64,000 nt of DNA from Gemmatimonadaceae bacterium (lineage in GTDB: Bacteria; Gemmatimonadota; Gemmatimonadetes; Gemmatimonadales; Gemmatimonadaceae), in assembly GCA_036273715.1 (NCBI GenBank), contig DASUHB010000011.1, positions 62,001 to 126,000 of the forward strand, written 5' to 3'. Below are positions 1 to 64,000 of the stretch, piece after piece. A program made the translations under genes and the position numbers. The first letter of the stretch is position 1; the number at the start of each line of letters is the position of its first letter. A model generated the notes under the pieces. The model was given only the letters and a program-made list of their open reading frames with translations. It ran no database searches and was not told the DNA's origin.

Positions 1-330
1 CTCGTACAGGTTGTCGTGATACCCGCGACGGAGACTCTCCCAGAGGTACAGAATTGGGAACGCGGTACTGCCTTGAAACTGGTGCACATGCGCCAGTTCG
101 TGCAAGAGTAGTTCCGCATCCAGCGGGACGTCTGGCGCAGCGAAAACCGTGTCCCAGAGCGTGATTGCAGAGACGCTGCGACGCCCGAGAAACCAGCCCG
201 CCACACGTGGCGGCAGACCGCCCGTCCGCAAGCGAATCGCCGCAAGCTCCGGAAAGCGTTCGACGAGCGCGGCCGGCAGCGGCTGCGGCCTGCCGACGAG
301 CACAGTCAACGCCTGCTCGACAACGCCCAA
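1..330 (-). CDS. Zincin-type metallopeptidase, partial (DUF4157-like), cut by left edge
   Basis: Reading from a TTG at 328-330 toward position 1 gives about 110 uninterrupted codons that run off the window. Residues 77-81 are HELAH, an HExxH zinc-peptidase motif, followed by VHQFQG and an aromatic, Leu-rich stretch. This arrangement resembles the DUF4157-type zincins found in many high-GC bacteria. The third zinc ligand would lie beyond the edge, so activity cannot be judged. The start is supported by an unusually complete Shine-Dalgarno, AAGGAGGTGATC, at 332-343. The gene overlaps the 3' end of comEC by 25 bp, so translation is probably coupled. No signal peptide is seen, and the substrate is unknown. 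Confidence 0.7.
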   Translation of the reverse strand, partial: MGVVEQALTVLVGRPQPLPAALVERFPELAAIRLRTGGLPPRVAGWFLGRRSVSAITLWDTVFAAPDVPLDAELLLHELAHVHQFQGSTAFPILYLWESLRRGYHDNLYE

Positions 331-2513
331 CGATCACCTCCTTCCTCGACTTCGATCGACGACCCGTCGGTATGAAGCACAATGCTACCCTCTCGATCCG
401 TCCGCAGCACTACCGCACGTCGCTCGGCCAAGGCGAGCATCACGTTGGCGCTCGGATGTCCGTAGGCGTTGCCGGCGCCGACCGACACGAGCGCGAGGCG
501 CGGCGAAACGGCGTCGAGAAACTCGGCGGTGCTGCTCGTGCCGCTCCCGTGATGACCAACCTTGAGCACGTCCGCTTGCAATGAATCGACGTGCTGGAGC
601 AGCCAATGCTCCTCGCCGCGCTCGGCGTCGCCCATGAGCAGAAAGCGCACGGCTCCGTAACGAACGAATGCGACCACGCTCGCTTCGTTCGGCGCATCCA
701 GGTGGGACATCCATGTGGAGTCCGGCGCGAGCACGGTGATCACGACATCGTCGACGACCAACGAATCGCCCGGGCGAGCGCGATGCCAGCGCACGCCGGC
801 GTCGCGCGCGGCGGTGAGGGACTCGCGGTAAGTCTCGCTCGTGCCGACGTACGCGCCGTCCCAGTAGCGTTCGGGATGTAGCGCCCGCATCACGCTCGCG
901 GCGCCGCCGGCATGATCCGAATGCGGATGCGACAGCACGAACACGCTCACGCCGCCACCTCGTCGTCGCAGATACGGCACCACCGTGGACCGCCCTTCGT
1001 CGCCGCCAAGCCAGGAGCGGCCTGCGTCGAAGAGCAGCCAGTGATTGTGCGGCGTTCGGATGGCGATGGCGTCGCCCTGACCGACGTCGATCATGTGCAT
1101 CTCGACATCGCGCGCCGCACTCGGCGTGAGCGGCATCCAGATCGAACACGCGACCGCGGCAAGCGACGCGATGATCGGCCGCACCGGATAGCGGCTCACG
1201 CAGGCGACGAGAAGAGTGATCGACGCGACTCCCGCGCACGCGGCGCCGACAGCCGTGGGGGCAACCGTGATCGCGGCATACGGGAGACTCGCGCCGACAC
1301 TCGCGACGCCATTGAACGCGACGAGCATGGGATGCGCGGCATCGGCGAGAAATCGGGCGACCGTCAGTAGCGGCGCGAACAGTGTGGCCAGGAAGAGCGT
1401 CGGCTGCAGCACGGCGATCACCGGAGCGGCGGCAAGATTGGCGAGCGGCGCGACGAGGCTCACGCGTCCGAACGTCCAGGCGACGATGGGGCCGGTGACG
1501 ATACACGCGACCACCGACGTGAGCGCTCCGGCGGCCAGGTTGGCGCGCCAGCCGTCCCAGCGGGGCGCGATCCAGCGCCGGGTGAGCCGCGCGCTGGCGA
1601 TGAGGCTGGCGATGCCCAGCACGGACAGCTGCCAGCCGACGTCGAGCACCGTGCGCGCGCTGCCTAACGGGACGGCGGCGCCGATGGCGAGCGACGCCCA
1701 CGGCGAGGTGGGGCGCTCGAACAATCGGGACGCCGTGACGACGCCGAGCATCGCGCCGGACCGTACCGCGGCCGGCGGCGCGCCGATCAAGGCGACGTAG
1801 AACGCGGTGATGGCGACCGTCGCGATCAGTGCGGCGCCGCGCGGCAGGCGGAGCGCGACAAAGACCACCTCGAGCATGGCGGCGATGATCGCGACGTGGA
1901 GTCCCGAGATGGCGAGCATGTGCACGATGCCCGCGGCCGCGAATCGATCGCGAACGGCGGGATCGAGCGACCGCGTGTCGTTGATCACGAGCGCCCGCAC
2001 GAGCGGCGCATCGGCCCGGAACGTGGCGTCGATGCGGCGACCAACGCCATCGCGCCACGCGATGAGCGGCGAGCCGCCGGAGGTGCGCCGAACGCTGGCG
2101 TGCTGAATGCGGATTCCGCGTTTGGACGCCACGCCTTCGCCGTGCACGGACACGCGTGAGCCGGCCGGCGCGACGCCGTGCTCGACGGCGATCGACGCGC
2201 GCACCCTGCACCCGTGCGCCTCGGCGCTCGCGGGCACGAAGGCGCCTGGCGCCGCAGCGGCGTCGAGCGTCGCGATCCAGCTGCCCGCGCCGGCCGCCCG
2301 CATACGGCACGTTCGCTCGACATCATTGTCCGCTGCAGCGATGAGTGCGCCGGCGGCGACGATGGCGCCGAGCGCCGCCAGGCGCATATCGCGCCTAACG
2401 ATCGCCGCCACGAGGACGAGGATGCAAACGACCAGTACGGCGAGGACGGCGCTGGCGAATCCGGCAAGCAGCCCGGCGCAGTAGGCGAGAACCGCGGTGG
2501 TGACGAGAGGCAC
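306..2513 (-). CDS. comEC: ComEC/Rec2-family DNA uptake channel
   Basis: A 735-aa membrane protein. Two or three hydrophobic helices (about residues 1-62) precede a soluble OB-like region. The ComEC competence core follows, with the motif HMLAISGLHVAII at about 198-210 and a long polytopic section to about 460. The C-terminus is a metallo-beta-lactamase-like domain with SHPHSDH at about 528-534 and KVGHHGS at about 651-657. In naturally competent bacteria ComEC carries single-stranded DNA across the inner membrane, and the C-terminal domain is proposed to act as a nuclease. The HxHxDH metal site looks intact, so the domain is probably active. comFB lies about 40 bp upstream and a zincin overlaps its end. 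Full family length; start is an ATG. Confidence 0.93.
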   Translation of the reverse strand: MPLVTTAVLAYCAGLLAGFASAVLAVLVVCILVLVAAIVRRDMRLAALGAIVAAGALIAAADNDVERTCRMRAAGAGSWIATLDAAAAPGAFVPASAEAHGCRVRASIAVEHGVAPAGSRVSVHGEGVASKRGIRIQHASVRRTSGGSPLIAWRDGVGRRIDATFRADAPLVRALVINDTRSLDPAVRDRFAAAGIVHMLAISGLHVAIIAAMLEVVFVALRLPRGAALIATVAITAFYVALIGAPPAAVRSGAMLGVVTASRLFERPTSPWASLAIGAAVPLGSARTVLDVGWQLSVLGIASLIASARLTRRWIAPRWDGWRANLAAGALTSVVACIVTGPIVAWTFGRVSLVAPLANLAAAPVIAVLQPTLFLATLFAPLLTVARFLADAAHPMLVAFNGVASVGASLPYAAITVAPTAVGAACAGVASITLLVACVSRYPVRPIIASLAAVACSIWMPLTPSAARDVEMHMIDVGQGDAIAIRTPHNHWLLFDAGRSWLGGDEGRSTVVPYLRRRGGGVSVFVLSHPHSDHAGGAASVMRALHPERYWDGAYVGTSETYRESLTAARDAGVRWHRARPGDSLVVDDVVITVLAPDSTWMSHLDAPNEASVVAFVRYGAVRFLLMGDAERGEEHWLLQHVDSLQADVLKVGHHGSGTSSTAEFLDAVSPRLALVSVGAGNAYGHPSANVMLALAERRAVVLRTDREGSIVLHTDGSSIEVEEGGDRWALSSRR
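332..343 (-). promoter_or_regulatory. Extended Shine-Dalgarno for the partial zincin gene
   Basis: The minus strand reads AAGGAGGTGATC one base before a TTG codon. It is complementary to the whole 12-nt anti-SD tail of 16S rRNA, far longer than the 4-6 nt matches seen elsewhere in the window. It lies inside the comEC coding region, and it decides the start of the downstream gene. Confidence 0.65.
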
Positions 2514-2551
2514 GGCCGCTCAACGAGCACGCGGCCGACCGACGCGCGCGC

Positions 2552-2818
2552 TTACGCCTTGTGTCGCGGGTTCGCGGCGACGCGCTGCATGGCGTCCAGC
2601 ACGATCACCGCGAGCGCTGCCCGGGTCTGATCGCGCTGCAGATCGACCGAAATGAGCGCCTGGCCGACATCGGTGCCGCCACTGTAGCGCGGGCGCGCCG
2701 CGTTGAGTGCAAACGCGATGACGTCCGTGCGGCAGTTGTCGCAGTCGCAGAGCTCCGGATTCTGCACGCGCAGCTCGTCGTAGAGCGCGACCACCGTACC
2801 CTCGAGGAGATTCTTCAT
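2552..2818 (-). CDS. comFB: ComFB-family late competence protein
   Basis: An 88-aa soluble protein matching the ComFB family. It has an N-terminal amphipathic helix (MKNLLEGTVVALYDELR), a CDCDNC cysteine cluster, and the family's ALNAARPRYSGGTDVGQA segment. ComFB was first named in the Bacillus comF operon. Some family members bind cyclic dinucleotides, but that cannot be read from this sequence. The ATG overlaps the miaB stop by 4 bp (ATGA), and comEC follows after about 40 bp. The pairing with comEC supports a role in competence or type IV pilus regulation. Confidence 0.8.
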   Translation of the reverse strand: MKNLLEGTVVALYDELRVQNPELCDCDNCRTDVIAFALNAARPRYSGGTDVGQALISVDLQRDQTRAALAVIVLDAMQRVAANPRHKA

Positions 2819-4155
2819 CCGGCGAGCGGAAGCGAGTGGCCGGCAGAAGCGATGGCGCCGGTGAAGGTCGAGCCCGTGGTGCCAGTGAGCTCGACGGTGA
2901 AATACTTGCCCATGAGCGACTCGTCGCCCTGCACGAGAACTGTGCGATGGTGTCGCGTGCGTCCCTGGAGCAAGCCGCCACGGCGCGCGGCCTTCTCGAT
3001 GAGCACCTCGTGGCGGGTGCCGAGCATTGAGAGATTCCGCGCGCGGGTGGCTTCGCGCACGAGAGCAACCAGGCGGTCGAGCCGATCGGCGGCGACGTCG
3101 TCAGGCACCGTGAGATGCGCCGGAAAGCGGGTGGCCGGTGTCCCGTCGCGCAGCGAGAAGCGGAACGTGAACGCATCGTCGAAACCGATTTCGCGGACGG
3201 CGCTCAGCGTTTCCTCGAACTCATCATCCGTTTCACCGGGGAAGCCGACGATGATGTCCGTGGTGATGGCCACGCCCGGAATAGCGGCGCGGATGCGTTC
3301 GACACACTCGAAATACGTTTCGCGCGTGTATCGGCGGAGCATACGCTTGAGTGTGCGCGACGAGCCCGATTGCATGGGCAGATGCACGTGCTCGCACACC
3401 GCCGGCGTATCCGCCATCGCGGCGATCGCCCGGTCGGTGAAATCGTTCGGATGCGGGCTCGTGAACCGCAGCCGGCGAATGCCCGGCGTGCGCCCAACGG
3501 AACGAAGCAGATCCGCGAAATCATGCGCGCCATCGTGGTACGAGTTGACCGTTTGACCGAGGAGCGTGATTTCGGTGATCCCCTGCTCGGCCACCAAGCG
3601 CGCTTCTCGTTCGACGTCGGCCAAGCTACGACTGCGTTCGGCGCCACGCGTCATCGGAACTATGCAATAGGTGCATTTGTAATCGCAGCCGCGCTGGACG
3701 GGAATCCAGGCGCGCACGCCATCGAAGCGGCGCGCCTGAAAATCCTCGTAGTGTTCCTCGAGGTCGAACTCGACCTTGGTGGCGCGCTCGCCTTTGCGCG
3801 CACCTTCGATGAGCGCCGGCAATGCGCGGTACCCATCCGGCCCGACCACGAGCTGCACGTGACGCGCTCGCTCGAGCAGGGCCGGACCGAGCCGCTGCGC
3901 CATGCAGCCGGTGACGCCGAGCACGGTGTTTCGGCCCATGAAGCGCTTGAGCTCACCCAGGCGGCCCAAGACCCGCTGTTCCGCGTGGTCTCGAATCGCG
4001 CACGTGTTGACGAGGATGACGTCCGCGCCATCGGGTCCGCCCACTGGCGTGTAGCCGACCGCCTCAAGATGTCCGTACATGAGCTCGGAGTCGCTCACGT
4101 TCATCTGGCATCCGTAGGTTTCGATGTAGACGGTCGGACGGCCTTCGGCGTTCAT
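2815..4155 (-). CDS. miaB: tRNA-2-methylthio-N6-dimethylallyladenosine synthase MiaB
   Basis: A 446-aa radical-SAM methylthiotransferase. The N-terminal MTTase domain supplies three cluster cysteines (C16 in ETYGCQMN, C52 in NTCAIRDHA, C84 in VTGCMAQ). The radical-SAM CxxxCxxC is C157-C161-C164 in RGCDYKCTYCIVP, and a TRAM-like tail closes the protein. MiaB converts i6A37 to ms2i6A37 in tRNAs reading UNN codons, using two Fe-S clusters and SAM. All ligands are present and length is normal. A second methylthiotransferase (mtaB) lies 118 bp upstream. The stop overlaps the comFB start. Confidence 0.95.
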   Translation of the reverse strand: MNAEGRPTVYIETYGCQMNVSDSELMYGHLEAVGYTPVGGPDGADVILVNTCAIRDHAEQRVLGRLGELKRFMGRNTVLGVTGCMAQRLGPALLERARHVQLVVGPDGYRALPALIEGARKGERATKVEFDLEEHYEDFQARRFDGVRAWIPVQRGCDYKCTYCIVPMTRGAERSRSLADVEREARLVAEQGITEITLLGQTVNSYHDGAHDFADLLRSVGRTPGIRRLRFTSPHPNDFTDRAIAAMADTPAVCEHVHLPMQSGSSRTLKRMLRRYTRETYFECVERIRAAIPGVAITTDIIVGFPGETDDEFEETLSAVREIGFDDAFTFRFSLRDGTPATRFPAHLTVPDDVAADRLDRLVALVREATRARNLSMLGTRHEVLIEKAARRGGLLQGRTRHHRTVLVQGDESLMGKYFTVELTGTTGSTFTGAIASAGHSLPLAG

Positions 4156-4200
4156 GACAGGACGTTGCTCCGGTGAGAAGAGTCTATCAACCGACAGCCG

Positions 4201-4215
4201 GCCGAATCATTCGGC
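4201..4215. other. Small hairpin in the miaB-mtaB spacer
   Basis: GCCGAA-TCA-TTCGGC is a perfect 6-bp stem with a 3-nt loop inside the 118-bp gap between mtaB and miaB. No T-run follows on either strand, so a terminator role is weak. It may be an attenuating or stabilising structure. Confidence 0.25.
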
Positions 4216-4273
4216 AACGAGGCGTGGCAGAAGGCTGCAGAGTGGAAAACGAGGGCGGCCACCCGCCTTCAAA

Positions 4274-5509
4274 CTATCGCTGTCCGGCGCGCGCGAACAA
4301 TACGCCGTTATCGAGCACGAGCTGCATTGGGAGCCGGGTGCCACGAGGCAGCGCATCGTCGGCCGGGATGACCGACAAATAGTCTTCCGTAAGGCCGGAG
4401 CGGTGCGCGCGGTCGCCAAGCACGACCACATCTGCCTCGCCGCCATCGCGGCGGCGCCGATATGCCTGCGCGAGCTGCTCGCTCGCGGCACGAAGCTCGT
4501 CGGCGCGCCGCACGACATCGCGCGTCCTGACCGCGCCGTCGAGCCGTTGGGCAGCCGTACCCGGGCGCGGCGAATACGGGAACACGTGCAAGCGCGTGAA
4601 GGGCAGCGACGCGACGAGGCGCATCGTCTCGCGATGGTCGTCTTCGCTCTCGCCCGGGAAGCCGGCGATCACGTCGGCGCCCAGGCCGAACACCGATGCA
4701 TCGCCCACGATGCGCTCGATGGCGCGCGCATAGGCGGCCGACGTGTACCAATGGCGTCCCATGCGCTTGAGCACGCGGTCGGCGCCCGACTGGAGCGGCG
4801 CGTGCAGGTACGGCACGAGCCCGCCGTCCCGCGCGCGCAGTCGTTCGCCCAGGCGCGCATCGACCTCCGTTGCCTCGACCGAGGAAAGCCGGAATCGCGC
4901 GTTGGGCACGGCGCGCACGAGCGCCTCGACGAGCACGCCTAACGACGAGCCGGCGTCCCGCCCATACGACCCGATGTGCACGCCGGTGAGCACGATCTCC
5001 GTGTGGTGCTCGGCCAACCGCGCGGCTTCGGCGACGAGATCGGGCACGGGCCGCGAGCGATTCGCGCCGCGGGCCAGCGTGGTCGCGCAGAACGTGCAGT
5101 GCTCGTCGCAGCCGTCCTGGATGCGAAGCAGCGCGCGCGTGCCGGTCTGCCGCGCCGGCAGGGCGCCGTCCGGCGCCGCAAGGCCCAACGCCGCCGCGAC
5201 CTCGGCCGCGCCGGCGCCTGGAATGACCCGGGTTACGTTAGGCAGCGCCCCGATGGCCGCCGGGTCGCGCGCCGACGCGCAGCCCATCACCACCGTCGCA
5301 ATGGACGGCCGCCGGCGTGCGACGCGCCGGACCGCGCGGCGCAGATCCGCCTCCGCCGCCGCCGTCACGGAGCAGCTGTTGAAGACCGCCGCGTCCGCAT
5401 CGCCCGGATCGGACACCACGTCGGCGCCGCCCGCCTCGAGCAGCGCGCGCACCACCTCGCTGTCGTAGTGGTTGGCGCGGCATCCGAAGGTCTGCAGGTA
5501 GACTTTCAC
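4274..5509 (-). CDS. mtaB: MtaB-family tRNA methylthiotransferase
   Basis: A 411-aa radical-SAM methylthiotransferase of the MtaB branch, which makes ms2t6A37 from t6A37 in tRNA. Cluster cysteines are C10 (TFGCRAN), C46 (NSCSVTA) and C77 (VMGCASA). The radical-SAM triplet is C134, C138 and C141 in DGCDEHCTFC. After the triplet the chain reads ATTLARG where most members have IIPYARG, a small departure. The short N-terminal Leu-rich MTTase domain and QTFGCRANHYDSE opening fit MtaB rather than MiaB or RimO. It starts 6 bp after the stop of the kinase gene upstream, so the two are probably co-transcribed. Confidence 0.87.
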   Translation of the reverse strand: MKVYLQTFGCRANHYDSEVVRALLEAGGADVVSDPGDADAAVFNSCSVTAAAEADLRRAVRRVARRRPSIATVVMGCASARDPAAIGALPNVTRVIPGAGAAEVAAALGLAAPDGALPARQTGTRALLRIQDGCDEHCTFCATTLARGANRSRPVPDLVAEAARLAEHHTEIVLTGVHIGSYGRDAGSSLGVLVEALVRAVPNARFRLSSVEATEVDARLGERLRARDGGLVPYLHAPLQSGADRVLKRMGRHWYTSAAYARAIERIVGDASVFGLGADVIAGFPGESEDDHRETMRLVASLPFTRLHVFPYSPRPGTAAQRLDGAVRTRDVVRRADELRAASEQLAQAYRRRRDGGEADVVVLGDRAHRSGLTEDYLSVIPADDALPRGTRLPMQLVLDNGVLFARAGQR

Positions 5510-5515
5510 GGCTGC

Positions 5516-6706
5516 CTAACCGCGCTCCGCAGCCGGCGCGGGCACGTGCGTGCGCGGCGGCACGCAGGGCAGCACGATGTGGAACTGGCTGCCCCGCCCT
5601 TCCGTGCTCTGCACCCAGATTTTTCCGCCGTGCGCTTCCACGGCCATCTTGCAGAAGGTGAGGCCGAGCCCCGAGCTCCGGACGCGCGGCGTCTCGGGCC
5701 GTTTGACCCGCTCGAAACGCAGGAAAATGATCTCGTGGTACTCGGGCGGAATCCCGGGACCGTCATCCGCCACCGTGAACAGGACGCCGCCCGAGGTGTC
5801 GCGCCGTCCGGTGAGCGAGATGGACACGCCGCGCGGGCTGTGCGTGAGCGCGTTCTGGATCAAATTGCCGAACACGCGCCGGAGAAGCCCGAGGTCGCCC
5901 TGAAAGACGGGCGCCTCATCGCTCGCATCCACCGATACGCGCGCGCCGTCCTGTCGAAAGCGCATCGCCCACTCGTCGGACACGGAGATGAGGAACGCGC
6001 GCGGCGCGAGCGGCTGGAGCTCGAGCGACACCGCGGCTTCCTCGAGCCGCGCCACCTCGAGCAGATCCTCGATCAACGCAAGCAGGTCTTCGGCCTTGCC
6101 CTCGGCGTCGCCTAACGCACGCCGCATCTCGGGCGAGTAGGCGCCGAAGTCGCCGTCGAGCGCCATCTCGAGCGACGCCAGCACCGAGGTGAGCGGCGTC
6201 TTGAGGTCGTGCACGATCATTTTCATCAGGTCGTCGCGCAGCTTCTGCAGCTCCCGCAGCTTGCGGTAGCTCTGCTCGAGCGCATCGGTGGCGAACTTGA
6301 GGCGGAGCAGCGAGCGCACGCGCGCGCCCAGCACCTGCCGGTTGTGCGGCTTGGTGAGAAAGTCGTCGCCGCCGGCCTCGATGGCCTTCACGCGATCGGT
6401 GCTGTCGTTGAGCGCCGTCACGAAGATGATGGGGATGCGGGACGTGCGCGGATCGCGCTTGAGCCGGCGGCACACCTCGAAGCCGGTGGCGCGGTCGTCG
6501 CAGCCTAACGAACCGGCCGGCATCGACACGTCCAGGATGCAGAGGTCGGGGTGCTGCTCGAAGCCGGCCGCGAGCGCCGATGGTCCGTCGGCCGCGCCGA
6601 GCACACGGTAGCCGAGCGCCGTCAGTTGATCGGACAACAACTCGACGTTGGCGGGCACGTCGTCCGCCACGAGAATGAGCGGCGCTTCGTTGGCGGCCTC
6701 GGTCAC
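5516..6706 (-). CDS. Response regulator-histidine kinase hybrid (REC-HisKA-HATPase)
   Basis: A 396-aa cytoplasmic protein with an N-terminal receiver domain (acidic pair D15-D16, phosphoacceptor D59, K119). A short helical linker leads to a HisKA domain (H166 in VHDLKTPLTS) and then a HATPase_c domain (NALTH N-box, DDGPGIP, SSGLGLT G-box). There are no membrane segments, so it probably receives phosphate or a partner signal inside the cell. An oddity is about ten extra residues (AGSLGCDDRATG) in the loop after D59-V-S-M-P, where most receivers read GMDG. The stop codon lies inside a GTTAGGC motif at 5514-5520. It sits between an outer-membrane protein gene and mtaB, with no cognate regulator adjacent. 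Confidence 0.85.
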   Translation of the reverse strand: MTEAANEAPLILVADDVPANVELLSDQLTALGYRVLGAADGPSALAAGFEQHPDLCILDVSMPAGSLGCDDRATGFEVCRRLKRDPRTSRIPIIFVTALNDSTDRVKAIEAGGDDFLTKPHNRQVLGARVRSLLRLKFATDALEQSYRKLRELQKLRDDLMKMIVHDLKTPLTSVLASLEMALDGDFGAYSPEMRRALGDAEGKAEDLLALIEDLLEVARLEEAAVSLELQPLAPRAFLISVSDEWAMRFRQDGARVSVDASDEAPVFQGDLGLLRRVFGNLIQNALTHSPRGVSISLTGRRDTSGGVLFTVADDGPGIPPEYHEIIFLRFERVKRPETPRVRSSGLGLTFCKMAVEAHGGKIWVQSTEGRGSQFHIVLPCVPPRTHVPAPAAERG

Positions 6707-6718
6707 GAGCTCAGGGAC

Positions 6719-7861
6719 TCAGGGGCGCACCATGATGCCGAACTCCGCTGTCCATGCGTGCTCGGTAACACCCGGCACCCCGGACCGAATCGCGCGCACC
6801 AGCGTGAAATCGATGCGCGACCGTCCTTGCGACAGCGGAACGCCGAAGCCGGCCGAATAGGCCGATTCCATGACCTTCGAGGAGTCGACCAGGAACGGGA
6901 GGCCGCGATGCCGATAGCCGATGCGCAGCGCGATCGGTCCGCCTAACGCAACCGGCCCGCGGAACTCGGCGCCGCCGCCGTATTCGGTGGTGTTGGTGAT
7001 GAGCAGGCCCGGCTGGCCCAGGCCGTGCATGCTCGCCCAGCCTTCCCAGTCGGTGTGGAACGCGAGCACCACCCCCGGCAGCCCGGTGAACGTCACGCCC
7101 GCCCCCGCGCGCTTGGGCGCCGTGGCGCGCGTGAGCACCGTGTCGTTGCGGAACGCCGTGAGGCGCCCGCCTAACCTTCCCGACACGCCGATCGCCATGA
7201 ACGACGTCGGCTGCCACATGATGCCGCCGCTGGCCCCAACCCCCGAGTACGAGAGGCGCGACGTCTGAGAGAACGTCTGGACCGTCGTGTCCACCGACGT
7301 CCGGAGAATCGTCAGGTTGTTGTCGCCCGAATACACGTCGGCCGACACGCCGAGCCACAACGTCTGCAGCACCGCCACGGCGATGCCGGGCTTGATGTCG
7401 TCGATCGCACCCGACACCTTGAAGTTCTCGGTGAACTGCACGCTGTCGCTCACGAAATGATCGAAGCCCGTGCGCGTCGTCTCCCACGTCCGGTCGAGCA
7501 GCGTCGACACCGAGATGCCCGCCGTCACGCGATTGCCGATGTTGATCGCGCCGCTCATGATCGGGAACCGGCTCGTGGTCGTGTGGTCCGACTGGCCGTT
7601 GGTCGTCACCTGGCGGAATTCCGGTGCGTACTCGACGTACACGCCGGGCCGGATCCACGCCGCGATCGAGGCGGGGTTGAGCGCCGACTGCGCGTCCGTC
7701 TCCGCGGGACCGCCGCCTAACGCGGCCGCGGCCGCGCTGATCTGGCCCGGCGGGTAGCCGAACCCCTGCGTGCTGATGGTGCCCTGCGCGCCGGCCGGCA
7801 CGGCCGCCGCGCACGCCGCCGCGGCAACGAGAAGCGCGGGTGGGATGAATCGCGGTCGCAT
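6719..7861 (-). CDS. Outer-membrane beta-barrel protein, FadL/PorV-like
   Basis: A 380-aa exported protein. I start it at the ATG at 7861 (MRPRFIPPALLVAAAACAAAVPAGAQ) rather than at a codon 171 bp upstream, because this gives a clean signal peptide. The ATG shares one base with the stop of the lipoprotein gene (TGATG). After the signal comes FGYPPGQISAAAAALGGG and a SALNPASIA segment, like the NPA turn near the N-terminus of FadL/PorV barrels. Alternating polar/hydrophobic strands follow to the end, with a terminal hydrophobic strand. Its job is unknown. The lipoprotein before it is a plausible partner. Confidence 0.72.
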   Translation of the reverse strand: MRPRFIPPALLVAAAACAAAVPAGAQGTISTQGFGYPPGQISAAAAALGGGPAETDAQSALNPASIAAWIRPGVYVEYAPEFRQVTTNGQSDHTTTSRFPIMSGAINIGNRVTAGISVSTLLDRTWETTRTGFDHFVSDSVQFTENFKVSGAIDDIKPGIAVAVLQTLWLGVSADVYSGDNNLTILRTSVDTTVQTFSQTSRLSYSGVGASGGIMWQPTSFMAIGVSGRLGGRLTAFRNDTVLTRATAPKRAGAGVTFTGLPGVVLAFHTDWEGWASMHGLGQPGLLITNTTEYGGGAEFRGPVALGGPIALRIGYRHRGLPFLVDSSKVMESAYSAGFGVPLSQGRSRIDFTLVRAIRSGVPGVTEHAWTAEFGIMVRP

Positions 7862-9195
7862 CACGGAAGTCCGAACCCGCTCCGGGGGATGTAGCTGATC
7901 TCGATGCGCGGCTTGAGGCTGTCCGCCGGTGCGTTGCTCGAGTAGAAGAGATATCGTCGCGGCTCGTTCCCTTCGCCCGTCGACTCCAGCACGATCGCGC
8001 GCTGCACGATCGCCGGGCCCACCCGCCGCCACAAGCCGAACACGCCCACGAGCGGAATCGTGTCCGCGCGCGCGATGTTGGGCCGGAAGTTCAGCGTCGG
8101 CACGCCGGTGATGCCTAACGCAGTCGGCGAGTTGACGAGCAGCGCGGCCGCCGGGATGTTCGTCACCGACGGCGACGCCTGCACCACCCCGACCTGCAAC
8201 AGCACCGAATCGGTCGTATCCGCGGTGCCGAAATCCACGTTCGCCAGCTGGTGCAGAATCAGGTTCGCCCGCACGATCGTCGCCGACGAGTCGATCAATG
8301 CCGACGGCACCCCGAAGCGCATATACACGCGGCTCCCCGGAATGCCCCCCGCCGCCAGGATGCCGGAATCCGGCGGCGGCGTGCCTTGCAACACCAGATC
8401 ATAGTCCGCCAGACTGCTGAACGGCGGCGCACCGGTGGTGTGCGTGTTCACGTTGCGCTGCGTGAACGCTTTCGTGGTGTCGTTGAAGCCGAAGTACTCG
8501 AGCGTCGCCGACAGGCCGCCGTTGGAGCTGCCGATGTTGATCTGCGCAAACCGGGGACTGGTGATGCGGACGCCTAACCGAATCCGCTTGCCGTCGCGCA
8601 CGTGCTCGCCTACCCATCCGCTGTCGAGCGGGATCGTGATCGAGCCTTTCACCGAATCCCGCGGCACGACGAGCGACGCGATCGGCGCCGTGTTGAACTG
8701 CGCGTGCACCGCCGCCGTGTCGAGATCGGCCGCATTCGCGTCCACGTCGTACACCAGGAACGTCACCGTGTCCTGCACCAGGATCGTATCGCGCGTGCTG
8801 TCCGTCGGAGCGATCACCGAAATCTTGAGGCCGGCCGAGTCGACCCGCATGATCGGCTTGGGCGCCGCGAGCGTGTCCGTGTCCGGCAGGACGCGAATCA
8901 GCGAATCGAACCGCAGGATGGCCGCCGTCTGCACCGGCAGGCCGCCCTGCGTGTAGTTCGCGACCAGCAGCTGCTGCTCGGTGCCGAGCGGCGGGACGCC
9001 GATCACGTTGGTCATCGTGTCGAACGCGTCGGTGCCCGAGAGCACGACATCCTTCACCGTGAGCGTATCGGGACACAGCGAGGGACACGCGGCCCCGCCT
9101 GCCAGGTTCTCCTGACACGCACCCATCACGGTGACCACGGTCACCAGTGCGCCCAGAAGGAGCAGCGCGCGACGCGGCTTACGAGAAACGAGCAC
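7861..9195 (-). CDS. Large putative lipoprotein of unknown function
   Basis: I place the start at GTG 9195, with GGAAGG upstream, giving about 444 aa that begin MLVSRKPRRALLLLGALV. The lipobox VMGAC puts the lipid-carrying Cys at residue 27. An in-frame ATG lies 54 bp further upstream. The mature part is rich in Asp, Thr and Val with repeating beta-type strands (for example IRFDSLIRVLPDTD) and no recognised catalytic motif. The C-terminal segment ends YIPRSGFGLP. It overlaps by one base the beta-barrel gene that follows, which suggests they are made together as an envelope pair. I do not recognise the family. Confidence 0.68.
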   Translation of the reverse strand: MLVSRKPRRALLLLGALVTVVTVMGACQENLAGGAACPSLCPDTLTVKDVVLSGTDAFDTMTNVIGVPPLGTEQQLLVANYTQGGLPVQTAAILRFDSLIRVLPDTDTLAAPKPIMRVDSAGLKISVIAPTDSTRDTILVQDTVTFLVYDVDANAADLDTAAVHAQFNTAPIASLVVPRDSVKGSITIPLDSGWVGEHVRDGKRIRLGVRITSPRFAQINIGSSNGGLSATLEYFGFNDTTKAFTQRNVNTHTTGAPPFSSLADYDLVLQGTPPPDSGILAAGGIPGSRVYMRFGVPSALIDSSATIVRANLILHQLANVDFGTADTTDSVLLQVGVVQASPSVTNIPAAALLVNSPTALGITGVPTLNFRPNIARADTIPLVGVFGLWRRVGPAIVQRAIVLESTGEGNEPRRYLFYSSNAPADSLKPRIEISYIPRSGFGLP

Positions 9196-9267
9196 TCCGG
9201 CCTTCCACGGAGAGATGGTTCTGGTGCGCCTGACGCATCGCCATGCCAAGCACGATGCGCCGGCCGA

Positions 9268-9723
9268 TCACGAACGGTCGAGGGATTGCGACGTGAACGG
9301 AGACGGCAGCAAAGAGGAGATGGACCAACGCGACTCGACGCCACGACTCGTACAACTCGAAATCTCGAGACGGGGGCCGAGCTCTCCCAACACTTGTCGA
9401 CAAAGACCACACGGCGCTGCGGGAACAGCCGCCTCGCTCGCGATTACCAATGCAACAAAATCCCGCGCACCGTCCGCCACCGCAGTCGCGACCGCCACGC
9501 GCTCGGCGCACATCGATGCCGGGTACGACGCATTCTCGACGTTGCACCCGGCATAGATCCGCCCATCGCTCGAGCGAATCGCTGCGCCAACACGAAACCG
9601 CGAGTACGGCGCATAGGCATGATCGAGCGCCGCGAACGCCATCGCGCGAAGCTCGCGCCAGTCCGCATCCGACGTCCCGGTAGGCACGCCGACGAGTGCG
9701 GAGCCCGAAGCGCTATGCGTCAC
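9268..9723 (-). CDS. cdd: Cytidine deaminase
   Basis: A 151-aa enzyme that deaminates cytidine and deoxycytidine to the uridine forms in pyrimidine salvage. The start is GTG at 9723, whose last two bases join the deoB stop (GTGA). A longer ORF continues upstream, but only inside deoB. The zinc site of tetrameric Cdd is present as C72-A-E74 (MCAERVA) and C105xxC108 (PCGLCRQ), with CNVENASYP before it. The end (LLPSPFTSQSL) matches the usual family tail, so the protein is complete. It belongs to a salvage group with deoB. Confidence 0.92.
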   Translation of the reverse strand: MTHSASGSALVGVPTGTSDADWRELRAMAFAALDHAYAPYSRFRVGAAIRSSDGRIYAGCNVENASYPASMCAERVAVATAVADGARDFVALVIASEAAVPAAPCGLCRQVLGELGPRLEISSCTSRGVESRWSISSLLPSPFTSQSLDRS

Positions 9724-10889
9724 GCGGCGAGCAGCTCCGGGAGAAACGACACGCCGCGATCGCGAAAGTCGACCCCCAACCACTCCGCGACGGTGACGCC
9801 GAGGTCGGAGAAAGTGGATCGCTCACCCAGCGATCGCGGATGCACGCGCGAGCCCAGGACCAGAAGAGGCACACGCTCACGTGCGTGATCGGTGGATGGT
9901 GTAGTCGGGTCGTTCCCGTGATCGGCCGTCAGGAAAAGCAAGTCGTCCTCGCGAAGTGCGCCTTCGATGCCGGGCAGCGCGGAGTCGAACGCCCGCAGTC
10001 CTTCATAGAACCCCGATATGTCGTTTCGGTGCCCCCAAAGCTGGTCGAAATCTACTAGGTTGGCGAAGAGCAGCCCACCAGTGAGCGCGTCGAGCGCGCG
10101 ATGAATTTCCGCAATGCCGGCCGCGTTGTCCGATGTATGTACCGACGAGAGCGCTCGTCCGGCGAACAGATCATCCACCTTGCCGACGCCCATCCGCGCA
10201 ATGCCGCGCTCGGCGAGCGCATCGAGCAGCGTGCGCTCAGGCGGCTCGATCGCAAAGTCGCGTCGTGCGGCGGTGCGACGATAGGCGCCCGGCTCGCCGG
10301 TGAACGGGCGCGCGATCACGCGCGCGACGTCGTTGGGCGCGACCAGCATCGACCGCGCGATCTCGCAGGCGGCGTACAACTCCTCGAGCGGAACGATGCG
10401 CTCGTGCGCTGCCACCTGAAACACCGAATCCGCGCTCGTATAGAGAATCCATCGCCCCGTGCGCTCGTGCTCGGCGCCATACTTCTCGATCACCTCGGTG
10501 CCGCTCGCCGCAATGTTGCCCAGCACGCCACGTCCCGTGCGCTCGGAAAACTCGCGCACGAGCGGATCGGGGAATCCGTTCGGATACGTAGGGAACGGTC
10601 GCTCGAGACGCACGCCCGCGATCTCCCAGTGTCCGATGGTACTGTCTTTCCCGACGGATGCCGGACGCATCGTACCCCACGCAGCGCCGGGACGTTGGGC
10701 AGGCGCGACGCCGTCGAGCTCCGCGATGCAGCCGAGTCCGAGGCGCTCCAGGTTGGGGAGTTCCATGCCGCCCACGGCCCGCGCGAGATTGCCGAGCGTG
10801 TTGCTTCCCGCGTCGCCATAGACATCGGCATCGGGCGCCGCGCCGATGCCCACACCATCGAGCACGAGAATGATCGCGCGGCGCGTCAC
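9720..10889 (-). CDS. deoB: Phosphopentomutase
   Basis: A 389-aa alkaline-phosphatase-superfamily mutase interconverting (deoxy)ribose 1- and 5-phosphates in nucleoside breakdown. The start is GTG at 10889 (MTRRAIILVLDGVGIGAAPD), overlapping the alr stop by 4 bp; the extra 50 codons upstream lie inside alr. Metal-binding and catalytic motifs are visible: DGVGIGAAPDA at the N-terminus, the nucleophile Thr region of DAGSNTLGN, and FLTADHGNDPTTPSTDHARE near the C-terminus. Length is normal. With cdd directly downstream this is a nucleoside-salvage pair. Confidence 0.95.
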   Translation of the reverse strand: MTRRAIILVLDGVGIGAAPDADVYGDAGSNTLGNLARAVGGMELPNLERLGLGCIAELDGVAPAQRPGAAWGTMRPASVGKDSTIGHWEIAGVRLERPFPTYPNGFPDPLVREFSERTGRGVLGNIAASGTEVIEKYGAEHERTGRWILYTSADSVFQVAAHERIVPLEELYAACEIARSMLVAPNDVARVIARPFTGEPGAYRRTAARRDFAIEPPERTLLDALAERGIARMGVGKVDDLFAGRALSSVHTSDNAAGIAEIHRALDALTGGLLFANLVDFDQLWGHRNDISGFYEGLRAFDSALPGIEGALREDDLLFLTADHGNDPTTPSTDHARERVPLLVLGSRVHPRSLGERSTFSDLGVTVAEWLGVDFRDRGVSFLPELLAA

Positions 10890-11956
10890 GACGCGTTCAC
10901 GTACACGCGCGGCAGACGCGACTGGAGAGCCGTAAGAAGCTCGTAAGGCGACAGGCCGCCATCGTGCGCGACCGATTCCACACTGCGCTCGCGCACTCCG
11001 TCGCGGCCGATCAGCGTGACCACATCGCCGACATCGCATGCGATGTCCGTGACATCGATCATCGTCATGTCCATCGTCACGACGCCAACGACCGGAGCGC
11101 AGCGGCCGGCGACGAGCACCTGCGTGCGATTGCCGAGCACGCGACGGTAGCCGTCGGCGTAGCCCAACGGCAGCGTGGCAATGCGACGCGAGCCGGCGAT
11201 CCGATGCGTGGCGTCGTAGCTCACGGAGTCACCGTCGTCGAGCGTATGGATCTCGACGATTCGTGCGCGAAGACTCACCACGGATTCCGGTTGGACGAGC
11301 GCGCGCGTGCCGGTGCCAACTCCGTAGAGGAAAATGCCGGGTCGCGCCAGCGACCACCGCGACGTCGTCACGCGCGACAGCGCGGCAGAATTCTCGGTGT
11401 GGAGGAGCGCCGGACGCGCGGGCAATTGCTCGAGTGCGTGCTCGAACCGCCGTTCCTGTTGGGCGAGCGAACCGTCGTCGAGCTGGGCGGAATGGAAATG
11501 CGTGAACGCGCCTTGGGGCGGCGATGCTTCGAGGAGGCCGCGCAGCGCTCGGACCTCGTCCCAGTGGACGCCGGCGCGGTGCATGCCGGTGTCGATGGCG
11601 AGGTGCCAGTCCTGGTGTCCGGCCCCGATCGCACGCCACGCCTCGATCTGTTGGGCGGTGCCGAGCGCTGGCGTTAGGCGCAAGGCGCGGAGGTCGGCGA
11701 GCTCGTCGGCGAGTGTCGGAGTGAACACGACGATCGGCCGGACGACGCCGGACTCACGGAGCTCGCGTCCTTCTTCGACGGTGGCAACGCCGAAGCCCCA
11801 CGGCGAGACGGACTCGAGCGCGCGCGCCGCGGCGACAGCGCCGATCCCGTAGCCATCGGCTTTGATCATCGGGAGGAGCGCGGCGGCGCGGGCGGCCATC
11901 ACGGCCCCATTGCGGCGTAACGCGCCCAGATCGATTTCGACCCAGGCGCGTGTCAT
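10886..11956 (-). CDS. alr: Alanine racemase
   Basis: A 356-aa fold-III PLP enzyme giving D-alanine for peptidoglycan. The PLP lysine is K32 in MIKADGYGIG, where most relatives have VKANAYGHG. The C-terminal beta-domain contains the SYDATHRIAGSRRIATLPLGYADGY segment, followed by VVTMDMTMIDVT. It is the first gene of a minus-strand run (alr-deoB-cdd and onward) and is divergent from mazG, with 59 bp between the starts. Its stop overlaps the deoB start. Confidence 0.94.
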   Translation of the reverse strand: MTRAWVEIDLGALRRNGAVMAARAAALLPMIKADGYGIGAVAAARALESVSPWGFGVATVEEGRELRESGVVRPIVVFTPTLADELADLRALRLTPALGTAQQIEAWRAIGAGHQDWHLAIDTGMHRAGVHWDEVRALRGLLEASPPQGAFTHFHSAQLDDGSLAQQERRFEHALEQLPARPALLHTENSAALSRVTTSRWSLARPGIFLYGVGTGTRALVQPESVVSLRARIVEIHTLDDGDSVSYDATHRIAGSRRIATLPLGYADGYRRVLGNRTQVLVAGRCAPVVGVVTMDMTMIDVTDIACDVGDVVTLIGRDGVRERSVESVAHDGGLSPYELLTALQSRLPRVYVNAS

Positions 11957-11967
11957 CGACGTTCGCG

Positions 11968-11997
11968 TTGACGCATCATCGTTCGGGCGGGTAGTAT
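11968..11997 (+). promoter_or_regulatory. Probable sigma70-type promoter for mazG
   Basis: TTGACG at 11968-11973 and TAGTAT at 11992-11997 are separated by 18 bp, just before the mazG ribosome site (GGGAGGAAC). The transcript leader would be only about a dozen bases. It lies in the short alr/mazG divergent spacer. Confidence 0.45.
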
Positions 11998-12015
11998 ACC
12001 GGCCCGGGAGGAACG

Positions 12016-12765
12016 ATGCAAGCTAAATCAACGCTTGAAGATGCGCTCGCGCTCATGCGCGATCTTCGCGCGCGGTGCGAGTGGGATCGCGAGCAGACGC
12101 ACGCCTCGCTGCGACCGTACTTGATCGAGGAGACGCACGAGCTCGACGACGCCCTGCGCTCCAACGACGCGGACGCGATGCGCGAGGAGTTAGGCGATGT
12201 CCTGCTGCAGGTGCTCTTCCACTCCGTGCTTGCCGAAGAAGCAGGCGACTTCGATGCGCACGACGTGGCGGGCGGCCTGATCGAGAAGATGAAGCGGCGT
12301 CATCCGCATCTATACGGCGGCGGCGTGAAAGAGCGCTGGGAAACGATGAAAGCGCGCACGCGCGGTTCGCTCACCGAGGGGCTGCCGTCGGGACTCCCGG
12401 CGTTGCATCGTGCCCAACGACTGCAGGACCGCGCGGCGGGTGTCGGGTTCGACTGGCCCGATGTCGAAGGACCGGCGCTCAAGGTGGAGGAAGAGCTCGC
12501 CGAGGTGCGCGAGCAGCTGGCGCGGCCGCGGGAGGACGCGCGCGACGCACTCGAGGCTGAGTTAGGCGACCTGCTGTTCGCGGTGGTCAATCTGTGCCGC
12601 CGCGCCAACGTGCACGCGGCGGTGGCGCTCGATCGCGCGAACGAGAAATTCGTGCGCCGGTTCGAGGGCATGGAGCGTCTGGCGGCCGAGCGGCACGTCG
12701 CGCTGTCGTCGTTGGACGCAACCGGACTCGATGCGCTCTGGAACGAGGTCAAGGGAGCGGAATGA
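12016..12765 (+). CDS. mazG: Nucleoside triphosphate pyrophosphohydrolase MazG
   Basis: A 249-aa all-alpha NTP pyrophosphohydrolase with two MazG repeats. It hydrolyses (d)NTPs to monophosphates, cleaning the nucleotide pool and lowering ppGpp in E. coli. The first repeat has the metal motif EETHELDDAL and EELGDVLLQVLFH; the second has EEELAEVREQ and EAELGDLLFAVVNLCR. Start ATG at 12016 with a good GGAGGAAC site. Length matches the two-domain E. coli form. Two Leu-Gly pairs are coded TTA GGC, part of the window-wide motif. It is followed by a convergent spacer and asnS. Confidence 0.94.
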   Translation: MQAKSTLEDALALMRDLRARCEWDREQTHASLRPYLIEETHELDDALRSNDADAMREELGDVLLQVLFHSVLAEEAGDFDAHDVAGGLIEKMKRRHPHLYGGGVKERWETMKARTRGSLTEGLPSGLPALHRAQRLQDRAAGVGFDWPDVEGPALKVEEELAEVREQLARPREDARDALEAELGDLLFAVVNLCRRANVHAAVALDRANEKFVRRFEGMERLAAERHVALSSLDATGLDALWNEVKGAE

Positions 12766-12812
12766 GTCCCGAGGCAGCACAACACCTCATCTGCTTTATC
12801 TAACAAACAACA

Positions 12813-12830
12813 TTATATACGCGTGTATAA
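12813..12830. other. AT-rich near-perfect palindrome between mazG and asnS
   Basis: TTATATACGCGTGTATAA is an 18-bp palindrome with a single mismatched pair. It sits in a locally AT-rich 108-bp spacer between convergent genes. Looser inverted matches (GCAGCACAAC before, GTTGCTGC after) flank it. It could be a bidirectional terminator core or a protein site. There is no clean U-run. Confidence 0.35.
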
Positions 12831-12873
12831 GCCGTTGCTGCGCCTTACGAAAGCGTGGCTAGGCAGTGCGACT

Positions 12874-14169
12874 TCACGGCCTTAGTCTATTCATGAGCCG
12901 CGGAAACGCAATCGCTTCTCGCAAGTGCGGCAGTCCGCAAATCCACGCGATCGTGCGCTCGAGTCCGAGCCCGAAACCAGAGTGGATGAAGGTTCCGTAG
13001 CGCCGTAAGTCCAGGTACCAGTCGTACGCTGCCTCAGGCAACTTCTCGGCGCGGATGCGCGCGAGCAGACGATCGTAATCGTCTTCGCGCTGACTGCCAC
13101 CGATGATCTCGCCGTAGCCTTCGGGCGCCAGCAGGTCGTCGCAGAGCACAGTGCGCGGGTCGGCCGGATTCTCCTTCATGTAGAACGCCTTTGCCTCGCG
13201 CGGATAGTTCATTACGAACACGGGCTTGTCGTACTCGGCCACGATGAGCGATTCGTCTTCGGCGCCCAGGTCATCGCCCCAGGCGGTCGCACTGCCCTTT
13301 CGATGCAACAGCGAGATCGCATCGCCGTAATCGAGTCGTACGAACGGCGGCACCACGCGCTCGAGCGGCGCGGTGTCGCGCTCCAGCACGACGAGGTCAT
13401 CGGCGCAGCGATCGAGTGCACGACGAACCAGGTACGAGACGAAGTCTTCCTGAAGGCGCACGTTGTCGTCGCTGTCGTTCCAGGCGACTTCCGGCTCGAT
13501 CATCCAGAATTCGGTGAGGTGCCTTCGCGTCTTCGACTTTTCGGCGCGGAAGGTTGGACCGAACGTGTAGATGCGGCCGAACGCCGCCGCGGCAGCCTCG
13601 CCATACAGCTGTCCAGTCTGGGCGAGGTAGGCGTTGCCTTCGTCGAAGTATTCGGTGGAAAAGAGTCCCGATCGCTCACCGATGGCCGCCGTGAGAATCG
13701 GCGTGTCCACACGGAGGAAGCCTCGTGCGTAAAAGAAGTCATGAATCGCTTGTTCGACCTCGTTGCGCACGCGAGCGATCGCACGCTGCCGGGGCGATCG
13801 CAGCCAGAAGTGGCGATGGTCGAGCAGAAAATCGATGCCGTGTTCTTTCGGCTGGATGGGGTAGTCGAGCGAGCTTGCGCCGATGATCTCGAGATTGGTG
13901 ACGGCCATCTCGATGCCGCCGGGCGAGCGTTCTTCAGCGTGCACCTCGCCGGTCATGGCGACCGAGGTCTCCGTGGTCAACGCCGTGAAACGTTCCCAGA
14001 TCTCGGGTGCGATTTGCGTTTTTACGAGGACGCCTTGTATCTGTCCGGTACCGTCGCGCAAGACGACGAACGCGATTTTTCCGGACGAGCGCAGATGGGT
14101 GACCCATCCGCGAACGGTGACAGAGCGGCCGACGTGCTGTTTCAGCTCGTCAATGCGAGGAGTACTCAA
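12874..14169 (-). CDS. asnS: Asparaginyl-tRNA synthetase
   Basis: A 431-aa class IIb synthetase. The N-terminal OB-fold (VTVRGWVTHLRSSGKIAFVVLRDGTG) binds the anticodon. The catalytic domain shows motif 2 (FRAEKSKTRRHLTEFWMIEPE) and motif 3 (GFGLGLERTIAWICGL). AsnRS rather than AspRS is indicated by the compact form with no GAD insertion. The start codon is TTG at 14167-14169 with AAGGA about 6 bases upstream. It stands alone, convergent with mazG. The gene has no GTTAGGC motif and weaker GC3 than its neighbours. Confidence 0.93.
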   Translation of the reverse strand: MSTPRIDELKQHVGRSVTVRGWVTHLRSSGKIAFVVLRDGTGQIQGVLVKTQIAPEIWERFTALTTETSVAMTGEVHAEERSPGGIEMAVTNLEIIGASSLDYPIQPKEHGIDFLLDHRHFWLRSPRQRAIARVRNEVEQAIHDFFYARGFLRVDTPILTAAIGERSGLFSTEYFDEGNAYLAQTGQLYGEAAAAAFGRIYTFGPTFRAEKSKTRRHLTEFWMIEPEVAWNDSDDNVRLQEDFVSYLVRRALDRCADDLVVLERDTAPLERVVPPFVRLDYGDAISLLHRKGSATAWGDDLGAEDESLIVAEYDKPVFVMNYPREAKAFYMKENPADPRTVLCDDLLAPEGYGEIIGGSQREDDYDRLLARIRAEKLPEAAYDWYLDLRRYGTFIHSGFGLGLERTIAWICGLPHLREAIAFPRLMNRLRP

Positions 14170-14403
14170 TGTCCTTGAGGCGGTTAGAGTTACGGGGCGG
14201 GATCGGCAAGCTACGAACGACTGACGGCACTGTCAACTTATCACTGAACTCACGGGATTTTCCCGCTAGCGTGCGGTGTCCCGGAGATGTACGATGCAGG
14301 CGAGCGTATGAAGCGCAACGGTAGCGCGCTCGTCGGCAGCGGATGTATGCGAGGCACTGATTTCGCGTGGCGTGTCAGAGGCACGCGGCATGCCGCGTGG
14401 TGT
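14170..14403. other. Spacer between asnS and the kinase operon, with two palindromic elements
   Basis: No convincing gene. It contains CGGGA-TTT-TCCCG (14253-14265, a short hairpin). Further on is an exact 18-bp palindrome CACGCGGCATGCCGCGTG at 14382-14399, a possible operator for the kinase operon that follows. It must also hold the asnS promoter on the minus strand, but I cannot point to clear hexamers. Confidence 0.4.
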
Positions 14404-14634
14404 ATGATCCCGGTGCGGCGTCGTGAGCTCGCGCGGCGCTCCAGCAGCTCCATCACGATCCCGGCTGATCAGCCAGCCGGCACAGGACTCATACAGGACT
14501 TCATGCCGCGACGTTCTCAAGTACAGCGGCCCGGCTGCCCCGGCGATGCCACGCTCCGCGTCATTCGCCGTGCCGGCCCAGCGGTCACGTTAGGCCGCCA
14601 CGCTCACTCGACGATCGGCGGGTCGCGCCCGTGA
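14404..14634 (+). CDS. Possible small ORF overlapping the sensor kinase start
   Basis: An open frame (ATG at 14404, or ATG at 14503 giving 43 aa) ends with TGA sharing bases with the kinase GTG (GTGA), the junction style used by real genes here. Its last 35 codons have high GC at third positions and carry an in-frame TTA GGC, the window's characteristic word. The tail DATLRVIRRAGPAVTLGR faintly recalls the start of an FHA-type strand, but the product is too short for a full domain. The upstream part looks non-coding. It could equally be leader sequence. Confidence 0.3.
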   Translation: MIPVRRRELARRSSSSITIPADQPAGTGLIQDFMPRRSQVQRPGCPGDATLRVIRRAGPAVTLGRHAHSTIGGSRP

Positions 14635-16127
14635 GCATTCGGTCCAAGTTAGGCGCTGGCCTCGTCGCCATCGCGCTCGTACTCCTGGTCCCTTTGTTCC
14701 TGGCTCTCCAGTCGCTGGAGAAGCTGCACTCGTTCACCACCGTGCTGCAGAAGCGAGAGTTCGCGGCGTCGCTGCTGCTCAACCGCATGCGGGCCGGCAC
14801 GGACGAGCTGCGCCGCCTCGATCTCTCGCTCGTCTTCCTGCACCAGCCGCAGATCCGCGCGTCGATGGACTCGCAGCTCACCGCCCTGGCCGCGACGTCC
14901 GACTCGCTCGCGCACCTTGGCATGCAGTCCGCGTCGACCAAAATCGGCACGGCGGTAGCGCAGGTCGCGTCGTTCGTGCCGAGCGAGTATGCAGCCGCCG
15001 CGGCGGGCCAGGCGAAGATCGCGGACTCGGTGTCGACGCAGCACCTGATTCCAGCGATCGCGGCAACGGAGCGCGAACTCACGTCGGCCGAAGGCGTGCT
15101 ACGCGATCGATCCAGCCGGCTCGTCGCCGAAGCAACCGCGGAAACGGAACAGGCACGCAACGCGGCGGCGCTCGGCTTGCTCGTGGCGGCGACGCTGGCG
15201 CTCATCATATCGATTCTGCTCTGGCGCACGATCGGCGGACCGATCCGCGATCTCGAGCACGGCATGGCGCAGATGGCGGACGGGAATTTCGGATATCGAC
15301 TGCGTGTGAACGCGCGACGAAAAGACGAATTCGGCCACCTGGCCGAGAGTTTCGGGTCGATGGCGCATCAACTGGCAGCGCTCGATCGGCTGAAGGCAGA
15401 GTTCGTATCCGTCGCGTCGCACGAGCTCAAGACGCCGATCAACGTCATCCTCGGCTACCTGCAACTGATCGACGAAGGCGTGTACGGCACGGTGTCGCCC
15501 AAGATGCACGAGATCGTGCGCACGCTCGACTCGCAGACGCGCTCGTTGTCCCGGCTGGTGCATCAGTTGTTGGACGTGAGTCGGTTCGAGGCAGGCGGCG
15601 GCAAGCTCGATCTTCGCCCAACGAACCTCGATGCGTTCCTGGCCGAATTGGAGGAAACGTTCCGCGTGTTGTCGATGCAGCGCGGCATCGATTTCCGCGT
15701 CGAGCGCGCGGGTGTGCTGCCCGCCGAAGTGCTCTGGGATCCGGACCGCATCAGCGAGGTGCTCGGGAATCTCGTCGCGAACGCGTTCAAGTTCACCGAG
15801 CGCGGCGGATCGGTGGAGCTTCTCGTCGACGCGACGGAGGAGCAGGTGTACCTGGATGTGCGCGACACCGGCGCGGGCATTCCGCCGCAGCAGCTGCCGC
15901 ACATCTTCGAGAAGTTTTTCCAGGCGGACAATCAGGAAGCAGCGGCGCACGCCGGCAGTGGACTCGGCCTGGCGATCGCGCGGCAGATCGTGGTCGCGCA
16001 CGGCGGCCAGATTTCGGTCGAGAGCATCGTCGGGGTGGGCACGACGTTTCACTTGACGCTTCCCATGCGCGCCGGTGGTCGGGTGCACGAGCGGCCCCGC
16101 ACGCCGATGTTCGGGGTTCCGGCGTGA
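14631..16127 (+). CDS. Membrane sensor histidine kinase (HAMP-HisKA-HATPase)
   Basis: A 498-aa inner-membrane kinase starting at GTG 14631. TM1 is at about residues 10-27, followed by a mostly helical periplasmic four-helix-type sensor to about 175. TM2 is at about 178-198, then HAMP (PIRDLEHGMAQMADGNFGYRL). HisKA carries the phosphoacceptor in SHELKTPINVILGYLQ, and HATPase_c shows NLVANAFKFTE, DTGAGIPP and GSGLGLAIA. No response regulator is adjacent. The lipoprotein gene that follows overlaps by GTGA, reminiscent of the GlrK/QseE-QseG pairing in enterobacteria, where a lipoprotein modulates the kinase. That parallel is inference from gene order and helical sensor type. Confidence 0.9.
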   Translation: MSIRSKLGAGLVAIALVLLVPLFLALQSLEKLHSFTTVLQKREFAASLLLNRMRAGTDELRRLDLSLVFLHQPQIRASMDSQLTALAATSDSLAHLGMQSASTKIGTAVAQVASFVPSEYAAAAAGQAKIADSVSTQHLIPAIAATERELTSAEGVLRDRSSRLVAEATAETEQARNAAALGLLVAATLALIISILLWRTIGGPIRDLEHGMAQMADGNFGYRLRVNARRKDEFGHLAESFGSMAHQLAALDRLKAEFVSVASHELKTPINVILGYLQLIDEGVYGTVSPKMHEIVRTLDSQTRSLSRLVHQLLDVSRFEAGGGKLDLRPTNLDAFLAELEETFRVLSMQRGIDFRVERAGVLPAEVLWDPDRISEVLGNLVANAFKFTERGGSVELLVDATEEQVYLDVRDTGAGIPPQQLPHIFEKFFQADNQEAAAHAGSGLGLAIARQIVVAHGGQISVESIVGVGTTFHLTLPMRAGGRVHERPRTPMFGVPA

Positions 16128-16675
16128 GGCGATGGCTGTTGGTCGGGCTCACGCTGCTCGTCGCCGCGTGCGCCACGACGTCTGCACGACGCACGATGCC
16201 GCCTGCCGCCGACGACTGGATCGGCACGATCGGCGCGGCGAAGAATCAGGTTGCGTTAGGCCACTTCGACGACGCCGACAAAGCGCTGTACGAGTTCACG
16301 CAGCGCTATCCGTCGAGCCCGGAGGCGCGCGAGGCGACTTATTGGCGGGCGCTGTTCAAGCTCGATCCGGCGAATCGCGGCGGCAGTCCGCGGGCCGCGA
16401 CGGAGCGGCTGGACGAATATCTCTCCGACACGACCCTGTCGCTCCACCGGGCGGAAGCGGCGACGCTGCGCCGCATCGCGGCCGAATTGGATTCGCTCGC
16501 CCAACGGGCGCCGGTGGTGGCGTCCAACGACTCGGCGCGCCTGGCCGACGCCCAGAAGGCGCAGCAGCGCGAGGACGATCTTCAGAAGGAGATCAAAGGG
16601 CTGCGCGACCAGTTGGACAAGACGAACGCCGAGTTAGAGCGGATCAAGAAGCGCCTGCAAGAGCGAACACCGTAA
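16124..16675 (+). CDS. Small lipoprotein with TPR-like and coiled-coil regions
   Basis: A 183-aa protein with signal MRRWLLVGLTLLVAAC; the lipobox VAAC puts the lipid Cys at residue 16. Residues about 35-80 form a TPR-like helical pair (ALGHFDDADKALYEFTQRYPSSPEAREATYWRALF). Residues about 140-182 are a charged coiled coil (QREDDLQKEIKGLRDQLDK). The GTG overlaps the kinase stop, and this gene is last in the unit. Its likely role is envelope partner or regulator of the kinase, by analogy to QseG, without sequence proof. Its final codons and stop lie inside a copy of the 69-bp repeat. Confidence 0.75.
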   Translation: MRRWLLVGLTLLVAACATTSARRTMPPAADDWIGTIGAAKNQVALGHFDDADKALYEFTQRYPSSPEAREATYWRALFKLDPANRGGSPRAATERLDEYLSDTTLSLHRAEAATLRRIAAELDSLAQRAPVVASNDSARLADAQKAQQREDDLQKEIKGLRDQLDKTNAELERIKKRLQERTP

Positions 16676-16984
16676 GGCGGACACGTCGGACAAAGCCGGA
16701 TACAGCCGGAGACTGCGGGCGAAGGAGGCGCGAACACACCGTAAGGCGGACACGTCGGACAAAGCCGGAAACAGCCGGAGACCGCGGGCGAAGGAGGCGC
16801 GAACACACCGCTAGGCGCTGAAGGCGTTGCCTAACGGAGCACTGGGGGCTCTGCCTGTGAAAACAGAACGCCCAACGCCGTGTCCGGCCGTGTCCGCCTT
16901 ACGCTTTTTGCTCCCGCTTTGTCCGGCCGTGTCCGCGTTGTCCGCCTTTCGCTCTGGCTCCGGCTTTGTTCGGCCGTGTCCGCC
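16671..16984. repeat. 69-bp tandem repeat with inverted relatives between convergent genes
   Basis: Two direct copies (16671-16739 and 16740-16808) start CGTAAGGCGGACACGTCGG and are nearly identical. A third begins at 16809 and breaks off. Further right come inverted relatives: CCGTGTCCGGCCGTGTCCGC near 16878, and CCGGCTTTGTTCGGCCGTGT before the recG stop at 16985. Both convergent genes end in the same word, with stop codon TAA inside GTAAGGCGGACAC. The transcript could fold into a large hairpin from either side. No gene is seen in these 309 bp. It is probably a repetitive intergenic element that also terminates transcription. Confidence 0.7.
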
Positions 16985-19072
16985 TTACCCGACGCGGAAC
17001 AGTTCCAGCGCCCGGCGGTACCGCTCGCCTAACGCTGCGCGCAGCGGCGCGTGGTCGCGACCCCGGAGATCGGGGTCGGACGCCAGAATCGCTTCGGCGG
17101 CCGCGCGGGCGATCGCGAACAGGGCTTCGTCCTTGAGCGGGTCGGCGATGCGGAAGGTGGGGTCGCCGCTCTGCTGCGCGCCGAAGAGGTCGCCCATGCC
17201 GCGGAGCCGGAGGTCGGCGCGGGCGATCTCGAAGCCGTCGTCCGTGCCGACGAACACCTCGAGCCGCGCGCGCGTCTCCGGGCCCGGGTCGCCTAACAGA
17301 ATGCAATAGCTGGCCGATCCGCCGCGACCGACGCGGCCGCGGAGCTGGTGGAGCTGCGACAGGCCGAAGCGCTCCGGATGCTCGATCACCATCACCGTCG
17401 CGTTGGGCACGTCGATGCCGACCTCGATCACCGTCGTCGCGACCAGCACGTCGATCTCGTGATCGCGGAACGCGCGCATCACCTGGTCGCGCTCGTCGGG
17501 CGGCAGGCGGCCGTGCAGCAGCGCCACGCGCCGGTGCGCGAACGGGCCGCGCGAGAGCTCGGCGTGCATCGTCGCAGCGGCCTTGAGGTCGGTCTTCTCC
17601 GATTCCTCGATCACCGGATACACCACGTAGCCCTGCCGCCCCTCGGCCAGCTGGCGCTCGACCGCCTCGAGCACGGCGCCGCGGCGCGACGACGGACGCA
17701 GGACGGTTTTCACCGGCAGACGGCCGGGCGGCCGCTCGTCCAACACGCTGACGTCCAGATCGCCCAGCGCCGTGAGCGCCAGGGAGCGCGGAATCGGCGT
17801 GGCGCTCAGGAGCAGCACGTCGGGACGGCCGGAGGGCGCGCCGGGGGCGGCCTTCGCGCCCAACGCGGCGCGCTGCTCGACGCCGAAGCGCTGCTGTTCG
17901 TCGATGGCGACGAACCCCAGGCGTCCGAACCGCGTGTCTTCCTGCACCAGCGCGTGCGTGCCCACCGCGATGAGCGGCGACGTGCCTGCCAGCCGCGCCG
18001 CGCGCTCGCGGCGCTCGGACGCCGTGAGGCGGCCCGTCAGCAGCACCGGTTCGATGCCTAACGGACCCAGCAGCCGCGTCAGCGTGGCGGCGTGCTGCTC
18101 GGCCAGCAGCTCCGTCGGCGCCATCATCGCCGCCTGATAGCCGTTCTCGAGCGCCAGCAGCGCCGCGAACAGCGCCACTACCGTCTTGCCGCTGCCGACG
18201 TCGCCCTGCAACAGCCGGTGCATGCGCCGGTCGCCGCACATGTCGGCCACGATGTCGCGGATGGCGCGCGTCTGCGCCCCGGTGAGCTCGAACGGCAGCT
18301 CGCGCTTGAGGCGGCTCGTGAGCTCGCGCTTGTTCACGAACGCGATGCCCGCGCGCCGCTCGCGGGCCAGCTCTTTGGCGCGGAGCTGCAGCAGGTTCAC
18401 GAACAGCGCTTCCTCGAGCGCCAGCCGCGAGCGGCCGCGCTCCGCCTCGGCGAGCGTCGCCGGACGGTGCACCATGCGCAGCGCCTCGCGGAGCGGCGGC
18501 ACGCCGGCCCGCTCCATCAGCTCGCGCGGCAGCGACTCGCGGACTAACGGAAGCAGCGCGTCCAGATGCGCGTGCACGATCGCGCGGATCTGCTTGAACG
18601 ACAGCCCTTCCGTGGCCGGGTACACCGCGAGCACGCGTCCGCCGCTCACGTCGTCCGTCTCGGCGCCTCCGCCCAGGTTCACCATCTCGCGCGGCTGCAG
18701 CTGCCGGCCGTGGAAGAACCGCACGCGGCCGGTGACCAGCAGCACGTCATCCTTCTCCACCACGCGGTCGAGGAACGGCTGGCCTGGCCACGCCGCTTCG
18801 ATCAAGCCCGTCGGGTCCTTGAGCACGGCCTGGAAGATCCGCAGGCCTTTGCGCGTGGGGATGATTCCCTTCGAGATCACCGTGCCGATCACCGTCGCAT
18901 CCATGCCCGGCGCGAGCGTCGAGATGCGCGCGACGGTGCTCGCGTCGTGGTAGCGGTGCGGGAGGTGGTAGAGGAGGTCGCGCGCCGTGCGGACGCCGAG
19001 CCGGTGCAGCGCTTCGGCGCGGCGCGGGCCGACGCCTTTGAGATACGCGACGTTGGTGTCGAGGTTCGCCAC
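16985..19072 (-). CDS. recG: ATP-dependent DNA helicase RecG
   Basis: A 695-aa SF2 helicase that remodels stalled forks and branched DNA. The N-terminal wedge/OB domain runs to about residue 270 (NLDTNVAYLKGVGPRRAEAL). The helicase core follows with Walker A GDVGSGKT, motif II DEQQRFG (most RecG proteins have DEQHRFG), motif III LLLSATPIPRSLAL, and motif VI QLHQLRGRVGRG. The C-terminal TRG-like end reads LRLRGMGDLFGAQQSG. GTG start; 17 bp after ftsY, a spacer filled by two adjacent GTTAGGC words. The stop lies in a repeat copy. Confidence 0.96.
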   Translation of the reverse strand: MANLDTNVAYLKGVGPRRAEALHRLGVRTARDLLYHLPHRYHDASTVARISTLAPGMDATVIGTVISKGIIPTRKGLRIFQAVLKDPTGLIEAAWPGQPFLDRVVEKDDVLLVTGRVRFFHGRQLQPREMVNLGGGAETDDVSGGRVLAVYPATEGLSFKQIRAIVHAHLDALLPLVRESLPRELMERAGVPPLREALRMVHRPATLAEAERGRSRLALEEALFVNLLQLRAKELARERRAGIAFVNKRELTSRLKRELPFELTGAQTRAIRDIVADMCGDRRMHRLLQGDVGSGKTVVALFAALLALENGYQAAMMAPTELLAEQHAATLTRLLGPLGIEPVLLTGRLTASERRERAARLAGTSPLIAVGTHALVQEDTRFGRLGFVAIDEQQRFGVEQRAALGAKAAPGAPSGRPDVLLLSATPIPRSLALTALGDLDVSVLDERPPGRLPVKTVLRPSSRRGAVLEAVERQLAEGRQGYVVYPVIEESEKTDLKAAATMHAELSRGPFAHRRVALLHGRLPPDERDQVMRAFRDHEIDVLVATTVIEVGIDVPNATVMVIEHPERFGLSQLHQLRGRVGRGGSASYCILLGDPGPETRARLEVFVGTDDGFEIARADLRLRGMGDLFGAQQSGDPTFRIADPLKDEALFAIARAAAEAILASDPDLRGRDHAPLRAALGERYRRALELFRVG

Positions 19073-19073
19073 G

Positions 19074-19087
19074 GTTAGGCGTTAGGC
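19074..19087. repeat. Back-to-back pair of the GTTAGGC motif in the ftsY-recG spacer
   Basis: Positions 19074-19080 and 19081-19087 are two immediately adjacent GTTAGGC copies filling the 17-bp non-coding gap between ftsY and recG. It is the only tandem pair seen, and it shows that the motif is not just a codon effect. Confidence 0.7.
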
Positions 19088-19089
19088 GG

Positions 19090-20016
19090 CTACTCGGCGA
19101 AGAGATCGCGGGCGTACTGCGCCGCGTCGAACGGCACCAGGTCGTCCGCCTTCTCGCCGACGCCGACGAACTTGATCGGCACGTCGAGCGCTTCGTGCAC
19201 CGCCACCACGATGCCGCCGCGCGCCGTGCCGTCGAGCTTCGTGATCACCACGCCGCTGAGCGGCACCGACGCCGAGAACGAGCGGGCCTGGGCGACGGCA
19301 TTCTGGCCGATGGTGCCGTCGAGCACGAGCAGTGTTTCGTGCGGCGCGCCGGGCAGGCGTTTCGCGATCACGCGCGCCACCTTCTGCAGCTCGGTCATGA
19401 GATCGTCCTGCGTGTGCAGACGGCCCGCGGTGTCCACGATCACCACGTCGGCGCGGCGCGCCACCGCGGCGTCGATGGCGTTGTACGCGACCGCCGCCGG
19501 GTCGCTGCCCTGCGCGCTGCCGATGAATTGCGCGCCGACGCGCTCGGCCCACACGCGCAGCTGGTCGATCGCGCCGGCGCGATACGTGTCGCCGGCGGCC
19601 ACGACCACCTGCGTGCCCTGCCGGCGCAGCCGCGCCGCGAGCTTGGCGATGAACGTCGTCTTGCCGGCGCCGTTCACCCCCACGACGAGAACCACGGTCG
19701 GCGACGCGCCTAACGCCAACGCCGGATCGCTCTGCCCTGCGCGCAGCGATGTCTCGACGCCCGTGCGCAGCGCGTCCAGGAACTCGTCCTGCGTCCGCAC
19801 GTAGCCGAGCTTCGCCGCGGACTCGACGTCGGCGACGAGCCGCACGCTCACGGGAACGCCGAAGTCGGCGTCGAGGAGCAGCTCTTCCAGCTGCTCGAGC
19901 GAGCCGGCATTGACGCCGCCGCGGACCACCACGCCGACGTCGAACAGCGCGATGTCCTTGAGGCGCTGCCAGAACGAGCGTCGCGGGGCGTCGTCGGCGC
20001 GGCGAAGAATGCGCAT
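19090..20016 (-). CDS. ftsY: Signal recognition particle receptor FtsY
   Basis: A 308-aa SRP GTPase docking ribosome-SRP complexes at the membrane. The acidic A domain is essentially missing; the N domain begins directly (RRSFWQRLKDIALFDVG), as in many non-enteric FtsY proteins. The G domain has GVNGAGKTTFIAKLA (P-loop), VAAGDTYRAGAIDQL, VDTAGRLHTQDDLM, TKLDGTARGG and GVGEKADDLVPF. All motifs are intact. It sits between a VWA-like membrane protein gene and recG, in the lower arm of the division cluster. Confidence 0.96.
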   Translation of the reverse strand: MRILRRADDAPRRSFWQRLKDIALFDVGVVVRGGVNAGSLEQLEELLLDADFGVPVSVRLVADVESAAKLGYVRTQDEFLDALRTGVETSLRAGQSDPALALGASPTVVLVVGVNGAGKTTFIAKLAARLRRQGTQVVVAAGDTYRAGAIDQLRVWAERVGAQFIGSAQGSDPAAVAYNAIDAAVARRADVVIVDTAGRLHTQDDLMTELQKVARVIAKRLPGAPHETLLVLDGTIGQNAVAQARSFSASVPLSGVVITKLDGTARGGIVVAVHEALDVPIKFVGVGEKADDLVPFDAAQYARDLFAE

Positions 20017-20055
20017 GGCTACGAATCGAAATCCGGTTGCAGTTAGGCGAAGCCG

Positions 20056-21843
20056 CTAGCGCAATCCGCGCCGGCGGCGCAGGAGCCACTCGATGCACAG
20101 CGCGGCGATGAGCGCGATGTAGCTCCACCACATGTCGCGCAGCCGCGGCTGATCGCCGAACGACGTCGCCCCGCCCACCGGTCCGCCGCGCACCGCGCCC
20201 GCGCGCGGCAGCAACTCGCGCGAAGGATTCACTACCAGCACCGCGGCGCCCCCGACCACGCGCGCATCGTACACGCCGGGCGGCATCGGGTCTGTCTGCG
20301 CAACCGTGGCGCCCGCGCCGAACCGCAGCGTAAGCGAATCATCGCGCGCCGTACCACGACGTCGCAGCACCACGCGCACGACGCTGTCTTTCGATGCGGC
20401 AGTCCCGCGCCGCCAACGCACCGGATCGCCGGCGCGCACCACGCCCTCGGCAGGCGTCGCCGCCCGAGGATCGGGACGCTCCGCACTCAACCAGTCAAAT
20501 ATACTCCCCCACAAGGCGACGAACGCGTCGGCGCTGGCGCCGCCGCGGAACTGCCACCGCCAGAACCCGGACGCGCTCACGACGACCACGCGGCGACCCT
20601 GCGCCGCGCCGCCGGCAATCGCCGGCCGCCGATCGTACTGCCTCGCGCGCGCCACCGTGAGCGCCTCCCACTCGCCGGTGGGCGCACGGGGCGATACCGT
20701 GATCGGCGGCAGGCTGTCCCACACGATGCCCGCCAGCGCGCCCGCGATCGGCGACGGCGGCGCATCGATCGCGTACCACTCGCCCGTCGTATCCGCCGAC
20801 GGAACCACGAGCGCCAACGAACCCGTCATCGCCGTGCGCGGCGCACCGAAATAGCTCGTGTCGCCGTGCAGAATGGCGAGCGGCGCGTCGTGCATCGCGC
20901 CCTTCACCGTGCGCTCGTCCACCGGCGCCAGGGATCCATCCTGGCGCCACTGTCCGGGCGCGACGCGAAAGTACGCACGCGTGGGCAGCGCGACGGCGCC
21001 GCGCAGCACCGGCAGCACGAACCGCGCATCGAAGTCCGGCGACGTCGACGCGAGCACGGCGCCCGCCGCGCGCGCCACGTCCACGGCTACGCCTAACGTA
21101 TCGTTGCGCGCTTCGCGATCTCCCGGTACGGTGACGACGGCGTCGAGCACCGATGGCCCAACGGGGCCGGCGATCGGCGCCCGCACCGTGATCGTCCGCT
21201 CGGCCCGGGCGGGCATCGAGTCGAGCGCCACCGACGTCAGCACGCGGCCGCCGAGCAGAATCCGGATGCTGCCCGGCGGCGTGGCGAGCGAATCGGCGCG
21301 GACGCCCACATGCAGCTCCACCGTGTCGCCGCTGACGGCTGCGCGCGGCGCATCGAGCGACACGACCGCGACGTCGCGCACGGGCGGGTGTGCGAGCACC
21401 ACGATGCGCGAGCCGGCGGGAAAGCCGGGCAGCGCCGCCGGGTCGTCGATCTCGCCATCGGTGATGAGGTCGAGCGGCCGCCCCGCGCCTAACGCACGCT
21501 CGGCCAGCGCACGGGCGCGGGTCGACACGTCGGCCGGCTCCGGCGTGCGCGGCGCGCGGCGCACGCTGTCGCCGAAGAGCAGCACCGAATCGGGCGTCAG
21601 CGACTGCGCCTGGCGGCGCGCGCCGTTCCAGAGCGCGGTGTCGCCGTCGCGGGTCCAGCTCTCCGAGGCATCGAGCGCCACGAGCGGCGGCAGCGGATGG
21701 CGCGGGCCCGCCGGCGCGTCGAGCAGCAACGCCACGCCTAACGCAATGGCGATGGCCCGCAGCCCCGCGGGCACCCATCGCCTCGGGTACAGCCAGGCGG
21801 CGATCCCCGCCCCGATGGCGACGGCGATGATCCAGGAGAGCAC
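20056..21843 (-). CDS. VWA/BatA-like membrane protein of unknown function
   Basis: A 595-aa protein starting at GTG. Two N-terminal helices (about 1-20 and 27-43) are followed by VALDASESW, a DxSxS beginning of a MIDAS metal site as in von Willebrand A domains. A long extracytoplasmic region of beta-rich modules follows, and a C-terminal helix (YIALIAALCIEWLLRRRR) ends the protein. The topology resembles BatA/BatB-type or glutamine-amidotransferase-like membrane proteins linked to envelope stress. It is followed by ftsY, with the M23 peptidase gene upstream. Function unknown; division or wall context is suggestive only. Confidence 0.68.
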   Translation of the reverse strand: MLSWIIAVAIGAGIAAWLYPRRWVPAGLRAIAIALGVALLLDAPAGPRHPLPPLVALDASESWTRDGDTALWNGARRQAQSLTPDSVLLFGDSVRRAPRTPEPADVSTRARALAERALGAGRPLDLITDGEIDDPAALPGFPAGSRIVVLAHPPVRDVAVVSLDAPRAAVSGDTVELHVGVRADSLATPPGSIRILLGGRVLTSVALDSMPARAERTITVRAPIAGPVGPSVLDAVVTVPGDREARNDTLGVAVDVARAAGAVLASTSPDFDARFVLPVLRGAVALPTRAYFRVAPGQWRQDGSLAPVDERTVKGAMHDAPLAILHGDTSYFGAPRTAMTGSLALVVPSADTTGEWYAIDAPPSPIAGALAGIVWDSLPPITVSPRAPTGEWEALTVARARQYDRRPAIAGGAAQGRRVVVVSASGFWRWQFRGGASADAFVALWGSIFDWLSAERPDPRAATPAEGVVRAGDPVRWRRGTAASKDSVVRVVLRRRGTARDDSLTLRFGAGATVAQTDPMPPGVYDARVVGGAAVLVVNPSRELLPRAGAVRGGPVGGATSFGDQPRLRDMWWSYIALIAALCIEWLLRRRRGLR

Positions 21844-21897
21844 GAGTGCGCGGGACGCTTGACGTGACGGGGAAGGAAACCGGTGAAGGCCCCTTCC

Positions 21898-23175
21898 CTA
21901 CCCCACGGCGCCCGAGAGTTTCGCCAGCAGCGAATCGCGCGTCGCGTCGAACTTGGACTGCTCCGCGGCCGCGACAGGAAGGCCGGTATCACGCTTGAGC
22001 GCCGTGCGCGGGTCGCGCTGGCGTCCGTCCACCAGGATCTCGAAGTGGAGGTGCGGACCCGTCGCCAGACCCGTCATGCCCACGTAGCCGATCGTCTGTC
22101 CGATCGCGACCACGCGGCCGGGGCGAATGCCGCGCGCGAATCCGCGCAGATGGCCGTAGCGACTCACGATGCCGTTGCGATGCCGGATGTCGATCATGTT
22201 GCCGTAGCCGCCGCGTCGGCCCGCAAAGATGACGACGCCGTCGCTGATGGCGCGCACCGGCGTGCCCGCGTTGGCCGCGTAGTCGGTTCCCGTGTGGTTG
22301 CGCCAGATGCCGAGGATTGGATGCAGGCGGCGCCCGAAGGTGCTCGAGATCCGTCGAAACTCGAGCGGCGCACGCAGAAACGCGGCGCGCATCGAACGGC
22401 CCGTCTGGTCGAAGTACTCGGCGCGCCCGGGCGCTTCGGTGAATCGCACCGCGTCCGTCTCGGTGCCCGACAGATCGAACCGGGCGGCGAGGATGTTGCC
22501 GACGCGTACCACGCCGCCGGGCCCCTGGGAGCGCTCGAAGAGAACGCGGAACGCGTCGCCGGGCTGGAGCTCGCGGCTCATGTCCACGCGATACTCGTAG
22601 ATGTCGGCGAGCGACCACGCGAGCTCAGAGCGCGCGCCCTTGGGCAGCACGCCGGCCGCGGAATCGTCGAGCGCGGCGTACAGGTTGGAGGTGATGACGC
22701 CGTGGACGGCGATCGTATCGGTGTGCCACGGCAGCCGTTCGTCGGCGCCGGTCCAGGCGCTGTCGCCTAACCGTGTGACGTGGACCAGGTGGTCGACGGC
22801 CAGCTGGAACACGACTTCCGACGGCGTCGAATCGCCGCGGGGGGTGCGCACGACCACGGGCATGCCGGCCGGCGTGCGGCGCGGATCGAGTGCACTGGCC
22901 GCGGTGAGAATCTTCGCCGCATCGGCGGTGCGGATGCCCGCGCGCTCGAGGAGGCCGGAGAGGGTTTCACCCGCGTGCAGGGTGTCGTCGCGAACGGTGA
23001 TGCCCGAATCACTTGCGTTAGGCAGCGACCGGGGCGCCGAGGCCCTGGTGTCGGGGCGAACGGGCGTCGCGGCCGGTGCGAGACGCGACCAGTGTGGCCA
23101 GCCGATGCACACCACGACCACACCCAGCGCCACGATCGCCGCCGTCGTCCACGCGCGCGGCGACGGGCGCTTCAA
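21898..23175 (-). CDS. M23-family murein peptidase (LytM-like)
   Basis: A 425-aa envelope protein with one N-terminal membrane helix (about residues 9-26). A LysM/OapA-like segment follows ([17 protein letters not shown]), then an SH3-like middle. The C-terminal M23 domain has zinc ligands in NHTGTDYAA (H, D) and HLHFEI (H), plus SRYGHL. All three metal ligands are present, so it may cut wall cross-links itself, unlike the degenerate EnvC/NlpD activators. The start is TTG overlapping the ftsZ stop (TTGA). Coupling to ftsZ points to septal wall splitting. Confidence 0.88.
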
Positions 23176-24359
23176 TCCATCTGCCTCCGGATGAACGTCG
23201 GAATCTCCATGTCACTGAGATCCTGCGACGTCTTGTCCGACGGCGCACCCGGTTGCGACGCCCGGCGCTCGGCCGGCGGCGCCGCGCGCGGTGGCACCAC
23301 GGGCTGCTGGCGCTGGCGCTGCGCCGGGAACGGCAGCACCGGCGTCGTCGGCATCATCGCGGCGCGCGACGACGGTTCCATGACGGAGCCCGTCTGCAAC
23401 GCGCGATCGAAGCCGGTCGCGATGACGGTGACGCGAATCTCACCCTGCATCGCCGGCTCGTTCACGGCGCCGAAAATGATTTCGGCGTCGTCGCCCACCG
23501 AGTCGTGCACGATCTCGTTGATCTGGTGGACTTCGCCTAACGTGAGGTCGTTGCCGCCGGTGATGTTGATCAGCACGCCCGTCGCGCCGCCCACGGAGAT
23601 GTTGTCGAGCAGCGGCGACGAGATCGCCTGCTGCGCGGCCTCGATCGCCCGGTTGTCGCCGCGGCCGATGCCGGTGCCCATGAGCGCCGAGCCGCCGCTC
23701 TGCATCACGGTCCGCACGTCGGCGAAGTCGACGTTCACCAGCCCGGTGACGCTGATGAGGCTCGAGATCCCCTGCGTGGCGTGCAGCAGCACTTCGTCGG
23801 CCTTCTTGAGCGCGTCGCCGAAGGGAATGTTCTTGGCCACCACCGCCAGCAGCCGCTCGTTAGGCACGACGATCATCGTGTCCACGTGCTTGCGCATCTC
23901 GGAGATGCCCGCGTCCGCCTGCCGCATGCGCTTCCGTCCCTCGAACAGGAACGGCTTGGTGACGATGCCCACCGTGAGCGCCCCCGCCTCGCGCGCCATC
24001 TCGCATACGATCGGCGCCGCCCCGGTCCCCGTCCCGCCGCCCATGCCGCACGTCACGAACACGAGATCGGCGTTGGTCATCGCCCGCGCCACCTCGTCCC
24101 GGTTTTCCTCGATGGCCTGCCGTCCAATCTCCGGACGCGCCCCCGCCCCCAGACCCCTCGTCAGCTTCTTCCCGATCTGAATCTTGACGTCTGACTTCGA
24201 GTTCAGCAGGGCCTGCGCGTCCGTGTTGACGGAGATGAACTCGACCCCTTCGAGATGCTCCTCGATCATTCGATTGACCGCATTGCCGCCGCCACCTCCG
24301 ACGCCGACCACCTTCATCCGGGCGTTCTGTGAGGTGCTCTCCTCGAACTCGAAGATCAT
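23172..24359 (-). CDS. ftsZ: Cell division GTPase FtsZ
   Basis: A 395-aa tubulin homologue forming the Z ring. The GTP loop GMGGGTGTG is at about 105-113, and the T7 loop ([11 protein letters not shown]) supplies catalytic acids. A Pro/Gln-rich linker (about 330-375) leads to the conserved C-terminal peptide [13 protein letters not shown], which binds FtsA. ATG start with TTAGGAG about 9 bases upstream. It is separated from ftsA by 207 bp and is probably transcribed partly from its own promoter there; its stop overlaps the M23 gene. Confidence 0.98.
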
Positions 24360-24566
24360 TGCGGGGGGAACTCCTAATGAGTGACGAGAGAGGGGGACCT
24401 AAGTTCGGACGGAATATAATGCTTTCGCTTCCGAAACGCGCCAGAGACCAAGGGGCAGTAGAGGTACAGTTTGGTCCGGTACCCCGATGAGACTCGTTGC
24501 AGGCCGGAGGGACAGAGTGCTACGCTCATGAAAACGCGACCCTCGTACGAGAGCGCGCTTGCGCGA
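24360..24566 (-). promoter_or_regulatory. ftsA-ftsZ spacer with putative ftsZ promoter
   Basis: The only sizeable gap in this arm of the dcw cluster. On the minus strand, TATATT (24413-24418) is a good -10 element about 55 bases from the ftsZ ATG, but no convincing -35 hexamer precedes it. TTAGGAG (about 24370-24377) is the ribosome site. Near ftsA, GCGCAAGCGC and CTCGTACGAG are small palindromes that could attenuate read-through. No gene seen. Confidence 0.4.
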
Positions 24567-25832
24567 TCAAAAAAAGTCCTGCAACCAGGTCTTCACTCTC
24601 TGCGCCAGCCGGTCCATGCCAGGCGCGGACACACCGCGTCTGCGCCCCGACGCCGCCCCCGGAACGCCGAGCGCCAGTCGCTGACCGCCATACAACGCCA
24701 GTCCAACCACCGTCGCGAACCGCGGCGACTCGACCGCGTCGCTCAAACCGCCGACGCTTGCCGCGGGTGAGCCCACGCGAACGCCCGTGCCGAAGACGTC
24801 AGCCGCCAGCTCGGCTGCGCCCGGAATGGCAGAGGCTCCGCCCGTAAGCACCACTCCGGCACTCAAGCGTCCCGCGAAGCCCGCGCCCGTGATTTCGCGA
24901 TTCACCATCTCGAAGATTTCATCCATCCGCTGATGGATGATGTGTGCGAGCAATTCGCGCGGAATCTGGCGCTCGCCCTGCGCGACGGTGCTCGGCAGCT
25001 GAATCACCTCGTGTGAATCCTTCATCATCGGCTCGTACGCGCAGCCGTAACTCTCCTTGAGCCGTTCCGCATCAGCTTGCGTGACGCCGAGTCCGTGCAC
25101 GAGATCGCTCGTCACGTTATTGCCGCCAAACCCGACGGTGCCGAGGAATCGGATCTTGCCTTCGTGGAACACGGCGAGATCGGTTGTGCCCGCGCCCATT
25201 TCGACGAGCGCCACACCGAGCTCTTTCTCGTCGTCGGTGAGCACGCTCAACGCGCTGGCCAGCGGTTCGAGCACCAGCTCCCGCACGTGATAGCCCGCCC
25301 GCTCGACCGCCCGACGAAGATTCGTGGCCGGCGACGCACCGATCGTCACCAGGTACATCTCCGTCTCGAGACGCATGCCGACCATTCCGATCGGATCGCG
25401 AATGCCGTGATTCTTGTCCACGCGGTATTCCTGCGGGATCGCGTGGAGCAGCTCGCGGTCGGCGGGAATCGCTTGCGTCCGCGCCACCTCGTTCGCGCGT
25501 TCGACGTCGGCGCGCGTCACGTCGTCGCCATTGACAGCGACCACACCGGAACTGGTCATCGCTTGCACGTGCTCGCCGGCAATGCCGGCATACACGTGCT
25601 CCACCGTCACGCCTGCCATGCGCTCGGCGTCCTGCATGGCTTTGGTGATCGAACGCGTGGTCTCTTCGATGTCGGCCACGACGCCGCGGCGCATCCCCGA
25701 CGTTCGCGCCTGTCCGACGCCCAGCACTTTCAGATTCGGGTGCTTCGGAAAGTCGCCCACCACCTCCGCGATGATCGCGGTGGTGCGCGAGGTACCGATA
25801 TCGAGCCCGGCAACGAGGCGTTCGGGATTCAT
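24567..25832 (-). CDS. ftsA: Cell division actin-like protein FtsA
   Basis: A 421-aa actin-fold membrane tether of the Z ring. Phosphate 1 motif AGLDIGTSRTTAII, the SHS2/1C domain (about 85-165), MGAGTTDLAVFHEGKI and VLTGGASAIPG are visible. The C-terminus MDRLAQRVKTWLQDFF is the amphipathic membrane-targeting helix. ATG overlaps the ftsQ stop. The gene contains no GTTAGGC word, unlike most neighbours. Confidence 0.97.
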   Translation of the reverse strand: MNPERLVAGLDIGTSRTTAIIAEVVGDFPKHPNLKVLGVGQARTSGMRRGVVADIEETTRSITKAMQDAERMAGVTVEHVYAGIAGEHVQAMTSSGVVAVNGDDVTRADVERANEVARTQAIPADRELLHAIPQEYRVDKNHGIRDPIGMVGMRLETEMYLVTIGASPATNLRRAVERAGYHVRELVLEPLASALSVLTDDEKELGVALVEMGAGTTDLAVFHEGKIRFLGTVGFGGNNVTSDLVHGLGVTQADAERLKESYGCAYEPMMKDSHEVIQLPSTVAQGERQIPRELLAHIIHQRMDEIFEMVNREITGAGFAGRLSAGVVLTGGASAIPGAAELAADVFGTGVRVGSPAASVGGLSDAVESPRFATVVGLALYGGQRLALGVPGAASGRRRGVSAPGMDRLAQRVKTWLQDFF

Positions 25833-26569
25833 TGCAGCCTGGCGATGACTTGATCTCTGAATCGAAGATCGAGCTCCGCGACGCGCGCATGACGCCGCGC
25901 GAGGTCGGCCTCGACAGGAATCACATCCGCGAGCCGATCTGCGCTCACGCCAACCAATGCTCGCACCATGACCGAAGGAAGTGCCACGTCCAACTCATCG
26001 CCACCCGGCCGTGCGCTGTGCCGCACCGAACTGATCTGTGCAAACAGTCGCGGCTCGTGCGCCTTCACGTCGGCCAACAGCGCGAGCACCGACGGGTCCG
26101 GGGACTCGACCACCGGCAGATCAATGTTGGTTCGACTTGGATCGATGGGCAACGCGTGACCGACTGCGTCCACCACACGAATCGCGCTTAAAGACGCACC
26201 TTTGCCTGGTGGTCCTGAAGTCTCGACGAGTGCGACGGGCGCGTTCTCAACCAACCGCACGACAAGAGTTCCGGGAAGCTTACGCTCGATCACAACGCTG
26301 CGCACCTGTGGGTCGCGTGCCACACGACGCTCGACCGGCGTGAGATTCATCCAGATCGACATCGTCGTGTCGACGTGCATACGCCCGATGATGCGCGACG
26401 GTTGCGCGTACACCGCGCCGTAGATCTCGACTTGTCGCACGTGAAAATAACCGAGCTGCGACAAGACGAGTGGTCCCCACCACGGTGCGGCGACGATCGC
26501 CGCGAGCGCCGCCGCGCCGGCGGGAATGCGCCATCCGATATTGCGCAGTCGCTCGAGGTATGCCGTCAT
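25829..26569 (-). CDS. ftsQ: Cell division protein FtsQ (POTRA domain)
   Basis: A 246-aa single-pass protein: short cytoplasmic tail, TM at about 14-38 (GWRIPAGAAALAAIVAAPWW), POTRA domain beginning FHVRQVEIYG, then a beta domain. FtsQ scaffolds FtsB/FtsL in the divisome. Start is ATG 26569; an in-frame GTG at 26578 that overlaps the murC stop is equally possible. Much upstream sequence in this frame belongs to murC. The stop overlaps ftsA (ATGA). Confidence 0.88.
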   Translation of the reverse strand: MTAYLERLRNIGWRIPAGAAALAAIVAAPWWGPLVLSQLGYFHVRQVEIYGAVYAQPSRIIGRMHVDTTMSIWMNLTPVERRVARDPQVRSVVIERKLPGTLVVRLVENAPVALVETSGPPGKGASLSAIRVVDAVGHALPIDPSRTNIDLPVVESPDPSVLALLADVKAHEPRLFAQISSVRHSARPGGDELDVALPSVMVRALVGVSADRLADVIPVEADLARRHARVAELDLRFRDQVIARLQ

Positions 26570-26574
26570 GCGAC

Positions 26575-27960
26575 TCACGCGGCTGCGGCCAGACGGTCGA
26601 GGAGCTCTCGCCCCGTGCGCGTGATGTCGCCGGCGCCGAGCGTGAGGACGACGTCGCCTGCGGCCACGTTCTGGGCGAGCGCGGCGGCGAGATCGGACCG
26701 CGCACCCTGCCATGCGAGCGCGCCGCCGGCCGCGCGCGCGGCGTCCGCAATCAGGTTCGCGCTCACGCCCGGGATGGGTTGCTCGCGCGCCGGATAGATG
26801 TCGGTGAGAAAGATCGCATCGGCGGTGGCTAACGCAGCGCCGAAGTCGGCGGCGAAGTCGCGCGTGCGGGTGAAGAGGTGCGGTTGAAACGCCGCCACGA
26901 GACGCCGGCCCGGGAAGGCGTGGCGCGCCGCGGCGAGGGTGGCGCGGATCTCGGTCGGGTGGTGGGCATAGTCGTCCACCACCGTCACCCCGCGCGCGTC
27001 GCCTAACCGTTGGAAGCGGCGTTCGACGCCGCCGAAGGCGGCAAGCCCGGGCGCCATGGCCGGCACGGTCGCGCCCACGGCGATTCCGGCGGCGAGCGCG
27101 GCGAGCGCATTCAACACGTTGTGGCGGCCCGGCACGCCCAGCGCCACTTCGCCTAACGAGCGGCCATCCGCGACCACCGTGAACGCCGAGCCATCGGCCG
27201 CGAGCCGCAGGTCTCGCACGGCGAGCTTTGCGTTAGGCGACGAGATGCCGTAACGCACCACCGCGGCGGCGCGCGGGACCTCGAGCGCGTCCGCACCCGG
27301 GTCGTCGGAGCAGAGCACGATCGTCGCGGCCCCGCGCACGAACGTCGCGAACGCGTGGCGAATGTCCGCGAGGTCGGCGTAGATGTCGAGGTGGTCGGCC
27401 TCGAGGTTCGTCACCACCGCCACCGTCGGTGCGAGCGCCAGAAATGAGCGATCGTATTCGTCGGCTTCCACCACGAACACCCGATCCCCGCCGAAGCGAA
27501 GATTCCCGCCCCACGACGGCACGCGTCCGCCGATCACACCTGTGGGTTCGAGGCCCGCCGACGCCAACGCTTCCGTGGTCATGACGCTCGTGGTCGTCTT
27601 GCCGTGCGTGCCGGCAACTGCAATGAGCTGCCCGCCGTCCGTGGACACCGCCTGCGCCAGCGCCTCGGCGCGGCGTATGACCGGCACGCCGATCGCGCGC
27701 GCCGCTTCCACTTCCGGATGCGATGGCCGAACGGCCGACGTGACGACGAGCGCGCGGATGCCCGCGACGTGCGATGGGTCGTGACCGGCCGCAACAGGGA
27801 CGCCGAGTTGTGCGAGATCGGGCGCGCCGGCGGGATTTGCGTCACAGCCGGTGACTCGTGCGCCCCGCCGAACGAGCAGCTCGGCGAGAGCGCTCATACC
27901 GGCGCCGGCGGCGCCCATGAAATGGACTGGGCGGGGATCGGAAGGATCGATGAGGGACAT
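26575..27960 (-). CDS. murC: UDP-N-acetylmuramate-L-alanine ligase
   Basis: A 461-aa Mur ligase adding L-Ala to UDP-MurNAc. Rossmann start VHFMGAAGAGMSALAELL, ATP loop GTHGKTTT at 117-124, EADEYDRSF, the central VVTNLEADHLDIY, and C-terminal DDYAHHPTEIRATL. It is the first gene of the ftsQAZ arm. In the usual order murG precedes murC, but here 7.9 kb of oppositely oriented DNA separates them. A promoter of its own lies just upstream. Confidence 0.96.
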   Translation of the reverse strand: MSLIDPSDPRPVHFMGAAGAGMSALAELLVRRGARVTGCDANPAGAPDLAQLGVPVAAGHDPSHVAGIRALVVTSAVRPSHPEVEAARAIGVPVIRRAEALAQAVSTDGGQLIAVAGTHGKTTTSVMTTEALASAGLEPTGVIGGRVPSWGGNLRFGGDRVFVVEADEYDRSFLALAPTVAVVTNLEADHLDIYADLADIRHAFATFVRGAATIVLCSDDPGADALEVPRAAAVVRYGISSPNAKLAVRDLRLAADGSAFTVVADGRSLGEVALGVPGRHNVLNALAALAAGIAVGATVPAMAPGLAAFGGVERRFQRLGDARGVTVVDDYAHHPTEIRATLAAARHAFPGRRLVAAFQPHLFTRTRDFAADFGAALATADAIFLTDIYPAREQPIPGVSANLIADAARAAGGALAWQGARSDLAAALAQNVAAGDVVLTLGAGDITRTGRELLDRLAAAA

Positions 27961-27971
27961 CGACGAGCGGC

Positions 27972-28000
27972 AATCTAGGCCGCACCTGCCCGGCGCTCAA
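27972..28000 (-). promoter_or_regulatory. Probable sigma70-type promoter for murC
   Basis: On the minus strand, TTGAGC (27995-28000) and TAGATT (27972-27977) are spaced by exactly 17 bp and end about a dozen bases before the murC ATG, so the leader is very short. It would let the murC-ftsQ-ftsA arm be expressed although the island separates it from murG. Confidence 0.5.
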
Positions 28001-28335
28001 GTGCGACGATGCTTTAAATCAATGCCGGTAAGTCGCGGCCCCGGTGACAGTTTGGTTGTTGCCATGCGCGCCGCGCCGGCCGACTCCGCCCGTTGGCCCT
28101 GTCGAGCGCGGACCCGCCCAGGCTCCGTGACGATGACCGATGTGACCGTAACCCCGATGGCAATTTTGCGCTGTCCGCGCAACGCTGCGCCGTGGCGGGC
28201 GAACCATGCCCCCCGGCAGCCGGTAAGCGGGGAGCGCAGCCGCCACCGCCAAGCGTCCGCAAATCCATACGGGACAGAGGGCTAGCGAGCCGCTTGCGAC
28301 GCTCGGGCGGCGGGAGGTGTCGCCGTCCGCAGGGC
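28001..28335. other. Divergent spacer before the lasso-type cluster
   Basis: About 335 bp with no credible gene; the open frames here lack ribosome sites and family character. I looked for a truncated B2-type transglutaminase gene and for cobalamin, TPP or SAM riboswitch cores, and found none. It probably carries the plus-strand promoter of the cluster, but no hexamer pair stands out. Confidence 0.45.
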
Positions 28336-28635
28336 ATGATTGATGACCCTGCCACCGGCATGCGACCAACTCCTGCCGATTCAGTCATCTTCCGGCGCCT
28401 CGAAACCGGTGCCGTTTTGTATGACAGCGCCGCCGAAGTGTACTACGGCCTCAACTATGTCGGGGCGACGATCTGGGAGCTGCTCGAATGCGCGGCGCCC
28501 CAATCGGACACATTCGTCGATCGCCTCCGCGCGACGTATCCCGATGCTGACGCGGCGCTGCTCCGCGCCGATTGTGATGCCCTCGTTGCATCGTTGGTCG
28601 GATACGGGCTGTTGGTCGAAAGGTCGGCGGCGTGA
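28336..28635 (+). CDS. PqqD-like RiPP recognition protein (lasso B1 / RRE)
   Basis: A 99-aa protein of the PqqD fold: VIFRRLETGAVLYDSAAEVYYGLNYVGATIWELLE is the three-strand plus helix signature, followed by two helices ending GLLVERSAA. In lasso clusters the separate B1 protein binds the precursor leader through its RRE and presents it to the protease and cyclase. The open frame extends 81 codons further upstream, but that part is Arg/Pro-rich and not PqqD-like, so I start at ATG 28336 (ATG 28360 also possible). The stop overlaps the cyclase GTG. Confidence 0.85.
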   Translation: MIDDPATGMRPTPADSVIFRRLETGAVLYDSAAEVYYGLNYVGATIWELLECAAPQSDTFVDRLRATYPDADAALLRADCDALVASLVGYGLLVERSAA

Positions 28636-30671
28636 CGGCCATTCTCGGCATCGCCGGCCCGCTCGCTCGTTCCACCGAACCCCGGGTCGCGCGGTCGATG
28701 CTCGGCGCGATGGCGCACCGCGGCGCCGACCGCGCCGCGTGGCGCGCCTCCGGTGGCGCACTGTTAGGCACGTCGCGGCACCCCTGGGAGATCGCTACCA
28801 CCGGCGGTGACGGCGAGCTTCCGGCGTTGGACGGGGATGTCGTGGTTGTCGCCGACGCGACGCTCTACTACACGGCGGATTTGCAGCGCGCACTGCGCGC
28901 CCGCGGCGTTCGGGCGACGGGCGCCACGCCCTGCGAGCTGATTCTGGCCGCGTATCGCGCCTGGGGCGCGGATTGCGCGGCGTACCTCGAGGGCGACTTT
29001 GCTTTCGTGCTGTGGGATGCTGCAACGCAGACGCTCGTCGCGGCGCGGGACTTCGGCGCCAAGCGGCCGCTCCACTTCGCGCAGTTAGGCGGATCGATTC
29101 TGCTCGCCTCGACCATCGACGCCGTGCGCGCCCACCGTGCCTGCCCGTCGGTGCTCGACGCCGCCGTCGTTGCCGAGGAGGCCGGAGCGCTCTCGGGATC
29201 GAGCACGGACACCGTTTGGCGCGCCGTGAAGCGGATTCCGCCGGGGCACCACCTGGTGTGGCGCGCGAGCGACCCGCGTCATACCAGGCTCGAACCGCAT
29301 TGGCAGCCGCCACAATTTCAGGATCGGGCGCGCGCATCCGATGGAGCCGACGAGCTCCTCGAGCTGCTGAGCGACGCGGTGGCTGAACGCATGGCCACCG
29401 GCGCGCCGACGGCGGTCGCACTCAGCGGTGGCTGGGATTCGCCGGCTGTCTTTGCCGCGGGTGCCCGGATCCTCGAGCGCGCGCCGGGACGCGGCTCGCT
29501 CCAGCCCATCTCGGTCAGCTTCCCGCCGGGCGACCCCGGCCGGGAAGATGAGCTCATCGAGTCCATCGTTAGGCACTGGAAGACGACCACGGCGTGGTTG
29601 GCCGCGGCCGACATCCCGGCACTGGGCGACATGGCCCACCGCGCCGCACTGCGCGAGGAGCCGTTCCCGCATCCATTCGAGCCGATGAACCGCGCCATCG
29701 CGCGCGCCGCCGTCGGGCGCGGCGCGAGCGTGCTGTTGGACGGCAACGGCGGCGATCAGCTGTTCGAGACGTCGAGCATCTATCTGGCCGATCTCGCACG
29801 GCGCGGCCGCTGGTCGGAGCTGGGCCGCGAATGGCGAGCCCGCGGCGCCGGCGCCCGGGCCCTGATTCGCGATGCGCTGCTACCGGCGCTGCCTAACGCC
29901 GTGCTCCGCGGCCTCGACCGGATGAGCGGAGGCCGGACCGCGCTCGGCGACCCGTTGTCGCGGCGGCCGCCGGGCTGGATGCGCGCCGACTTCATCCGGG
30001 CGCACGGCCTCGACGCGCGCGAACTCGAACGCGCACCGTCGCGCAGCGGCCGAAGCCTGGCCGCGACCGAATCGGCGTGGCAGCTCACGCGCCCCGTGCT
30101 CGGCCGTATGGCGTCGGCGCTGGCGTCGTTCACACTCGCCGAGGGCGCCGAGCACCGGTCGCCGCTCTACGACGGCCGGATCATCCGCTTCGCCGCGACG
30201 CGGCCCGTCGCGGAACGTCGCAGCGGCCGCGAGACGAAACGACTATTGCGCCGCGCGATGACCGGGCTTTTGCCTAACGAGATCCTGGCGCCGCGGCCGG
30301 CGCGCACCGGAGTTCCGATCGAATACCTGGTCACCGCGATCCGGGTCGTGCTCCCGCAGTGGCGGGAACGCGCCGGCCGCGAATCGATGCTCGCCGAGCT
30401 CGGGATCATCGACCCGGTGCAGTTAGGCGCGGCGTACGACCGGTGCCTCGGCGGCAGCGCCGCCTCCCACACCGTGGCGCTCTACCTGGCGCTCGAAACG
30501 GAGCTCTGGCTCCAGGCGCGCGCCCGCGGCGTGCGCGGAGACGATGGCAGTATCGATGCGGCCGCGAGGGCCGCCTCGCGAGCGGGTCACGAATGGCCCG
30601 ACAACCTTGTCGCACGGGAGGAGATGGATGTACGAGACTCCGAAGGTGGAGCGGTTCGGCACTCTGCGTGA
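28632..30671 (+). CDS. Asparagine-synthetase-like lasso peptide cyclase (C protein)
   Basis: A 679-aa AsnB-type protein. The N-terminal Ntn-like domain starts MTAILGIAG, with no catalytic Cys at position 2, so it cannot act as a glutaminase. This is usual for lasso cyclases (McjC type), which only activate an Asp/Glu side chain. The synthetase domain has the ATP loop SGGWDS at 265-270 and LLDGNGGDQLFE. The reaction expected is AMP activation of an acidic ring residue and closure with the core N-terminus. The stop lies 44 bp inside the precursor gene in another frame. The last 40 residues lack family character. Confidence 0.85.
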   Translation: MTAILGIAGPLARSTEPRVARSMLGAMAHRGADRAAWRASGGALLGTSRHPWEIATTGGDGELPALDGDVVVVADATLYYTADLQRALRARGVRATGATPCELILAAYRAWGADCAAYLEGDFAFVLWDAATQTLVAARDFGAKRPLHFAQLGGSILLASTIDAVRAHRACPSVLDAAVVAEEAGALSGSSTDTVWRAVKRIPPGHHLVWRASDPRHTRLEPHWQPPQFQDRARASDGADELLELLSDAVAERMATGAPTAVALSGGWDSPAVFAAGARILERAPGRGSLQPISVSFPPGDPGREDELIESIVRHWKTTTAWLAAADIPALGDMAHRAALREEPFPHPFEPMNRAIARAAVGRGASVLLDGNGGDQLFETSSIYLADLARRGRWSELGREWRARGAGARALIRDALLPALPNAVLRGLDRMSGGRTALGDPLSRRPPGWMRADFIRAHGLDARELERAPSRSGRSLAATESAWQLTRPVLGRMASALASFTLAEGAEHRSPLYDGRIIRFAATRPVAERRSGRETKRLLRRAMTGLLPNEILAPRPARTGVPIEYLVTAIRVVLPQWRERAGRESMLAELGIIDPVQLGAAYDRCLGGSAASHTVALYLALETELWLQARARGVRGDDGSIDAAARAASRAGHEWPDNLVAREEMDVRDSEGGAVRHSA

Positions 30672-30801
30672 ATTGACGCAGGGCAAGTCCGACCCCGGTT
30701 TCGACCTGGCCGCCGGTCTGGGCCAGGACAACGTGGAGCCTGGCTGCACTGCGCACGCCGCACCGGGCTCGGCAGCCGCTTGTATCAGCGGCCGGTCGTG
30801 A
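30628..30801 (+). CDS. Putative lasso peptide precursor
   Basis: A 57-aa peptide with GGGAGGAG just upstream. The leader MYETPKVERFGTLRELTQ fits the lasso pattern YxxPxxxxxG...LT, with Thr at -2 if the core begins at Gly19. The core would start GKSDPGFD, placing Asp at ring position 8, a standard eight-residue macrolactam. The remaining tail is 31 residues, longer than usual, with two Cys (core positions 22 and 34) and a C-terminal Ser. A longer open frame upstream exists but lies within the cyclase gene. Placement after the cyclase, before the kinase-like gene, is unusual but compact. The cleavage site is inferred, not shown. Confidence 0.75.
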   Translation: MYETPKVERFGTLRELTQGKSDPGFDLAAGLGQDNVEPGCTAHAAPGSAAACISGRS

Positions 30802-30856
30802 GGCACGACGCCGGGAGACTCGGACCAGTGAGTCTTCCCGCCGTCGGGCGCGTGCC

Positions 30857-31804
30857 ATGAACCTGTTTTCGATTTACGGTGGCTGTCTTCAGTCGGACAT
30901 CCCGTTTCCCGGCCTCTCTGCGGGAAGCGGGTGCCCGACGTGGCGGCTCGTGCGCATGGATGGCGATGCGCCGAGCGTCACGCTCTCCCCGTTAGGCGAA
31001 GACCACGTCGACGCGGGCGTGTCGGTACGCTTGTCGCGGCACGCGCGCGGTCTTCGACTCACCTACGACGATACCGGGTCGTTTGACCTGGAGGCCGGCG
31101 GTGCGCGCATCGCATGGTATCCAGGCGCCGCGGCAGCCCTCGAGGCGGCACGGCTCGACGTGCTCGGCCGCGTATTGCCGGTGGCCCTGCACGAGGCGGG
31201 CATGCTGTGCCTGCACGGCAGCGCCGTCGAGATCCATGGGTCGGCGGTTGCCTTCGTCGCCCCCAAGTTCCACGGAAAGTCGACGCTGGCGCGTGCGGTG
31301 GCCACTGCCGGCGGACGGGTGATGAGCGACGACGTCGTTGCCGTAGACCCGGGGCCGTTGCCGCTCGTTAGGCCGGGGGTCGCGAGCGTGCGCCTCTGGC
31401 GCGACGCGGCCGAGCACGTGGGTGATGTCTCGTGTACCGCGGCAGATGCGTATGGGAAATACATCGTGCGCGACGCGGCGCACGCGACCTCGCACGAGAC
31501 GCCGGCTCGACTCGACGCGATCTACCTGTTGACGCCCGTCACGGCCGGGGCCGACCACGCGGCATCACGCCGTCTCCTCGATCCGCTGAGCGCCACGATG
31601 GCGCTGCTTCCGCACAACCGCCTTGCGCCGCTGCTCGGTGGCGCGGAGGCCGCCGTGGTCCTCGATCGCGTCACCCGCCTGCTGCGGCACACGCCGGTCT
31701 ATGCGCTGAGCGTCGTACGCGACTTCGATCGGCTCGACGATGCGGCGTGCGCGATCCGTGACTGGCACGGCTCCTCTGCCACGCTGGCCCGGCACACGGC
31801 ATGA
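30857..31804 (+). CDS. HPr-kinase-like protein of a lasso cluster
   Basis: A 315-aa protein of the HPrK/P-like group common in lasso clusters. It opens with the typical YGGCLQSDIPFPGL segment, then CLHGSAVEIHGSAVAFVAP. The P-loop is APKFHGKST at about 135-143, keeping GKST but with an altered first half, and is followed by MSDDVVAVD at about 156-164. In the paeninodin cluster a relative phosphorylates the C-terminal Ser of the precursor. The precursor here also ends in Ser, which fits that role. In other clusters such proteins have no proven activity. ATG start; the stop overlaps the ABC ATPase start. Confidence 0.78.
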   Translation: MNLFSIYGGCLQSDIPFPGLSAGSGCPTWRLVRMDGDAPSVTLSPLGEDHVDAGVSVRLSRHARGLRLTYDDTGSFDLEAGGARIAWYPGAAAALEAARLDVLGRVLPVALHEAGMLCLHGSAVEIHGSAVAFVAPKFHGKSTLARAVATAGGRVMSDDVVAVDPGPLPLVRPGVASVRLWRDAAEHVGDVSCTAADAYGKYIVRDAAHATSHETPARLDAIYLLTPVTAGADHAASRRLLDPLSATMALLPHNRLAPLLGGAEAAVVLDRVTRLLRHTPVYALSVVRDFDRLDDAACAIRDWHGSSATLARHTA

Positions 31805-32898
31805 CGGCGCTCGCCGCTCCGCTCGCCGCGCGCCCGTCGCTCGCGCCGACGCCGATCGTTCGCCTAACGCCGGACGCGGTGGTGCAGGTGCACGGGCTCA
31901 CCAAACGCTTTGCGATCCGCCGCGGCTGGATCGAGACGCCGCTGCGCCGGCGCGCGGGCGCGTACGCGACGGCGCTCGACGAGGTGACGCTCGATGTGCG
32001 GCGGGGCGAGCTGTTCGGGCTGCTCGGGCCTAACGGAGCCGGCAAGACGACGCTGTTCAAGGTGCTCTCGACGCTCATCACGCCGGATGCCGGCGACGTC
32101 GTCATCGACGGCTGCCACGTCGTACGCGACGCGGCTCGCGTCCGCCGCCTGCTGGCACCGGCGATCCCTGAGGAACGGAGCTTGAGCTGGCGCCTGACCG
32201 CCCGGCAGAATCTCGATGTGTTCGCCTCGCTCCACGGGCTCACCGGCGCCGCAGCGCGCCGCGCGGTCGATGAAGTGCTCGCCGCGACCGAGCTGACGGA
32301 CACCGGCACCAAGATGGTGGGCCAATTTTCCTCGGGCATGCGCCAGCGCCTGCTCATTGCGCGCGCGCTGCTCGGCCGGCCGTCCATTCTGCTGCTGGAT
32401 GAGCCGACGCGCAGCCTGGATCCGATCTCCGCGCGACGCTTCCGCACGTTCCTGCGCGACGAGATCGTGCGCCGTCGTGGATGCACGGTGCTGCTCGCGA
32501 CGCACCGGGCCGAGGAGGCGCTCGAGCTGTGCGACCGCGTGGCGGTGCTCGATCGCGGCCGCATCTCGGCTGTCGGCGCGCCCGATGTGCTCATGCGGGA
32601 CATCGCCGGCGCGCGCTACCAGCTCCGCGTTCAGGACGCCGACCGCGGGGCGACGTGCGAGCTCGCGCGGAGGTCGCGCGACTCCGTACACATCATCGCG
32701 TACGACGCGCCGGACGCCGAGGGGTGGGTGGCGGTCCATCTGCAGGTCGCCGGCGGCTCCGCGGCAGCGGCGGCGTTCCTCGGTGCGTTAGGCGAAGGCG
32801 GGATCGCGGTCGCGTCGTTCGAGCGCGTGACGCTCGCGCTGGATGAACTCCTCGACCGTGTCGTGGCCCGCAGCGCCGGCGGGGTGCGCCGTGGATAG
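31801..32898 (+). CDS. ABC transporter ATP-binding protein
   Basis: A 365-aa ATPase of the ABC-2 (DrrA/CcmA-like) type. Walker A GPNGAGKTT at about 76-84, signature FSSGMRQ at about 176-182, Walker B ILLLDEP at about 196-202, H-loop ATHRAEEAL. The first 25 residues are a Pro/Ala-rich extension, and about 80 residues after the core form an accessory domain. It has no peptidase domain, so it cannot remove the leader. With the next gene it forms an exporter or immunity pump for the peptide product. Confidence 0.9.
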   Translation: MTALAAPLAARPSLAPTPIVRLTPDAVVQVHGLTKRFAIRRGWIETPLRRRAGAYATALDEVTLDVRRGELFGLLGPNGAGKTTLFKVLSTLITPDAGDVVIDGCHVVRDAARVRRLLAPAIPEERSLSWRLTARQNLDVFASLHGLTGAAARRAVDEVLAATELTDTGTKMVGQFSSGMRQRLLIARALLGRPSILLLDEPTRSLDPISARRFRTFLRDEIVRRRGCTVLLATHRAEEALELCDRVAVLDRGRISAVGAPDVLMRDIAGARYQLRVQDADRGATCELARRSRDSVHIIAYDAPDAEGWVAVHLQVAGGSAAAAAFLGALGEGGIAVASFERVTLALDELLDRVVARSAGGVRRG

Positions 32899-33691
32899 AA
32901 TCCGCGCGCTGCTCAGGGCGAACTGGCAAGTCGGTTCGAGCTATCGCCTCGACATGGCGGCCTCGCTCGCGGGCCTGGTCGTCACGGTCGTCCCCGTCTA
33001 CTTCGTCGCGCACGCGCTGCAGCCCATGATGGCGGCATCGATCTCGGCGCAGGGCGGCCAGTACTTCGGTTTCGTGCTGGTCGGCATGATCGCGTTCACG
33101 TTTCTGGGCGTGGCCGTGAGCGCGCTCCCCAAGGTCATTGGCGCCGGCATCGCGTCCGGCACGCTGGAGGCGTATCTGGCGACGCCGGCGCCGCTGCCCA
33201 CCATTCTCGCCGGCCTCGTGTCCTACGAGCTGCTCTGGTCGGTGGCGCGCGCGTTCCTGGTGCTGGGCGCGGGGGCGGCGTTAGGCGCGCACGTCGCCTG
33301 GGACCGGTCGCTCCTCGCGTTGGGCGTGCTCGCGCTCATCGTGCTCGCACACCTGCCGTTCGGCATCTTCGCCGCGGCGCTCGTGTTGTGGTTCCGCACG
33401 ACCGGCCCCCTGCCCAAGGGAATCCTCGCCGCATCGGGGCTCCTCGGCGGCGTCTATTATCCCACACAGGTGATTCCGGCGTGGCTGCACACGGTCTCGG
33501 CCGGACTGCCGCTCACGTACGGATTGCGCTCGCTGCGGCGCGTCTTGCTGGACGGCGCCTCGTTGGGCGCCGTCGCCGGCGATCTCGGTGTGCTGGCGGC
33601 ATTCGCAGCGGTGTTGCTCGCGGCAAGCTTGTGGGTGTTCGCCCGCGCGCTCGGGGACGCCAGACGGGCCGGGACGCTGGCGCAGTACTGA
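32891..33691 (+). CDS. ABC-2 type transporter permease
   Basis: A 266-aa membrane protein with six predicted helices: about 20-42, 60-80, 105-128, 138-160, 175-195 and 235-255. GTG start at 32891 overlaps the ATPase stop by 8 bp; the frame continues upstream only inside the ATPase gene. ABC-2 features include ASGTLEAYLATPAPLPTIL and the LLGGVYYPTQVIPAWL segment before the fifth helix. Partner of the preceding ATPase, likely exporting the lasso-type product or giving self-protection. Confidence 0.88.
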   Translation: MDRIRALLRANWQVGSSYRLDMAASLAGLVVTVVPVYFVAHALQPMMAASISAQGGQYFGFVLVGMIAFTFLGVAVSALPKVIGAGIASGTLEAYLATPAPLPTILAGLVSYELLWSVARAFLVLGAGAALGAHVAWDRSLLALGVLALIVLAHLPFGIFAAALVLWFRTTGPLPKGILAASGLLGGVYYPTQVIPAWLHTVSAGLPLTYGLRSLRRVLLDGASLGAVAGDLGVLAAFAAVLLAASLWVFARALGDARRAGTLAQY

Positions 33692-33706
33692 CCCGCACGC
33701 CTCACT

Positions 33707-33727
33707 GCCGGCCCGATGAACGCCGGC
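33707..33727 (+). terminator. Possible weak terminator after the exporter genes
   Basis: GCCGGC at 33707-33712 and its complement at 33722-33727 form a 6-bp stem with a 9-nt loop just after the permease stop. There is no T-run, so it is uncertain. A TTGCCG/TAACTC pair with 17-bp spacing follows at about 33755 and could start the serpin transcript. Confidence 0.3.
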
Positions 33728-33801
33728 GTCCGGGCACTGGCCGCGTTGCCGACAATGCCGGTTCGTGCTAACTCTGTTGGTACAACCCACACGAGGCGTC
33801 C

Positions 33802-35061
33802 ATGGCCCTGTCGCGTCAGTCAGGTTTGACCCGTTCGATCATCGCGCTCGGCGCGCTCCTCACGCTCATGGCATGTGGCGGGTCGTCGTCGCCCACGGCG
33901 CCGACACCTATCCTGCAACTGCCGCGCGCGCTCACCGTCAACGAGCAGCAGCTCATCGCGCAGTCCAACGGGTTCGCGTTCGCGCTGTTCCAGCAAGTGG
34001 CGGGCGAGGCGCCCGACTCCAACCTGTTCCTCTCCCCGCTCAGCGCGTCGATGGCGCTCGGCATGACGATGAACGGCGCCGAAGGCAGCACGCTCGACGC
34101 GATGCGATCGACGTTAGGCTTCTCGTCGATGTCCGTGTCCGACGCCGACACGGCGTATCAGAGCCTGATCTCGCTGCTGCGTGCGCTGGACCCGCACGTC
34201 GACTTCCAGATCGCCAACGCCATCTGGTATCGCCAGGGATTCAACGTCGAGGCGAACTTCCTGCAAACGGACAAGCAGTACTTCGACGCGACCGTGCAAG
34301 GACTGGACTTCGACAGTCCGTCGGCGGCCAAGACGATCAACGCGTGGGTGTCGACCAGCACGAAGGGCAAGATCGACGAGATCGTCGACGGCGTCATCGA
34401 TCCAGGCACCATGATGTTCCTGACGAACGGGATGTACTTCAAGGGCGCCTGGCAGTACGACTTCGACGCAGGCAAGACGAGCAGCCAGCCGTTCCGCATG
34501 GCGGACGGGTCCTCGGCATCGGTGCCGATGATGGACCTCCCGACGGTCTCGGTGCGGTTCGCCGCGACGCCGGGCTACCAGGCGGTGGAGCTGCCCTACG
34601 GCGGCGGCGCGTACGTGATGGACGTGGTGTTGCCTAACGCTGGCACATCCCTCGACGCGGTGGTGGCCGAGCTCGCCGGCGGCGGGTGGCCCGCGCTGCT
34701 CGCGGATATGGGCAACGGCACGGGCGAGGTCGAGGTCCCGCGGTTCACCTTGACGTGGGGCGCGAGCCTCACCCAGCCGCTGACTGCGTTAGGCATGGGG
34801 ATCGCCTTCGGCGACGATGCCGACTTCACCGGCATCGCCCCGGACACGGGCCTCACCATCACGAACGTCCGGCAACAAACATTCGTCGAGGTCAACGAAC
34901 AAGGCACGACAGCCGCGGCCGCCACGAGCGTCGCCGTCGGCGTCAACTCGGCTGTGACTCCATTTGTCTTTCGGGCCGACCACCCGTTCCTGTTCGTGAT
35001 CCGCGAGCGGCTGTCCGGGGCGATCCTGTTCATGGGAGAGTTGCAGCAGCCTGCGCCGTAG
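33802..35061 (+). CDS. Serpin-family protease inhibitor, lipoprotein
   Basis: A 419-aa serpin. The signal has lipobox LMAC, lipid Cys at residue 25, then a Ser/Pro-rich linker. The serpin fold is complete: SNLFLSPLSASMALGM, NAIWYRQGF, INAWVSTSTKGKID, FLTNGMYFKGAW, and the C-terminal DHPFLFVIRE. The hinge EQGTTAAAAT at about 366-375 is rich in small residues, so it should be an inhibitory serpin. Counting 17 from Glu366 puts P1 near Asn382, with Val and Ala around it, suggesting an elastase-like or other non-trypsin target. It lies 110 bp beyond the ABC exporter on the same strand. A link to the peptide cluster is not proven. Confidence 0.9.
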   Translation: MALSRQSGLTRSIIALGALLTLMACGGSSSPTAPTPILQLPRALTVNEQQLIAQSNGFAFALFQQVAGEAPDSNLFLSPLSASMALGMTMNGAEGSTLDAMRSTLGFSSMSVSDADTAYQSLISLLRALDPHVDFQIANAIWYRQGFNVEANFLQTDKQYFDATVQGLDFDSPSAAKTINAWVSTSTKGKIDEIVDGVIDPGTMMFLTNGMYFKGAWQYDFDAGKTSSQPFRMADGSSASVPMMDLPTVSVRFAATPGYQAVELPYGGGAYVMDVVLPNAGTSLDAVVAELAGGGWPALLADMGNGTGEVEVPRFTLTWGASLTQPLTALGMGIAFGDDADFTGIAPDTGLTITNVRQQTFVEVNEQGTTAAAATSVAVGVNSAVTPFVFRADHPFLFVIRERLSGAILFMGELQQPAP

Positions 35062-35103
35062 TCGACTGCCTCCGGGTCGATCGACGTACGAGGCAAGGCC
35101 GCC

Positions 35104-35137
35104 GACGCGCGCTCGGGAGCGAGTCCGGGCGCGCGTC
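35104..35137 (+). terminator. Hairpin after the serpin gene
   Basis: GACGCGCGC at 35104-35112 pairs perfectly with GCGCGCGTC at 35129-35137 (9-bp stem, 16-nt loop), 43 bp after the serpin stop. No strong T-run follows (CAGCCTTGTCC). It is a likely terminator in a high-GC genome. Confidence 0.5.
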
Positions 35138-35198
35138 AGCCTTGTCCACTCTCATACAAGCGGGCTCAGCAGAGGCACGCCGGACAGCACGTCAACAA

Positions 35199-35232
35199 CA
35201 CGTTTTGTGATTTCGCAAGCACGTTTTGTGAT
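35199..35232. repeat. 13-bp direct repeat with 21-bp period
   Basis: CACGTTTTGTGAT occurs at 35199-35211 and again at 35220-35232, two helical turns apart, in a locally AT-richer stretch of the serpin-murG spacer. The spacing is typical of paired binding sites of a dimeric regulator. No intact gene is adjacent that it would obviously control. Confidence 0.5.
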
Positions 35233-35349
35233 CGAAGTGCACTTTAGGGACATCTCGGTTGCGCGCGTCGTGCGACGAGCGAGGGGCGTCCGGATCGGCA
35301 ATCCGCACCGGGCAAGGCCGGCGGATGCCTGAGCGAGGAGGCGGGTGTC

Positions 35350-35547
35350 GGGCATCTACGCTCATAGGGACGCGGACACAGCACGGGCACAACGGACACG
35401 GCACGGATCGCGCGGCTGCACGGACCAACGCACGTGTGTGGGGACTCTTTGTTCTCCCGCAGCAAGCGCCATCTGTTGCAGCAGAACAATCCGTGCAGTG
35501 CCCGTTGTGCCCGTGCTGTGTCCGCGTCTTTATGAGCGTAGATGCCC
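35350..35547. repeat. 59-bp near-perfect inverted repeat with 80-nt loop
   Basis: Arms 35350-35408 and 35489-35547 match at 55 of 59 positions in inverted orientation. Arm sequence features GGACACAGCACGGGCACAAC. The loop (35409-35488) encodes nothing recognisable. The open frames through it are rich in His/Arg/Val from the repeat itself and are not believable proteins. It is a MITE-like or BIME-like intergenic element, or a very large RNA hairpin, and echoes the GGACACGG words of the 16.7-kb repeat. Confidence 0.75.
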
Positions 35548-35647
35548 GAAACGCGCCCTACCATTGACTCAGACGCGCTTCGTTAGTGGGCAACGATTGG
35601 CCTACCCGCGCGCTCGTTCGATGACACCGCTCCCGACACCACCCTTA

Positions 35648-35667
35648 CACTCGGCCCATGCCGAGTG
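35648..35667. terminator. Short hairpin in the island's right tail
   Basis: CACTCGGC-CCAT-GCCGAGTG is a perfect 8-bp stem with a 4-nt loop, with no T-run on the plus side. It lies between the inverted repeat and the Uma2-like remnant. A transcriptional stop is possible. Confidence 0.35.
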
Positions 35668-35700
35668 GACAGGCCAGACACCGGGAAGGTACACACCGCG

Positions 35701-35817
35701 ATGGCGATCAGACGTCCCGTGTACACGATCGACGACCTCGGCCGGCTCCCCGACGACGGGAGACCTCGCGCCGTCTTGACGCTGGATCTTGCGGAGGTGT
35801 TCGCCGGATTCGACTGA
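35701..35817 (+). pseudogene. Probable remnant of a Uma2-family nuclease gene
   Basis: A 38-codon frame reads MAIRRPVYTIDDLGRLPDD at the start, like the opening of Uma2 (DUF820) PD-(D/E)XK proteins (YTxDDLxxLPDDGRR). It then ends AVLTLDLAEVFAGFD, like their C-terminus. The roughly 120 residues between, including the catalytic residues, are missing, as if deleted in frame. The codons are GC3-rich, as in real genes. Uma2 genes are often mobile and multi-copy. It is convergent with murG and 33 bp from its end. Alternatively a small unrelated ORF. Confidence 0.4.
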
Positions 35818-35850
35818 AGAGCCACCTCACCGCTTGGCCCACGATGGTCG

Positions 35851-36948
35851 TCAGGCGGGCGGCAGCAGATTCGCGATGCGCCGCGCGATTTCCTGCGCCG
35901 CGTTCGGACGTCCCCGGCCTGCCGCGTGCGCGGCGATCAGCGCGAGTGCGGCAGCGTTCGCGGTTAGGCGTCTGACGTCGGCGTCGAGGCGCGGCGCCGA
36001 GAACTCGGATTGCGCCACGGCGATCGCCGCGCCGGCGTCGGCCACGACCCTGGCGTTTGCCGTCTGGTGGTCCGCCGCGGCCGTCGGCAACGGCACCAGG
36101 ATCATCGGGATGCCCCACGCGCACAGCTCGGCGAGCGTGAGCGCGCCCGAGCGCGTCACGGCGAGATCCGTGGCGGCGTACGCGCGCTCGATGGGCGAGA
36201 GATACGGCACCACGCGCACGCGCTGCGCCTCCAGATGCGCGTATCGCTCGTACGAGGCGCGTCCGGTCGCCCAGATGAGATGCACGCCGTCGGGCAGACC
36301 GCGCGCGACCCACCCGGCGAGCGCATCGTTGATCGGACGCGCGCCCTGGCTGCCGCCGAACGCGAGCACCACGGCGCCGCCGGATTCCGGAAATCCCCAT
36401 TCCCGCCGCGCCGCCGCCCGAGCCGGCCGCGGCTCGGGCGGCGGCGCGATCGGGTTCCCTGTTTCGCCTAACCACGTCGTCGGCCGCACGCGAAGGCGTG
36501 CGGCCGCCTCGCCGTAGCCCAGGTACACCTCGCGCGCCCGGCGGGCAAAGAAGCGCGTCGTCATGCCCGGATAGCTGTTCTGTTCCTGGAGCACCAGCGG
36601 AACGCCCGCGCGAACCGCCCACGCCAGCGCGGCGCCGGAGGCGTAGCCGCCCGTGCCCACGACCAGCGCCGGCCGATCCTCGCGCGCGATCCCGCCTAAC
36701 GATCGCCACGCGCTCGCCAGCCCCGCCGCCGTGCGCCAGCTCCGCCACGGCCGCGATCGATACAACGGATGCAGATCGAGCAGCCGGTAGGCGAAGCCGG
36801 TCGACGGCAGCACCTCGCGCTCGATGCCGCGCTCGGCCCCGACGAAGTACGGCGCCACGTCGGGGCGCTCTCGGACGAGCGCCCGGGCGATCGCCAGCCC
36901 CGGATAGAGATGCCCGCCGGTTCCTCCGCCGGCGAACAGCACCCTCAC
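35851..36948 (-). CDS. murG: UDP-GlcNAc:lipid I GlcNAc transferase MurG
   Basis: A 365-aa GT28 enzyme making lipid II at the inner face of the membrane. GTG start at 36948 overlaps the ftsW stop; a larger frame upstream runs inside ftsW and is not used. N-terminal glycine loop FAGGGTGGHLYPGLAIA, the second G-loop VVGTGGYASGAAL, the EQNSYPG segment, and C-terminal RSGALTLAELCAWGIPMILVPLP for UDP binding. Complete. It ends the rsmH-murG arm; beyond it lies the inserted island. Confidence 0.96.
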   Translation of the reverse strand: MRVLFAGGGTGGHLYPGLAIARALVRERPDVAPYFVGAERGIEREVLPSTGFAYRLLDLHPLYRSRPWRSWRTAAGLASAWRSLGGIAREDRPALVVGTGGYASGAALAWAVRAGVPLVLQEQNSYPGMTTRFFARRAREVYLGYGEAAARLRVRPTTWLGETGNPIAPPPEPRPARAAARREWGFPESGGAVVLAFGGSQGARPINDALAGWVARGLPDGVHLIWATGRASYERYAHLEAQRVRVVPYLSPIERAYAATDLAVTRSGALTLAELCAWGIPMILVPLPTAAADHQTANARVVADAGAAIAVAQSEFSAPRLDADVRRLTANAAALALIAAHAAGRGRPNAAQEIARRIANLLPPA

Positions 36949-38180
36949 GCCGCTGTGACTCCGAGCGGATCCGTCGCGTGCGCTCCCAGCACGCGCTCGT
37001 TGACGCTCCCGACGTTCACCAGGATGCCCGTCATGAGAATCGACAGCACCAGATTCGTCCGCCCGTACGAGATGAACGGAAGCGTCAGACCCGTGGTCGG
37101 CAGCAGCCCGATCACCACGCCGATGTGCAGGAACGCCGTGCTCACCGTGTTGAACACGATGCCGATCGCCAACAATTGCTGGAACTGGCTTCGCGCCTGC
37201 TTCGCGATACGGAAGCCCAACCACCCATAGATCGCGAACGCCAGCGTCACACCCACGATGCCTAACCAGCCCCATTCCTCGCCGATATTGCTCGCAATGA
37301 AATCGTTGTACGGGAACGGCACGAAGCCAAGCTGCTGACGGCCCTGGCCGAATCCCACGCCCCACAGCCCGCCCGAGCCGACGGCGATGAGCGACTGCTT
37401 GAGCTGATAGCCCACCACCTCCGGCGCATGCCCGGGATTGAAGAACGACGTCATGCGCAGCAGCGCGTACTGCACCTTCTCGAGCTCGTGCCAGAACAGC
37501 GGGATGGCGATCACGCACAGCAGCACCACGTGTCCGATGCGCACACCGCCCGCGAACAGGATGACGCCCATGATCAGGGTGAAGGTCATGGCCATCGAGA
37601 GATCCGGCTCGAGCAGCACCAGCAGATTGAGGACGGCAAGGACGAGGAGGAACGGCAACAATCCTTTGGTCAGCCGGCGCATCAAGTCGCCCTTCTTCAC
37701 CACCAGCATCGCCGTCCAGACGATCACCGCCATCTTCGCCAGCTCCGACGACTGAAACGCGAATCCGACGTTGACCCACCGCCGCGACCCGTTGATGCGG
37801 GGCGCGATCGCGCCGGTGAAGGGCAGCACCGGAATAAGTAACATTACAATACTAAATCCCATGATCGGCCACGCCCACTCGCGCCAGCGCTCCGCATCCA
37901 TCTTCGCGGCGACCGCGAACAGCACGATACCGATACCGATGCCGCCCAGTTGCCTGAGGAGGAAGAACGTGCTGCCGTGGCCATCTCGCTCCGCCACGAG
38001 CGCGCTCGCGCTGTAGAGCACCGCCACGCCGAAGGCGAGCAGCGCGGCAGTCACGATCACGAGTGCCCGCGCATCGACGCCCATGCGCCATCGCCGGCGG
38101 CCGCCCTGCACCGCCAAGCTCTTCGATGCGCGCGCGCCCGCGGCCACGGCCGCGTTCGCTCCCGACGTGCGCGACTTCAC
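36945..38180 (-). CDS. ftsW: Septal peptidoglycan polymerase FtsW
   Basis: A 411-aa SEDS protein with about ten membrane helices and a basic N-terminal tail. Signature segments: RRWVNVGFAFQSSELAKMAVI, LLEPDLSMAMTFTLIMGVILFAGG, and C-terminal LPTTGLTLPFISYGRTNLVLS. The catalytic Asp region LEPDLS is present. Placement between murD and murG identifies it as FtsW rather than RodA. GTG overlaps the murD stop. Confidence 0.95.
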   Translation of the reverse strand: MKSRTSGANAAVAAGARASKSLAVQGGRRRWRMGVDARALVIVTAALLAFGVAVLYSASALVAERDGHGSTFFLLRQLGGIGIGIVLFAVAAKMDAERWREWAWPIMGFSIVMLLIPVLPFTGAIAPRINGSRRWVNVGFAFQSSELAKMAVIVWTAMLVVKKGDLMRRLTKGLLPFLLVLAVLNLLVLLEPDLSMAMTFTLIMGVILFAGGVRIGHVVLLCVIAIPLFWHELEKVQYALLRMTSFFNPGHAPEVVGYQLKQSLIAVGSGGLWGVGFGQGRQQLGFVPFPYNDFIASNIGEEWGWLGIVGVTLAFAIYGWLGFRIAKQARSQFQQLLAIGIVFNTVSTAFLHIGVVIGLLPTTGLTLPFISYGRTNLVLSILMTGILVNVGSVNERVLGAHATDPLGVTAA

Positions 38181-39604
38181 GAGCCCGACCCCTGCATCGC
38201 CAGCTTGCGAAACGTCGCGCCGCGTTCCGTGTAATTCGCGAACATGTCGTAGCTCGAGCAGGCCGGCGAGAGCAGCACCACGTCGCCCGGCTGCGCCAGC
38301 GATCTCGCTTTCGCCATGACGGCCTCGAAATCGGACCCCAGCTGAAAGAGCGGTACCACGCCCTCCAGATCCTTGGCGACGATCGGGCCGGCTTCTCCGT
38401 AGGCAATCACGGCGCGCCCGATGCGCCGGAGGGGCTCGGCGAGCGCGGTGTACGGCTCGCCTTTGTGCCTGCCGCCTAACAGAAGAACCGTGGGCCGGGT
38501 CATGCCCTCGATCGCGACCAGCGTCGAGCTCACGTTGGTTGCCTTCGAGTCGTTGATCCAGAGGACGCCGCCCAGCTCGCCGACGCTCTCCAGCCGGTGC
38601 GACAGCGCGCGGAAGGACTGGAGGCCGGCGGCGATCTGCGCCCGCGACGCAGGCAACGTGTGCAACGGATCGGCCGCCATCACCGCCAGCGATGCCGCGA
38701 GGGCGTTGGCCACGTTGTGGTCGCCGAAGAGCCCCAGCTTGCGGCGCGCGAGCAAAGGCAGGCCCATCACCACCAAATCATCAGACATCCGATCATAGTA
38801 TGCCTCCGCTCGATGCTTGAGGCTGAAGTCGAGTGCGCCGCGCAGCGGCCAGGCCGCTCCCGTCGGCGCCGCAGCAGCCGGATGGGCCGCCGCCACCGAC
38901 TGCACCATGCGCGCGGTCTCGCGGTCGTCCGCGTTCAGCACCCACTTGGATGACGCCGACGCGCTCGCGAACAGCAGCGCCTTGTCGGCGTAGTACGCGT
39001 CGACGGACGGATAGCGGTCGAGGTGGTCGGGGCTCAGGTTCGTGAGCACCCCGACCGTCGGTGCGATGCTGGGCGTGTCGTGCAATTGAAACGACGACAC
39101 CTCGAGCGACACCCACGCCGGCGGCGTGGCCGCGAGCGCGATCTCGGTGAGCGGAGTTCCGATGTTGCCCGCGTCGACGGCCGTGAGGCCGAGCGCGCGA
39201 AGCAGGTGGCCGACCATCGCCGTGGTGGTCGTCTTGCCGTTGGTGCCGGTGATCGCGATGTAGCGGGTGTGCTCCGGGAGGTAGCGCAGGCCGATCTCGA
39301 TCTCGCTCACCACCGGCACGCCGGCCGACCGCGCCCGCGCGAGCGGCGCGGCGTCGGGCGGCACACCGGGACTGGCGACCACGACCGCCGCGCGCGCAAC
39401 GCGCCCGAGGTCGTGGCCGCCGGTCTGCACCGACGCGCCTAACCGGCCCAGTGCCGCCGCCGCCCGTTGGGCGGCGTCGGAGGAAGATGCGTCGGACGCA
39501 TACACGCGCAGCCCGTCCCGCGCCAGCAGCTCGGCGGCCGCGCGGCCGCTCGCGCCCAGGCCGATGACGGCGATCTCGCCCTGACGCCAGGCGCGCGGAA
39601 TCAT
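38177..39604 (-). CDS. murD: UDP-N-acetylmuramoyl-L-alanine:D-glutamate ligase
   Basis: A 475-aa Mur ligase. The ATG at 39604 overlaps the mraY stop (ATGA); the frame runs further upstream only inside mraY. Rossmann motif IAVIGLGASGRAAAELLARDG, ATP loop [32 protein letters not shown], and C-terminal LSPACSSYDMFANYTERG. Complete and normal length. Adds D-Glu to UDP-MurNAc-L-Ala. Confidence 0.96.
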   Translation of the reverse strand: MIPRAWRQGEIAVIGLGASGRAAAELLARDGLRVYASDASSSDAAQRAAAALGRLGASVQTGGHDLGRVARAAVVVASPGVPPDAAPLARARSAGVPVVSEIEIGLRYLPEHTRYIAITGTNGKTTTTAMVGHLLRALGLTAVDAGNIGTPLTEIALAATPPAWVSLEVSSFQLHDTPSIAPTVGVLTNLSPDHLDRYPSVDAYYADKALLFASASASSKWVLNADDRETARMVQSVAAAHPAAAAPTGAAWPLRGALDFSLKHRAEAYYDRMSDDLVVMGLPLLARRKLGLFGDHNVANALAASLAVMAADPLHTLPASRAQIAAGLQSFRALSHRLESVGELGGVLWINDSKATNVSSTLVAIEGMTRPTVLLLGGRHKGEPYTALAEPLRRIGRAVIAYGEAGPIVAKDLEGVVPLFQLGSDFEAVMAKARSLAQPGDVVLLSPACSSYDMFANYTERGATFRKLAMQGSGS

Positions 39605-40752
39605 CGGATTTTGAGCGTGGTCAGCGCGACGAACGCGCAGAAGATGCCGAGGATCCAGAACCGCACCACCACCTGCGTTTCGGTCCAGCCGGAGAGCTCG
39701 AAGTGGTGATGCAGCGGCGCTCGTCGAAAAACGCGATGCGCCTTTGCGTACTCGAGTCCGTACTTCCGCCGCCGGTGCTTGAACACCGATCGCTGTACGA
39801 TCACCGACGCCGTCTCGGCCACGAACACGCCGCCGATGAGGAGCAGCAGGAATTCGCTCTTGAGCAGGATGGCGATCGCGCCTAACGCTCCGCCCAACGC
39901 CAGCGAGCCCGTGTCCCCCATGAACACCTCGGCCGGGTGCGTGTTGTACCACAGGAAGCCGATCAACGCGCCGAACAGCGTCGAGCAGAACACCGTGAGC
40001 TCGCCCGCGCCGCGCAGATAGAAGATGCGAAGGTATTCGCTCGTATCGATACGCCCGATGATGTACGCGAAGATCGCGAACGTGGCCGCGGCGATGGCGG
40101 TGAGTCCGGTCGCCAGGCCGTCCAGACCGTCGGTGAGATTCACCGCGTTGCTCGCTCCGGTGAGCACGAACGCGACCCACGGCACGTACAGCCACGCCAG
40201 GCCGGCGGTGAGCGGCAGAAGCAGGACATACTTGTAGAACGGCAGCGTGGTGGATGCGCCCGGCAGCGTCGACAAGGGCGCCTTCCACAGCCACAGGCCT
40301 AACCCGACGCCGATCACGATCTGTCCCGCGAGCTTGTATCGCTCCACGAGGCCGACGTTGGCCTGTCCCTCCCGCTTCTGCTTGAGCTTGAGGTAGTCAT
40401 CCAGGAAACCGATCCCGCCCATCCACACGGTGACAATGAGGGCGATCCACACGTAGCGGTTGTCGAGGCGCGCCCAGAGCAGCGTCGGCACCACCGCGCC
40501 GATGATCACGATCAGGCCGCCCATCGTCGGCGTGTTGCCCTTGCCCTGATGCGTCTCGGGCGTTCCCTGTCTGATCACCTGGCGCACCTTCATCGCACGC
40601 AGCCGCACGATGATCGGCTTGCCGATGAGAATCGCGATGACGAATCCCGTGAGCGCCGCGCCGACCGAGCGAAAGCTGATGTAGGTGAAGAGATTGAACA
40701 CGCCGCACACGCGGCACGAGTTCACGTACTGAGTGAGAAAATGATAGAGCAC
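39601..40752 (-). CDS. mraY: Phospho-N-acetylmuramoyl-pentapeptide transferase MraY
   Basis: A 383-aa ten-helix enzyme making lipid I. The start is GTG at 40752, sharing one base with the murF stop (TAG/GTG). Motifs: HQGKGNTPTMGGL, GFLDDYLKLKQK (catalytic Asp pair), SNAVNLTDGLDGLATG, WYNTHPAEVFMGDTGSLALGG and PLHHHFELSGW. All family landmarks are intact. It lies between murF and murD as in classical dcw clusters. Confidence 0.97.
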   Translation of the reverse strand: MLYHFLTQYVNSCRVCGVFNLFTYISFRSVGAALTGFVIAILIGKPIIVRLRAMKVRQVIRQGTPETHQGKGNTPTMGGLIVIIGAVVPTLLWARLDNRYVWIALIVTVWMGGIGFLDDYLKLKQKREGQANVGLVERYKLAGQIVIGVGLGLWLWKAPLSTLPGASTTLPFYKYVLLLPLTAGLAWLYVPWVAFVLTGASNAVNLTDGLDGLATGLTAIAAATFAIFAYIIGRIDTSEYLRIFYLRGAGELTVFCSTLFGALIGFLWYNTHPAEVFMGDTGSLALGGALGAIAILLKSEFLLLLIGGVFVAETASVIVQRSVFKHRRRKYGLEYAKAHRVFRRAPLHHHFELSGWTETQVVVRFWILGIFCAFVALTTLKIR

Positions 40753-42188
40753 TATCGCGTCGCCCAAGCGGTGAGAAGCGGGACGAGTCGCTCGAGGCGC
40801 ACGCCGCGCGAGGCCTTGAGCAGTATGATGGCATCGCGCGCGAGGCGCGCCTCGAGACGCGGCCAGAGCGCGTCGAGATCTTCGGCGAGCACGAGTCGGG
40901 GGTCGGCAGGGGCGGCGGCCTGCAGCGCCGCCGCCATCTCGCCGACCGCCGCAATCACCTCCACGGAGGTGGCGAGCGCGTCGCGCGCGATCTCGCCGTG
41001 GAGCCGCGCGGCGTGGGAGCCGAGCTCGCGCATCGTGCCCAGCACCGCCACGCGCTGCCGACCGCCGGTGAGCCCGCCCAACACGTCGAGCGCCGCACGC
41101 ATCGACGCCGGGCTCGCGTTGTACGCGTCGTTGATCAGCGTCGCCGCGCCTAACGATTCCCACGCCATGCGCATCGGCGGGATCACGGCGCCCTCGATGC
41201 CGCGCGCCGCGTCGGCAGCGGGGATGCCGCATTCGCGGGCGACGGCGATCGCGAGCATCGCGTTGCGCAGGTTGTGCGCGCCCGGCACCGGCGGTCTGAC
41301 GGTCACGCCGTCCACCTCCAGCCATCCGCGTCCGTCCGGTGCGGCGCCCCACCGGGCGGCGCACACGTCGCCCTCGCCGAGCCCCGCCGTCACCAGGCGC
41401 CGGACGCGTCCGCGCGCCGCCGACACGAGCTCCGGCTGCGCGGCCGGCACGACGCCGATCTGCGCACCGTCGAGCGCGATCGACTCCTCGCGCATCACCC
41501 CCTCGATGCTCCCCAATCCCTCGAGATGTTCTTCCGCGATGCACGTGATGACCGTGATCGTCGGCTCGGCGATCGCGCGCAGGCGCGCCATTTCGCCCGG
41601 CACGTTCATGCCCAACTCCACGACCACCGCGTCCGCGGCATCGGGAAGGGCGAGCAGCGTCAACGGCACGCCGACGAGGTTGTTCAAGTTGCCCGCCGTC
41701 GCGTGCACCTCGAGCCGGCTCGCCAGCGCCGCACGCGCGAGCTCTTTCGTCGTCGTCTTGCCGTTGGAGCCCGCGATCGCAATGACCGGCCCGTTGGGTC
41801 CCCATGCGCGGCGCCGGTAGCTGGCCAGCGCGCCTAACGCAATCAGCGTGTCCGTCACCGGATAGACCGGGACGCCGAGCCCGGATGCCGCCTCCGGCCG
41901 CGCGACCACCACCCCCTGAGCGCCGCGCGCGACGGCGTCCCGCAAGAACTCGTGCGCATCGAAATGCTCGCCGGCGAGCGCCACGAACAGCGCGCCGGGC
42001 GCGATGTCGCGCGTGTCGGTGCTGACCTCCGTGAAGCGCGACGACCCACGGGGCAGCGCGCCGCGCGCGCACGACGCGAGCGCCCGGGCCGCGCGATCGG
42101 GCGTCCAGAACGACTCCCCTCCCTCCCGCTCACGACCGAACGGCGCCGCGCCGGTATTGCTGAGCGATGACGCCCTGCCGTCCGTCAC
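40752..42188 (-). CDS. murF: UDP-MurNAc-tripeptide:D-Ala-D-Ala ligase
   Basis: A 478-aa Mur ligase. The N-terminal 35 residues are a loose extension before the MurF/HprK-like substrate domain ([27 protein letters not shown]). ATP loop [32 protein letters not shown], and [27 protein letters not shown] start overlaps the murE stop by 4 bp. It completes the UDP-MurNAc-pentapeptide. Confidence 0.96.
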
Positions 42189-43660
42189 CGCATCCTGCCC
42201 GTGAGCTCCGCCACGACCACCTTTTCGTCGAAGGGATGTTTGACCGTGCCCCGAATCTGATACGTCTCGTGGCCTTTTCCTGCGAGCAGGATCACATCGT
42301 CGCGCGCATCGGCGCGCTCCAGCGCTTGCAGGATCGCGAGATCCCGCTCTTCGATGCGCTCGTGATTCGTTCGGCGCATCCCGCGCTCGATGTCGTCGAG
42401 GATCGCGTCGGGGTCTTCGGTGCGCGGGTTGTCACTGGTGATGATCACCCAATCCGCAGAACGCTCGGCGATGTTGCCCATCTGGGGACGCTTCCCGCGG
42501 TCCCGGTCGCCGCCGCATCCGAAGACGACGATCAGGCGCTTGCGGGTGAACGGCCGCACCGCCGCGATGGCGCGTTCGAGCGCGTCGGGGGTGTGCGCGT
42601 AATCGCGCAGCACGGTGGGATGCTCGTGGATGATCTCGAGCCGGCCCGGCACCTGCGGCACGGTGCGCAGCCGCGACGCGACCTCGGACAGCGATTGGCC
42701 AAGATCCCACGCGGCGACCGACGCTCCCAGGGCGTTGGCGACGTTGAAGTCGCCGATGAGCGGCAGGTGCAGCGCATGTCGCTGGGTGTTGGCGACGAGA
42801 CGCCACTCGCTGCCGCGCGGCAGGTACCGCATCGACTCGGCGCGCACGGCGGCGCGGTCGGTGAGACCGAACGTGATCGTGCGCGGCGCACCGGACAATC
42901 GGGCCCACGCCGGATCATCGGCATTGACGATTGCGACGCCGCGCGGCGCGAGGTACGACACCAGGCGCGCCTTGGCATCGAAGTACGCCTCCATGGTGCC
43001 ATGGTAGTCCAGATGGTCGCGCGTCAGGTTGGTGAAGATGGCGGACTCGAACGCGAGGCCGTCGATACGATGCTGGTCGAGGCTGTGCGACGACGCCTCC
43101 ATGGCCACGGACCGCACACCGGCGCCCACGAGGGCGCGGAGCGTGCGTTGCAGCTCGACGGGTCCCGGCGTGGTGAGCGCGGCATCTCCGCCGTCGCCTA
43201 ACGGAGTACCGGCGCTGCCCACGAGCACGCCCAACGTGCCGATGGATGCGCTCTTGCCGCCGTGTCCATCGAGCAGGTGGCGCAGGATGTGGACCGTGGT
43301 CGTCTTGCCGTTGGTGCCCGTCACCGCCACCATGCGGAGCGCCTCCGCCGGCGCATCGAACGCGGCCGATGCGGCGATGGCCGCCGCGCGCCGTCCGTCG
43401 CGCACGACGATCGCCGGGAGCTCGGTGCGGGATCGGTCTTCGACGATCGCCGCCGCGGCGCCCTTGGCCGCCGCCTGCGGCAGGAAGTCGTGTCCATCGC
43501 GCTCCGACCCTTTGACGGCAACGAACAACGATCCGGCCTGCACGTGGCGGCTGTCATCGCTCACATCGGTCAGCTGGGCCGGCAGCGCGCCGTGGGTGTC
43601 GGCGAGCACGCCGGCGGCGCGCAGGGCGGCCACGATACGGGCCGTGTCGAACGGCGTCAT
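42185..43660 (-). CDS. murE: UDP-MurNAc-dipeptide:meso-diaminopimelate ligase
   Basis: A 491-aa Mur ligase. Substrate domain [28 protein letters not shown] loop [33 protein letters not shown] and [27 protein letters not shown] carries the DNPR signature of enzymes using meso-DAP rather than Lys, which fits a Gram-negative wall. ATG overlaps the PBP stop. Confidence 0.97.
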
Positions 43661-45630
43661 GGCGAGGTCACCAGCCGCACGACGGCGCCCGCGCCCGTGA
43701 CGACGCCTGCGTTAGGCAAAGTGCTCTGCGCCGTGCCGGCGCCGCTCGCCTGCACGCGAAAACCGGCGTGGTGGAGCGCGTAGACGGCGGCGCGAATGGA
43801 CAGGCCGTGCACATCCGGGACGGCGCGCGGCGGCAGCGTCCGTTGAGCGGCCGCGCGCGCCGGCAGCGTGACCACGATCGGCGGCGCCGGCGCGTCGTCC
43901 GTGTCCGGCGCCGCCGGGGCGCGCGCGACATCGCCGGTCGAGGCCACGGTGGTATCCTCGATTTTCGACAGCGTCTCGCTCGAGGCGAGCGCGTTCCGGT
44001 CGAGCGCCGCATCGCGCGACGCGATCGCCGCCTGCAACACGATCTTCGACACCGGCGCCGCGGCCTTCCCGCCGAAGATCGTCGACTTGGGATCGTCGAG
44101 CTTCACGATGATCACGTAGAGCGGCTTGTCGGCGGGAAACAATCCGACGAACGACGCCGTGTACCGGCCGGCGCTGTACCCGTGCTTGGTGGCGCCGCGG
44201 CGCGCCGTGCCGCTCTTGCCCGCCAAGGTGAACCGCGCCAGCTGCGCTTCGGTGCTCGTGCCGCCCTGCACCACGCCGACCATCATCTTGCGCACCGTGG
44301 CCGCGACCTGCGGCGACAACAAGTGCCTAACGACGCGCCGGTCGTGACGATACAACACGGTCCCGTCGCGCGCGCGGATCTCCTTGATCAACGCCGGCTC
44401 CAACAGATCGCCGCCGTTCGCAATCGCGCCGTACGCCGCCGCCAGCTGCAACGGCGTCACCGCGACCTCGTATCCGATCGCCATCGACGCCGGCGACTGC
44501 CTGGACCACTCGGACGGCGGATACAGAATCCCCGACGCCTCGCCCGGATACGGCACGCCGGTCGGCATGCCGAAGCCGTAGTCGCGCAGCGTCTCGAACT
44601 CCTGCCGCGGCGTTAGGCGCGAGACGAACTTCACCATGGCGATGTTGCTCGAGTACTCGATCGCCTGGGCCAGGGTCAGCTGCGGCTTCGGTTCTTCGTC
44701 GTGGATGGTGCGGCCTTCGATCGTGTACACGCCGTTCTCGGTATTCACCGTGTCCGTCGGGTGCGCCAGGCCGCGCTGCAACAGCATCGCGGCGAACAAC
44801 GGCTTCACCGTCGAGCCCGGCTCGAACGGCTCGCTCAACGCCGGGTTGCCGAACGTCGGCTGCCCGACGCGCTGACTCGCCATCGCGCGGATCTCCCCGT
44901 CCTGCGGATCGAGAATCACGATGTCGCCGCCCGTCGCGCCCATCTTGGCGATCGCATCGGAGAGCGCGCGCACCGAGATCTCCTGCAGCTCCTGATTGAT
45001 CGTGAGCTGCACGGCGTCGCCCGGCTCGGGCGCCACATCGCTGTCGGCCGGGGAATCGAATCGCCGCCCGCGCGCGTCGCGCGCGGTCACCGCGTGTCCA
45101 TCGGTGCCGCGCAGCAAGGAATCGAGCGTGAGCTCGAGGCCGCCGCGCGCGGTGCCGGTGTCGTCCACCCACCCGACGATGCGCCGCGTCGCTTCGCGCG
45201 GCGTGTACACGCGGTCCACCGTTGGGCGCGTGTACACGCCGCGCATCGCCGCCAGGTCCGCGGCGCGCGCCGGCGAATACGTCCCCGGCAGATCCACCCA
45301 GGCACGCCGCGCATCCGTCGCGCGCGACACGAATTCCCCCGGCACGCCCAGGCTGGTCAGGACGCGCCCCACCGCGCGCCGATCCTTGATCTCGCGCGGC
45401 GAGAGGCTGAGCCGCAGCATCGCCCGGCTCATGGCTAACGGAGCACCGCTCACATCGTAAATCGCGCCGCGAGATGCGGGAATCTCCGTGGATGCGAAAT
45501 GCTGCCGCGCCGCCTTCTGCGTCCACTGCTTGGACTGGAACAGCTGCACCTGCGCCGCGCGCACGACGATCGCTCCGGCGAACAACACCAGCGACAGGTG
45601 AATGAGAGTGATACGGCTCTGGCGAAGCAC
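43657..45630 (-). CDS. Division transpeptidase (PBP3/FtsI type) with PASTA domain
   Basis: A 657-aa class B penicillin-binding protein. GTG start 45630 (MLRQSRITLIHLSLVLFAGA), one base after the ftsL stop; upstream frame is inside ftsL. TM at about 8-25, PBP dimer domain to about 225, and the transpeptidase with STVK (S273, K276), SSN at 327-329 and KSG from K472. A Pro/Ala linker leads to one C-terminal PASTA domain (about 595-657). A PASTA repeat on the division PBP is more familiar in Gram-positives (PBP2x) and Spo-type proteins, but also occurs in deep-branching diderms. Position in the dcw cluster indicates the FtsI role. Confidence 0.93.
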   Translation of the reverse strand: MLRQSRITLIHLSLVLFAGAIVVRAAQVQLFQSKQWTQKAARQHFASTEIPASRGAIYDVSGAPLAMSRAMLRLSLSPREIKDRRAVGRVLTSLGVPGEFVSRATDARRAWVDLPGTYSPARAADLAAMRGVYTRPTVDRVYTPREATRRIVGWVDDTGTARGGLELTLDSLLRGTDGHAVTARDARGRRFDSPADSDVAPEPGDAVQLTINQELQEISVRALSDAIAKMGATGGDIVILDPQDGEIRAMASQRVGQPTFGNPALSEPFEPGSTVKPLFAAMLLQRGLAHPTDTVNTENGVYTIEGRTIHDEEPKPQLTLAQAIEYSSNIAMVKFVSRLTPRQEFETLRDYGFGMPTGVPYPGEASGILYPPSEWSRQSPASMAIGYEVAVTPLQLAAAYGAIANGGDLLEPALIKEIRARDGTVLYRHDRRVVRHLLSPQVAATVRKMMVGVVQGGTSTEAQLARFTLAGKSGTARRGATKHGYSAGRYTASFVGLFPADKPLYVIIVKLDDPKSTIFGGKAAAPVSKIVLQAAIASRDAALDRNALASSETLSKIEDTTVASTGDVARAPAAPDTDDAPAPPIVVTLPARAAAQRTLPPRAVPDVHGLSIRAAVYALHHAGFRVQASGAGTAQSTLPNAGVVTGAGAVVRLVTSP

Positions 45631-45631
45631 G

Positions 45632-45934
45632 TTACGGCGCCGACCTGGATCGCGAAAGAATGACGACTTGCGAGTCGTTGGGCACGCGCATGCCGAGCCG
45701 CCGCTCGACCAGCGGCGCCAGTACGCTCCGACTCGACAGATCGCGCACATCGCTCTCGAGCTGCGCCCGCTCCGACTCCAGCTGCACCCGCCGCTGCTCG
45801 AGCACGCGGATGTCGCGCGACCGCGTGATGCCCGCCGTCCTCCGCCAGATGACGCCCGCGGCGATGAGAACGAAACCGAAGAGCGCCAGCGCCACCCACG
45901 CGCGCCCGCGCGCGGCTACGCGGCGCTTCGCCAT
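45632..45934 (-). CDS. ftsL: Cell division protein FtsL-like
   Basis: A 100-aa bitopic protein: basic tail MAKRRVAARGR, TM at about 12-33 (AWVALALFGFVLIAAGVIWRR), then a coiled coil (about 45-80, LEQRRVQLESERAQLESDVRDL). Size, topology and place between rsmH and the PBP gene match FtsL, which recruits FtsB/FtsQ and activates FtsWI. Start is ATG 45934, inside the rsmH end (19-bp overlap). Sequence-level homology is weak, as usual for FtsL. Confidence 0.85.
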   Translation of the reverse strand: MAKRRVAARGRAWVALALFGFVLIAAGVIWRRTAGITRSRDIRVLEQRRVQLESERAQLESDVRDLSSRSVLAPLVERRLGMRVPNDSQVVILSRSRSAP

Positions 45935-46869
45935 GCGCGAAGGTGCGCGCTCCGCGCGCGCGAGTTGACCGCGACCTCTGCCGGGCTCGCCGTGGCCGCC
46001 TTGCGGGTGAGTGTCGTTCCCAGCGCCCGTCCGCCGCACGTACACACCGGCTGCCTCGGCGGACACGTACACGCCGTGCTCCATGCACGGAACGTCTGCT
46101 TGACGATCCGGTCTTCTCCCGAGTGATACGCGATCACCGCGATCACACCTCCCGGGGTGAGTCGATCGCGCAGCGACGGCAGCGCCCGTTCCAGCGCGCC
46201 GAGCTCGTCGTTCACCGCGATGCGCACAGCCTGGAAGAGCCGCGCGAACACCGCGGGCCCAGTACGCGGAGGCGCGCCCAGCACCGCGCGGATGGCGCCC
46301 ACCAGATCGTCGCTCGTGATGAACGGCCGGCGCTGGCGACGACGCACGATCTCGCGAGCCAGCTTGAGGGCGCGGGGCTCGTCGCCGTATTCCCGAAAAA
46401 TCTGTGTGAGCGTGCGTTCGTCGGCCTCCTGCAACAGCTCGGCGGCACTCGGTCCGCCCGCATTCACTGCTCCGTCCATGCGCATGTCGAGCGCTGCTCC
46501 CTCGCGAAACGAGAAGCCGCGCGCAAGGTCGTCCAATTGGTGGGATGAAACGCCGAGATCCAGAAGTACGCCGTCGAAGCGCGTGTCATTGAGATCGACA
46601 ACATCGTCGAGCGCTGCGAAGTTCGCAACGATCGCGCGAAATCGATCAGCGGTTTCGTAGGCAGCAAGTCGCTCGCGCGCCGCCGCGACTGCATCGGGAT
46701 CCCGGTCGATTCCAATCACGCGCACACCGGACTCGAGCAATGCCAGCGCGTGTCCGCCGCCGCCGAGCGTTCCGTCGAGCACGACACCGCATCCGCGGAA
46801 CACGTCGACGACTTCCTTCGCCATCACCGGCGCATGGTATTCGCTCGCCCATGCACCAGCATTCGACAT
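45916..46869 (-). CDS. rsmH: 16S rRNA m4C1402 methyltransferase RsmH
   Basis: A 317-aa SAM-dependent methyltransferase (formerly MraW). EYHAPVMAKEVVDVF near the start, SAM loop DGTLGGGGHALALLE, GVLLDLGVSSHQLDDLARGFSF, and C-terminal VIAYHSGEDRIVKQTFR. Two further in-frame ATGs (46899 and 46974) extend the protein, but those codons have poor GC3 and no family similarity, so I use 46869; 46899 remains possible. No mraZ precedes it. It heads the upper dcw arm. Confidence 0.93.
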   Translation of the reverse strand: MSNAGAWASEYHAPVMAKEVVDVFRGCGVVLDGTLGGGGHALALLESGVRVIGIDRDPDAVAAARERLAAYETADRFRAIVANFAALDDVVDLNDTRFDGVLLDLGVSSHQLDDLARGFSFREGAALDMRMDGAVNAGGPSAAELLQEADERTLTQIFREYGDEPRALKLAREIVRRRQRRPFITSDDLVGAIRAVLGAPPRTGPAVFARLFQAVRIAVNDELGALERALPSLRDRLTPGGVIAVIAYHSGEDRIVKQTFRAWSTACTCPPRQPVCTCGGRALGTTLTRKAATASPAEVAVNSRARSAHLRAWRSAA

Positions 46870-47049
46870 GGTGTGCGATAGTTCGCTCGGAGGATCCATG
46901 CTGGCGGACTCGATCTGATGTGTCGATGGCATCCATGGTGGCGCGCGGCGGGCATGTGCACGCCGAAGATCCATCTCCGCGGTACGCCGGCTTCGGCGTC
47001 GGACGCGTACACTAGCGGCGAACGATGCGCGGCGTCAAGCGCCCTCCTA

Positions 47050-47085
47050 ACGACAGCGCCCGCCGAACATCGGCGGGCGCGTCGT
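47050..47085 (-). terminator. Strong hairpin terminating the TPR gene
   Basis: GCGCCCGCCGA and TCGGCGGGCGC flank an ACA loop (47056-47080), an 11-bp perfect stem extended by ACGAC/GTCGT with one bulged base. It lies just past the stop of the secreted TPR gene on the minus strand. No long T-run; typical of high-GC terminators. Confidence 0.7.
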
Positions 47086-47104
47086 TACATGATCTGGGCA
47101 CCGA

Positions 47105-48850
47105 CTACTTGCAGTATTTCTTCACCTGCGCGTCGATCGCCGGTTGGTACTTTGGCAAGATTCCCAGAATCGTTGCCGCAGTCTTGGGATCCACCGATCC
47201 GCCCGCCTGCATGTTGATCTGAGAGTTGAGCGCCGCGTCCTGCGCCGTCTTTGCCAGATCGCATTTCTTGTCGGTCTGATTCTGCCGGACCGCGATGTCC
47301 GTCACGCGGAAATACGAAACACCGAGCAAGAACTTCGTGGTGGGACTCGATGCGACGCTGTCCGCAGTCGATATCGTGCCGATCGCTTTCTGCCAATCGG
47401 CAAGCGACGGCTTCTGGCCGTTGGCCGTGTCCGCGTTCGCCGCCTGATACGCGCCATTCGCGAGCACGAGGAGGAACTGTGCGACGTTGCCCTTGTCCTC
47501 GCCGTTGGCGAGCGCCTGCTTGAGCGCTGCAACCGCGCTGTCGGGCTGCTTGAGATCCATCTCGGCTTTCGCCTTACGCAGGTACACGTGCTCGGCCTTT
47601 GGATCGATCTTGATGGCCTGGTTCGCCGCGTCTACCGCTTGCTGCGTGTTACCCGCGAGCTCCTGCGTTTGCGCATTGAGCGACAACAGCGCCGCGTTGT
47701 TCTTGAACTTCGCCACGCCCTTTGCAGTCGTCTCGGCTGCCTTCTGCGGCTGATTTATGAGTGCATAGAGCGATGCCTGACGGACGAAATAGCTCGTGTC
47801 GGCGAGCGACGTGTCTGTCTGCACCATCTCTTCGCCGGTGGCGGCCGCCTCCGCGTAGTCCTTGGTGGCTTGTAGAATGAGCCACTTCAAATGCACGAGC
47901 GACGGGTCGCCCGGATTGTCCTTCACGGCCTGGATGATGATGGGCTTGGCGCGTTGGGCGCGGCCAGACGCGGCGATCTTTTGCGTCACATCTTCGACGA
48001 GTCGCAGGTTCTTCGGATCCGCTGCCAGCTCGGCGGCCCACGTGTCGACCGCTTTGTCGAGCGCCGTCGTGTCTTTCTGCGTATCGGCCTTCGCCTTGTA
48101 CGCGTCGGCCAGGAGCGCGAGCGCCGGCTTGTTCTTTGGATCGATCGCGACCGCCTTCGAGGTCACGTCAATGATCGAATCGGGCGGCGCCTTCGCGGCA
48201 ACGAACGCGTTGCCGAGACAGACGCGCGAGATGGTCGACTGTGGATATGCGGCGATGGCTGCTCGCGCGGAGGCAATGGCGTCCTGCGCATTCCCCGCTC
48301 GCAGCGCGTTCTCACACTTTTGTTCGTCGTCCAGTTGCTTGCGTGCCGCCTGCACTTCCTTCGACAACTTGTCGATCAGATCTCCGAGCTTGCTGCCTTC
48401 CAGGTCGGGGAGCGGCTGCACCATGCTGTTGTCGCGCGTGAGCACCATGCGCGTCTCGAGCTTGTAGTTGTCCGCATTTTTCGTGACCTGTCCTTCGAGA
48501 TACTGATCGGCGCGCAACTGCGTGGCGAGCAGCTTGGACGTGATCGGATCGGGCGTGCTGTCGCAGCTGAAGCCGGACGCTTTGAGGTTATCGCAGACGG
48601 CTTTCTGTGGAATGACGAAGAGGTTCTTGATAGGGATGTCCGACGTGAGCTTGTCGATGACTTCCCCGCTCACTTTGGGTCCGAGTCCGGCCTCGTTTCC
48701 CCGGAACGGCGCCACCATCATCCGGGGCGTCCCCTCGGGAATGGGAACGCGCCGCGTGATCTGCGCGGCTGCCGACATCGGGGCCCAGGCGAATGCGACC
48801 GCTGCCAATCCCCACACGGCCGCGCTCGCCCTGTAAGTCTTTGCCTTCAC
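47105..48850 (-). CDS. Secreted TPR-repeat protein of unknown function
   Basis: A 581-aa exported protein. I start at GTG 48850 (MKAKTYRASAAVWGLAAVAFAWAPMSAAAQ, a clear signal peptide) with GAGGGTAG upstream; the frame begins 24 codons earlier. An N-terminal domain of about 170 residues (VAPFRGNEAGLGPKVSGEVIDKL) resembles the TolB-N-like module seen before TPR arrays. It is followed by eight or so degenerate TPRs to residue about 540. No enzyme motif. Codon use is less GC-rich than the flanking operons, and it contains no GTTAGGC word. It stands alone with its own terminator and tRNA-Val upstream. Confidence 0.8.
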   Translation of the reverse strand: MKAKTYRASAAVWGLAAVAFAWAPMSAAAQITRRVPIPEGTPRMMVAPFRGNEAGLGPKVSGEVIDKLTSDIPIKNLFVIPQKAVCDNLKASGFSCDSTPDPITSKLLATQLRADQYLEGQVTKNADNYKLETRMVLTRDNSMVQPLPDLEGSKLGDLIDKLSKEVQAARKQLDDEQKCENALRAGNAQDAIASARAAIAAYPQSTISRVCLGNAFVAAKAPPDSIIDVTSKAVAIDPKNKPALALLADAYKAKADTQKDTTALDKAVDTWAAELAADPKNLRLVEDVTQKIAASGRAQRAKPIIIQAVKDNPGDPSLVHLKWLILQATKDYAEAAATGEEMVQTDTSLADTSYFVRQASLYALINQPQKAAETTAKGVAKFKNNAALLSLNAQTQELAGNTQQAVDAANQAIKIDPKAEHVYLRKAKAEMDLKQPDSAVAALKQALANGEDKGNVAQFLLVLANGAYQAANADTANGQKPSLADWQKAIGTISTADSVASSPTTKFLLGVSYFRVTDIAVRQNQTDKKCDLAKTAQDAALNSQINMQAGGSVDPKTAATILGILPKYQPAIDAQVKKYCK

Positions 48851-48921
48851 GTTCGCTACCCTCCGAGTGTTGATCTGATCTACCCCGAACATCGCCGATG
48901 GGGTCCAAGCACAACAGTACA

Positions 48922-48995
48922 TGGGCGAAGAGGGACTCGAACCCCCGACTTCCTGCGTGTAAGGCAGGCGCTCTAACCAACTGAGCTATTCGCCC
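48922..48995 (-). tRNA. tRNA-Val (anticodon UAC)
   Basis: The minus strand folds as a standard cloverleaf: acceptor GGGCGAA/TTCGCCC, D-loop with TTGGTTAGA, anticodon stem CCTGC/GCAGG with loop CTTACAC (anticodon TAC), T-arm GGGGGTTCGAGTCCC, discriminator A. CCA is not encoded. It reads GUA and, by wobble, other Val codons. It lies between the TPR gene and a small membrane protein. Confidence 0.97.
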
Positions 48996-49091
48996 CGGGA
49001 CAAGCCGGGTTGTCGCCGGTGAGCTCGGTCCTGGTCACGCACACTTCGCGCCCCGGTGTGACGGAAGCCTGTGGAACGGAGCGTTGCCGCT

Positions 49092-49262
49092 TTACTTGAG
49101 GATTGCGAGCGGAATGAGAACGCAGTAACCAACGACGAGCAGAATCGGTGCGATCGTCGTTCCGCCGCGCACTAGATCGGCATAGCCGAGCGCCAAGCAG
49201 ACCGCTGTTGCAATCCACCAGACGTAAGACCGCGGACGACTAGGTGTCTCCACTTTTACCAT
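49092..49262 (-). CDS. Small two-helix membrane protein
   Basis: A 56-aa protein (from ATG 49262; an in-frame start 30 bp upstream is possible). Charged N-terminus MVKVETPSRPRSY, TM1 at about 15-31 (WWIATAVCLALGYADLV), glycine turn, TM2 at about 36-54 (APILLVVGYCVLIPLAIL), final Lys. Composition and two clean hydrophobic stretches make it believable despite its size. A consensus TTGACA lies on the minus strand at 49294-49299, but the matching -10 is poor. Function unknown. Confidence 0.6.
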   Translation of the reverse strand: MVKVETPSRPRSYVWWIATAVCLALGYADLVRGGTTIAPILLVVGYCVLIPLAILK

Positions 49263-49328
49263 AGTCGCATAGTGTGGATCGGCTGCTCGCACATGTCAAG
49301 CGATGGTCAGCGTCTCGTGACGCCGGCA

Positions 49329-50384
49329 TCACATCTCGTCGGGCGGCGGCGAGTCCGGCGGCGACGCTGACGGCGGCTCGGAGGGCGGCTGCTCCGACTG
49401 GCCGGCCGCGAGCAGCGCGGCGAGCGCATCCGTGTCGGCGGCGTGTTCCGCTGCGGCGTCGGCGAGGCGCAGCGCCTCCATGCGCCGCTGGTCGCGCCGC
49501 CGGCGTATCACCCACAGCGGCACGATCATGATGCCCAACAATCCGAGGATGAGCGTCATGTTCGCCAACACGGCGAGCGCGCCGTACCGGCGCATGGTAT
49601 TGGCGCGCCACTGCGCTTCGAATGCGTCTTCCGTAAGGCCGTAGGCGCGGCGAATCGCGACGTCCAACGATTGCGTCTGACGCCAGTACTGAAACAACAG
49701 CGCGAGGCCGCGCTGCCGGTCGAGCGAGGCCAGCTCGCTCACCGCTCGATACGACAGCGCGTACGCCGCATCGGCGCGCGATGCACCGCCCTGGAACTCG
49801 GCGTCTAACGAATCCAGCGATGGGACGCCGTGCAGCACGAGTCCGATGCTGGTGGTGAGCACGGCGTCGCGATCCCATTCGCCGGCGGCGACGCTCGCGT
49901 AGCCTTCATCGAACCATCGCGGCGGCAGATCACCCAGATACTCGTGCAGCGTGAGGTGTGCGAGCTCGTGCCGGAGCACTTGCATGGGATTGCCGGCGCC
50001 GGATCCGGCATTCGAGCCCTGCATCACGATGCGCCGTTGGTCCGGAATGGCGATGGCGGCGCCCCACTCCGGCGCGCCGGCGCCGGTCCACTCGCGGAAG
50101 CGTCGATGGTCCGGCGCGATGGCGATCAGCACGCGCTCCGTTGGGCGCGGCAACCCGGGGAACGTGTCGGCGGCGGTCGCATGGGCGAGCACGGCGCGCG
50201 CGAGCGTGATGTCGCGGGGATAGGCGACCACGGTGAATCGGCCCCGATCCAGCCGCACCGCGGGCGAGTCGATCTGCGCCGCCGCGGGACCGGCGACGAG
50301 CACCGCGGCGGTGGCGATCGCGAGCGCTAGGCGCTGCGCGCGGGCGTGCCTCCGTCCTCGATGTGCTTGAGCATCTCCCCGCAA
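49329..50384 (-). CDS. Membrane-anchored zinc metallopeptidase (peptidase MA-like)
   Basis: About 351 aa. The start is uncertain: TTG 50384 gives a basic stretch and the signal ALAIATAAVLVAGPAAAQ, all overlapping the TPR gene by 58 bp; further upstream the frame is only a shadow. The gluzincin site is LRHELAHLTLHEYL (HExxH) with a likely Glu ligand in WFDEGYASVAAGEW. A C-terminal helix (AVLANMTLILGLLGIMIVPLWVI) and a basic then acidic Pro/Ser-rich tail anchor it with the catalytic domain outside. Last gene of the che/mgl operon; substrate unknown. Confidence 0.78.
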   Translation of the reverse strand: MRGDAQAHRGRRHARAQRLALAIATAAVLVAGPAAAQIDSPAVRLDRGRFTVVAYPRDITLARAVLAHATAADTFPGLPRPTERVLIAIAPDHRRFREWTGAGAPEWGAAIAIPDQRRIVMQGSNAGSGAGNPMQVLRHELAHLTLHEYLGDLPPRWFDEGYASVAAGEWDRDAVLTTSIGLVLHGVPSLDSLDAEFQGGASRADAAYALSYRAVSELASLDRQRGLALLFQYWRQTQSLDVAIRRAYGLTEDAFEAQWRANTMRRYGALAVLANMTLILGLLGIMIVPLWVIRRRRDQRRMEALRLADAAAEHAADTDALAALLAAGQSEQPPSEPPSASPPDSPPPDEM

Positions 50385-51196
50385 CGCTTGCCCCATGGAT
50401 TGAACTTGTTGGCGGCCAGGCCCGCGCGCCACGTCTCGAGCGCGTCGTCCCGCTTGTTGTCGAACCAGAGCACGCGACCCAGCTCGTAGTACGCCTCGAT
50501 GAGGTTCGGACCGAGCGCGAGCGTTTTGCGAAAGAACGTCTGCGCGTCCTCGTACATTTCTCGTTCCGCATACACCAGACCGAGATAGAAGTGCGCGTAC
50601 AACGTGGCCTTGCGGTCGTTGTCCAGGCGAATGGCCTTGGACAGGTGCTCGATGGCTTCGCCGAAGATTTTCTTCTTGAGGCAGATGTAGCCGAGGTTGA
50701 TGCGCGCGAGCGAATTCGTGGGCTGGCGCATCAGCACCTTCTGGAAGTTGAGCAGCGCTTCGTCGTACTTGTCCTGCAGCATCTGCGCCCAGCCGAGCAG
50801 CGATTCCGTCTGCGGGTCGTTGGGCGAGAGCTCGAGCGCCTTGAGCAGCGCGCGCTCGGCGGCCTCGTGGTCGCCTAACGAGATGAGGCTCCAGCCTTTC
50901 TCGAGGTAAGTGGAGGCGCCGATGTGGTCGGCCATCACCGGGCGCTCGCCGCCGAAGGCGGGGGCGTTGGTGGCTTTGGCCGGCGCGCCGCCGCCCAGCT
51001 GCTTCCATCGATCGACGAGGCGCTTCACATCTTCGCGCAGCGCGGTGAGCTGCACGATCTCCTGCTCGACCTCCTTGTAGAGGGCGATGATGTCCGTCTT
51101 GATCGCGTCGCGCTCCGCGCCCGCCTCGGGACCATCGAGCCGTGCTTCGATGGCGCCGAAGCGCGTGCGGAAGGGTCGTCCGTCGACGTCAGCCAT
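50327..51196 (-). CDS. TPR protein of the che/mgl operon
   Basis: A 289-aa cytoplasmic protein. Residues about 1-75 are a coiled, acidic region (FGAIEARLDGPEAGAERDAIKTDIIALYKEVEQEIVQLTAL). Residues about 100-270 form four to five TPRs (for example DHEAAERALLKALELSPNDPQTESLLGWAQML). ATG 51196 has GGGAGGAGC upstream, inside the end of cheW; the longer frame upstream is a cheW shadow. Probably a scaffold for partners in the pathway. Confidence 0.85.
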   Translation of the reverse strand: MADVDGRPFRTRFGAIEARLDGPEAGAERDAIKTDIIALYKEVEQEIVQLTALREDVKRLVDRWKQLGGGAPAKATNAPAFGGERPVMADHIGASTYLEKGWSLISLGDHEAAERALLKALELSPNDPQTESLLGWAQMLQDKYDEALLNFQKVLMRQPTNSLARINLGYICLKKKIFGEAIEHLSKAIRLDNDRKATLYAHFYLGLVYAEREMYEDAQTFFRKTLALGPNLIEAYYELGRVLWFDNKRDDALETWRAGLAANKFNPWGKRCGEMLKHIEDGGTPARSA

Positions 51197-51677
51197 CCGA
51201 CGATGCTCCTCCCAGGCTCGCGCGGTGCAGCTCGAGGTGCTCGGTGGCGGAGAGCAGCCGCTCGATCTCGAGTAGAATGACCATGCGCCCATCGCGGTGC
51301 AGCAGGCCGCGCACGTAGTCCGCCTTGAGGCCGCGGAAGAGCGGCGGCGGCGGCGAGAGCTGGGCGGGGTCGATGTTCGCCACCTCGAGCACCGCGTCGA
51401 CCAGCGCACCGAGCCACTCGTCGCCGGCGCGGAACACGATGATGCGGACGCCCGCCTGGGGACGGTCCGTTTCGTCGAGACCGAAGCGGCGCCGCAGGTC
51501 GATCACCGGCACGACCCGCGACTGGTACTCGAGCACGCCCTCCATCCACGCCGGCAAGTTAGGCACCGGCGTCGGCGCGGCGTGGCGCAGCACGCGCTCC
51601 ACCGAAAGCACGTCGGCGGCAAAATGCTCGTCGCCCACGCGAAAGGTCACCACTTGCTGCGAAGTTGCCGCTGTCAT
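51189..51677 (-). CDS. cheW: CheW-like coupling protein (first copy)
   Basis: A 162-aa CheW domain protein: VVTFRVGDEHFAADVLSVERVLRH, PNLPAWMEGVLEYQSRVVPVIDLRRRFGL, and VILLEIERLL at the C-terminus, all in the normal order. ATG 51677 overlaps the stop of the second CheW-like gene (ATGA). CheW normally links receptors to CheA, but neither partner is encoded in this window. Confidence 0.92.
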   Translation of the reverse strand: MTAATSQQVVTFRVGDEHFAADVLSVERVLRHAAPTPVPNLPAWMEGVLEYQSRVVPVIDLRRRFGLDETDRPQAGVRIIVFRAGDEWLGALVDAVLEVANIDPAQLSPPPPLFRGLKADYVRGLLHRDGRMVILLEIERLLSATEHLELHRASLGGASSDG

Positions 51678-52129
51678 TCGGATTCTCCGGTTCGCGCGAC
51701 ACACGCATCGACCAGCGCGTCCGCGTCCACGATGCCCACCAGGTCGCCTCCTCGCCGCTCGACGCCGACCATGACGCCGCGGCCCGCCGCCGCGCGCGGA
51801 TGGTGCAGCCGCGACGCATCCACCATGATCACGTCCTCGACATCTTCGAGCGCGATGCCCACCGCGCGCGCTCCGCGCCGCAGCATCACCACGGCCGCGT
51901 GCCCGGACGCCGGGGACACGCCTAACGCAACCTCCGGCGCGAACACCGGCACGTACGATCCGCGGATCGCGAACACGCCCAGCATGCCCTCGGCCATGTC
52001 CGGCACCGCCTCGAGCGCCGGCATTTCCACCACCTCGATCGCCGCGCGGAGCGCGAGCGCGAACAGTTCCCCGCTCGCGCGGAAAAGCAGCATCTCGGTG
52101 GCCGGTGCGGCGTCCGTCGGCGCGGTCAT
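51674..52129 (-). CDS. CheW-like coupling protein (second copy, divergent)
   Basis: A 151-aa CheW domain: EMLLFRASGELFALALRAAIEVVEMPALEAVPDMAEGMLGVFAIRGSYVPVFAPEVAL. The internal part is shorter and less conserved than the adjacent copy (the DLR-type motif is changed to FAPEVAL). It ends VGIVDADALVDACV. Two different CheW proteins side by side suggest separate couplings, for example one to a receptor array and one to the TPR/Roadblock part. Overlaps cheB by ATGA. Confidence 0.85.
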   Translation of the reverse strand: MTAPTDAAPATEMLLFRASGELFALALRAAIEVVEMPALEAVPDMAEGMLGVFAIRGSYVPVFAPEVALGVSPASGHAAVVMLRRGARAVGIALEDVEDVIMVDASRLHHPRAAAGRGVMVGVERRGGDLVGIVDADALVDACVARTGESE

Positions 52130-53223
52130 CGCGGCTCCTCCGCGTGGTCGTGCGCCACGAGCTCCGCGATTGCGGCCGGCAGCGCGTCGAGCGGCAGGAT
52201 GCGATCGACGCCGCCGCCTAACGAAGCGGCGTGCGGCATGCCGTAAATGATCGATGATTCGCGGTCCTGGGCCAGGCCGGCGCCGCCCGCGTCGTGGATC
52301 GCGCGCACGCCCGCCGCGCCGTCGCGACCCATGCCCGTGAGCACTACGCCGATCGCGTGCGGCCCGAACACGCCTGCCACGCTGCGGAACAGCGGGTCCG
52401 CCGACGGTCTCACGCCCCAGATGGCCGGTGAATCGTCGAGCGCGATGGTCGGCGCACCGACGCCCTGGGCGCGCTCGACGCGCATGTGCCAGCCTCCGGG
52501 CGCGATGTACACGCGGTTGGTGCGCACCGCGTCGCCGTGCACCGCTTCGACCACCGGTACGCTGCTCTGCGCGTCCAGCCGCTCGGCGAGGCTGCGCGTG
52601 AACCCCGGCGGCATGTGCTGCACGACGAGGACGGCCGCGTCGAGGTCGCGCGGAAAGCGCGGAATGATTTCGGCGAGCGCGCGCGGACCGCCCGTCGACG
52701 CGGCGATGGCGACGACGCGCGTCGCAGCGCCGGCCGCGCGCGCTTCCGGCGCCGGCGTGCGTTGGGCCGGCGCATGGGGGCGCGCCAGCACTTCCACGCC
52801 CTGGAGATTCACCTGGTCGGCGGCGCGCAGCGCCTCGAGGAGCTGCTCGCGCACCGCGCCCAGGTCGAGGCTGATCGGCCCCGACGGCTTGCGCACGAAA
52901 TCCACCGCGCCTAACTCGAGAGCCCGGATGGTGAGGTCGCCCGCATCGCCGGTGGCCGCGCCGCTCAGCATGATCACGGGGCGCGGCGCCTCGCTCATGA
53001 TGTAGCCCAGCGCGCCGATGCCGTCGAGCTCCGGCATCTCGACGTCCATCGTCACGAGATCGGGGTTGAGCGCGTGCACTTTGCTCAGCGCGTCGCGGCC
53101 GTTGCGCGCGGTGCCGACCACACGGAAGCCGCCGGCGCCGTCCACCATCTCGGCCACGAGCTTGCGCATGAACGCGCTGTCGTCCACCACCAGCACGGTG
53201 CGCGGCGCCCTAGAGGACGACAT
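52126..53223 (-). CDS. cheB: Protein-glutamate methylesterase/deamidase CheB
   Basis: A 365-aa receiver-esterase. The receiver has DD14-15, phosphoacceptor D60 (VTMDVEMP) and K113. A 40-residue linker leads to the esterase with catalytic S177 (AASTGGP), H204 (QHMPPG) and D302 (GMGRDGA). All are intact. It removes methyl groups from chemoreceptors. It overlaps cheD by 14 bp. Confidence 0.96.
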   Translation of the reverse strand: MSSSRAPRTVLVVDDSAFMRKLVAEMVDGAGGFRVVGTARNGRDALSKVHALNPDLVTMDVEMPELDGIGALGYIMSEAPRPVIMLSGAATGDAGDLTIRALELGAVDFVRKPSGPISLDLGAVREQLLEALRAADQVNLQGVEVLARPHAPAQRTPAPEARAAGAATRVVAIAASTGGPRALAEIIPRFPRDLDAAVLVVQHMPPGFTRSLAERLDAQSSVPVVEAVHGDAVRTNRVYIAPGGWHMRVERAQGVGAPTIALDDSPAIWGVRPSADPLFRSVAGVFGPHAIGVVLTGMGRDGAAGVRAIHDAGGAGLAQDRESSIIYGMPHAASLGGGVDRILPLDALPAAIAELVAHDHAEEPR

Positions 53224-53692
53224 CGCCCTTCACCATGGAGCGGACCTGCACCTGGCCGGTCTCGATGTGAAAGAACACGCTGCGCCCGTGTCCGCCCCCG
53301 ACGTCCTCGCCGATGATGGGCAACCGCGCCTTGCCTAACGCATCGCGCGTGGCGAGGAGGTTGCGCTCGCCCATCTGGAGGCCGCCGGCCGGCAGGAGCG
53401 CGCCGAACATGCTCGCCCCGCCCACGAGGCGCGCCGTGATGCGCGTGGGCCGCGCGCCTAACTGTTGCATCTGCTCGAGCAGCATCGGCACGGCGCTGCC
53501 GGGAAACTTGGCGCGGTTCGTCCGGTCCTGCGCCAGGGATTCGCTCGGCAGCAGCACGTGCGCCAGCCCGCCCACGCGCCGGTCGGCATCGTGGAGCACG
53601 ATGGCGACGCACGAGCCGAGCCCGATCGTGGTCAGCATCGCGTCGCCCTGCGCCGCGGCCGCATCGGCCACCCGCACGCGAATTTCCCTCAC
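53210..53692 (-). CDS. cheD: Chemoreceptor glutamine deamidase CheD
   Basis: A 160-aa enzyme. GTG at 53692 overlaps the cheR stop (GTGA); the extra frame upstream lies inside cheR. TTIGLGSCVAIVLHD gives Cys28, and GGLAHVLLPS gives His45, the catalytic pair. The GASMFG and NLLATRDALG segments follow. It deamidates receptor glutamines and is usually controlled by CheC, which is not seen here. Confidence 0.93.
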   Translation of the reverse strand: MREIRVRVADAAAAQGDAMLTTIGLGSCVAIVLHDADRRVGGLAHVLLPSESLAQDRTNRAKFPGSAVPMLLEQMQQLGARPTRITARLVGGASMFGALLPAGGLQMGERNLLATRDALGKARLPIIGEDVGGGHGRSVFFHIETGQVQVRSMVKGDVVL

Positions 53693-54507
53693 TGCCGCCG
53701 GAAGATGCGCTCCCGCGGCTCGACGGCCTGGAAGCGGCTGCGCGCGGGACCGAACAACGTCTCGACCTTGCCCAACACGAGGAACCCGCCGGGGGCCAGC
53801 GCGTCGTGGAATTTCTGGAACAACGCCTCCTGCGTGTCGCGGTCGAAATAAATGAGCACGTTGCGACACGCGATGAGGTGCAGCTCCGGCATCGGCGGCG
53901 ATTCGTTCAGGAGATCGCGGTGCTCGAACCGCACCATCCGGCGCACCGCATCATGCACCACGTGCGGCGACGTGGGCGAGAAGTACCACTCGCGCAGCAC
54001 CGCCGGCGTGTCGGCGAACGCCGCCTCGACGTAGGCCCCGCGACGCGCCGCCTCGAGGCTCGCGCGATCGATGTCGGTTCCGATCACCGTCACCCTGCCC
54101 AACCGCGACGATTCGCCGCGCTCGCTCACGTACCGGTGCATCAGGATGGCGAGCGAATGCGCCTCCTCGCCGGATGCGCAGCCGGCGCTCCAGATGCGCA
54201 AGGCGGGATCGGGCAGCGACCAGAGCGCGGGCACGCACGCGCTCTCGATGGCGCGGAACGTCTCCCAGTTCCGGAACAACTTGGTGACGTTGATCGTGAG
54301 CGCGTCCAACAGGAGATCGTACTCGTGCGCGTCCGCATCGAGGACGCCCGCGTACTCCGGGTACGTGTGCACGCCGCGCGCACGCATCCGCACGGCGATG
54401 CGGCGGCGCAGACACTTCTCCTTGTAGCTGGCGCACGCGAAGCCGCGCTCGCGCGCGATCTTCGCCGTGAGCTGCTCGAACTCGCGGTCCATCGCCGCCT
54501 CGGTCAC
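53689..54507 (-). CDS. cheR: Chemotaxis protein methyltransferase CheR
   Basis: A 272-aa SAM methyltransferase: N-terminal helical domain (MDREFEQLTAKIARERGF), then IWSAGCASGEEAHSLAILMH (SAM site), VIGTDIDRASLEAARRGAY, and LIACRNVLIYFDRDTQ. GTG 54507 overlaps the TPR gene stop; ATG 54492 with GAGG upstream is an alternative start. It modifies receptor glutamates and forms an R-D-B set with the next two genes. Confidence 0.95.
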   Translation of the reverse strand: MTEAAMDREFEQLTAKIARERGFACASYKEKCLRRRIAVRMRARGVHTYPEYAGVLDADAHEYDLLLDALTINVTKLFRNWETFRAIESACVPALWSLPDPALRIWSAGCASGEEAHSLAILMHRYVSERGESSRLGRVTVIGTDIDRASLEAARRGAYVEAAFADTPAVLREWYFSPTSPHVVHDAVRRMVRFEHRDLLNESPPMPELHLIACRNVLIYFDRDTQEALFQKFHDALAPGGFLVLGKVETLFGPARSRFQAVEPRERIFRRQ

Positions 54508-56129
54508 GCCGGCAGACTCCGCACGAGGTCGAGATTCGCCCGCAAACTCTGGTTGTCCGGATTGAGCGCGAGCGCGCGCTCCCAGTACGCCATTGCCTGA
54601 TCCTTGTCCTGCCACTTGTAGCGGATGTTGCCCAACTTGCAGTAGACGTCGTCGCCTAACGCCGGGTTCAGCTTGATGGCGCGTTGGTACGCTTCCAGGG
54701 CTTCGTCGTATCGGCCGGCGCCGTAGAGCGCGTCGCCCAGGTTCTTGTGGAGCTGGGGCAGCGCGCCATTTTCCACGAGGCCGCGCTCCGCCGCCTGTCC
54801 GGCGGCGGAGAGATCGCCGCGGCGCTCGAACAGGACCGCCAGCGTGTTGCACAACACCGGACCGCGCGGGTGCGCCGCGAGGCCTTCGGTAATGAGCGTG
54901 ACGGCGCGATCGAGGTCGTCGCGCAACGCGGCGGCCAGCGCTGCGTAATGGAACCAGGCCGGCAGGGGCATCTTCTTCCCGAACAGCGCGCGCGCGCTGG
55001 TGAGCAGCTCGTCGGCCTCGGCGAGGTCGCCGCGCTTGAGCGCCAGCACGCCTAACGAAATACGCGTGCGCGGGTCCTCGGCGCCGCCGCGCCGGGCCGC
55101 CTCGGCCAGCGCTTCGCGCGACTCGTCGTGGTGGCCCAACCGCTCGAGCGCGTAGGCCAGATTGTGGAACACCGCCGCCCGGGCGCCGGGCTGCGCCGCC
55201 GCTTCGCGCAGCGTGAGCACCGCCTCGGACCATCGGCCTTCACGCATCGCCACCAACGACAAGAAAAATCTCGCCTGCACGTCGTTTTCCTGCAGCTCCA
55301 CGACGCGGCGGAATTCACGCGTCGCTTCCTCGTACATCCCCGTCTTGTAGAATGCCGCGCCCAGGTTGCGATGTTCCTCCACCCGCGCTTCGAGCGCCAC
55401 TTCGTCGACGGGCCGCGACTTCCCAATGATGTGCAGGAACCCCGCGGTCGCCAATCCGTAGAGCGCCTTCCCCACCTCGAATTCGCCGGCGCCGGATGCA
55501 TCGATCAGCGCGGTCACGTCGCGGCGCCCATCGATGAGCGGCAGCAGCTGCTCCTGCAACGGCGTCAGCTGCGCCTCGCTCGCCGCGAGGCGTCCGTCGT
55601 CGACGCCGAAAATGATGTCGAAGCTCGGGACCTTCTTCTCGATGAGACTCCACTCGTCCACCCGTCGCGCGCCCTCGAGCAGCAGCGACTCCGGGTTGAT
55701 CGAGACGAGGACGTCGTGCTCATCGGGCCGGATGTCGCCCTCGAAGCTGAATGTCCCCTGCGTCCACGTGAAGAGATAGTAGACCGCCTCTTCGATCTGG
55801 ATGCGGATGTAGCGGTGCAGTTCCTCGCGCGAGAGGATCTGCTGCTCGATGAGAATTTCGCCTAACCGCTTGTGGCGGTGCTGCGTGCCCTGGATGTCGA
55901 TGGCCGAGTCGAGCTCGGTCTGGGTGAGCACGGCGGCCTTGACCAGCATGTCGCCTAACCGGTCGCGGCGGTTCACGATCGATGCGTACGAGATGCGGCC
56001 GCGGTCGAAGTAGATGTAGCCGAAGTTGCTGCGGTCCGTGACGCTGAGACAGCCGGTCTTCTGTCCCATCGCCAGGAGCTGCAGCACGTCCGGCAAGCTC
56101 GCTTCGCGCAGACTGCCCTTGATCGCCAT
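54504..56129 (-). CDS. DUF4388-TPR protein (PatA-like N-terminus)
   Basis: A 541-aa protein. Residues 1-70 hold DUF4388 (GSLREASLPDVLQLLAMGQKTG...IYFDRGRISYA). Residues about 70-240 continue the helical/beta region of PatA-like regulators, ending DVTALIDASGAGEFEVGKALYGLATAGFL. About seven TPRs then run to the end. DUF4388 occurs with receivers and two-component pathways in Deinococcus, Myxococcus and cyanobacteria. It joins directly to the tandem ATPase gene (stop and start adjacent), so they probably form one complex. Confidence 0.87.
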   Translation of the reverse strand: MAIKGSLREASLPDVLQLLAMGQKTGCLSVTDRSNFGYIYFDRGRISYASIVNRRDRLGDMLVKAAVLTQTELDSAIDIQGTQHRHKRLGEILIEQQILSREELHRYIRIQIEEAVYYLFTWTQGTFSFEGDIRPDEHDVLVSINPESLLLEGARRVDEWSLIEKKVPSFDIIFGVDDGRLAASEAQLTPLQEQLLPLIDGRRDVTALIDASGAGEFEVGKALYGLATAGFLHIIGKSRPVDEVALEARVEEHRNLGAAFYKTGMYEEATREFRRVVELQENDVQARFFLSLVAMREGRWSEAVLTLREAAAQPGARAAVFHNLAYALERLGHHDESREALAEAARRGGAEDPRTRISLGVLALKRGDLAEADELLTSARALFGKKMPLPAWFHYAALAAALRDDLDRAVTLITEGLAAHPRGPVLCNTLAVLFERRGDLSAAGQAAERGLVENGALPQLHKNLGDALYGAGRYDEALEAYQRAIKLNPALGDDVYCKLGNIRYKWQDKDQAMAYWERALALNPDNQSLRANLDLVRSLPA

Positions 56130-58076
56130 CTACCGGAACTCCTCGATCGCCCGACCGGAGAGGTCGGGCCAGTCCCAGATCACCTTTTCTTCATCGAGGA
56201 ACATCGGGTCGGCGGGATGCCCGGTGCCGTTGTGCGCCATCGCCGGCGCGGCCAGCCTGCCCTCGAGCTCCTTGCGGGCAAAGCCCGCCGTGAGCGGCAC
56301 GCCCACGACGTCCGCGGCCTGCGTTAGCCGCTGCACGGTGCTCGTGATCTCGGAGACGCTTCCCACGGCGCGCGCCGCCAGATAGTCGACGAGCGATCGG
56401 TCGTGGCGCACATCGGCCGCGGCGAGCGACCGCGCGTACAGCCGCTCGCGCAGCACGTGATCCGGCGGCTGCATCTCGACCACGAGACCGCCCTCGAAGC
56501 GCGAGCGCAGCCGGTCCTCGAGGCCCTCGATCTGTCTGGGCGCGCAGCGCATCGACAACACGATCTGCCGGCCGCTCGCGTAGAGCGCATTGAAAATGTG
56601 GAACAGCTCTTCCTGCGTCCGTTCGGTGCCCGCGCATTCGTGCACGTCATCGATGATGAGCACGTCGACGACGCGATACCGCGCGCGCCACCGCTCGATG
56701 GCGCCGTCGCGGAGCGCGGCGATGAGCTCTTCGGTGAACTGGGCCGCGCTCACGCAGGCCACCGTGGTCGCGCCCCCGCGGAGGGCGATCAGCTCATTGC
56801 CTAACGCATTGAGGAGGTGCGTCTTGCCGACGCCGGCCGGCCCGTAGATCACGAGCGGGTTGTACTTCTTGCCCGGTTCTTCGATCACCGTGTCCGCGGC
56901 GTGCACGGCCAATTGGTTGGACGGGCCCACCTCGAAGTCCGAGCGCACGAAGTCGGGCGACGGGCCCGGCGGCGGCTCGGCCGCGCCTAACAGACGGGCC
57001 ACCGCGAGCTCGGCTTCGCCCACCCGCTCCGGGTCGCGGAAGAGATCCGACGCCGCCAGCGCCGCATCCAGCGCCCCGGCCTCGCGCGCCAGCGACTGGA
57101 GGCGCGCGACCGCGCTCTCGTACTGGCGCACCGTCGCCTCCACGTCGGGCTCCTCGGTGCTCTCGAGCGCGCGCTCGATCGCCGCGGTCAGGAACCCGGC
57201 TTCCCGCCAGCGCGACATCACCTCGAGCAGCCGGATCCGCCACGGCTCGATCTGTTGGGCAACCACCGCGCTCAGATCGCTCAGGAAGCTCGAGAACTCG
57301 CTGCCGCCGTTCCGGCTCAGCACCGCGGCCGCGCGCGGCGCCGCCACCGCCGCGCCGGCCTCCGGCCGCTCGCCCAGCACGTCGCGCACGTTCTGCGGCG
57401 TCACGGCGCGTTCGCCTAACGTCTGCGACGCGATGAGCCGGTTCAGCGCGCCCTGCAGCTCGCGCACATTGCCGAACGGGATGCGCGCCAGCTCGTCGAG
57501 CACGCCTGCCTCGAACGTCGCGCCGCGCTCGTCGCACTTGAGCCGCACGATCGCCGCGCGGGTCTCATAGTCGGGCGCGCCGACGTCCACCACGAGCCCG
57601 CCCGAAAATCGGGAGATCAACCGCTCATCGAGATCCGCGATTTCCGTCGGGGGACGATCGCTCGTCAGGACGATCTGCCGTCCGGCCCGCTGCAGGCCGT
57701 TGAACAGCCGCAGCATTTCGCTCTGCGTCTCGCGGCGCCCGGCCAGAAACTGCACGTCGTCCAGCAACAGCACGTTGACGTTCTGGTAGCGTTCGCGCAG
57801 CGCGTCCACCGCGCTCGACGCGACACTCGCGTTGAGCTCGTCCACCAGCTCGTCGACCGTGGAATAGGCAACCTTGAGATCGGGCTGCAACTGCCGGCCG
57901 AGGTGGCCGATGGCCAACAGGAGGTGCGTCTTGCCCAACCCCGATCCACTGTAGATGAACAGCGGGTTGAACGCAGCGCCCGGCGCCTGGGCCACGGCGC
58001 GCGCCGCCGACACGGCGAGGCGGTTCGCCGACCCGACGATGTAGTTCTCGAAGCGGTAGCGCGCGTCCAACTCCAC
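56130..58076 (-). CDS. Tandem DnaA-type AAA+ ATPase without a DnaA DNA-binding domain
   Basis: A 648-aa protein made of two DnaA domain-III ATPases. The first is at about 8-235: RFENYIVGSANRLAVSAARAVAQ, Walker A GSGLGKTH 44-51, Walker B LLLDDVQF 103-110, and sensor 2 arginine R205 in GNVRELQGAL. The second is at about 378-600: VGPSNQLAVHAADTV, Walker A 412-420, IIDD 474-477, but SVSEI replaces the sensor-2 Arg region. A helical linker joins them. DnaA domains I, II and IV (HTH with the DnaA-box signature) are absent. The tail DEEKVIWDWPDLSGRAIEEF is distinctive. Embedded between mglA and the DUF4388-TPR gene, it is presumably a signalling or scaffold ATPase, not a replication initiator. Confidence 0.88.
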   Translation of the reverse strand: MELDARYRFENYIVGSANRLAVSAARAVAQAPGAAFNPLFIYSGSGLGKTHLLLAIGHLGRQLQPDLKVAYSTVDELVDELNASVASSAVDALRERYQNVNVLLLDDVQFLAGRRETQSEMLRLFNGLQRAGRQIVLTSDRPPTEIADLDERLISRFSGGLVVDVGAPDYETRAAIVRLKCDERGATFEAGVLDELARIPFGNVRELQGALNRLIASQTLGERAVTPQNVRDVLGERPEAGAAVAAPRAAAVLSRNGGSEFSSFLSDLSAVVAQQIEPWRIRLLEVMSRWREAGFLTAAIERALESTEEPDVEATVRQYESAVARLQSLAREAGALDAALAASDLFRDPERVGEAELAVARLLGAAEPPPGPSPDFVRSDFEVGPSNQLAVHAADTVIEEPGKKYNPLVIYGPAGVGKTHLLNALGNELIALRGGATTVACVSAAQFTEELIAALRDGAIERWRARYRVVDVLIIDDVHECAGTERTQEELFHIFNALYASGRQIVLSMRCAPRQIEGLEDRLRSRFEGGLVVEMQPPDHVLRERLYARSLAAADVRHDRSLVDYLAARAVGSVSEITSTVQRLTQAADVVGVPLTAGFARKELEGRLAAPAMAHNGTGHPADPMFLDEEKVIWDWPDLSGRAIEEFR

Positions 58077-58077
58077 C

Positions 58078-58710
58078 TCAGCGACTCCCTGCGTGCGCGG
58101 TCGACGGCGTCGCCGGACTGCCCGATGTGCTCAAACGGCGGAGCACGAGCTCCGAGATGCCGCGCAGCGTTTCGAACACGCCGGTGCCGTGGAGGGCGCC
58201 GGCCGGGAATGCGGGCACGCCGCGGAAGTTGAGCGCATCGCCTAACGTGGCCGTGTCGTGGATGAGCTCCGGGGGCAGGTCCTGCTTGTTGTACTGGAGC
58301 ACGAGCGGCACCGTGCGCACGTCCATGCCGTGCTCGGCGAGATTCGCGTGCAGATCCTGCATGCTCTCGACGTTCTCGTCGAGTTGGCGCACCTGGCTGT
58401 CGGCGACGAACACGACGCCATCGGCGCCCTGGAGCACCAGCTTTCGCGTCGACTGGTAGTAGACCTGGCCCGGCACCGTGTACAGCTGGAAGCGCGTGTT
58501 GAACCCCGAGATCGAACCCAGGTCGAGCGGCAGGAAGTCGAAGAACAGGGTGCGGTCCGTTTGCGTGGCCAGCGAGACCATGGTGCCCTTGCGATCGTTA
58601 GGCACCTGACCGTAGATGTAGTGCAGGTTGGTCGTCTTGCCGGACCGGCCCGGCCCGTAGTAGACGATCTTGCACGTGATCTCGCGCGTCGCGTAGTTGA
58701 CGAGAGGCAC
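58078..58710 (-). CDS. mglA: MglA-type small Ras-like GTPase
   Basis: A 210-aa small GTPase of the MglA group: G1 [13 protein letters not shown] at about 17-29, G3 [28 protein letters not shown] (about 78-105), G4 NKQDLP 141-146. MglA switches cell polarity in Myxococcus, with MglB (Roadblock) as its GAP. Two Roadblock genes lie directly upstream in the operon, giving the expected pair. GTG start. The C-terminal 20 residues are Ser/Pro-rich, with no lipidation site. Confidence 0.93.
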
Positions 58711-58717
58711 AGGCGGC

Positions 58718-59233
58718 TCAGGCTGGAGGACGTGTCGACTGTGGATCGCCGGACACCGGCTGCTGCGCGCGTCCGAACAGGACGGCGAGGCTGCGATTCA
58801 GGTCGTGCTCGAAATTGCCGTCGAGCGCCGGGCCCGACTCCGCCGCCGGCGGCGCGGCCTGTCGGAGCGCGTCGCGCAGCTCGCGGAAGTACACCTGCAC
58901 CAATCCCAGCGAGCTTTCGGCGTCGAACGCCGTGAGCAGCACCAGCGCCCCGCGCGCCGTGGGCGCCTCGGCGATGTAGACCTGCCGCTCGCGGCCGGCG
59001 TGGTACAGCTCGCGGAAGGGATGGCCGTCGAGCTCCTTGCCCAACTCGCCCGCCGACGCGTGGATGGCGGCGCCTAACGCACACGCCGCCATCACGTCGA
59101 CGGCCCGCGTGAACCCGAACTGCCCGAGGACCTGGCCGCTCGGATGCAGCAGGAGCGCGAACTGGACGCGGGCATCGTCCACGAATCGCTGGAGCGGCGC
59201 TTCCACCCACGCCTCGGCGACGTGGGCTCTCAC
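58718..59233 (-). CDS. Roadblock/LC7-domain protein (MglB-like)
   Basis: A 171-aa protein from GTG 59233, overlapping the previous Roadblock stop (GTGA); upstream frame is a shadow. The fold is seen in [58 protein letters not shown], then [20 protein letters not shown]. The C-terminal 50 residues are a loose acidic tail ([21 protein letters not shown]). It likely binds MglA as an MglB-type GAP or adaptor. Confidence 0.85.
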
Positions 59234-59574
59234 ACCGCCTCCAGGGCGTGCAGCATCGCGCTGCGGATGAGGCCGATATGAGCTTTCGGCTCGGCGAGCG
59301 TGGCCAGCACCAGTCCGTCGCGGCCGACGGCGCACACGTGCCCGTGCTCGGCCTCGAGCTGGAGGAAGCCGACCGCCGCCAGCCCGGCCGCATCGGTGCC
59401 TAACCGTGCCCGCCGGTAGAGGGACGCCACCAGCGCCCCCACCACGCCGGCCTCGATGCCTACCTGCACGTCGGCGTCGACGATGATGCCGTCGGCCTCG
59501 CTCACCAGCAGGCAGCCGAGGACGCCGCGCTGCCGCGTCACCGCCGTGAGCGCGTCCGTGTAGGGCGTGCTCAC
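59230..59574 (-). CDS. Roadblock/LC7-domain protein
   Basis: A 114-aa single-domain protein from GTG 59574, overlapping the TPR-Roadblock stop. ALTAVTRQRGVLGCLLVSEADGIIVDADVQ opens the Roadblock fold, followed by EAGVVGALVASLYRRA and GLVLATLAEPKAHIGLIRSAM. This compact form is closest to MglB. Two adjacent Roadblock proteins could form a heterodimer on MglA. Confidence 0.87.
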   Translation of the reverse strand: MSTPYTDALTAVTRQRGVLGCLLVSEADGIIVDADVQVGIEAGVVGALVASLYRRARLGTDAAGLAAVGFLQLEAEHGHVCAVGRDGLVLATLAEPKAHIGLIRSAMLHALEAV

Positions 59575-60407
59575 GCCACCTCCGTGAGCCACGCTTCGGC
59601 GCGCTGCACGCAGCGGTCGAGGACCCGGCGCACCAGACCCAAGGGCAGCGTGCGCGCCGCGGCGACCAGCGCCAGCGAATCTTCGAGCACGGGCCCGAGC
59701 GCGATCGTCGCGACCTCGGTTTCGTACACCACGGCGCGCCAGGCGCCTAACTGCAGATGTTTCACCGTCCGGTCGGCTTCGTCGCGGACGCCGGTCAACG
59801 CGGCGCCGATGTCCTGCGCGACGTCCTCGCCATCCGCGGTGACGTACGCGCCGGCCGTCACCAGCCCGTCGCCGTCGAGCAGCAGCGCCGTCTGCTGCCC
59901 GTCGCCGAGGATTTCGGCGAACAGGCGGCGCGCCTCGTCCTCGACGCGGCGCTCGGCCGCGGCGACCCGCTCTCCGTTAGGCGCGCTCCCGGCAGGGGCG
60001 CCGGTGGTGTAGCGCACGAGGCGCCGCACCATCCGCAGCGCCGTCTCCACCGCCGCGTCGCCATGCTCCGCCGCGAGCCCCAAGTGGTGCTCCGCTTCCT
60101 CCAGCCGGTGCTGCTTGTACAGCACGTAGCCCAGTCCTTTGCGCGCCCCCACGTGGTCGGGCGCGAGGCGCAACACCGCCTCCCACTCGGCGGTCGCCTC
60201 CGCGAGCTCCCCGCGGTCCACGCGCACGCGCGCCAGGAGATCGTGCGCGTCGGCGTTGCCGCCGTGGCGCTCCACGCCGCGCGACGCGACGCGCAGCGCC
60301 AGGTCGAGCTGCGCGCCACGCCGCAGCGCCTCGCCTAACTGAAGGAACACCATGCTCGACGGGTCCCGCGCCAGCTCTTCGCTCAGACGGCGAATGTCGT
60401 CAGACAT
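59571..60407 (-). CDS. TPR protein with C-terminal Roadblock-like domain
   Basis: A 278-aa protein from ATG 60407, overlapping the DUF4388 gene stop by 8 bp; the frame upstream is its shadow. Residues about 5-120 are TPRs (MVFLQLGEALRRGAQLDLALRVASRG; ADAHDLLARVRVDRGELAEATAEW). Residues about 165-275 look like a Roadblock module: QTALLLDGDGLVTAGAY, IGAALTGVRDEADRTVKHL, ATIALGPVLEDSLALVAA. The fusion links TPR scaffolding directly to the GTPase-regulator fold. Confidence 0.82.
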   Translation of the reverse strand: MSDDIRRLSEELARDPSSMVFLQLGEALRRGAQLDLALRVASRGVERHGGNADAHDLLARVRVDRGELAEATAEWEAVLRLAPDHVGARKGLGYVLYKQHRLEEAEHHLGLAAEHGDAAVETALRMVRRLVRYTTGAPAGSAPNGERVAAAERRVEDEARRLFAEILGDGQQTALLLDGDGLVTAGAYVTADGEDVAQDIGAALTGVRDEADRTVKHLQLGAWRAVVYETEVATIALGPVLEDSLALVAAARTLPLGLVRRVLDRCVQRAEAWLTEVA

Positions 60408-61545
60408 CCATCCGCTCCTTGAGCACGCTCGACAGCCGCGTCGCCGCGGCGACGGACTCGCGGACTGCGGCCGCATCGGCACCGTCCGGCGCCAGTCGCA
60501 GATAGCGATCCCAGCTGGTGAGCGCTTCCTGGTAATCGCCGCGCCACGCCGCGCAGCACCCGGTTTCGAGATGCACCGCCGGCTCCAGGGCGTCCGCCTG
60601 CAGCACGCGGCGCAGCTCTTCCTGCGCCTCGTCGTGCCGGCCCGCCCGCGTGAGCGCGCGGGCGAGCACGAGCCGCGGCAGCGTCGCTCCGTCCAGGCCC
60701 GCCACCGCCAAGCGCGCCTCCGCCACCGCCCGGTCGCACTCGTTGGCGCGCAGCGCCTCCCGCGCCCGGTCGAGATGCGCCTGCGCCTGCGCCGCCGCCG
60801 GAGCGCCCGAGCCGTTCGCCCCCGTGTCGCGCAGCGCCACGACACCCGTCGTGACGAGCCCGTACGCGATGCGCGCCACGTCGAACTCGCTCCGGGCAAG
60901 CTCGGACGCGATCGCGCGCAGATCGCGCGCGCCGTCGATTTCCGACAGCACTTCCCACTCGTTAGGCAGGAGATCGAGCTGCGCCGCGTGGTCGTCCAGC
61001 ACCGCACACAACGATGGCACGACGCCCAGATGCGGGATTTTTCCCTCGATGCGCGACCACTCGTCGATGCGCCGCGCGCCTTCCATGAGCAGCGACTCCG
61101 TGGAGATGCGGATGCTCGCTTCGGCCGGGATGCTCGATACCTCGCGCTCCTCGAACGAGAAGAAGCCTTCGCGCCAGGACATGAGCTCGAACACGACTTC
61201 TTCCACCTGGAAGCGCACCTGCCGCTCGAGCTCGCGGCGCGTCAACGCGCCCGACTCGACCAGGATCTCGCCCAACCGGCGGGCGTCGCCCGACCTGGTC
61301 TGCGCGTCGCGCGCCCGGGCGAGATCGCCCTCGGAGATCTTTCCGGCGCGCAGCAGCAGCTCGCCTAACGGATGCGGGTTGCTGCGGATGGCGGCGTAGA
61401 TGACGCCGCCGCGGTCGAAGTACACGGTGCCCTGGTTGTCGCGCAGCAGCGACGTCACCGTGAGCGTACCCGTCTTCCGGCTCAGGTCCAGCAGCTGGAA
61501 GACATCGTGAATGCCCAACTCGCGCAGCGGCCCTTCGATCGCCAT
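60400..61545 (-). CDS. DUF4388-domain protein with TPR-like tail
   Basis: A 381-aa paralogue of the 54504-56129 gene: MAIEGPLRELGIHDVFQLLDLSRKTG...VYFDRGGVIYAA at the N-terminus, then LGEILVESGALTRRELERQVRFQVEEVVFELMSWREG. A winged region follows at about 205-240 (LPNEWEVLSEIDGARDLRAIASELARSEF). Only two or three TPR-like pairs follow, from about 250. The ATG shares one base with the stop of the large TPR gene (TGATG). Confidence 0.85.
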   Translation of the reverse strand: MAIEGPLRELGIHDVFQLLDLSRKTGTLTVTSLLRDNQGTVYFDRGGVIYAAIRSNPHPLGELLLRAGKISEGDLARARDAQTRSGDARRLGEILVESGALTRRELERQVRFQVEEVVFELMSWREGFFSFEEREVSSIPAEASIRISTESLLMEGARRIDEWSRIEGKIPHLGVVPSLCAVLDDHAAQLDLLPNEWEVLSEIDGARDLRAIASELARSEFDVARIAYGLVTTGVVALRDTGANGSGAPAAAQAQAHLDRAREALRANECDRAVAEARLAVAGLDGATLPRLVLARALTRAGRHDEAQEELRRVLQADALEPAVHLETGCCAAWRGDYQEALTSWDRYLRLAPDGADAAAVRESVAAATRLSSVLKERMDV

Positions 61546-64000
61546 CAGGCCACCTCCTGGCGGCTGCGGAAGATGCGCAGCAGATCGGCAGCCGTCCGCG
61601 CCTCGCGCTGGGCGCGGCGCGCAAATGCGCTGTCGGGCGCCAACTCCACGACCTCGTTCCAGAGCGCGATCGCCTCGCGGTAGCGGTGCCGGTCGGCGAG
61701 GATCACGCCCTGCAGCAGCAGCGCCCCTGGATGCTTCGGGTCGAATCGCAGCACGCGGTCGACGGCCCGCGCCGCGTCGGTGCTCCGATTGGCCTCGAGC
61801 AGCGTCTCCGACAGCGACAACAGCCCATCGATGTTGTACGGGTCGCGCTGCAGGAGGTCGACGAGCGGCGTGATTGCATCTTTGGCGCGGCCGAATCGCC
61901 GCCGCACCTCGGCCAACGCCAGCGTCGCCTCGACGTAGGTCGGCACCGCGTCCAGCGCAGCCAACAGCTCGTCATCCGCGCCCGGACCATCGCCGCGTTG
62001 GGCGAGCAGTAACGCGAGGTCGTAGTGGACGACCGCGAAATCCTGATCCAGGTCGAGCGCGTTGCGATACGCGAGGATGGCGCCGTCCACATCCCCGGCG
62101 GCTCGAGCGATGTCGCCGATCTGTTTGAGCACATCGGCGCGGGCCGGCGCGAGACGCTGCGCCTGTCGCAGCAGCTCGAGCGCGGCCTCGGACTCGCCGG
62201 TTTCCGCCCGGGCGCGCGCCACCAGCAGCAGCGACTCGACGCCGTGCGGATCCGCCTGCAGCAGCCGCTCCGCCACGTCGCGCGCTTCCGAGGCGCGGTT
62301 CAACATGAGCAGCGCGCGCGTCTCGCCTGCCAGCGCACGCGGCACCGTGCCGTTGACGCTCCGCGCCTGGCGGTAGCGCTCGAGCGCTTCGCCGTGGAAT
62401 CCCTGGCGCGCGAACAGATCGCCCAACATGGTGAGGCCCGTCGCCGCGTCGCCGCCTCTGCCTAACGCACGGTTGATCTCTGCCGCGGCGCGGTCCAGCA
62501 TGCCCTTGGCGAGGTACTCGGCGCCCATGGCGTACGGATTGTCCAGCGGCACCACCGGCGACCGCACCGGCGTGTGCTGCTTGAGCTCCGAGAAGAGCGT
62601 GTCGAGCGATTTCGGGTCGAACGAGAACGTCTCCACCGCCCCGTCCGCGCGTTGCGCGCCCTCGAGATCCGGCGCGATCGACAGGTCGGGATCCTCGTAC
62701 TCGAGATCGATTGCCAGCTCGAACTTCTGCGCCACGTAGAACGGCTCGAGCTCGAGCCCGCGCTTGGTCGCGCGCAGCGCCCCCTCGAAATCGCCGAGAT
62801 TCGAGAGCGTGAAGCCGAGGTTGTAGTGCGCTTCGGCATAGTTGGGACGCGCTTGGATCGCGCGGCCGAACGCGTTGCGCGCGTCCTCGAATTTCTTGAG
62901 CTCGCCGAGCACCAGCCCGATGCCGTTCCACGCGACCGCCTGCTCCGGGAACACGCCTAACACTTGCCGGTACGCCTCGAGGCTCAGCTGCAGCCGCTTC
63001 CCCTTGAACAGGAGCAGGGCCAGGTTGAGCCACGCTTTGACGAACGCGGGGTGCTTGGAGAGCGCGGTGCGGAATTCATCGATCGCACGCTCCGAGTCGC
63101 CCTGGTGGTAGTGCGCGACGCCAAGGTTGTTGTGCGCGATGGCGTACTCGGAATCCAGCTCCACCGCGCGCGCGTAGCTCGCCGCGGCGTCGGCGAGCTT
63201 TCCCGCCTGATGGAGCGCGACGCCCCGCTCGCACCACAGCTTCGGGCTGTCCGCCTGCTCGGTGATCAGCCGATCGTAAAGCTCCGCGGCCGTCGCCGCA
63301 TCGCGCTTGAGCAGATGCACCTCGGCCATCGCCTGCAGCACGAGCCGGCGATCTTCGCCGCGGTCGAGCGCCAAACGATACTCGCGCAGCGCCTCGGCGT
63401 AGTACGCCTTCTGGCGGAACGCGAGACCCAGGTTGTAGTGGGCGAGTTGGTCTTCTTTCGCCACCGCGAGCATCTGCTGCGAGCGGCGCAGTTGGCGCTC
63501 GGGCAGCAGCTCTTCATACTTGGCCGGGTTGTACCGGTCGATCGACAGGTTCGCCTGCGCGCGCGACAGCGATGGGTTGAGTTGAATGGCACGCTTGGCG
63601 GCGGCGGCGGCGTCCTCGTGGCGGCCCATGTCGCCCAGCACGAAGCCCAACAGATAGTGCGCGTCGGCGTTGTCGGGGCTGAGCGCGATGGCGCGGCGGA
63701 GCGCGGCCAGCGATTCGTCGTTGAGGCCGCGGTTGTACAGCACTTCGCCCATGTAGAAGTTGCAGAGCGGGCTGTCCGGTTCGATCTCGAGCGCCTTGGC
63801 GAACCACTGCTCGGCGGCGTCCAGGTCGCCGCCCGCCTTCTCGGCCAGGCCTAACTGGACCATGGCGCCGACGTCGCGCGGGTGGTACGACAGCAGGGCC
63901 GTGAATTCGGCCACCGCCTCGCGCGAATCGCCTAACGACGCGTACGCGCGGCCCAGCTCCCAGCGGGCGTCGCGGTCATCGGGACGCTGTCGCAGCCGTT
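61545..64000 (-). CDS. Large TPR-repeat protein, partial (cut by right edge)
   Basis: At least 818 codons, open to the window edge: the frame continues above GTG 63914 with TPR-like codons (DARWELGRAYASLGDSREAVAEFT), so the true start lies outside. More than fifteen TPRs are visible, separated in the middle by a non-repeat acidic segment (about 425-475 counted from GTG 63914). No signal peptide or catalytic motif in the visible part. As first visible gene of the operon it probably provides the main scaffold. Confidence 0.88.
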   Translation of the reverse strand, partial: RLRQRPDDRDARWELGRAYASLGDSREAVAEFTALLSYHPRDVGAMVQLGLAEKAGGDLDAAEQWFAKALEIEPDSPLCNFYMGEVLYNRGLNDESLAALRRAIALSPDNADAHYLLGFVLGDMGRHEDAAAAAKRAIQLNPSLSRAQANLSIDRYNPAKYEELLPERQLRRSQQMLAVAKEDQLAHYNLGLAFRQKAYYAEALREYRLALDRGEDRRLVLQAMAEVHLLKRDAATAAELYDRLITEQADSPKLWCERGVALHQAGKLADAAASYARAVELDSEYAIAHNNLGVAHYHQGDSERAIDEFRTALSKHPAFVKAWLNLALLLFKGKRLQLSLEAYRQVLGVFPEQAVAWNGIGLVLGELKKFEDARNAFGRAIQARPNYAEAHYNLGFTLSNLGDFEGALRATKRGLELEPFYVAQKFELAIDLEYEDPDLSIAPDLEGAQRADGAVETFSFDPKSLDTLFSELKQHTPVRSPVVPLDNPYAMGAEYLAKGMLDRAAAEINRALGRGGDAATGLTMLGDLFARQGFHGEALERYRQARSVNGTVPRALAGETRALLMLNRASEARDVAERLLQADPHGVESLLLVARARAETGESEAALELLRQAQRLAPARADVLKQIGDIARAAGDVDGAILAYRNALDLDQDFAVVHYDLALLLAQRGDGPGADDELLAALDAVPTYVEATLALAEVRRRFGRAKDAITPLVDLLQRDPYNIDGLLSLSETLLEANRSTDAARAVDRVLRFDPKHPGALLLQGVILADRHRYREAIALWNEVVELAPDSAFARRAQREARTAADLLRIFRSRQEVA

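Follow-up and report, generated by a model that had tools for sequence, protein, structure and literature searches.

A gene for a DnaA-like ATPase lies among chemosensory and small-GTPase genes in the genome of a Gemmatimonadaceae bacterium, and this locus raises the question of what such a protein does there. DnaA is regarded as a replication initiator, and the known polarity switches in bacteria are GTPases and response regulators. The window (the whole stretch of DNA that was analyzed, 64,000 nucleotides) contains the gene at 56130-58076. These coordinates had been given in a preliminary description of the window and were exact; the gene lies on the minus strand. The gene, here called DnaA2, and its parts are as follows.

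56130..58076, minus strand: tandem DnaA-like AAA+ ATPase DnaA2 (648 aa; GTG start at 58076, TAG stop at 56130-56132)
57369..58076, minus strand: module 1, residues 1-236, a DnaA domain-III AAA+ module in which Walker A/B, sensor 1, Arg finger, and sensor 2 are present; a polar residue, not Val/Ile, at position 211 of the ISM
56979..57305, minus strand: helical linker, residues 258-366, without a Pfam match; retained in single-module homologues
56259..56969, minus strand: module 2, residues 370-606, a second DnaA domain-III AAA+ module; Ser575 in place of the sensor-2 Arg in the window protein
56133..56195, minus strand: C-terminal tail, residues 628-648, E-K-x-x-W-x-W-P...R-x-x-E
56139..56144, minus strand: GAGGAG, codons 645-646, probable Shine-Dalgarno sequence for the coupled downstream gene, based on codon bias and sequence

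The Pfam family Bac_DnaA covered both halves of the protein in two stretches (combined E 1.2e-106). An AlphaFold2 model of DnaA2 from 42 homologues (mean pLDDT 87.8) showed two AAA+ domains with a helical linker between them. The fold was compared by structural superposition and Foldseek; module 1 matched B. subtilis DnaA (8btg_B) over 237 residues (Z 31.1, rmsd 1.7). For module 2, the match was Aquifex DnaA (1l8q) over 234 residues (Z 29.5, rmsd 3.4). Module 1 was 43% identical to B. subtilis DnaA. The linker matched no Pfam family (best E 0.09) and was hardly covered by the fold searches. Domain III formed the N-terminal start of DnaA2 in every homologue examined, showing that DnaA domain I is absent, and domain II is likewise absent. 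Domain IV was also missing: Bac_DnaA_C was unmatched in the Pfam search up to E 0.01, and the domain IV motif RDH[ST]T was present in 0/54 homologues. The Pfam, model, and motif results thus bear out the preliminary description of two domain-III modules without domain IV, and the structure model contained no DNA-binding domain, the presence of which would have spoken against the reading in that description. DnaA2 therefore shares with the DnaA initiator (TIGR00362) the domain-III AAA+ fold and the Walker, Arg finger, box VII, and sensor motifs, but differs in lacking domains I, II, and IV, in having two AAA+ modules and a linker and tail of its own, in its motility operon, and in forming separate clades.

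The DnaA2 score on the TIGR00362 equivalog model was 488.3 bits against a cut-off of 343.9, which is exceeded because the scores of two copies are summed. Automatic pipelines will consequently label the protein "chromosomal replication initiator DnaA". The same score, together with the decay of modules in some lineages, could be taken to mean that DnaA2 is a misannotated or decaying DnaA duplicate without a dedicated role. However, DnaA2 is found class-wide, its synteny is constant, its module-1 motifs are intact, and its tail is invariant, as described below, which makes this explanation very improbable.

We searched a sample of 298 Gemmatimonadota genomes for DnaA2. DnaA2 was present in 165 genomes, absent from 121, and unclear in 12, with the positive genomes assigned by hand using E-values and coverage, and all 32 neighborhoods contained the PATAN-TPR gene. 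Six of ten Gemmatimonadetes-titled genomes carried the gene, one copy of which was broken across two contigs. Across the genome families, DnaA2 was present in f1-f6 and f9, and f10 showed a copy at a contig end followed by the PATAN-TPR gene; families f7, f8, and f11 yielded no copy. The search of 241 genomes from other phyla gave no DnaA2. Neither the tandem form nor the module-plus-tail form was found in 50 mixed-phyla genomes, in 78 genomes of one other phylum, or in 113 genomes from the phylum of a Myxococcales record. DnaA2 is a real gene, and these searches place it in a conserved family that spans the class Gemmatimonadetes. Literature searches returned no account of a DnaA-like protein in a motility or chemosensory system of such a kind, and this class-wide DnaA-type AAA+ family outside replication is apparently undescribed.

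A true dnaA gene is encoded elsewhere in the window's own genome. In a tree of 83 domains, three clades were separated, namely module 1 with the single-module forms (100/99), module 2 (100/94), and true DnaA (99/90), and the tree left the closest pair among the three undecided. The true-DnaA clade included E. coli, B. subtilis, and T. maritima, for which the E. coli DnaA sequence was entered by hand and the other two were taken from PDB alignments. These three separate clades show that the DnaA2 modules are old paralogues rather than recent copies of the local dnaA. Layout, gene position, separate clades, and the true dnaA elsewhere all agree with the earlier statement that DnaA2 is not a replication initiator.

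A DnaA-type AAA+ protein without a DNA-binding domain is also known in Hda, and DnaA2 could be an Hda-like regulator that pairs with true DnaA by the AAA+ interface and promotes ATP hydrolysis by DnaA or blocks DnaA assembly, thereby coupling replication to surface sensing. The DnaA Arg finger and box VII Arg are kept by both modules in most homologues, Hda structures rank right after DnaA among the fold matches (Z about 20), and DnaA2 scored 162.6 bits on the Hda model TIGR03420. This score is, however, below the Hda cut-off of 194.8, and the clamp-binding motif (QL[SPD]L[FLP] or Q.[DS][LM]F) was present in 0/54 homologues. DnaA2 also differs from Hda in being longer and usually tandem, and it always occurs in a motility or PATAN-TPR context. 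Furthermore, no DnaA2 was found in families f7, f8, and f11, although their DnaA presumably needs control too. We consider a role of this kind unlikely.

The genes around DnaA2, including those between it and the window end, are listed below.

51189..51704, minus strand: CheW
51674..52129, minus strand: CheW
52126..53223, minus strand: CheB
53210..53755, minus strand: CheD
53689..54540, minus strand: CheR
54504..56129, minus strand: PATAN (DUF4388)-TPR protein with MshEN-like c-di-GMP motif (541 aa), the next gene in 32/32 neighborhoods
58078..58710, minus strand: MglA-type small GTPase (210 aa) with Arf/small_GTP matches
58718..59335, minus strand: putative Roadblock-domain protein; Robl_LC7 at 21.8 bits, just below the 23-bit Pfam cut-off, in a gene conserved in the operon
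59230..59592, minus strand: small conserved operon gene (120 aa) without a Pfam match
59571..60404, minus strand: TPR and weak Roadblock protein (Pfam)
60400..61545, minus strand: DUF4388 (PATAN)-TPR protein (381 aa)
61545..64000, minus strand: large TPR protein extending beyond the window, with CheC, CheA, CheY, and CheW upstream of its gene

The mglA stop codon ends 1 nt ahead of the DnaA2 GTG, and the PATAN-TPR ATG begins 0 nt after the DnaA2 TAG, which is the gapless placement between mglA and a DUF4388-TPR gene that had been noted before. Genes at the DnaA2 homologue loci were coupled, with stop/start overlaps in most. The typical order was LspA, RluD, CheW, CheY, CheA, CheC, TPR, DUF4388-TPR, TPR-Roadblock, small gene, Roadblock, MglA, DnaA2, PATAN-TPR, CheR, CheD, CheB, CheW (CheW), TPR, and peptidase. 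The PATAN-TPR gene was located directly 3' of DnaA2 in 32/32 neighborhoods, and mglA directly 5' in 26/32. The six loci without adjacent mglA all belonged to family f5, where RluD was immediately 5' of DnaA2 in five and the contig started in one; the block from che to mglA is gone between RluD and DnaA2, and the DnaA2-PATAN-TPR pair is retained. A location next to dnaN or oriC in relatives, which the preliminary description had named as contrary to its proposal, was not seen, with the PATAN-TPR context in 32/32 loci and true dnaA elsewhere. Its core idea of a signaling ATPase stands, and across the whole class the gene lies in an MglA/chemosensory operon with putative Roadblock genes.

The MglA motifs GxxxxGKT and VPGQ were conserved across 17 sequences. 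Another MglA was encoded elsewhere in 10/10 f5 genomes tested. This second paralogue (L236:8610-9284 and L237:8632-9294), 49-60% identical, was located near dnaX, pgsA, and dnaJ-like genes, names read from the sequences rather than from profiles, in both genomes inspected (the window's own and one f5 genome), and it was the only close MglA in most f5 genomes tested. The 120-aa gene at 59230-59592 overlaps its neighbors, is conserved in many loci, and possibly encodes a third Roadblock-like protein. At the downstream end, a Peptidase_MA_2 protein (window 49329-50270) was kept in most loci, including the f5 loci without che and mgl genes.

We also examined which motility machine accompanies DnaA2. 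The window's own genome showed a match (E 4.4e-54) to PilM_2, the one pilus gene covered and taken as the marker of type IVa pili, and FliM was not found in it. In the sample, PilM was strong in 154/165 DnaA2-bearing genomes vs 98/121 DnaA2-less genomes, and FliM was present in 61/165 vs 17/121, in counts that ignore relatedness. Nine DnaA2-bearing genomes, drafts in most cases, showed neither PilM nor FliM. The association of PilM with DnaA2 is thus modest, and both associations are positive. Flagella are clearly dispensable for the presence of DnaA2. A requirement for flagellar function was ruled out by the FliM-negative genome of the window itself.

These counts also bear on a role as a flagellar or general chemosensory-array factor, in which DnaA2 would organize the Che array or its inheritance with no special pilus link. 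Most loci have DnaA2 between CheC/CheA and CheR/CheD/CheB, and the positive FliM association agrees with such a role. FliM was, however, missing in 104/165 DnaA2-bearing genomes, the window's own among them, and f5 keeps DnaA2 and PATAN-TPR without adjacent che genes; a low probability is therefore given to an array factor. PilB, the pilus extension motor, is a binding partner of PATAN domains in Synechocystis (PMC10519157; also PMC7690835). In M. xanthus, SgmX, a protein with 14 TPRs, is recruited by MglA and in turn localizes PilB (PMC11580455). Because the window's own genome has PilM and no detected FliM, type IV pili are the likely target, and DnaA2 is best read as a DNA-free DnaA-type ATP switch for them in an MglA/PATAN/TPR chemosensory pathway, as judged from the gene content.

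Next, we examined the conservation of the two modules. The Walker A Lys of module 1 was kept in 28/28 tandem proteins and in 8/8 single-module forms. The corresponding counts were 24/28 and 8/8 for the Arg finger, and 27/28 and 4/8 for the sensor-2 Arg. In module 2, the Arg finger was kept in 26/28, the box VII Arg in 25/28, and the Walker A Lys in 23/28. The preliminary description had emphasized that module 2 lacks the sensor-2 Arg. This was correct for the window protein (Ser575) but not for the family, since Arg occupied the position in 32/42 homologues and was missing only in the close relatives of the window protein and a few others; sensor-2 loss was thus ruled out as the defining trait of module 2. 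The "active plus regulatory ring pair" built on that loss is not supported, because the loss is lineage specific, two families have no module 2 and most of f5 has an ATP-dead one, and module 1 is decayed in one protein.

Families f6 and f9 encode single-module proteins of 392-400 aa (about 395) that consist of module 1, the linker, and the tail without module 2. The true DnaA proteins of f5 and f6 cluster in the tree, yet f5 has module 2, so that f6 appears more likely to have lost module 2 than to preserve an ancestral single-module state. Walker A and B were missing from module 2 at five f5 loci. The Arg finger of module 2 was retained in all four f5 loci checked (L045, L046, L048, and L052; the fifth Walker-less locus is L096), as if the finger alone mattered. 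The mirror image of f5 was found in L050:8696-10543 (G031), where module 1 has lost the box VII Arg, Arg finger, and sensor 2, and module 2 is intact. About a dozen more genomes matched DnaA2 only from about residue 250 onward and may resemble L050. In L095:1609-4614 (G134), the module-1-plus-linker frame extends to 987 aa over the PATAN-TPR-coding region in another frame, by frameshift or fusion. The parts always retained were the fold and Walker A Lys of module 1, the helical linker, and the tail E-K-x-x-W-x-W-P. The conserved core is, on these comparisons, module 1 with the linker and tail, and module 2 is best read as a helper dropped by some lineages.

The pattern of module loss also concerns a possible ssDNA-handling ATPase, whose module 2 would bind ssDNA via a DnaA-type ISM, e.g., when DNA is taken up via type IV pili. 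Position 211 of the ISM is hydrophobic in module 2 (I/V in 24/28), like that of true DnaA (Val/Ile in 19/19), but polar and often His in module 1. Module 2, which would carry the activity, has decayed in f5 and does not occur at the loci of f6 and f9, and none of the identified operon genes is a DNA-processing gene. The ISM residue R245 was dropped as a test for ssDNA binding, since just 7/19 true DnaA proteins, used as a control, have Arg there, and the residue is therefore undiagnostic. An ssDNA-handling function is considered improbable.

The C-terminal tail DEEKVIWDWPDLSGRAIEEF was present in the window protein and conserved, with the consensus E-K-[VI]-[VI]-W-[DE]-W-P-D...R-[LI]-[IV]-E-[ED] over the last 21 residues. 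Among 53 homologues, E630 and W636 were found in 53/53, W634 in 47, K631 in 46, and P637 in 44, and the spacer ahead of the tail was poorly conserved. Synonymous sites varied at codons E630, K631, P637, and R642, indicating that selection acts on the tail protein. Codon 645 was GAG in 51/53, the GAG/GAA ratio at E630 was 37/16, and GAGGAG lies immediately ahead of the downstream ATG. Because of the bias at codon 645 and this GAGGAG, the E-E part of the tail probably doubles as the ribosome-binding site of the downstream gene. The GAG bias, as expected of a Shine-Dalgarno sequence, weakened the case for E-E as a pure docking motif. No further copy of the tail motif was found in the window's genome. 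In a fused model of DnaA2 and PATAN-TPR (read through the stop codon with TAG as Q), the tail was disordered with pLDDT < 50; with its unpaired alignment and fixed tether, this model is a weak test. The terminal peptide that had been proposed as a docking motif is thus a conserved protein motif, for which docking is plausible; the disordered tail in the fused model and the fit of the E-E codon bias to a ribosome-binding site do not favor that proposal.

Altogether, with middling confidence, we propose that DnaA2 is a DnaA-derived AAA+ protein out of replication, whose ATP-dependent assembly serves as a switch in a chemosensory/MglA-GTPase pathway for the positioning or activation of type IV pili. 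By analogy with DnaA, module 1, alone or with the Arg finger from module 2, would form ATP-bound DnaA-like oligomers. CheA/CheY and MglA, as suggested by the neighbor genes, would alter the oligomer state. The oligomer would hold the PATAN-TPR effector, perhaps via the W-x-W-P tail, and PATAN-TPR, tuned by c-di-GMP, may contact the extension motor PilB like the Synechocystis PATAN proteins, again by its gene context. Complete ATPase motifs of module 1 in most homologues, the lack of a DNA-binding domain, and the constant coupling to PATAN-TPR support this reading of DnaA2 at the sequence level. Points against a pilus switch are the modest association with PilM, the nine DnaA2-bearing genomes showing neither PilM nor FliM, the six f5 loci without adjacent mglA, the correlation with FliM, and the fused model without a sign of binding between the tail and PATAN-TPR. 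A bolder version, which we regard as doubtful, is that an initiator ATPase was taken over as a polarity/motility switch, with DNA-free ATP-driven oligomers that would switch the motor of type IV pili in response to chemosensory/MglA input; these may co-assemble with true DnaA and tie replication to surface behavior. A class-wide DnaA-like family without a DNA-binding domain and tied to MglA/PATAN/chemosensory genes would be a clear instance of an initiator AAA+ motor reused for signaling, and bacterial polarity control would gain an ATPase step.

Two known systems share parts with this locus. The MglA/Roadblock/SgmX/FrzS polarity system of M. xanthus with Frz likewise combines an MglA GTPase and a Che system with large TPR proteins, and its Roadblock proteins have putative counterparts here, but no DnaA-like protein appears in the available sections of its description (PMC11580455), whereas the loci described here have PATAN-TPR and the DnaA-like ATPase as constant components. 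The cyanobacterial phototaxis regulators PixG, PixE, and LsiR (PMC7690835 and PMC10519157) share a PATAN domain downstream of chemosensory systems, which in their case acts on PilB. These regulators are PATAN-receiver proteins, in contrast to the DnaA2 neighbor, which combines PATAN carrying an MshEN-like insertion with TPRs beside an ATPase. That neighbor scored 131.7 bits on PF14332 (cut-off, 25) and 44.3 bits on the MshEN c-di-GMP motif model NF053729 of NCBIfam (cut-off, 38). The MshEN-like c-di-GMP motif, predicted by motif, was found in 20/21 PATAN-TPR homologues, and there are hints that the helical insertion of PATAN may be a c-di-GMP receptor. The DUF4388 protein at 60400-61545 also showed a repeat like the MshEN motif of 54504-56129, as judged by eye.
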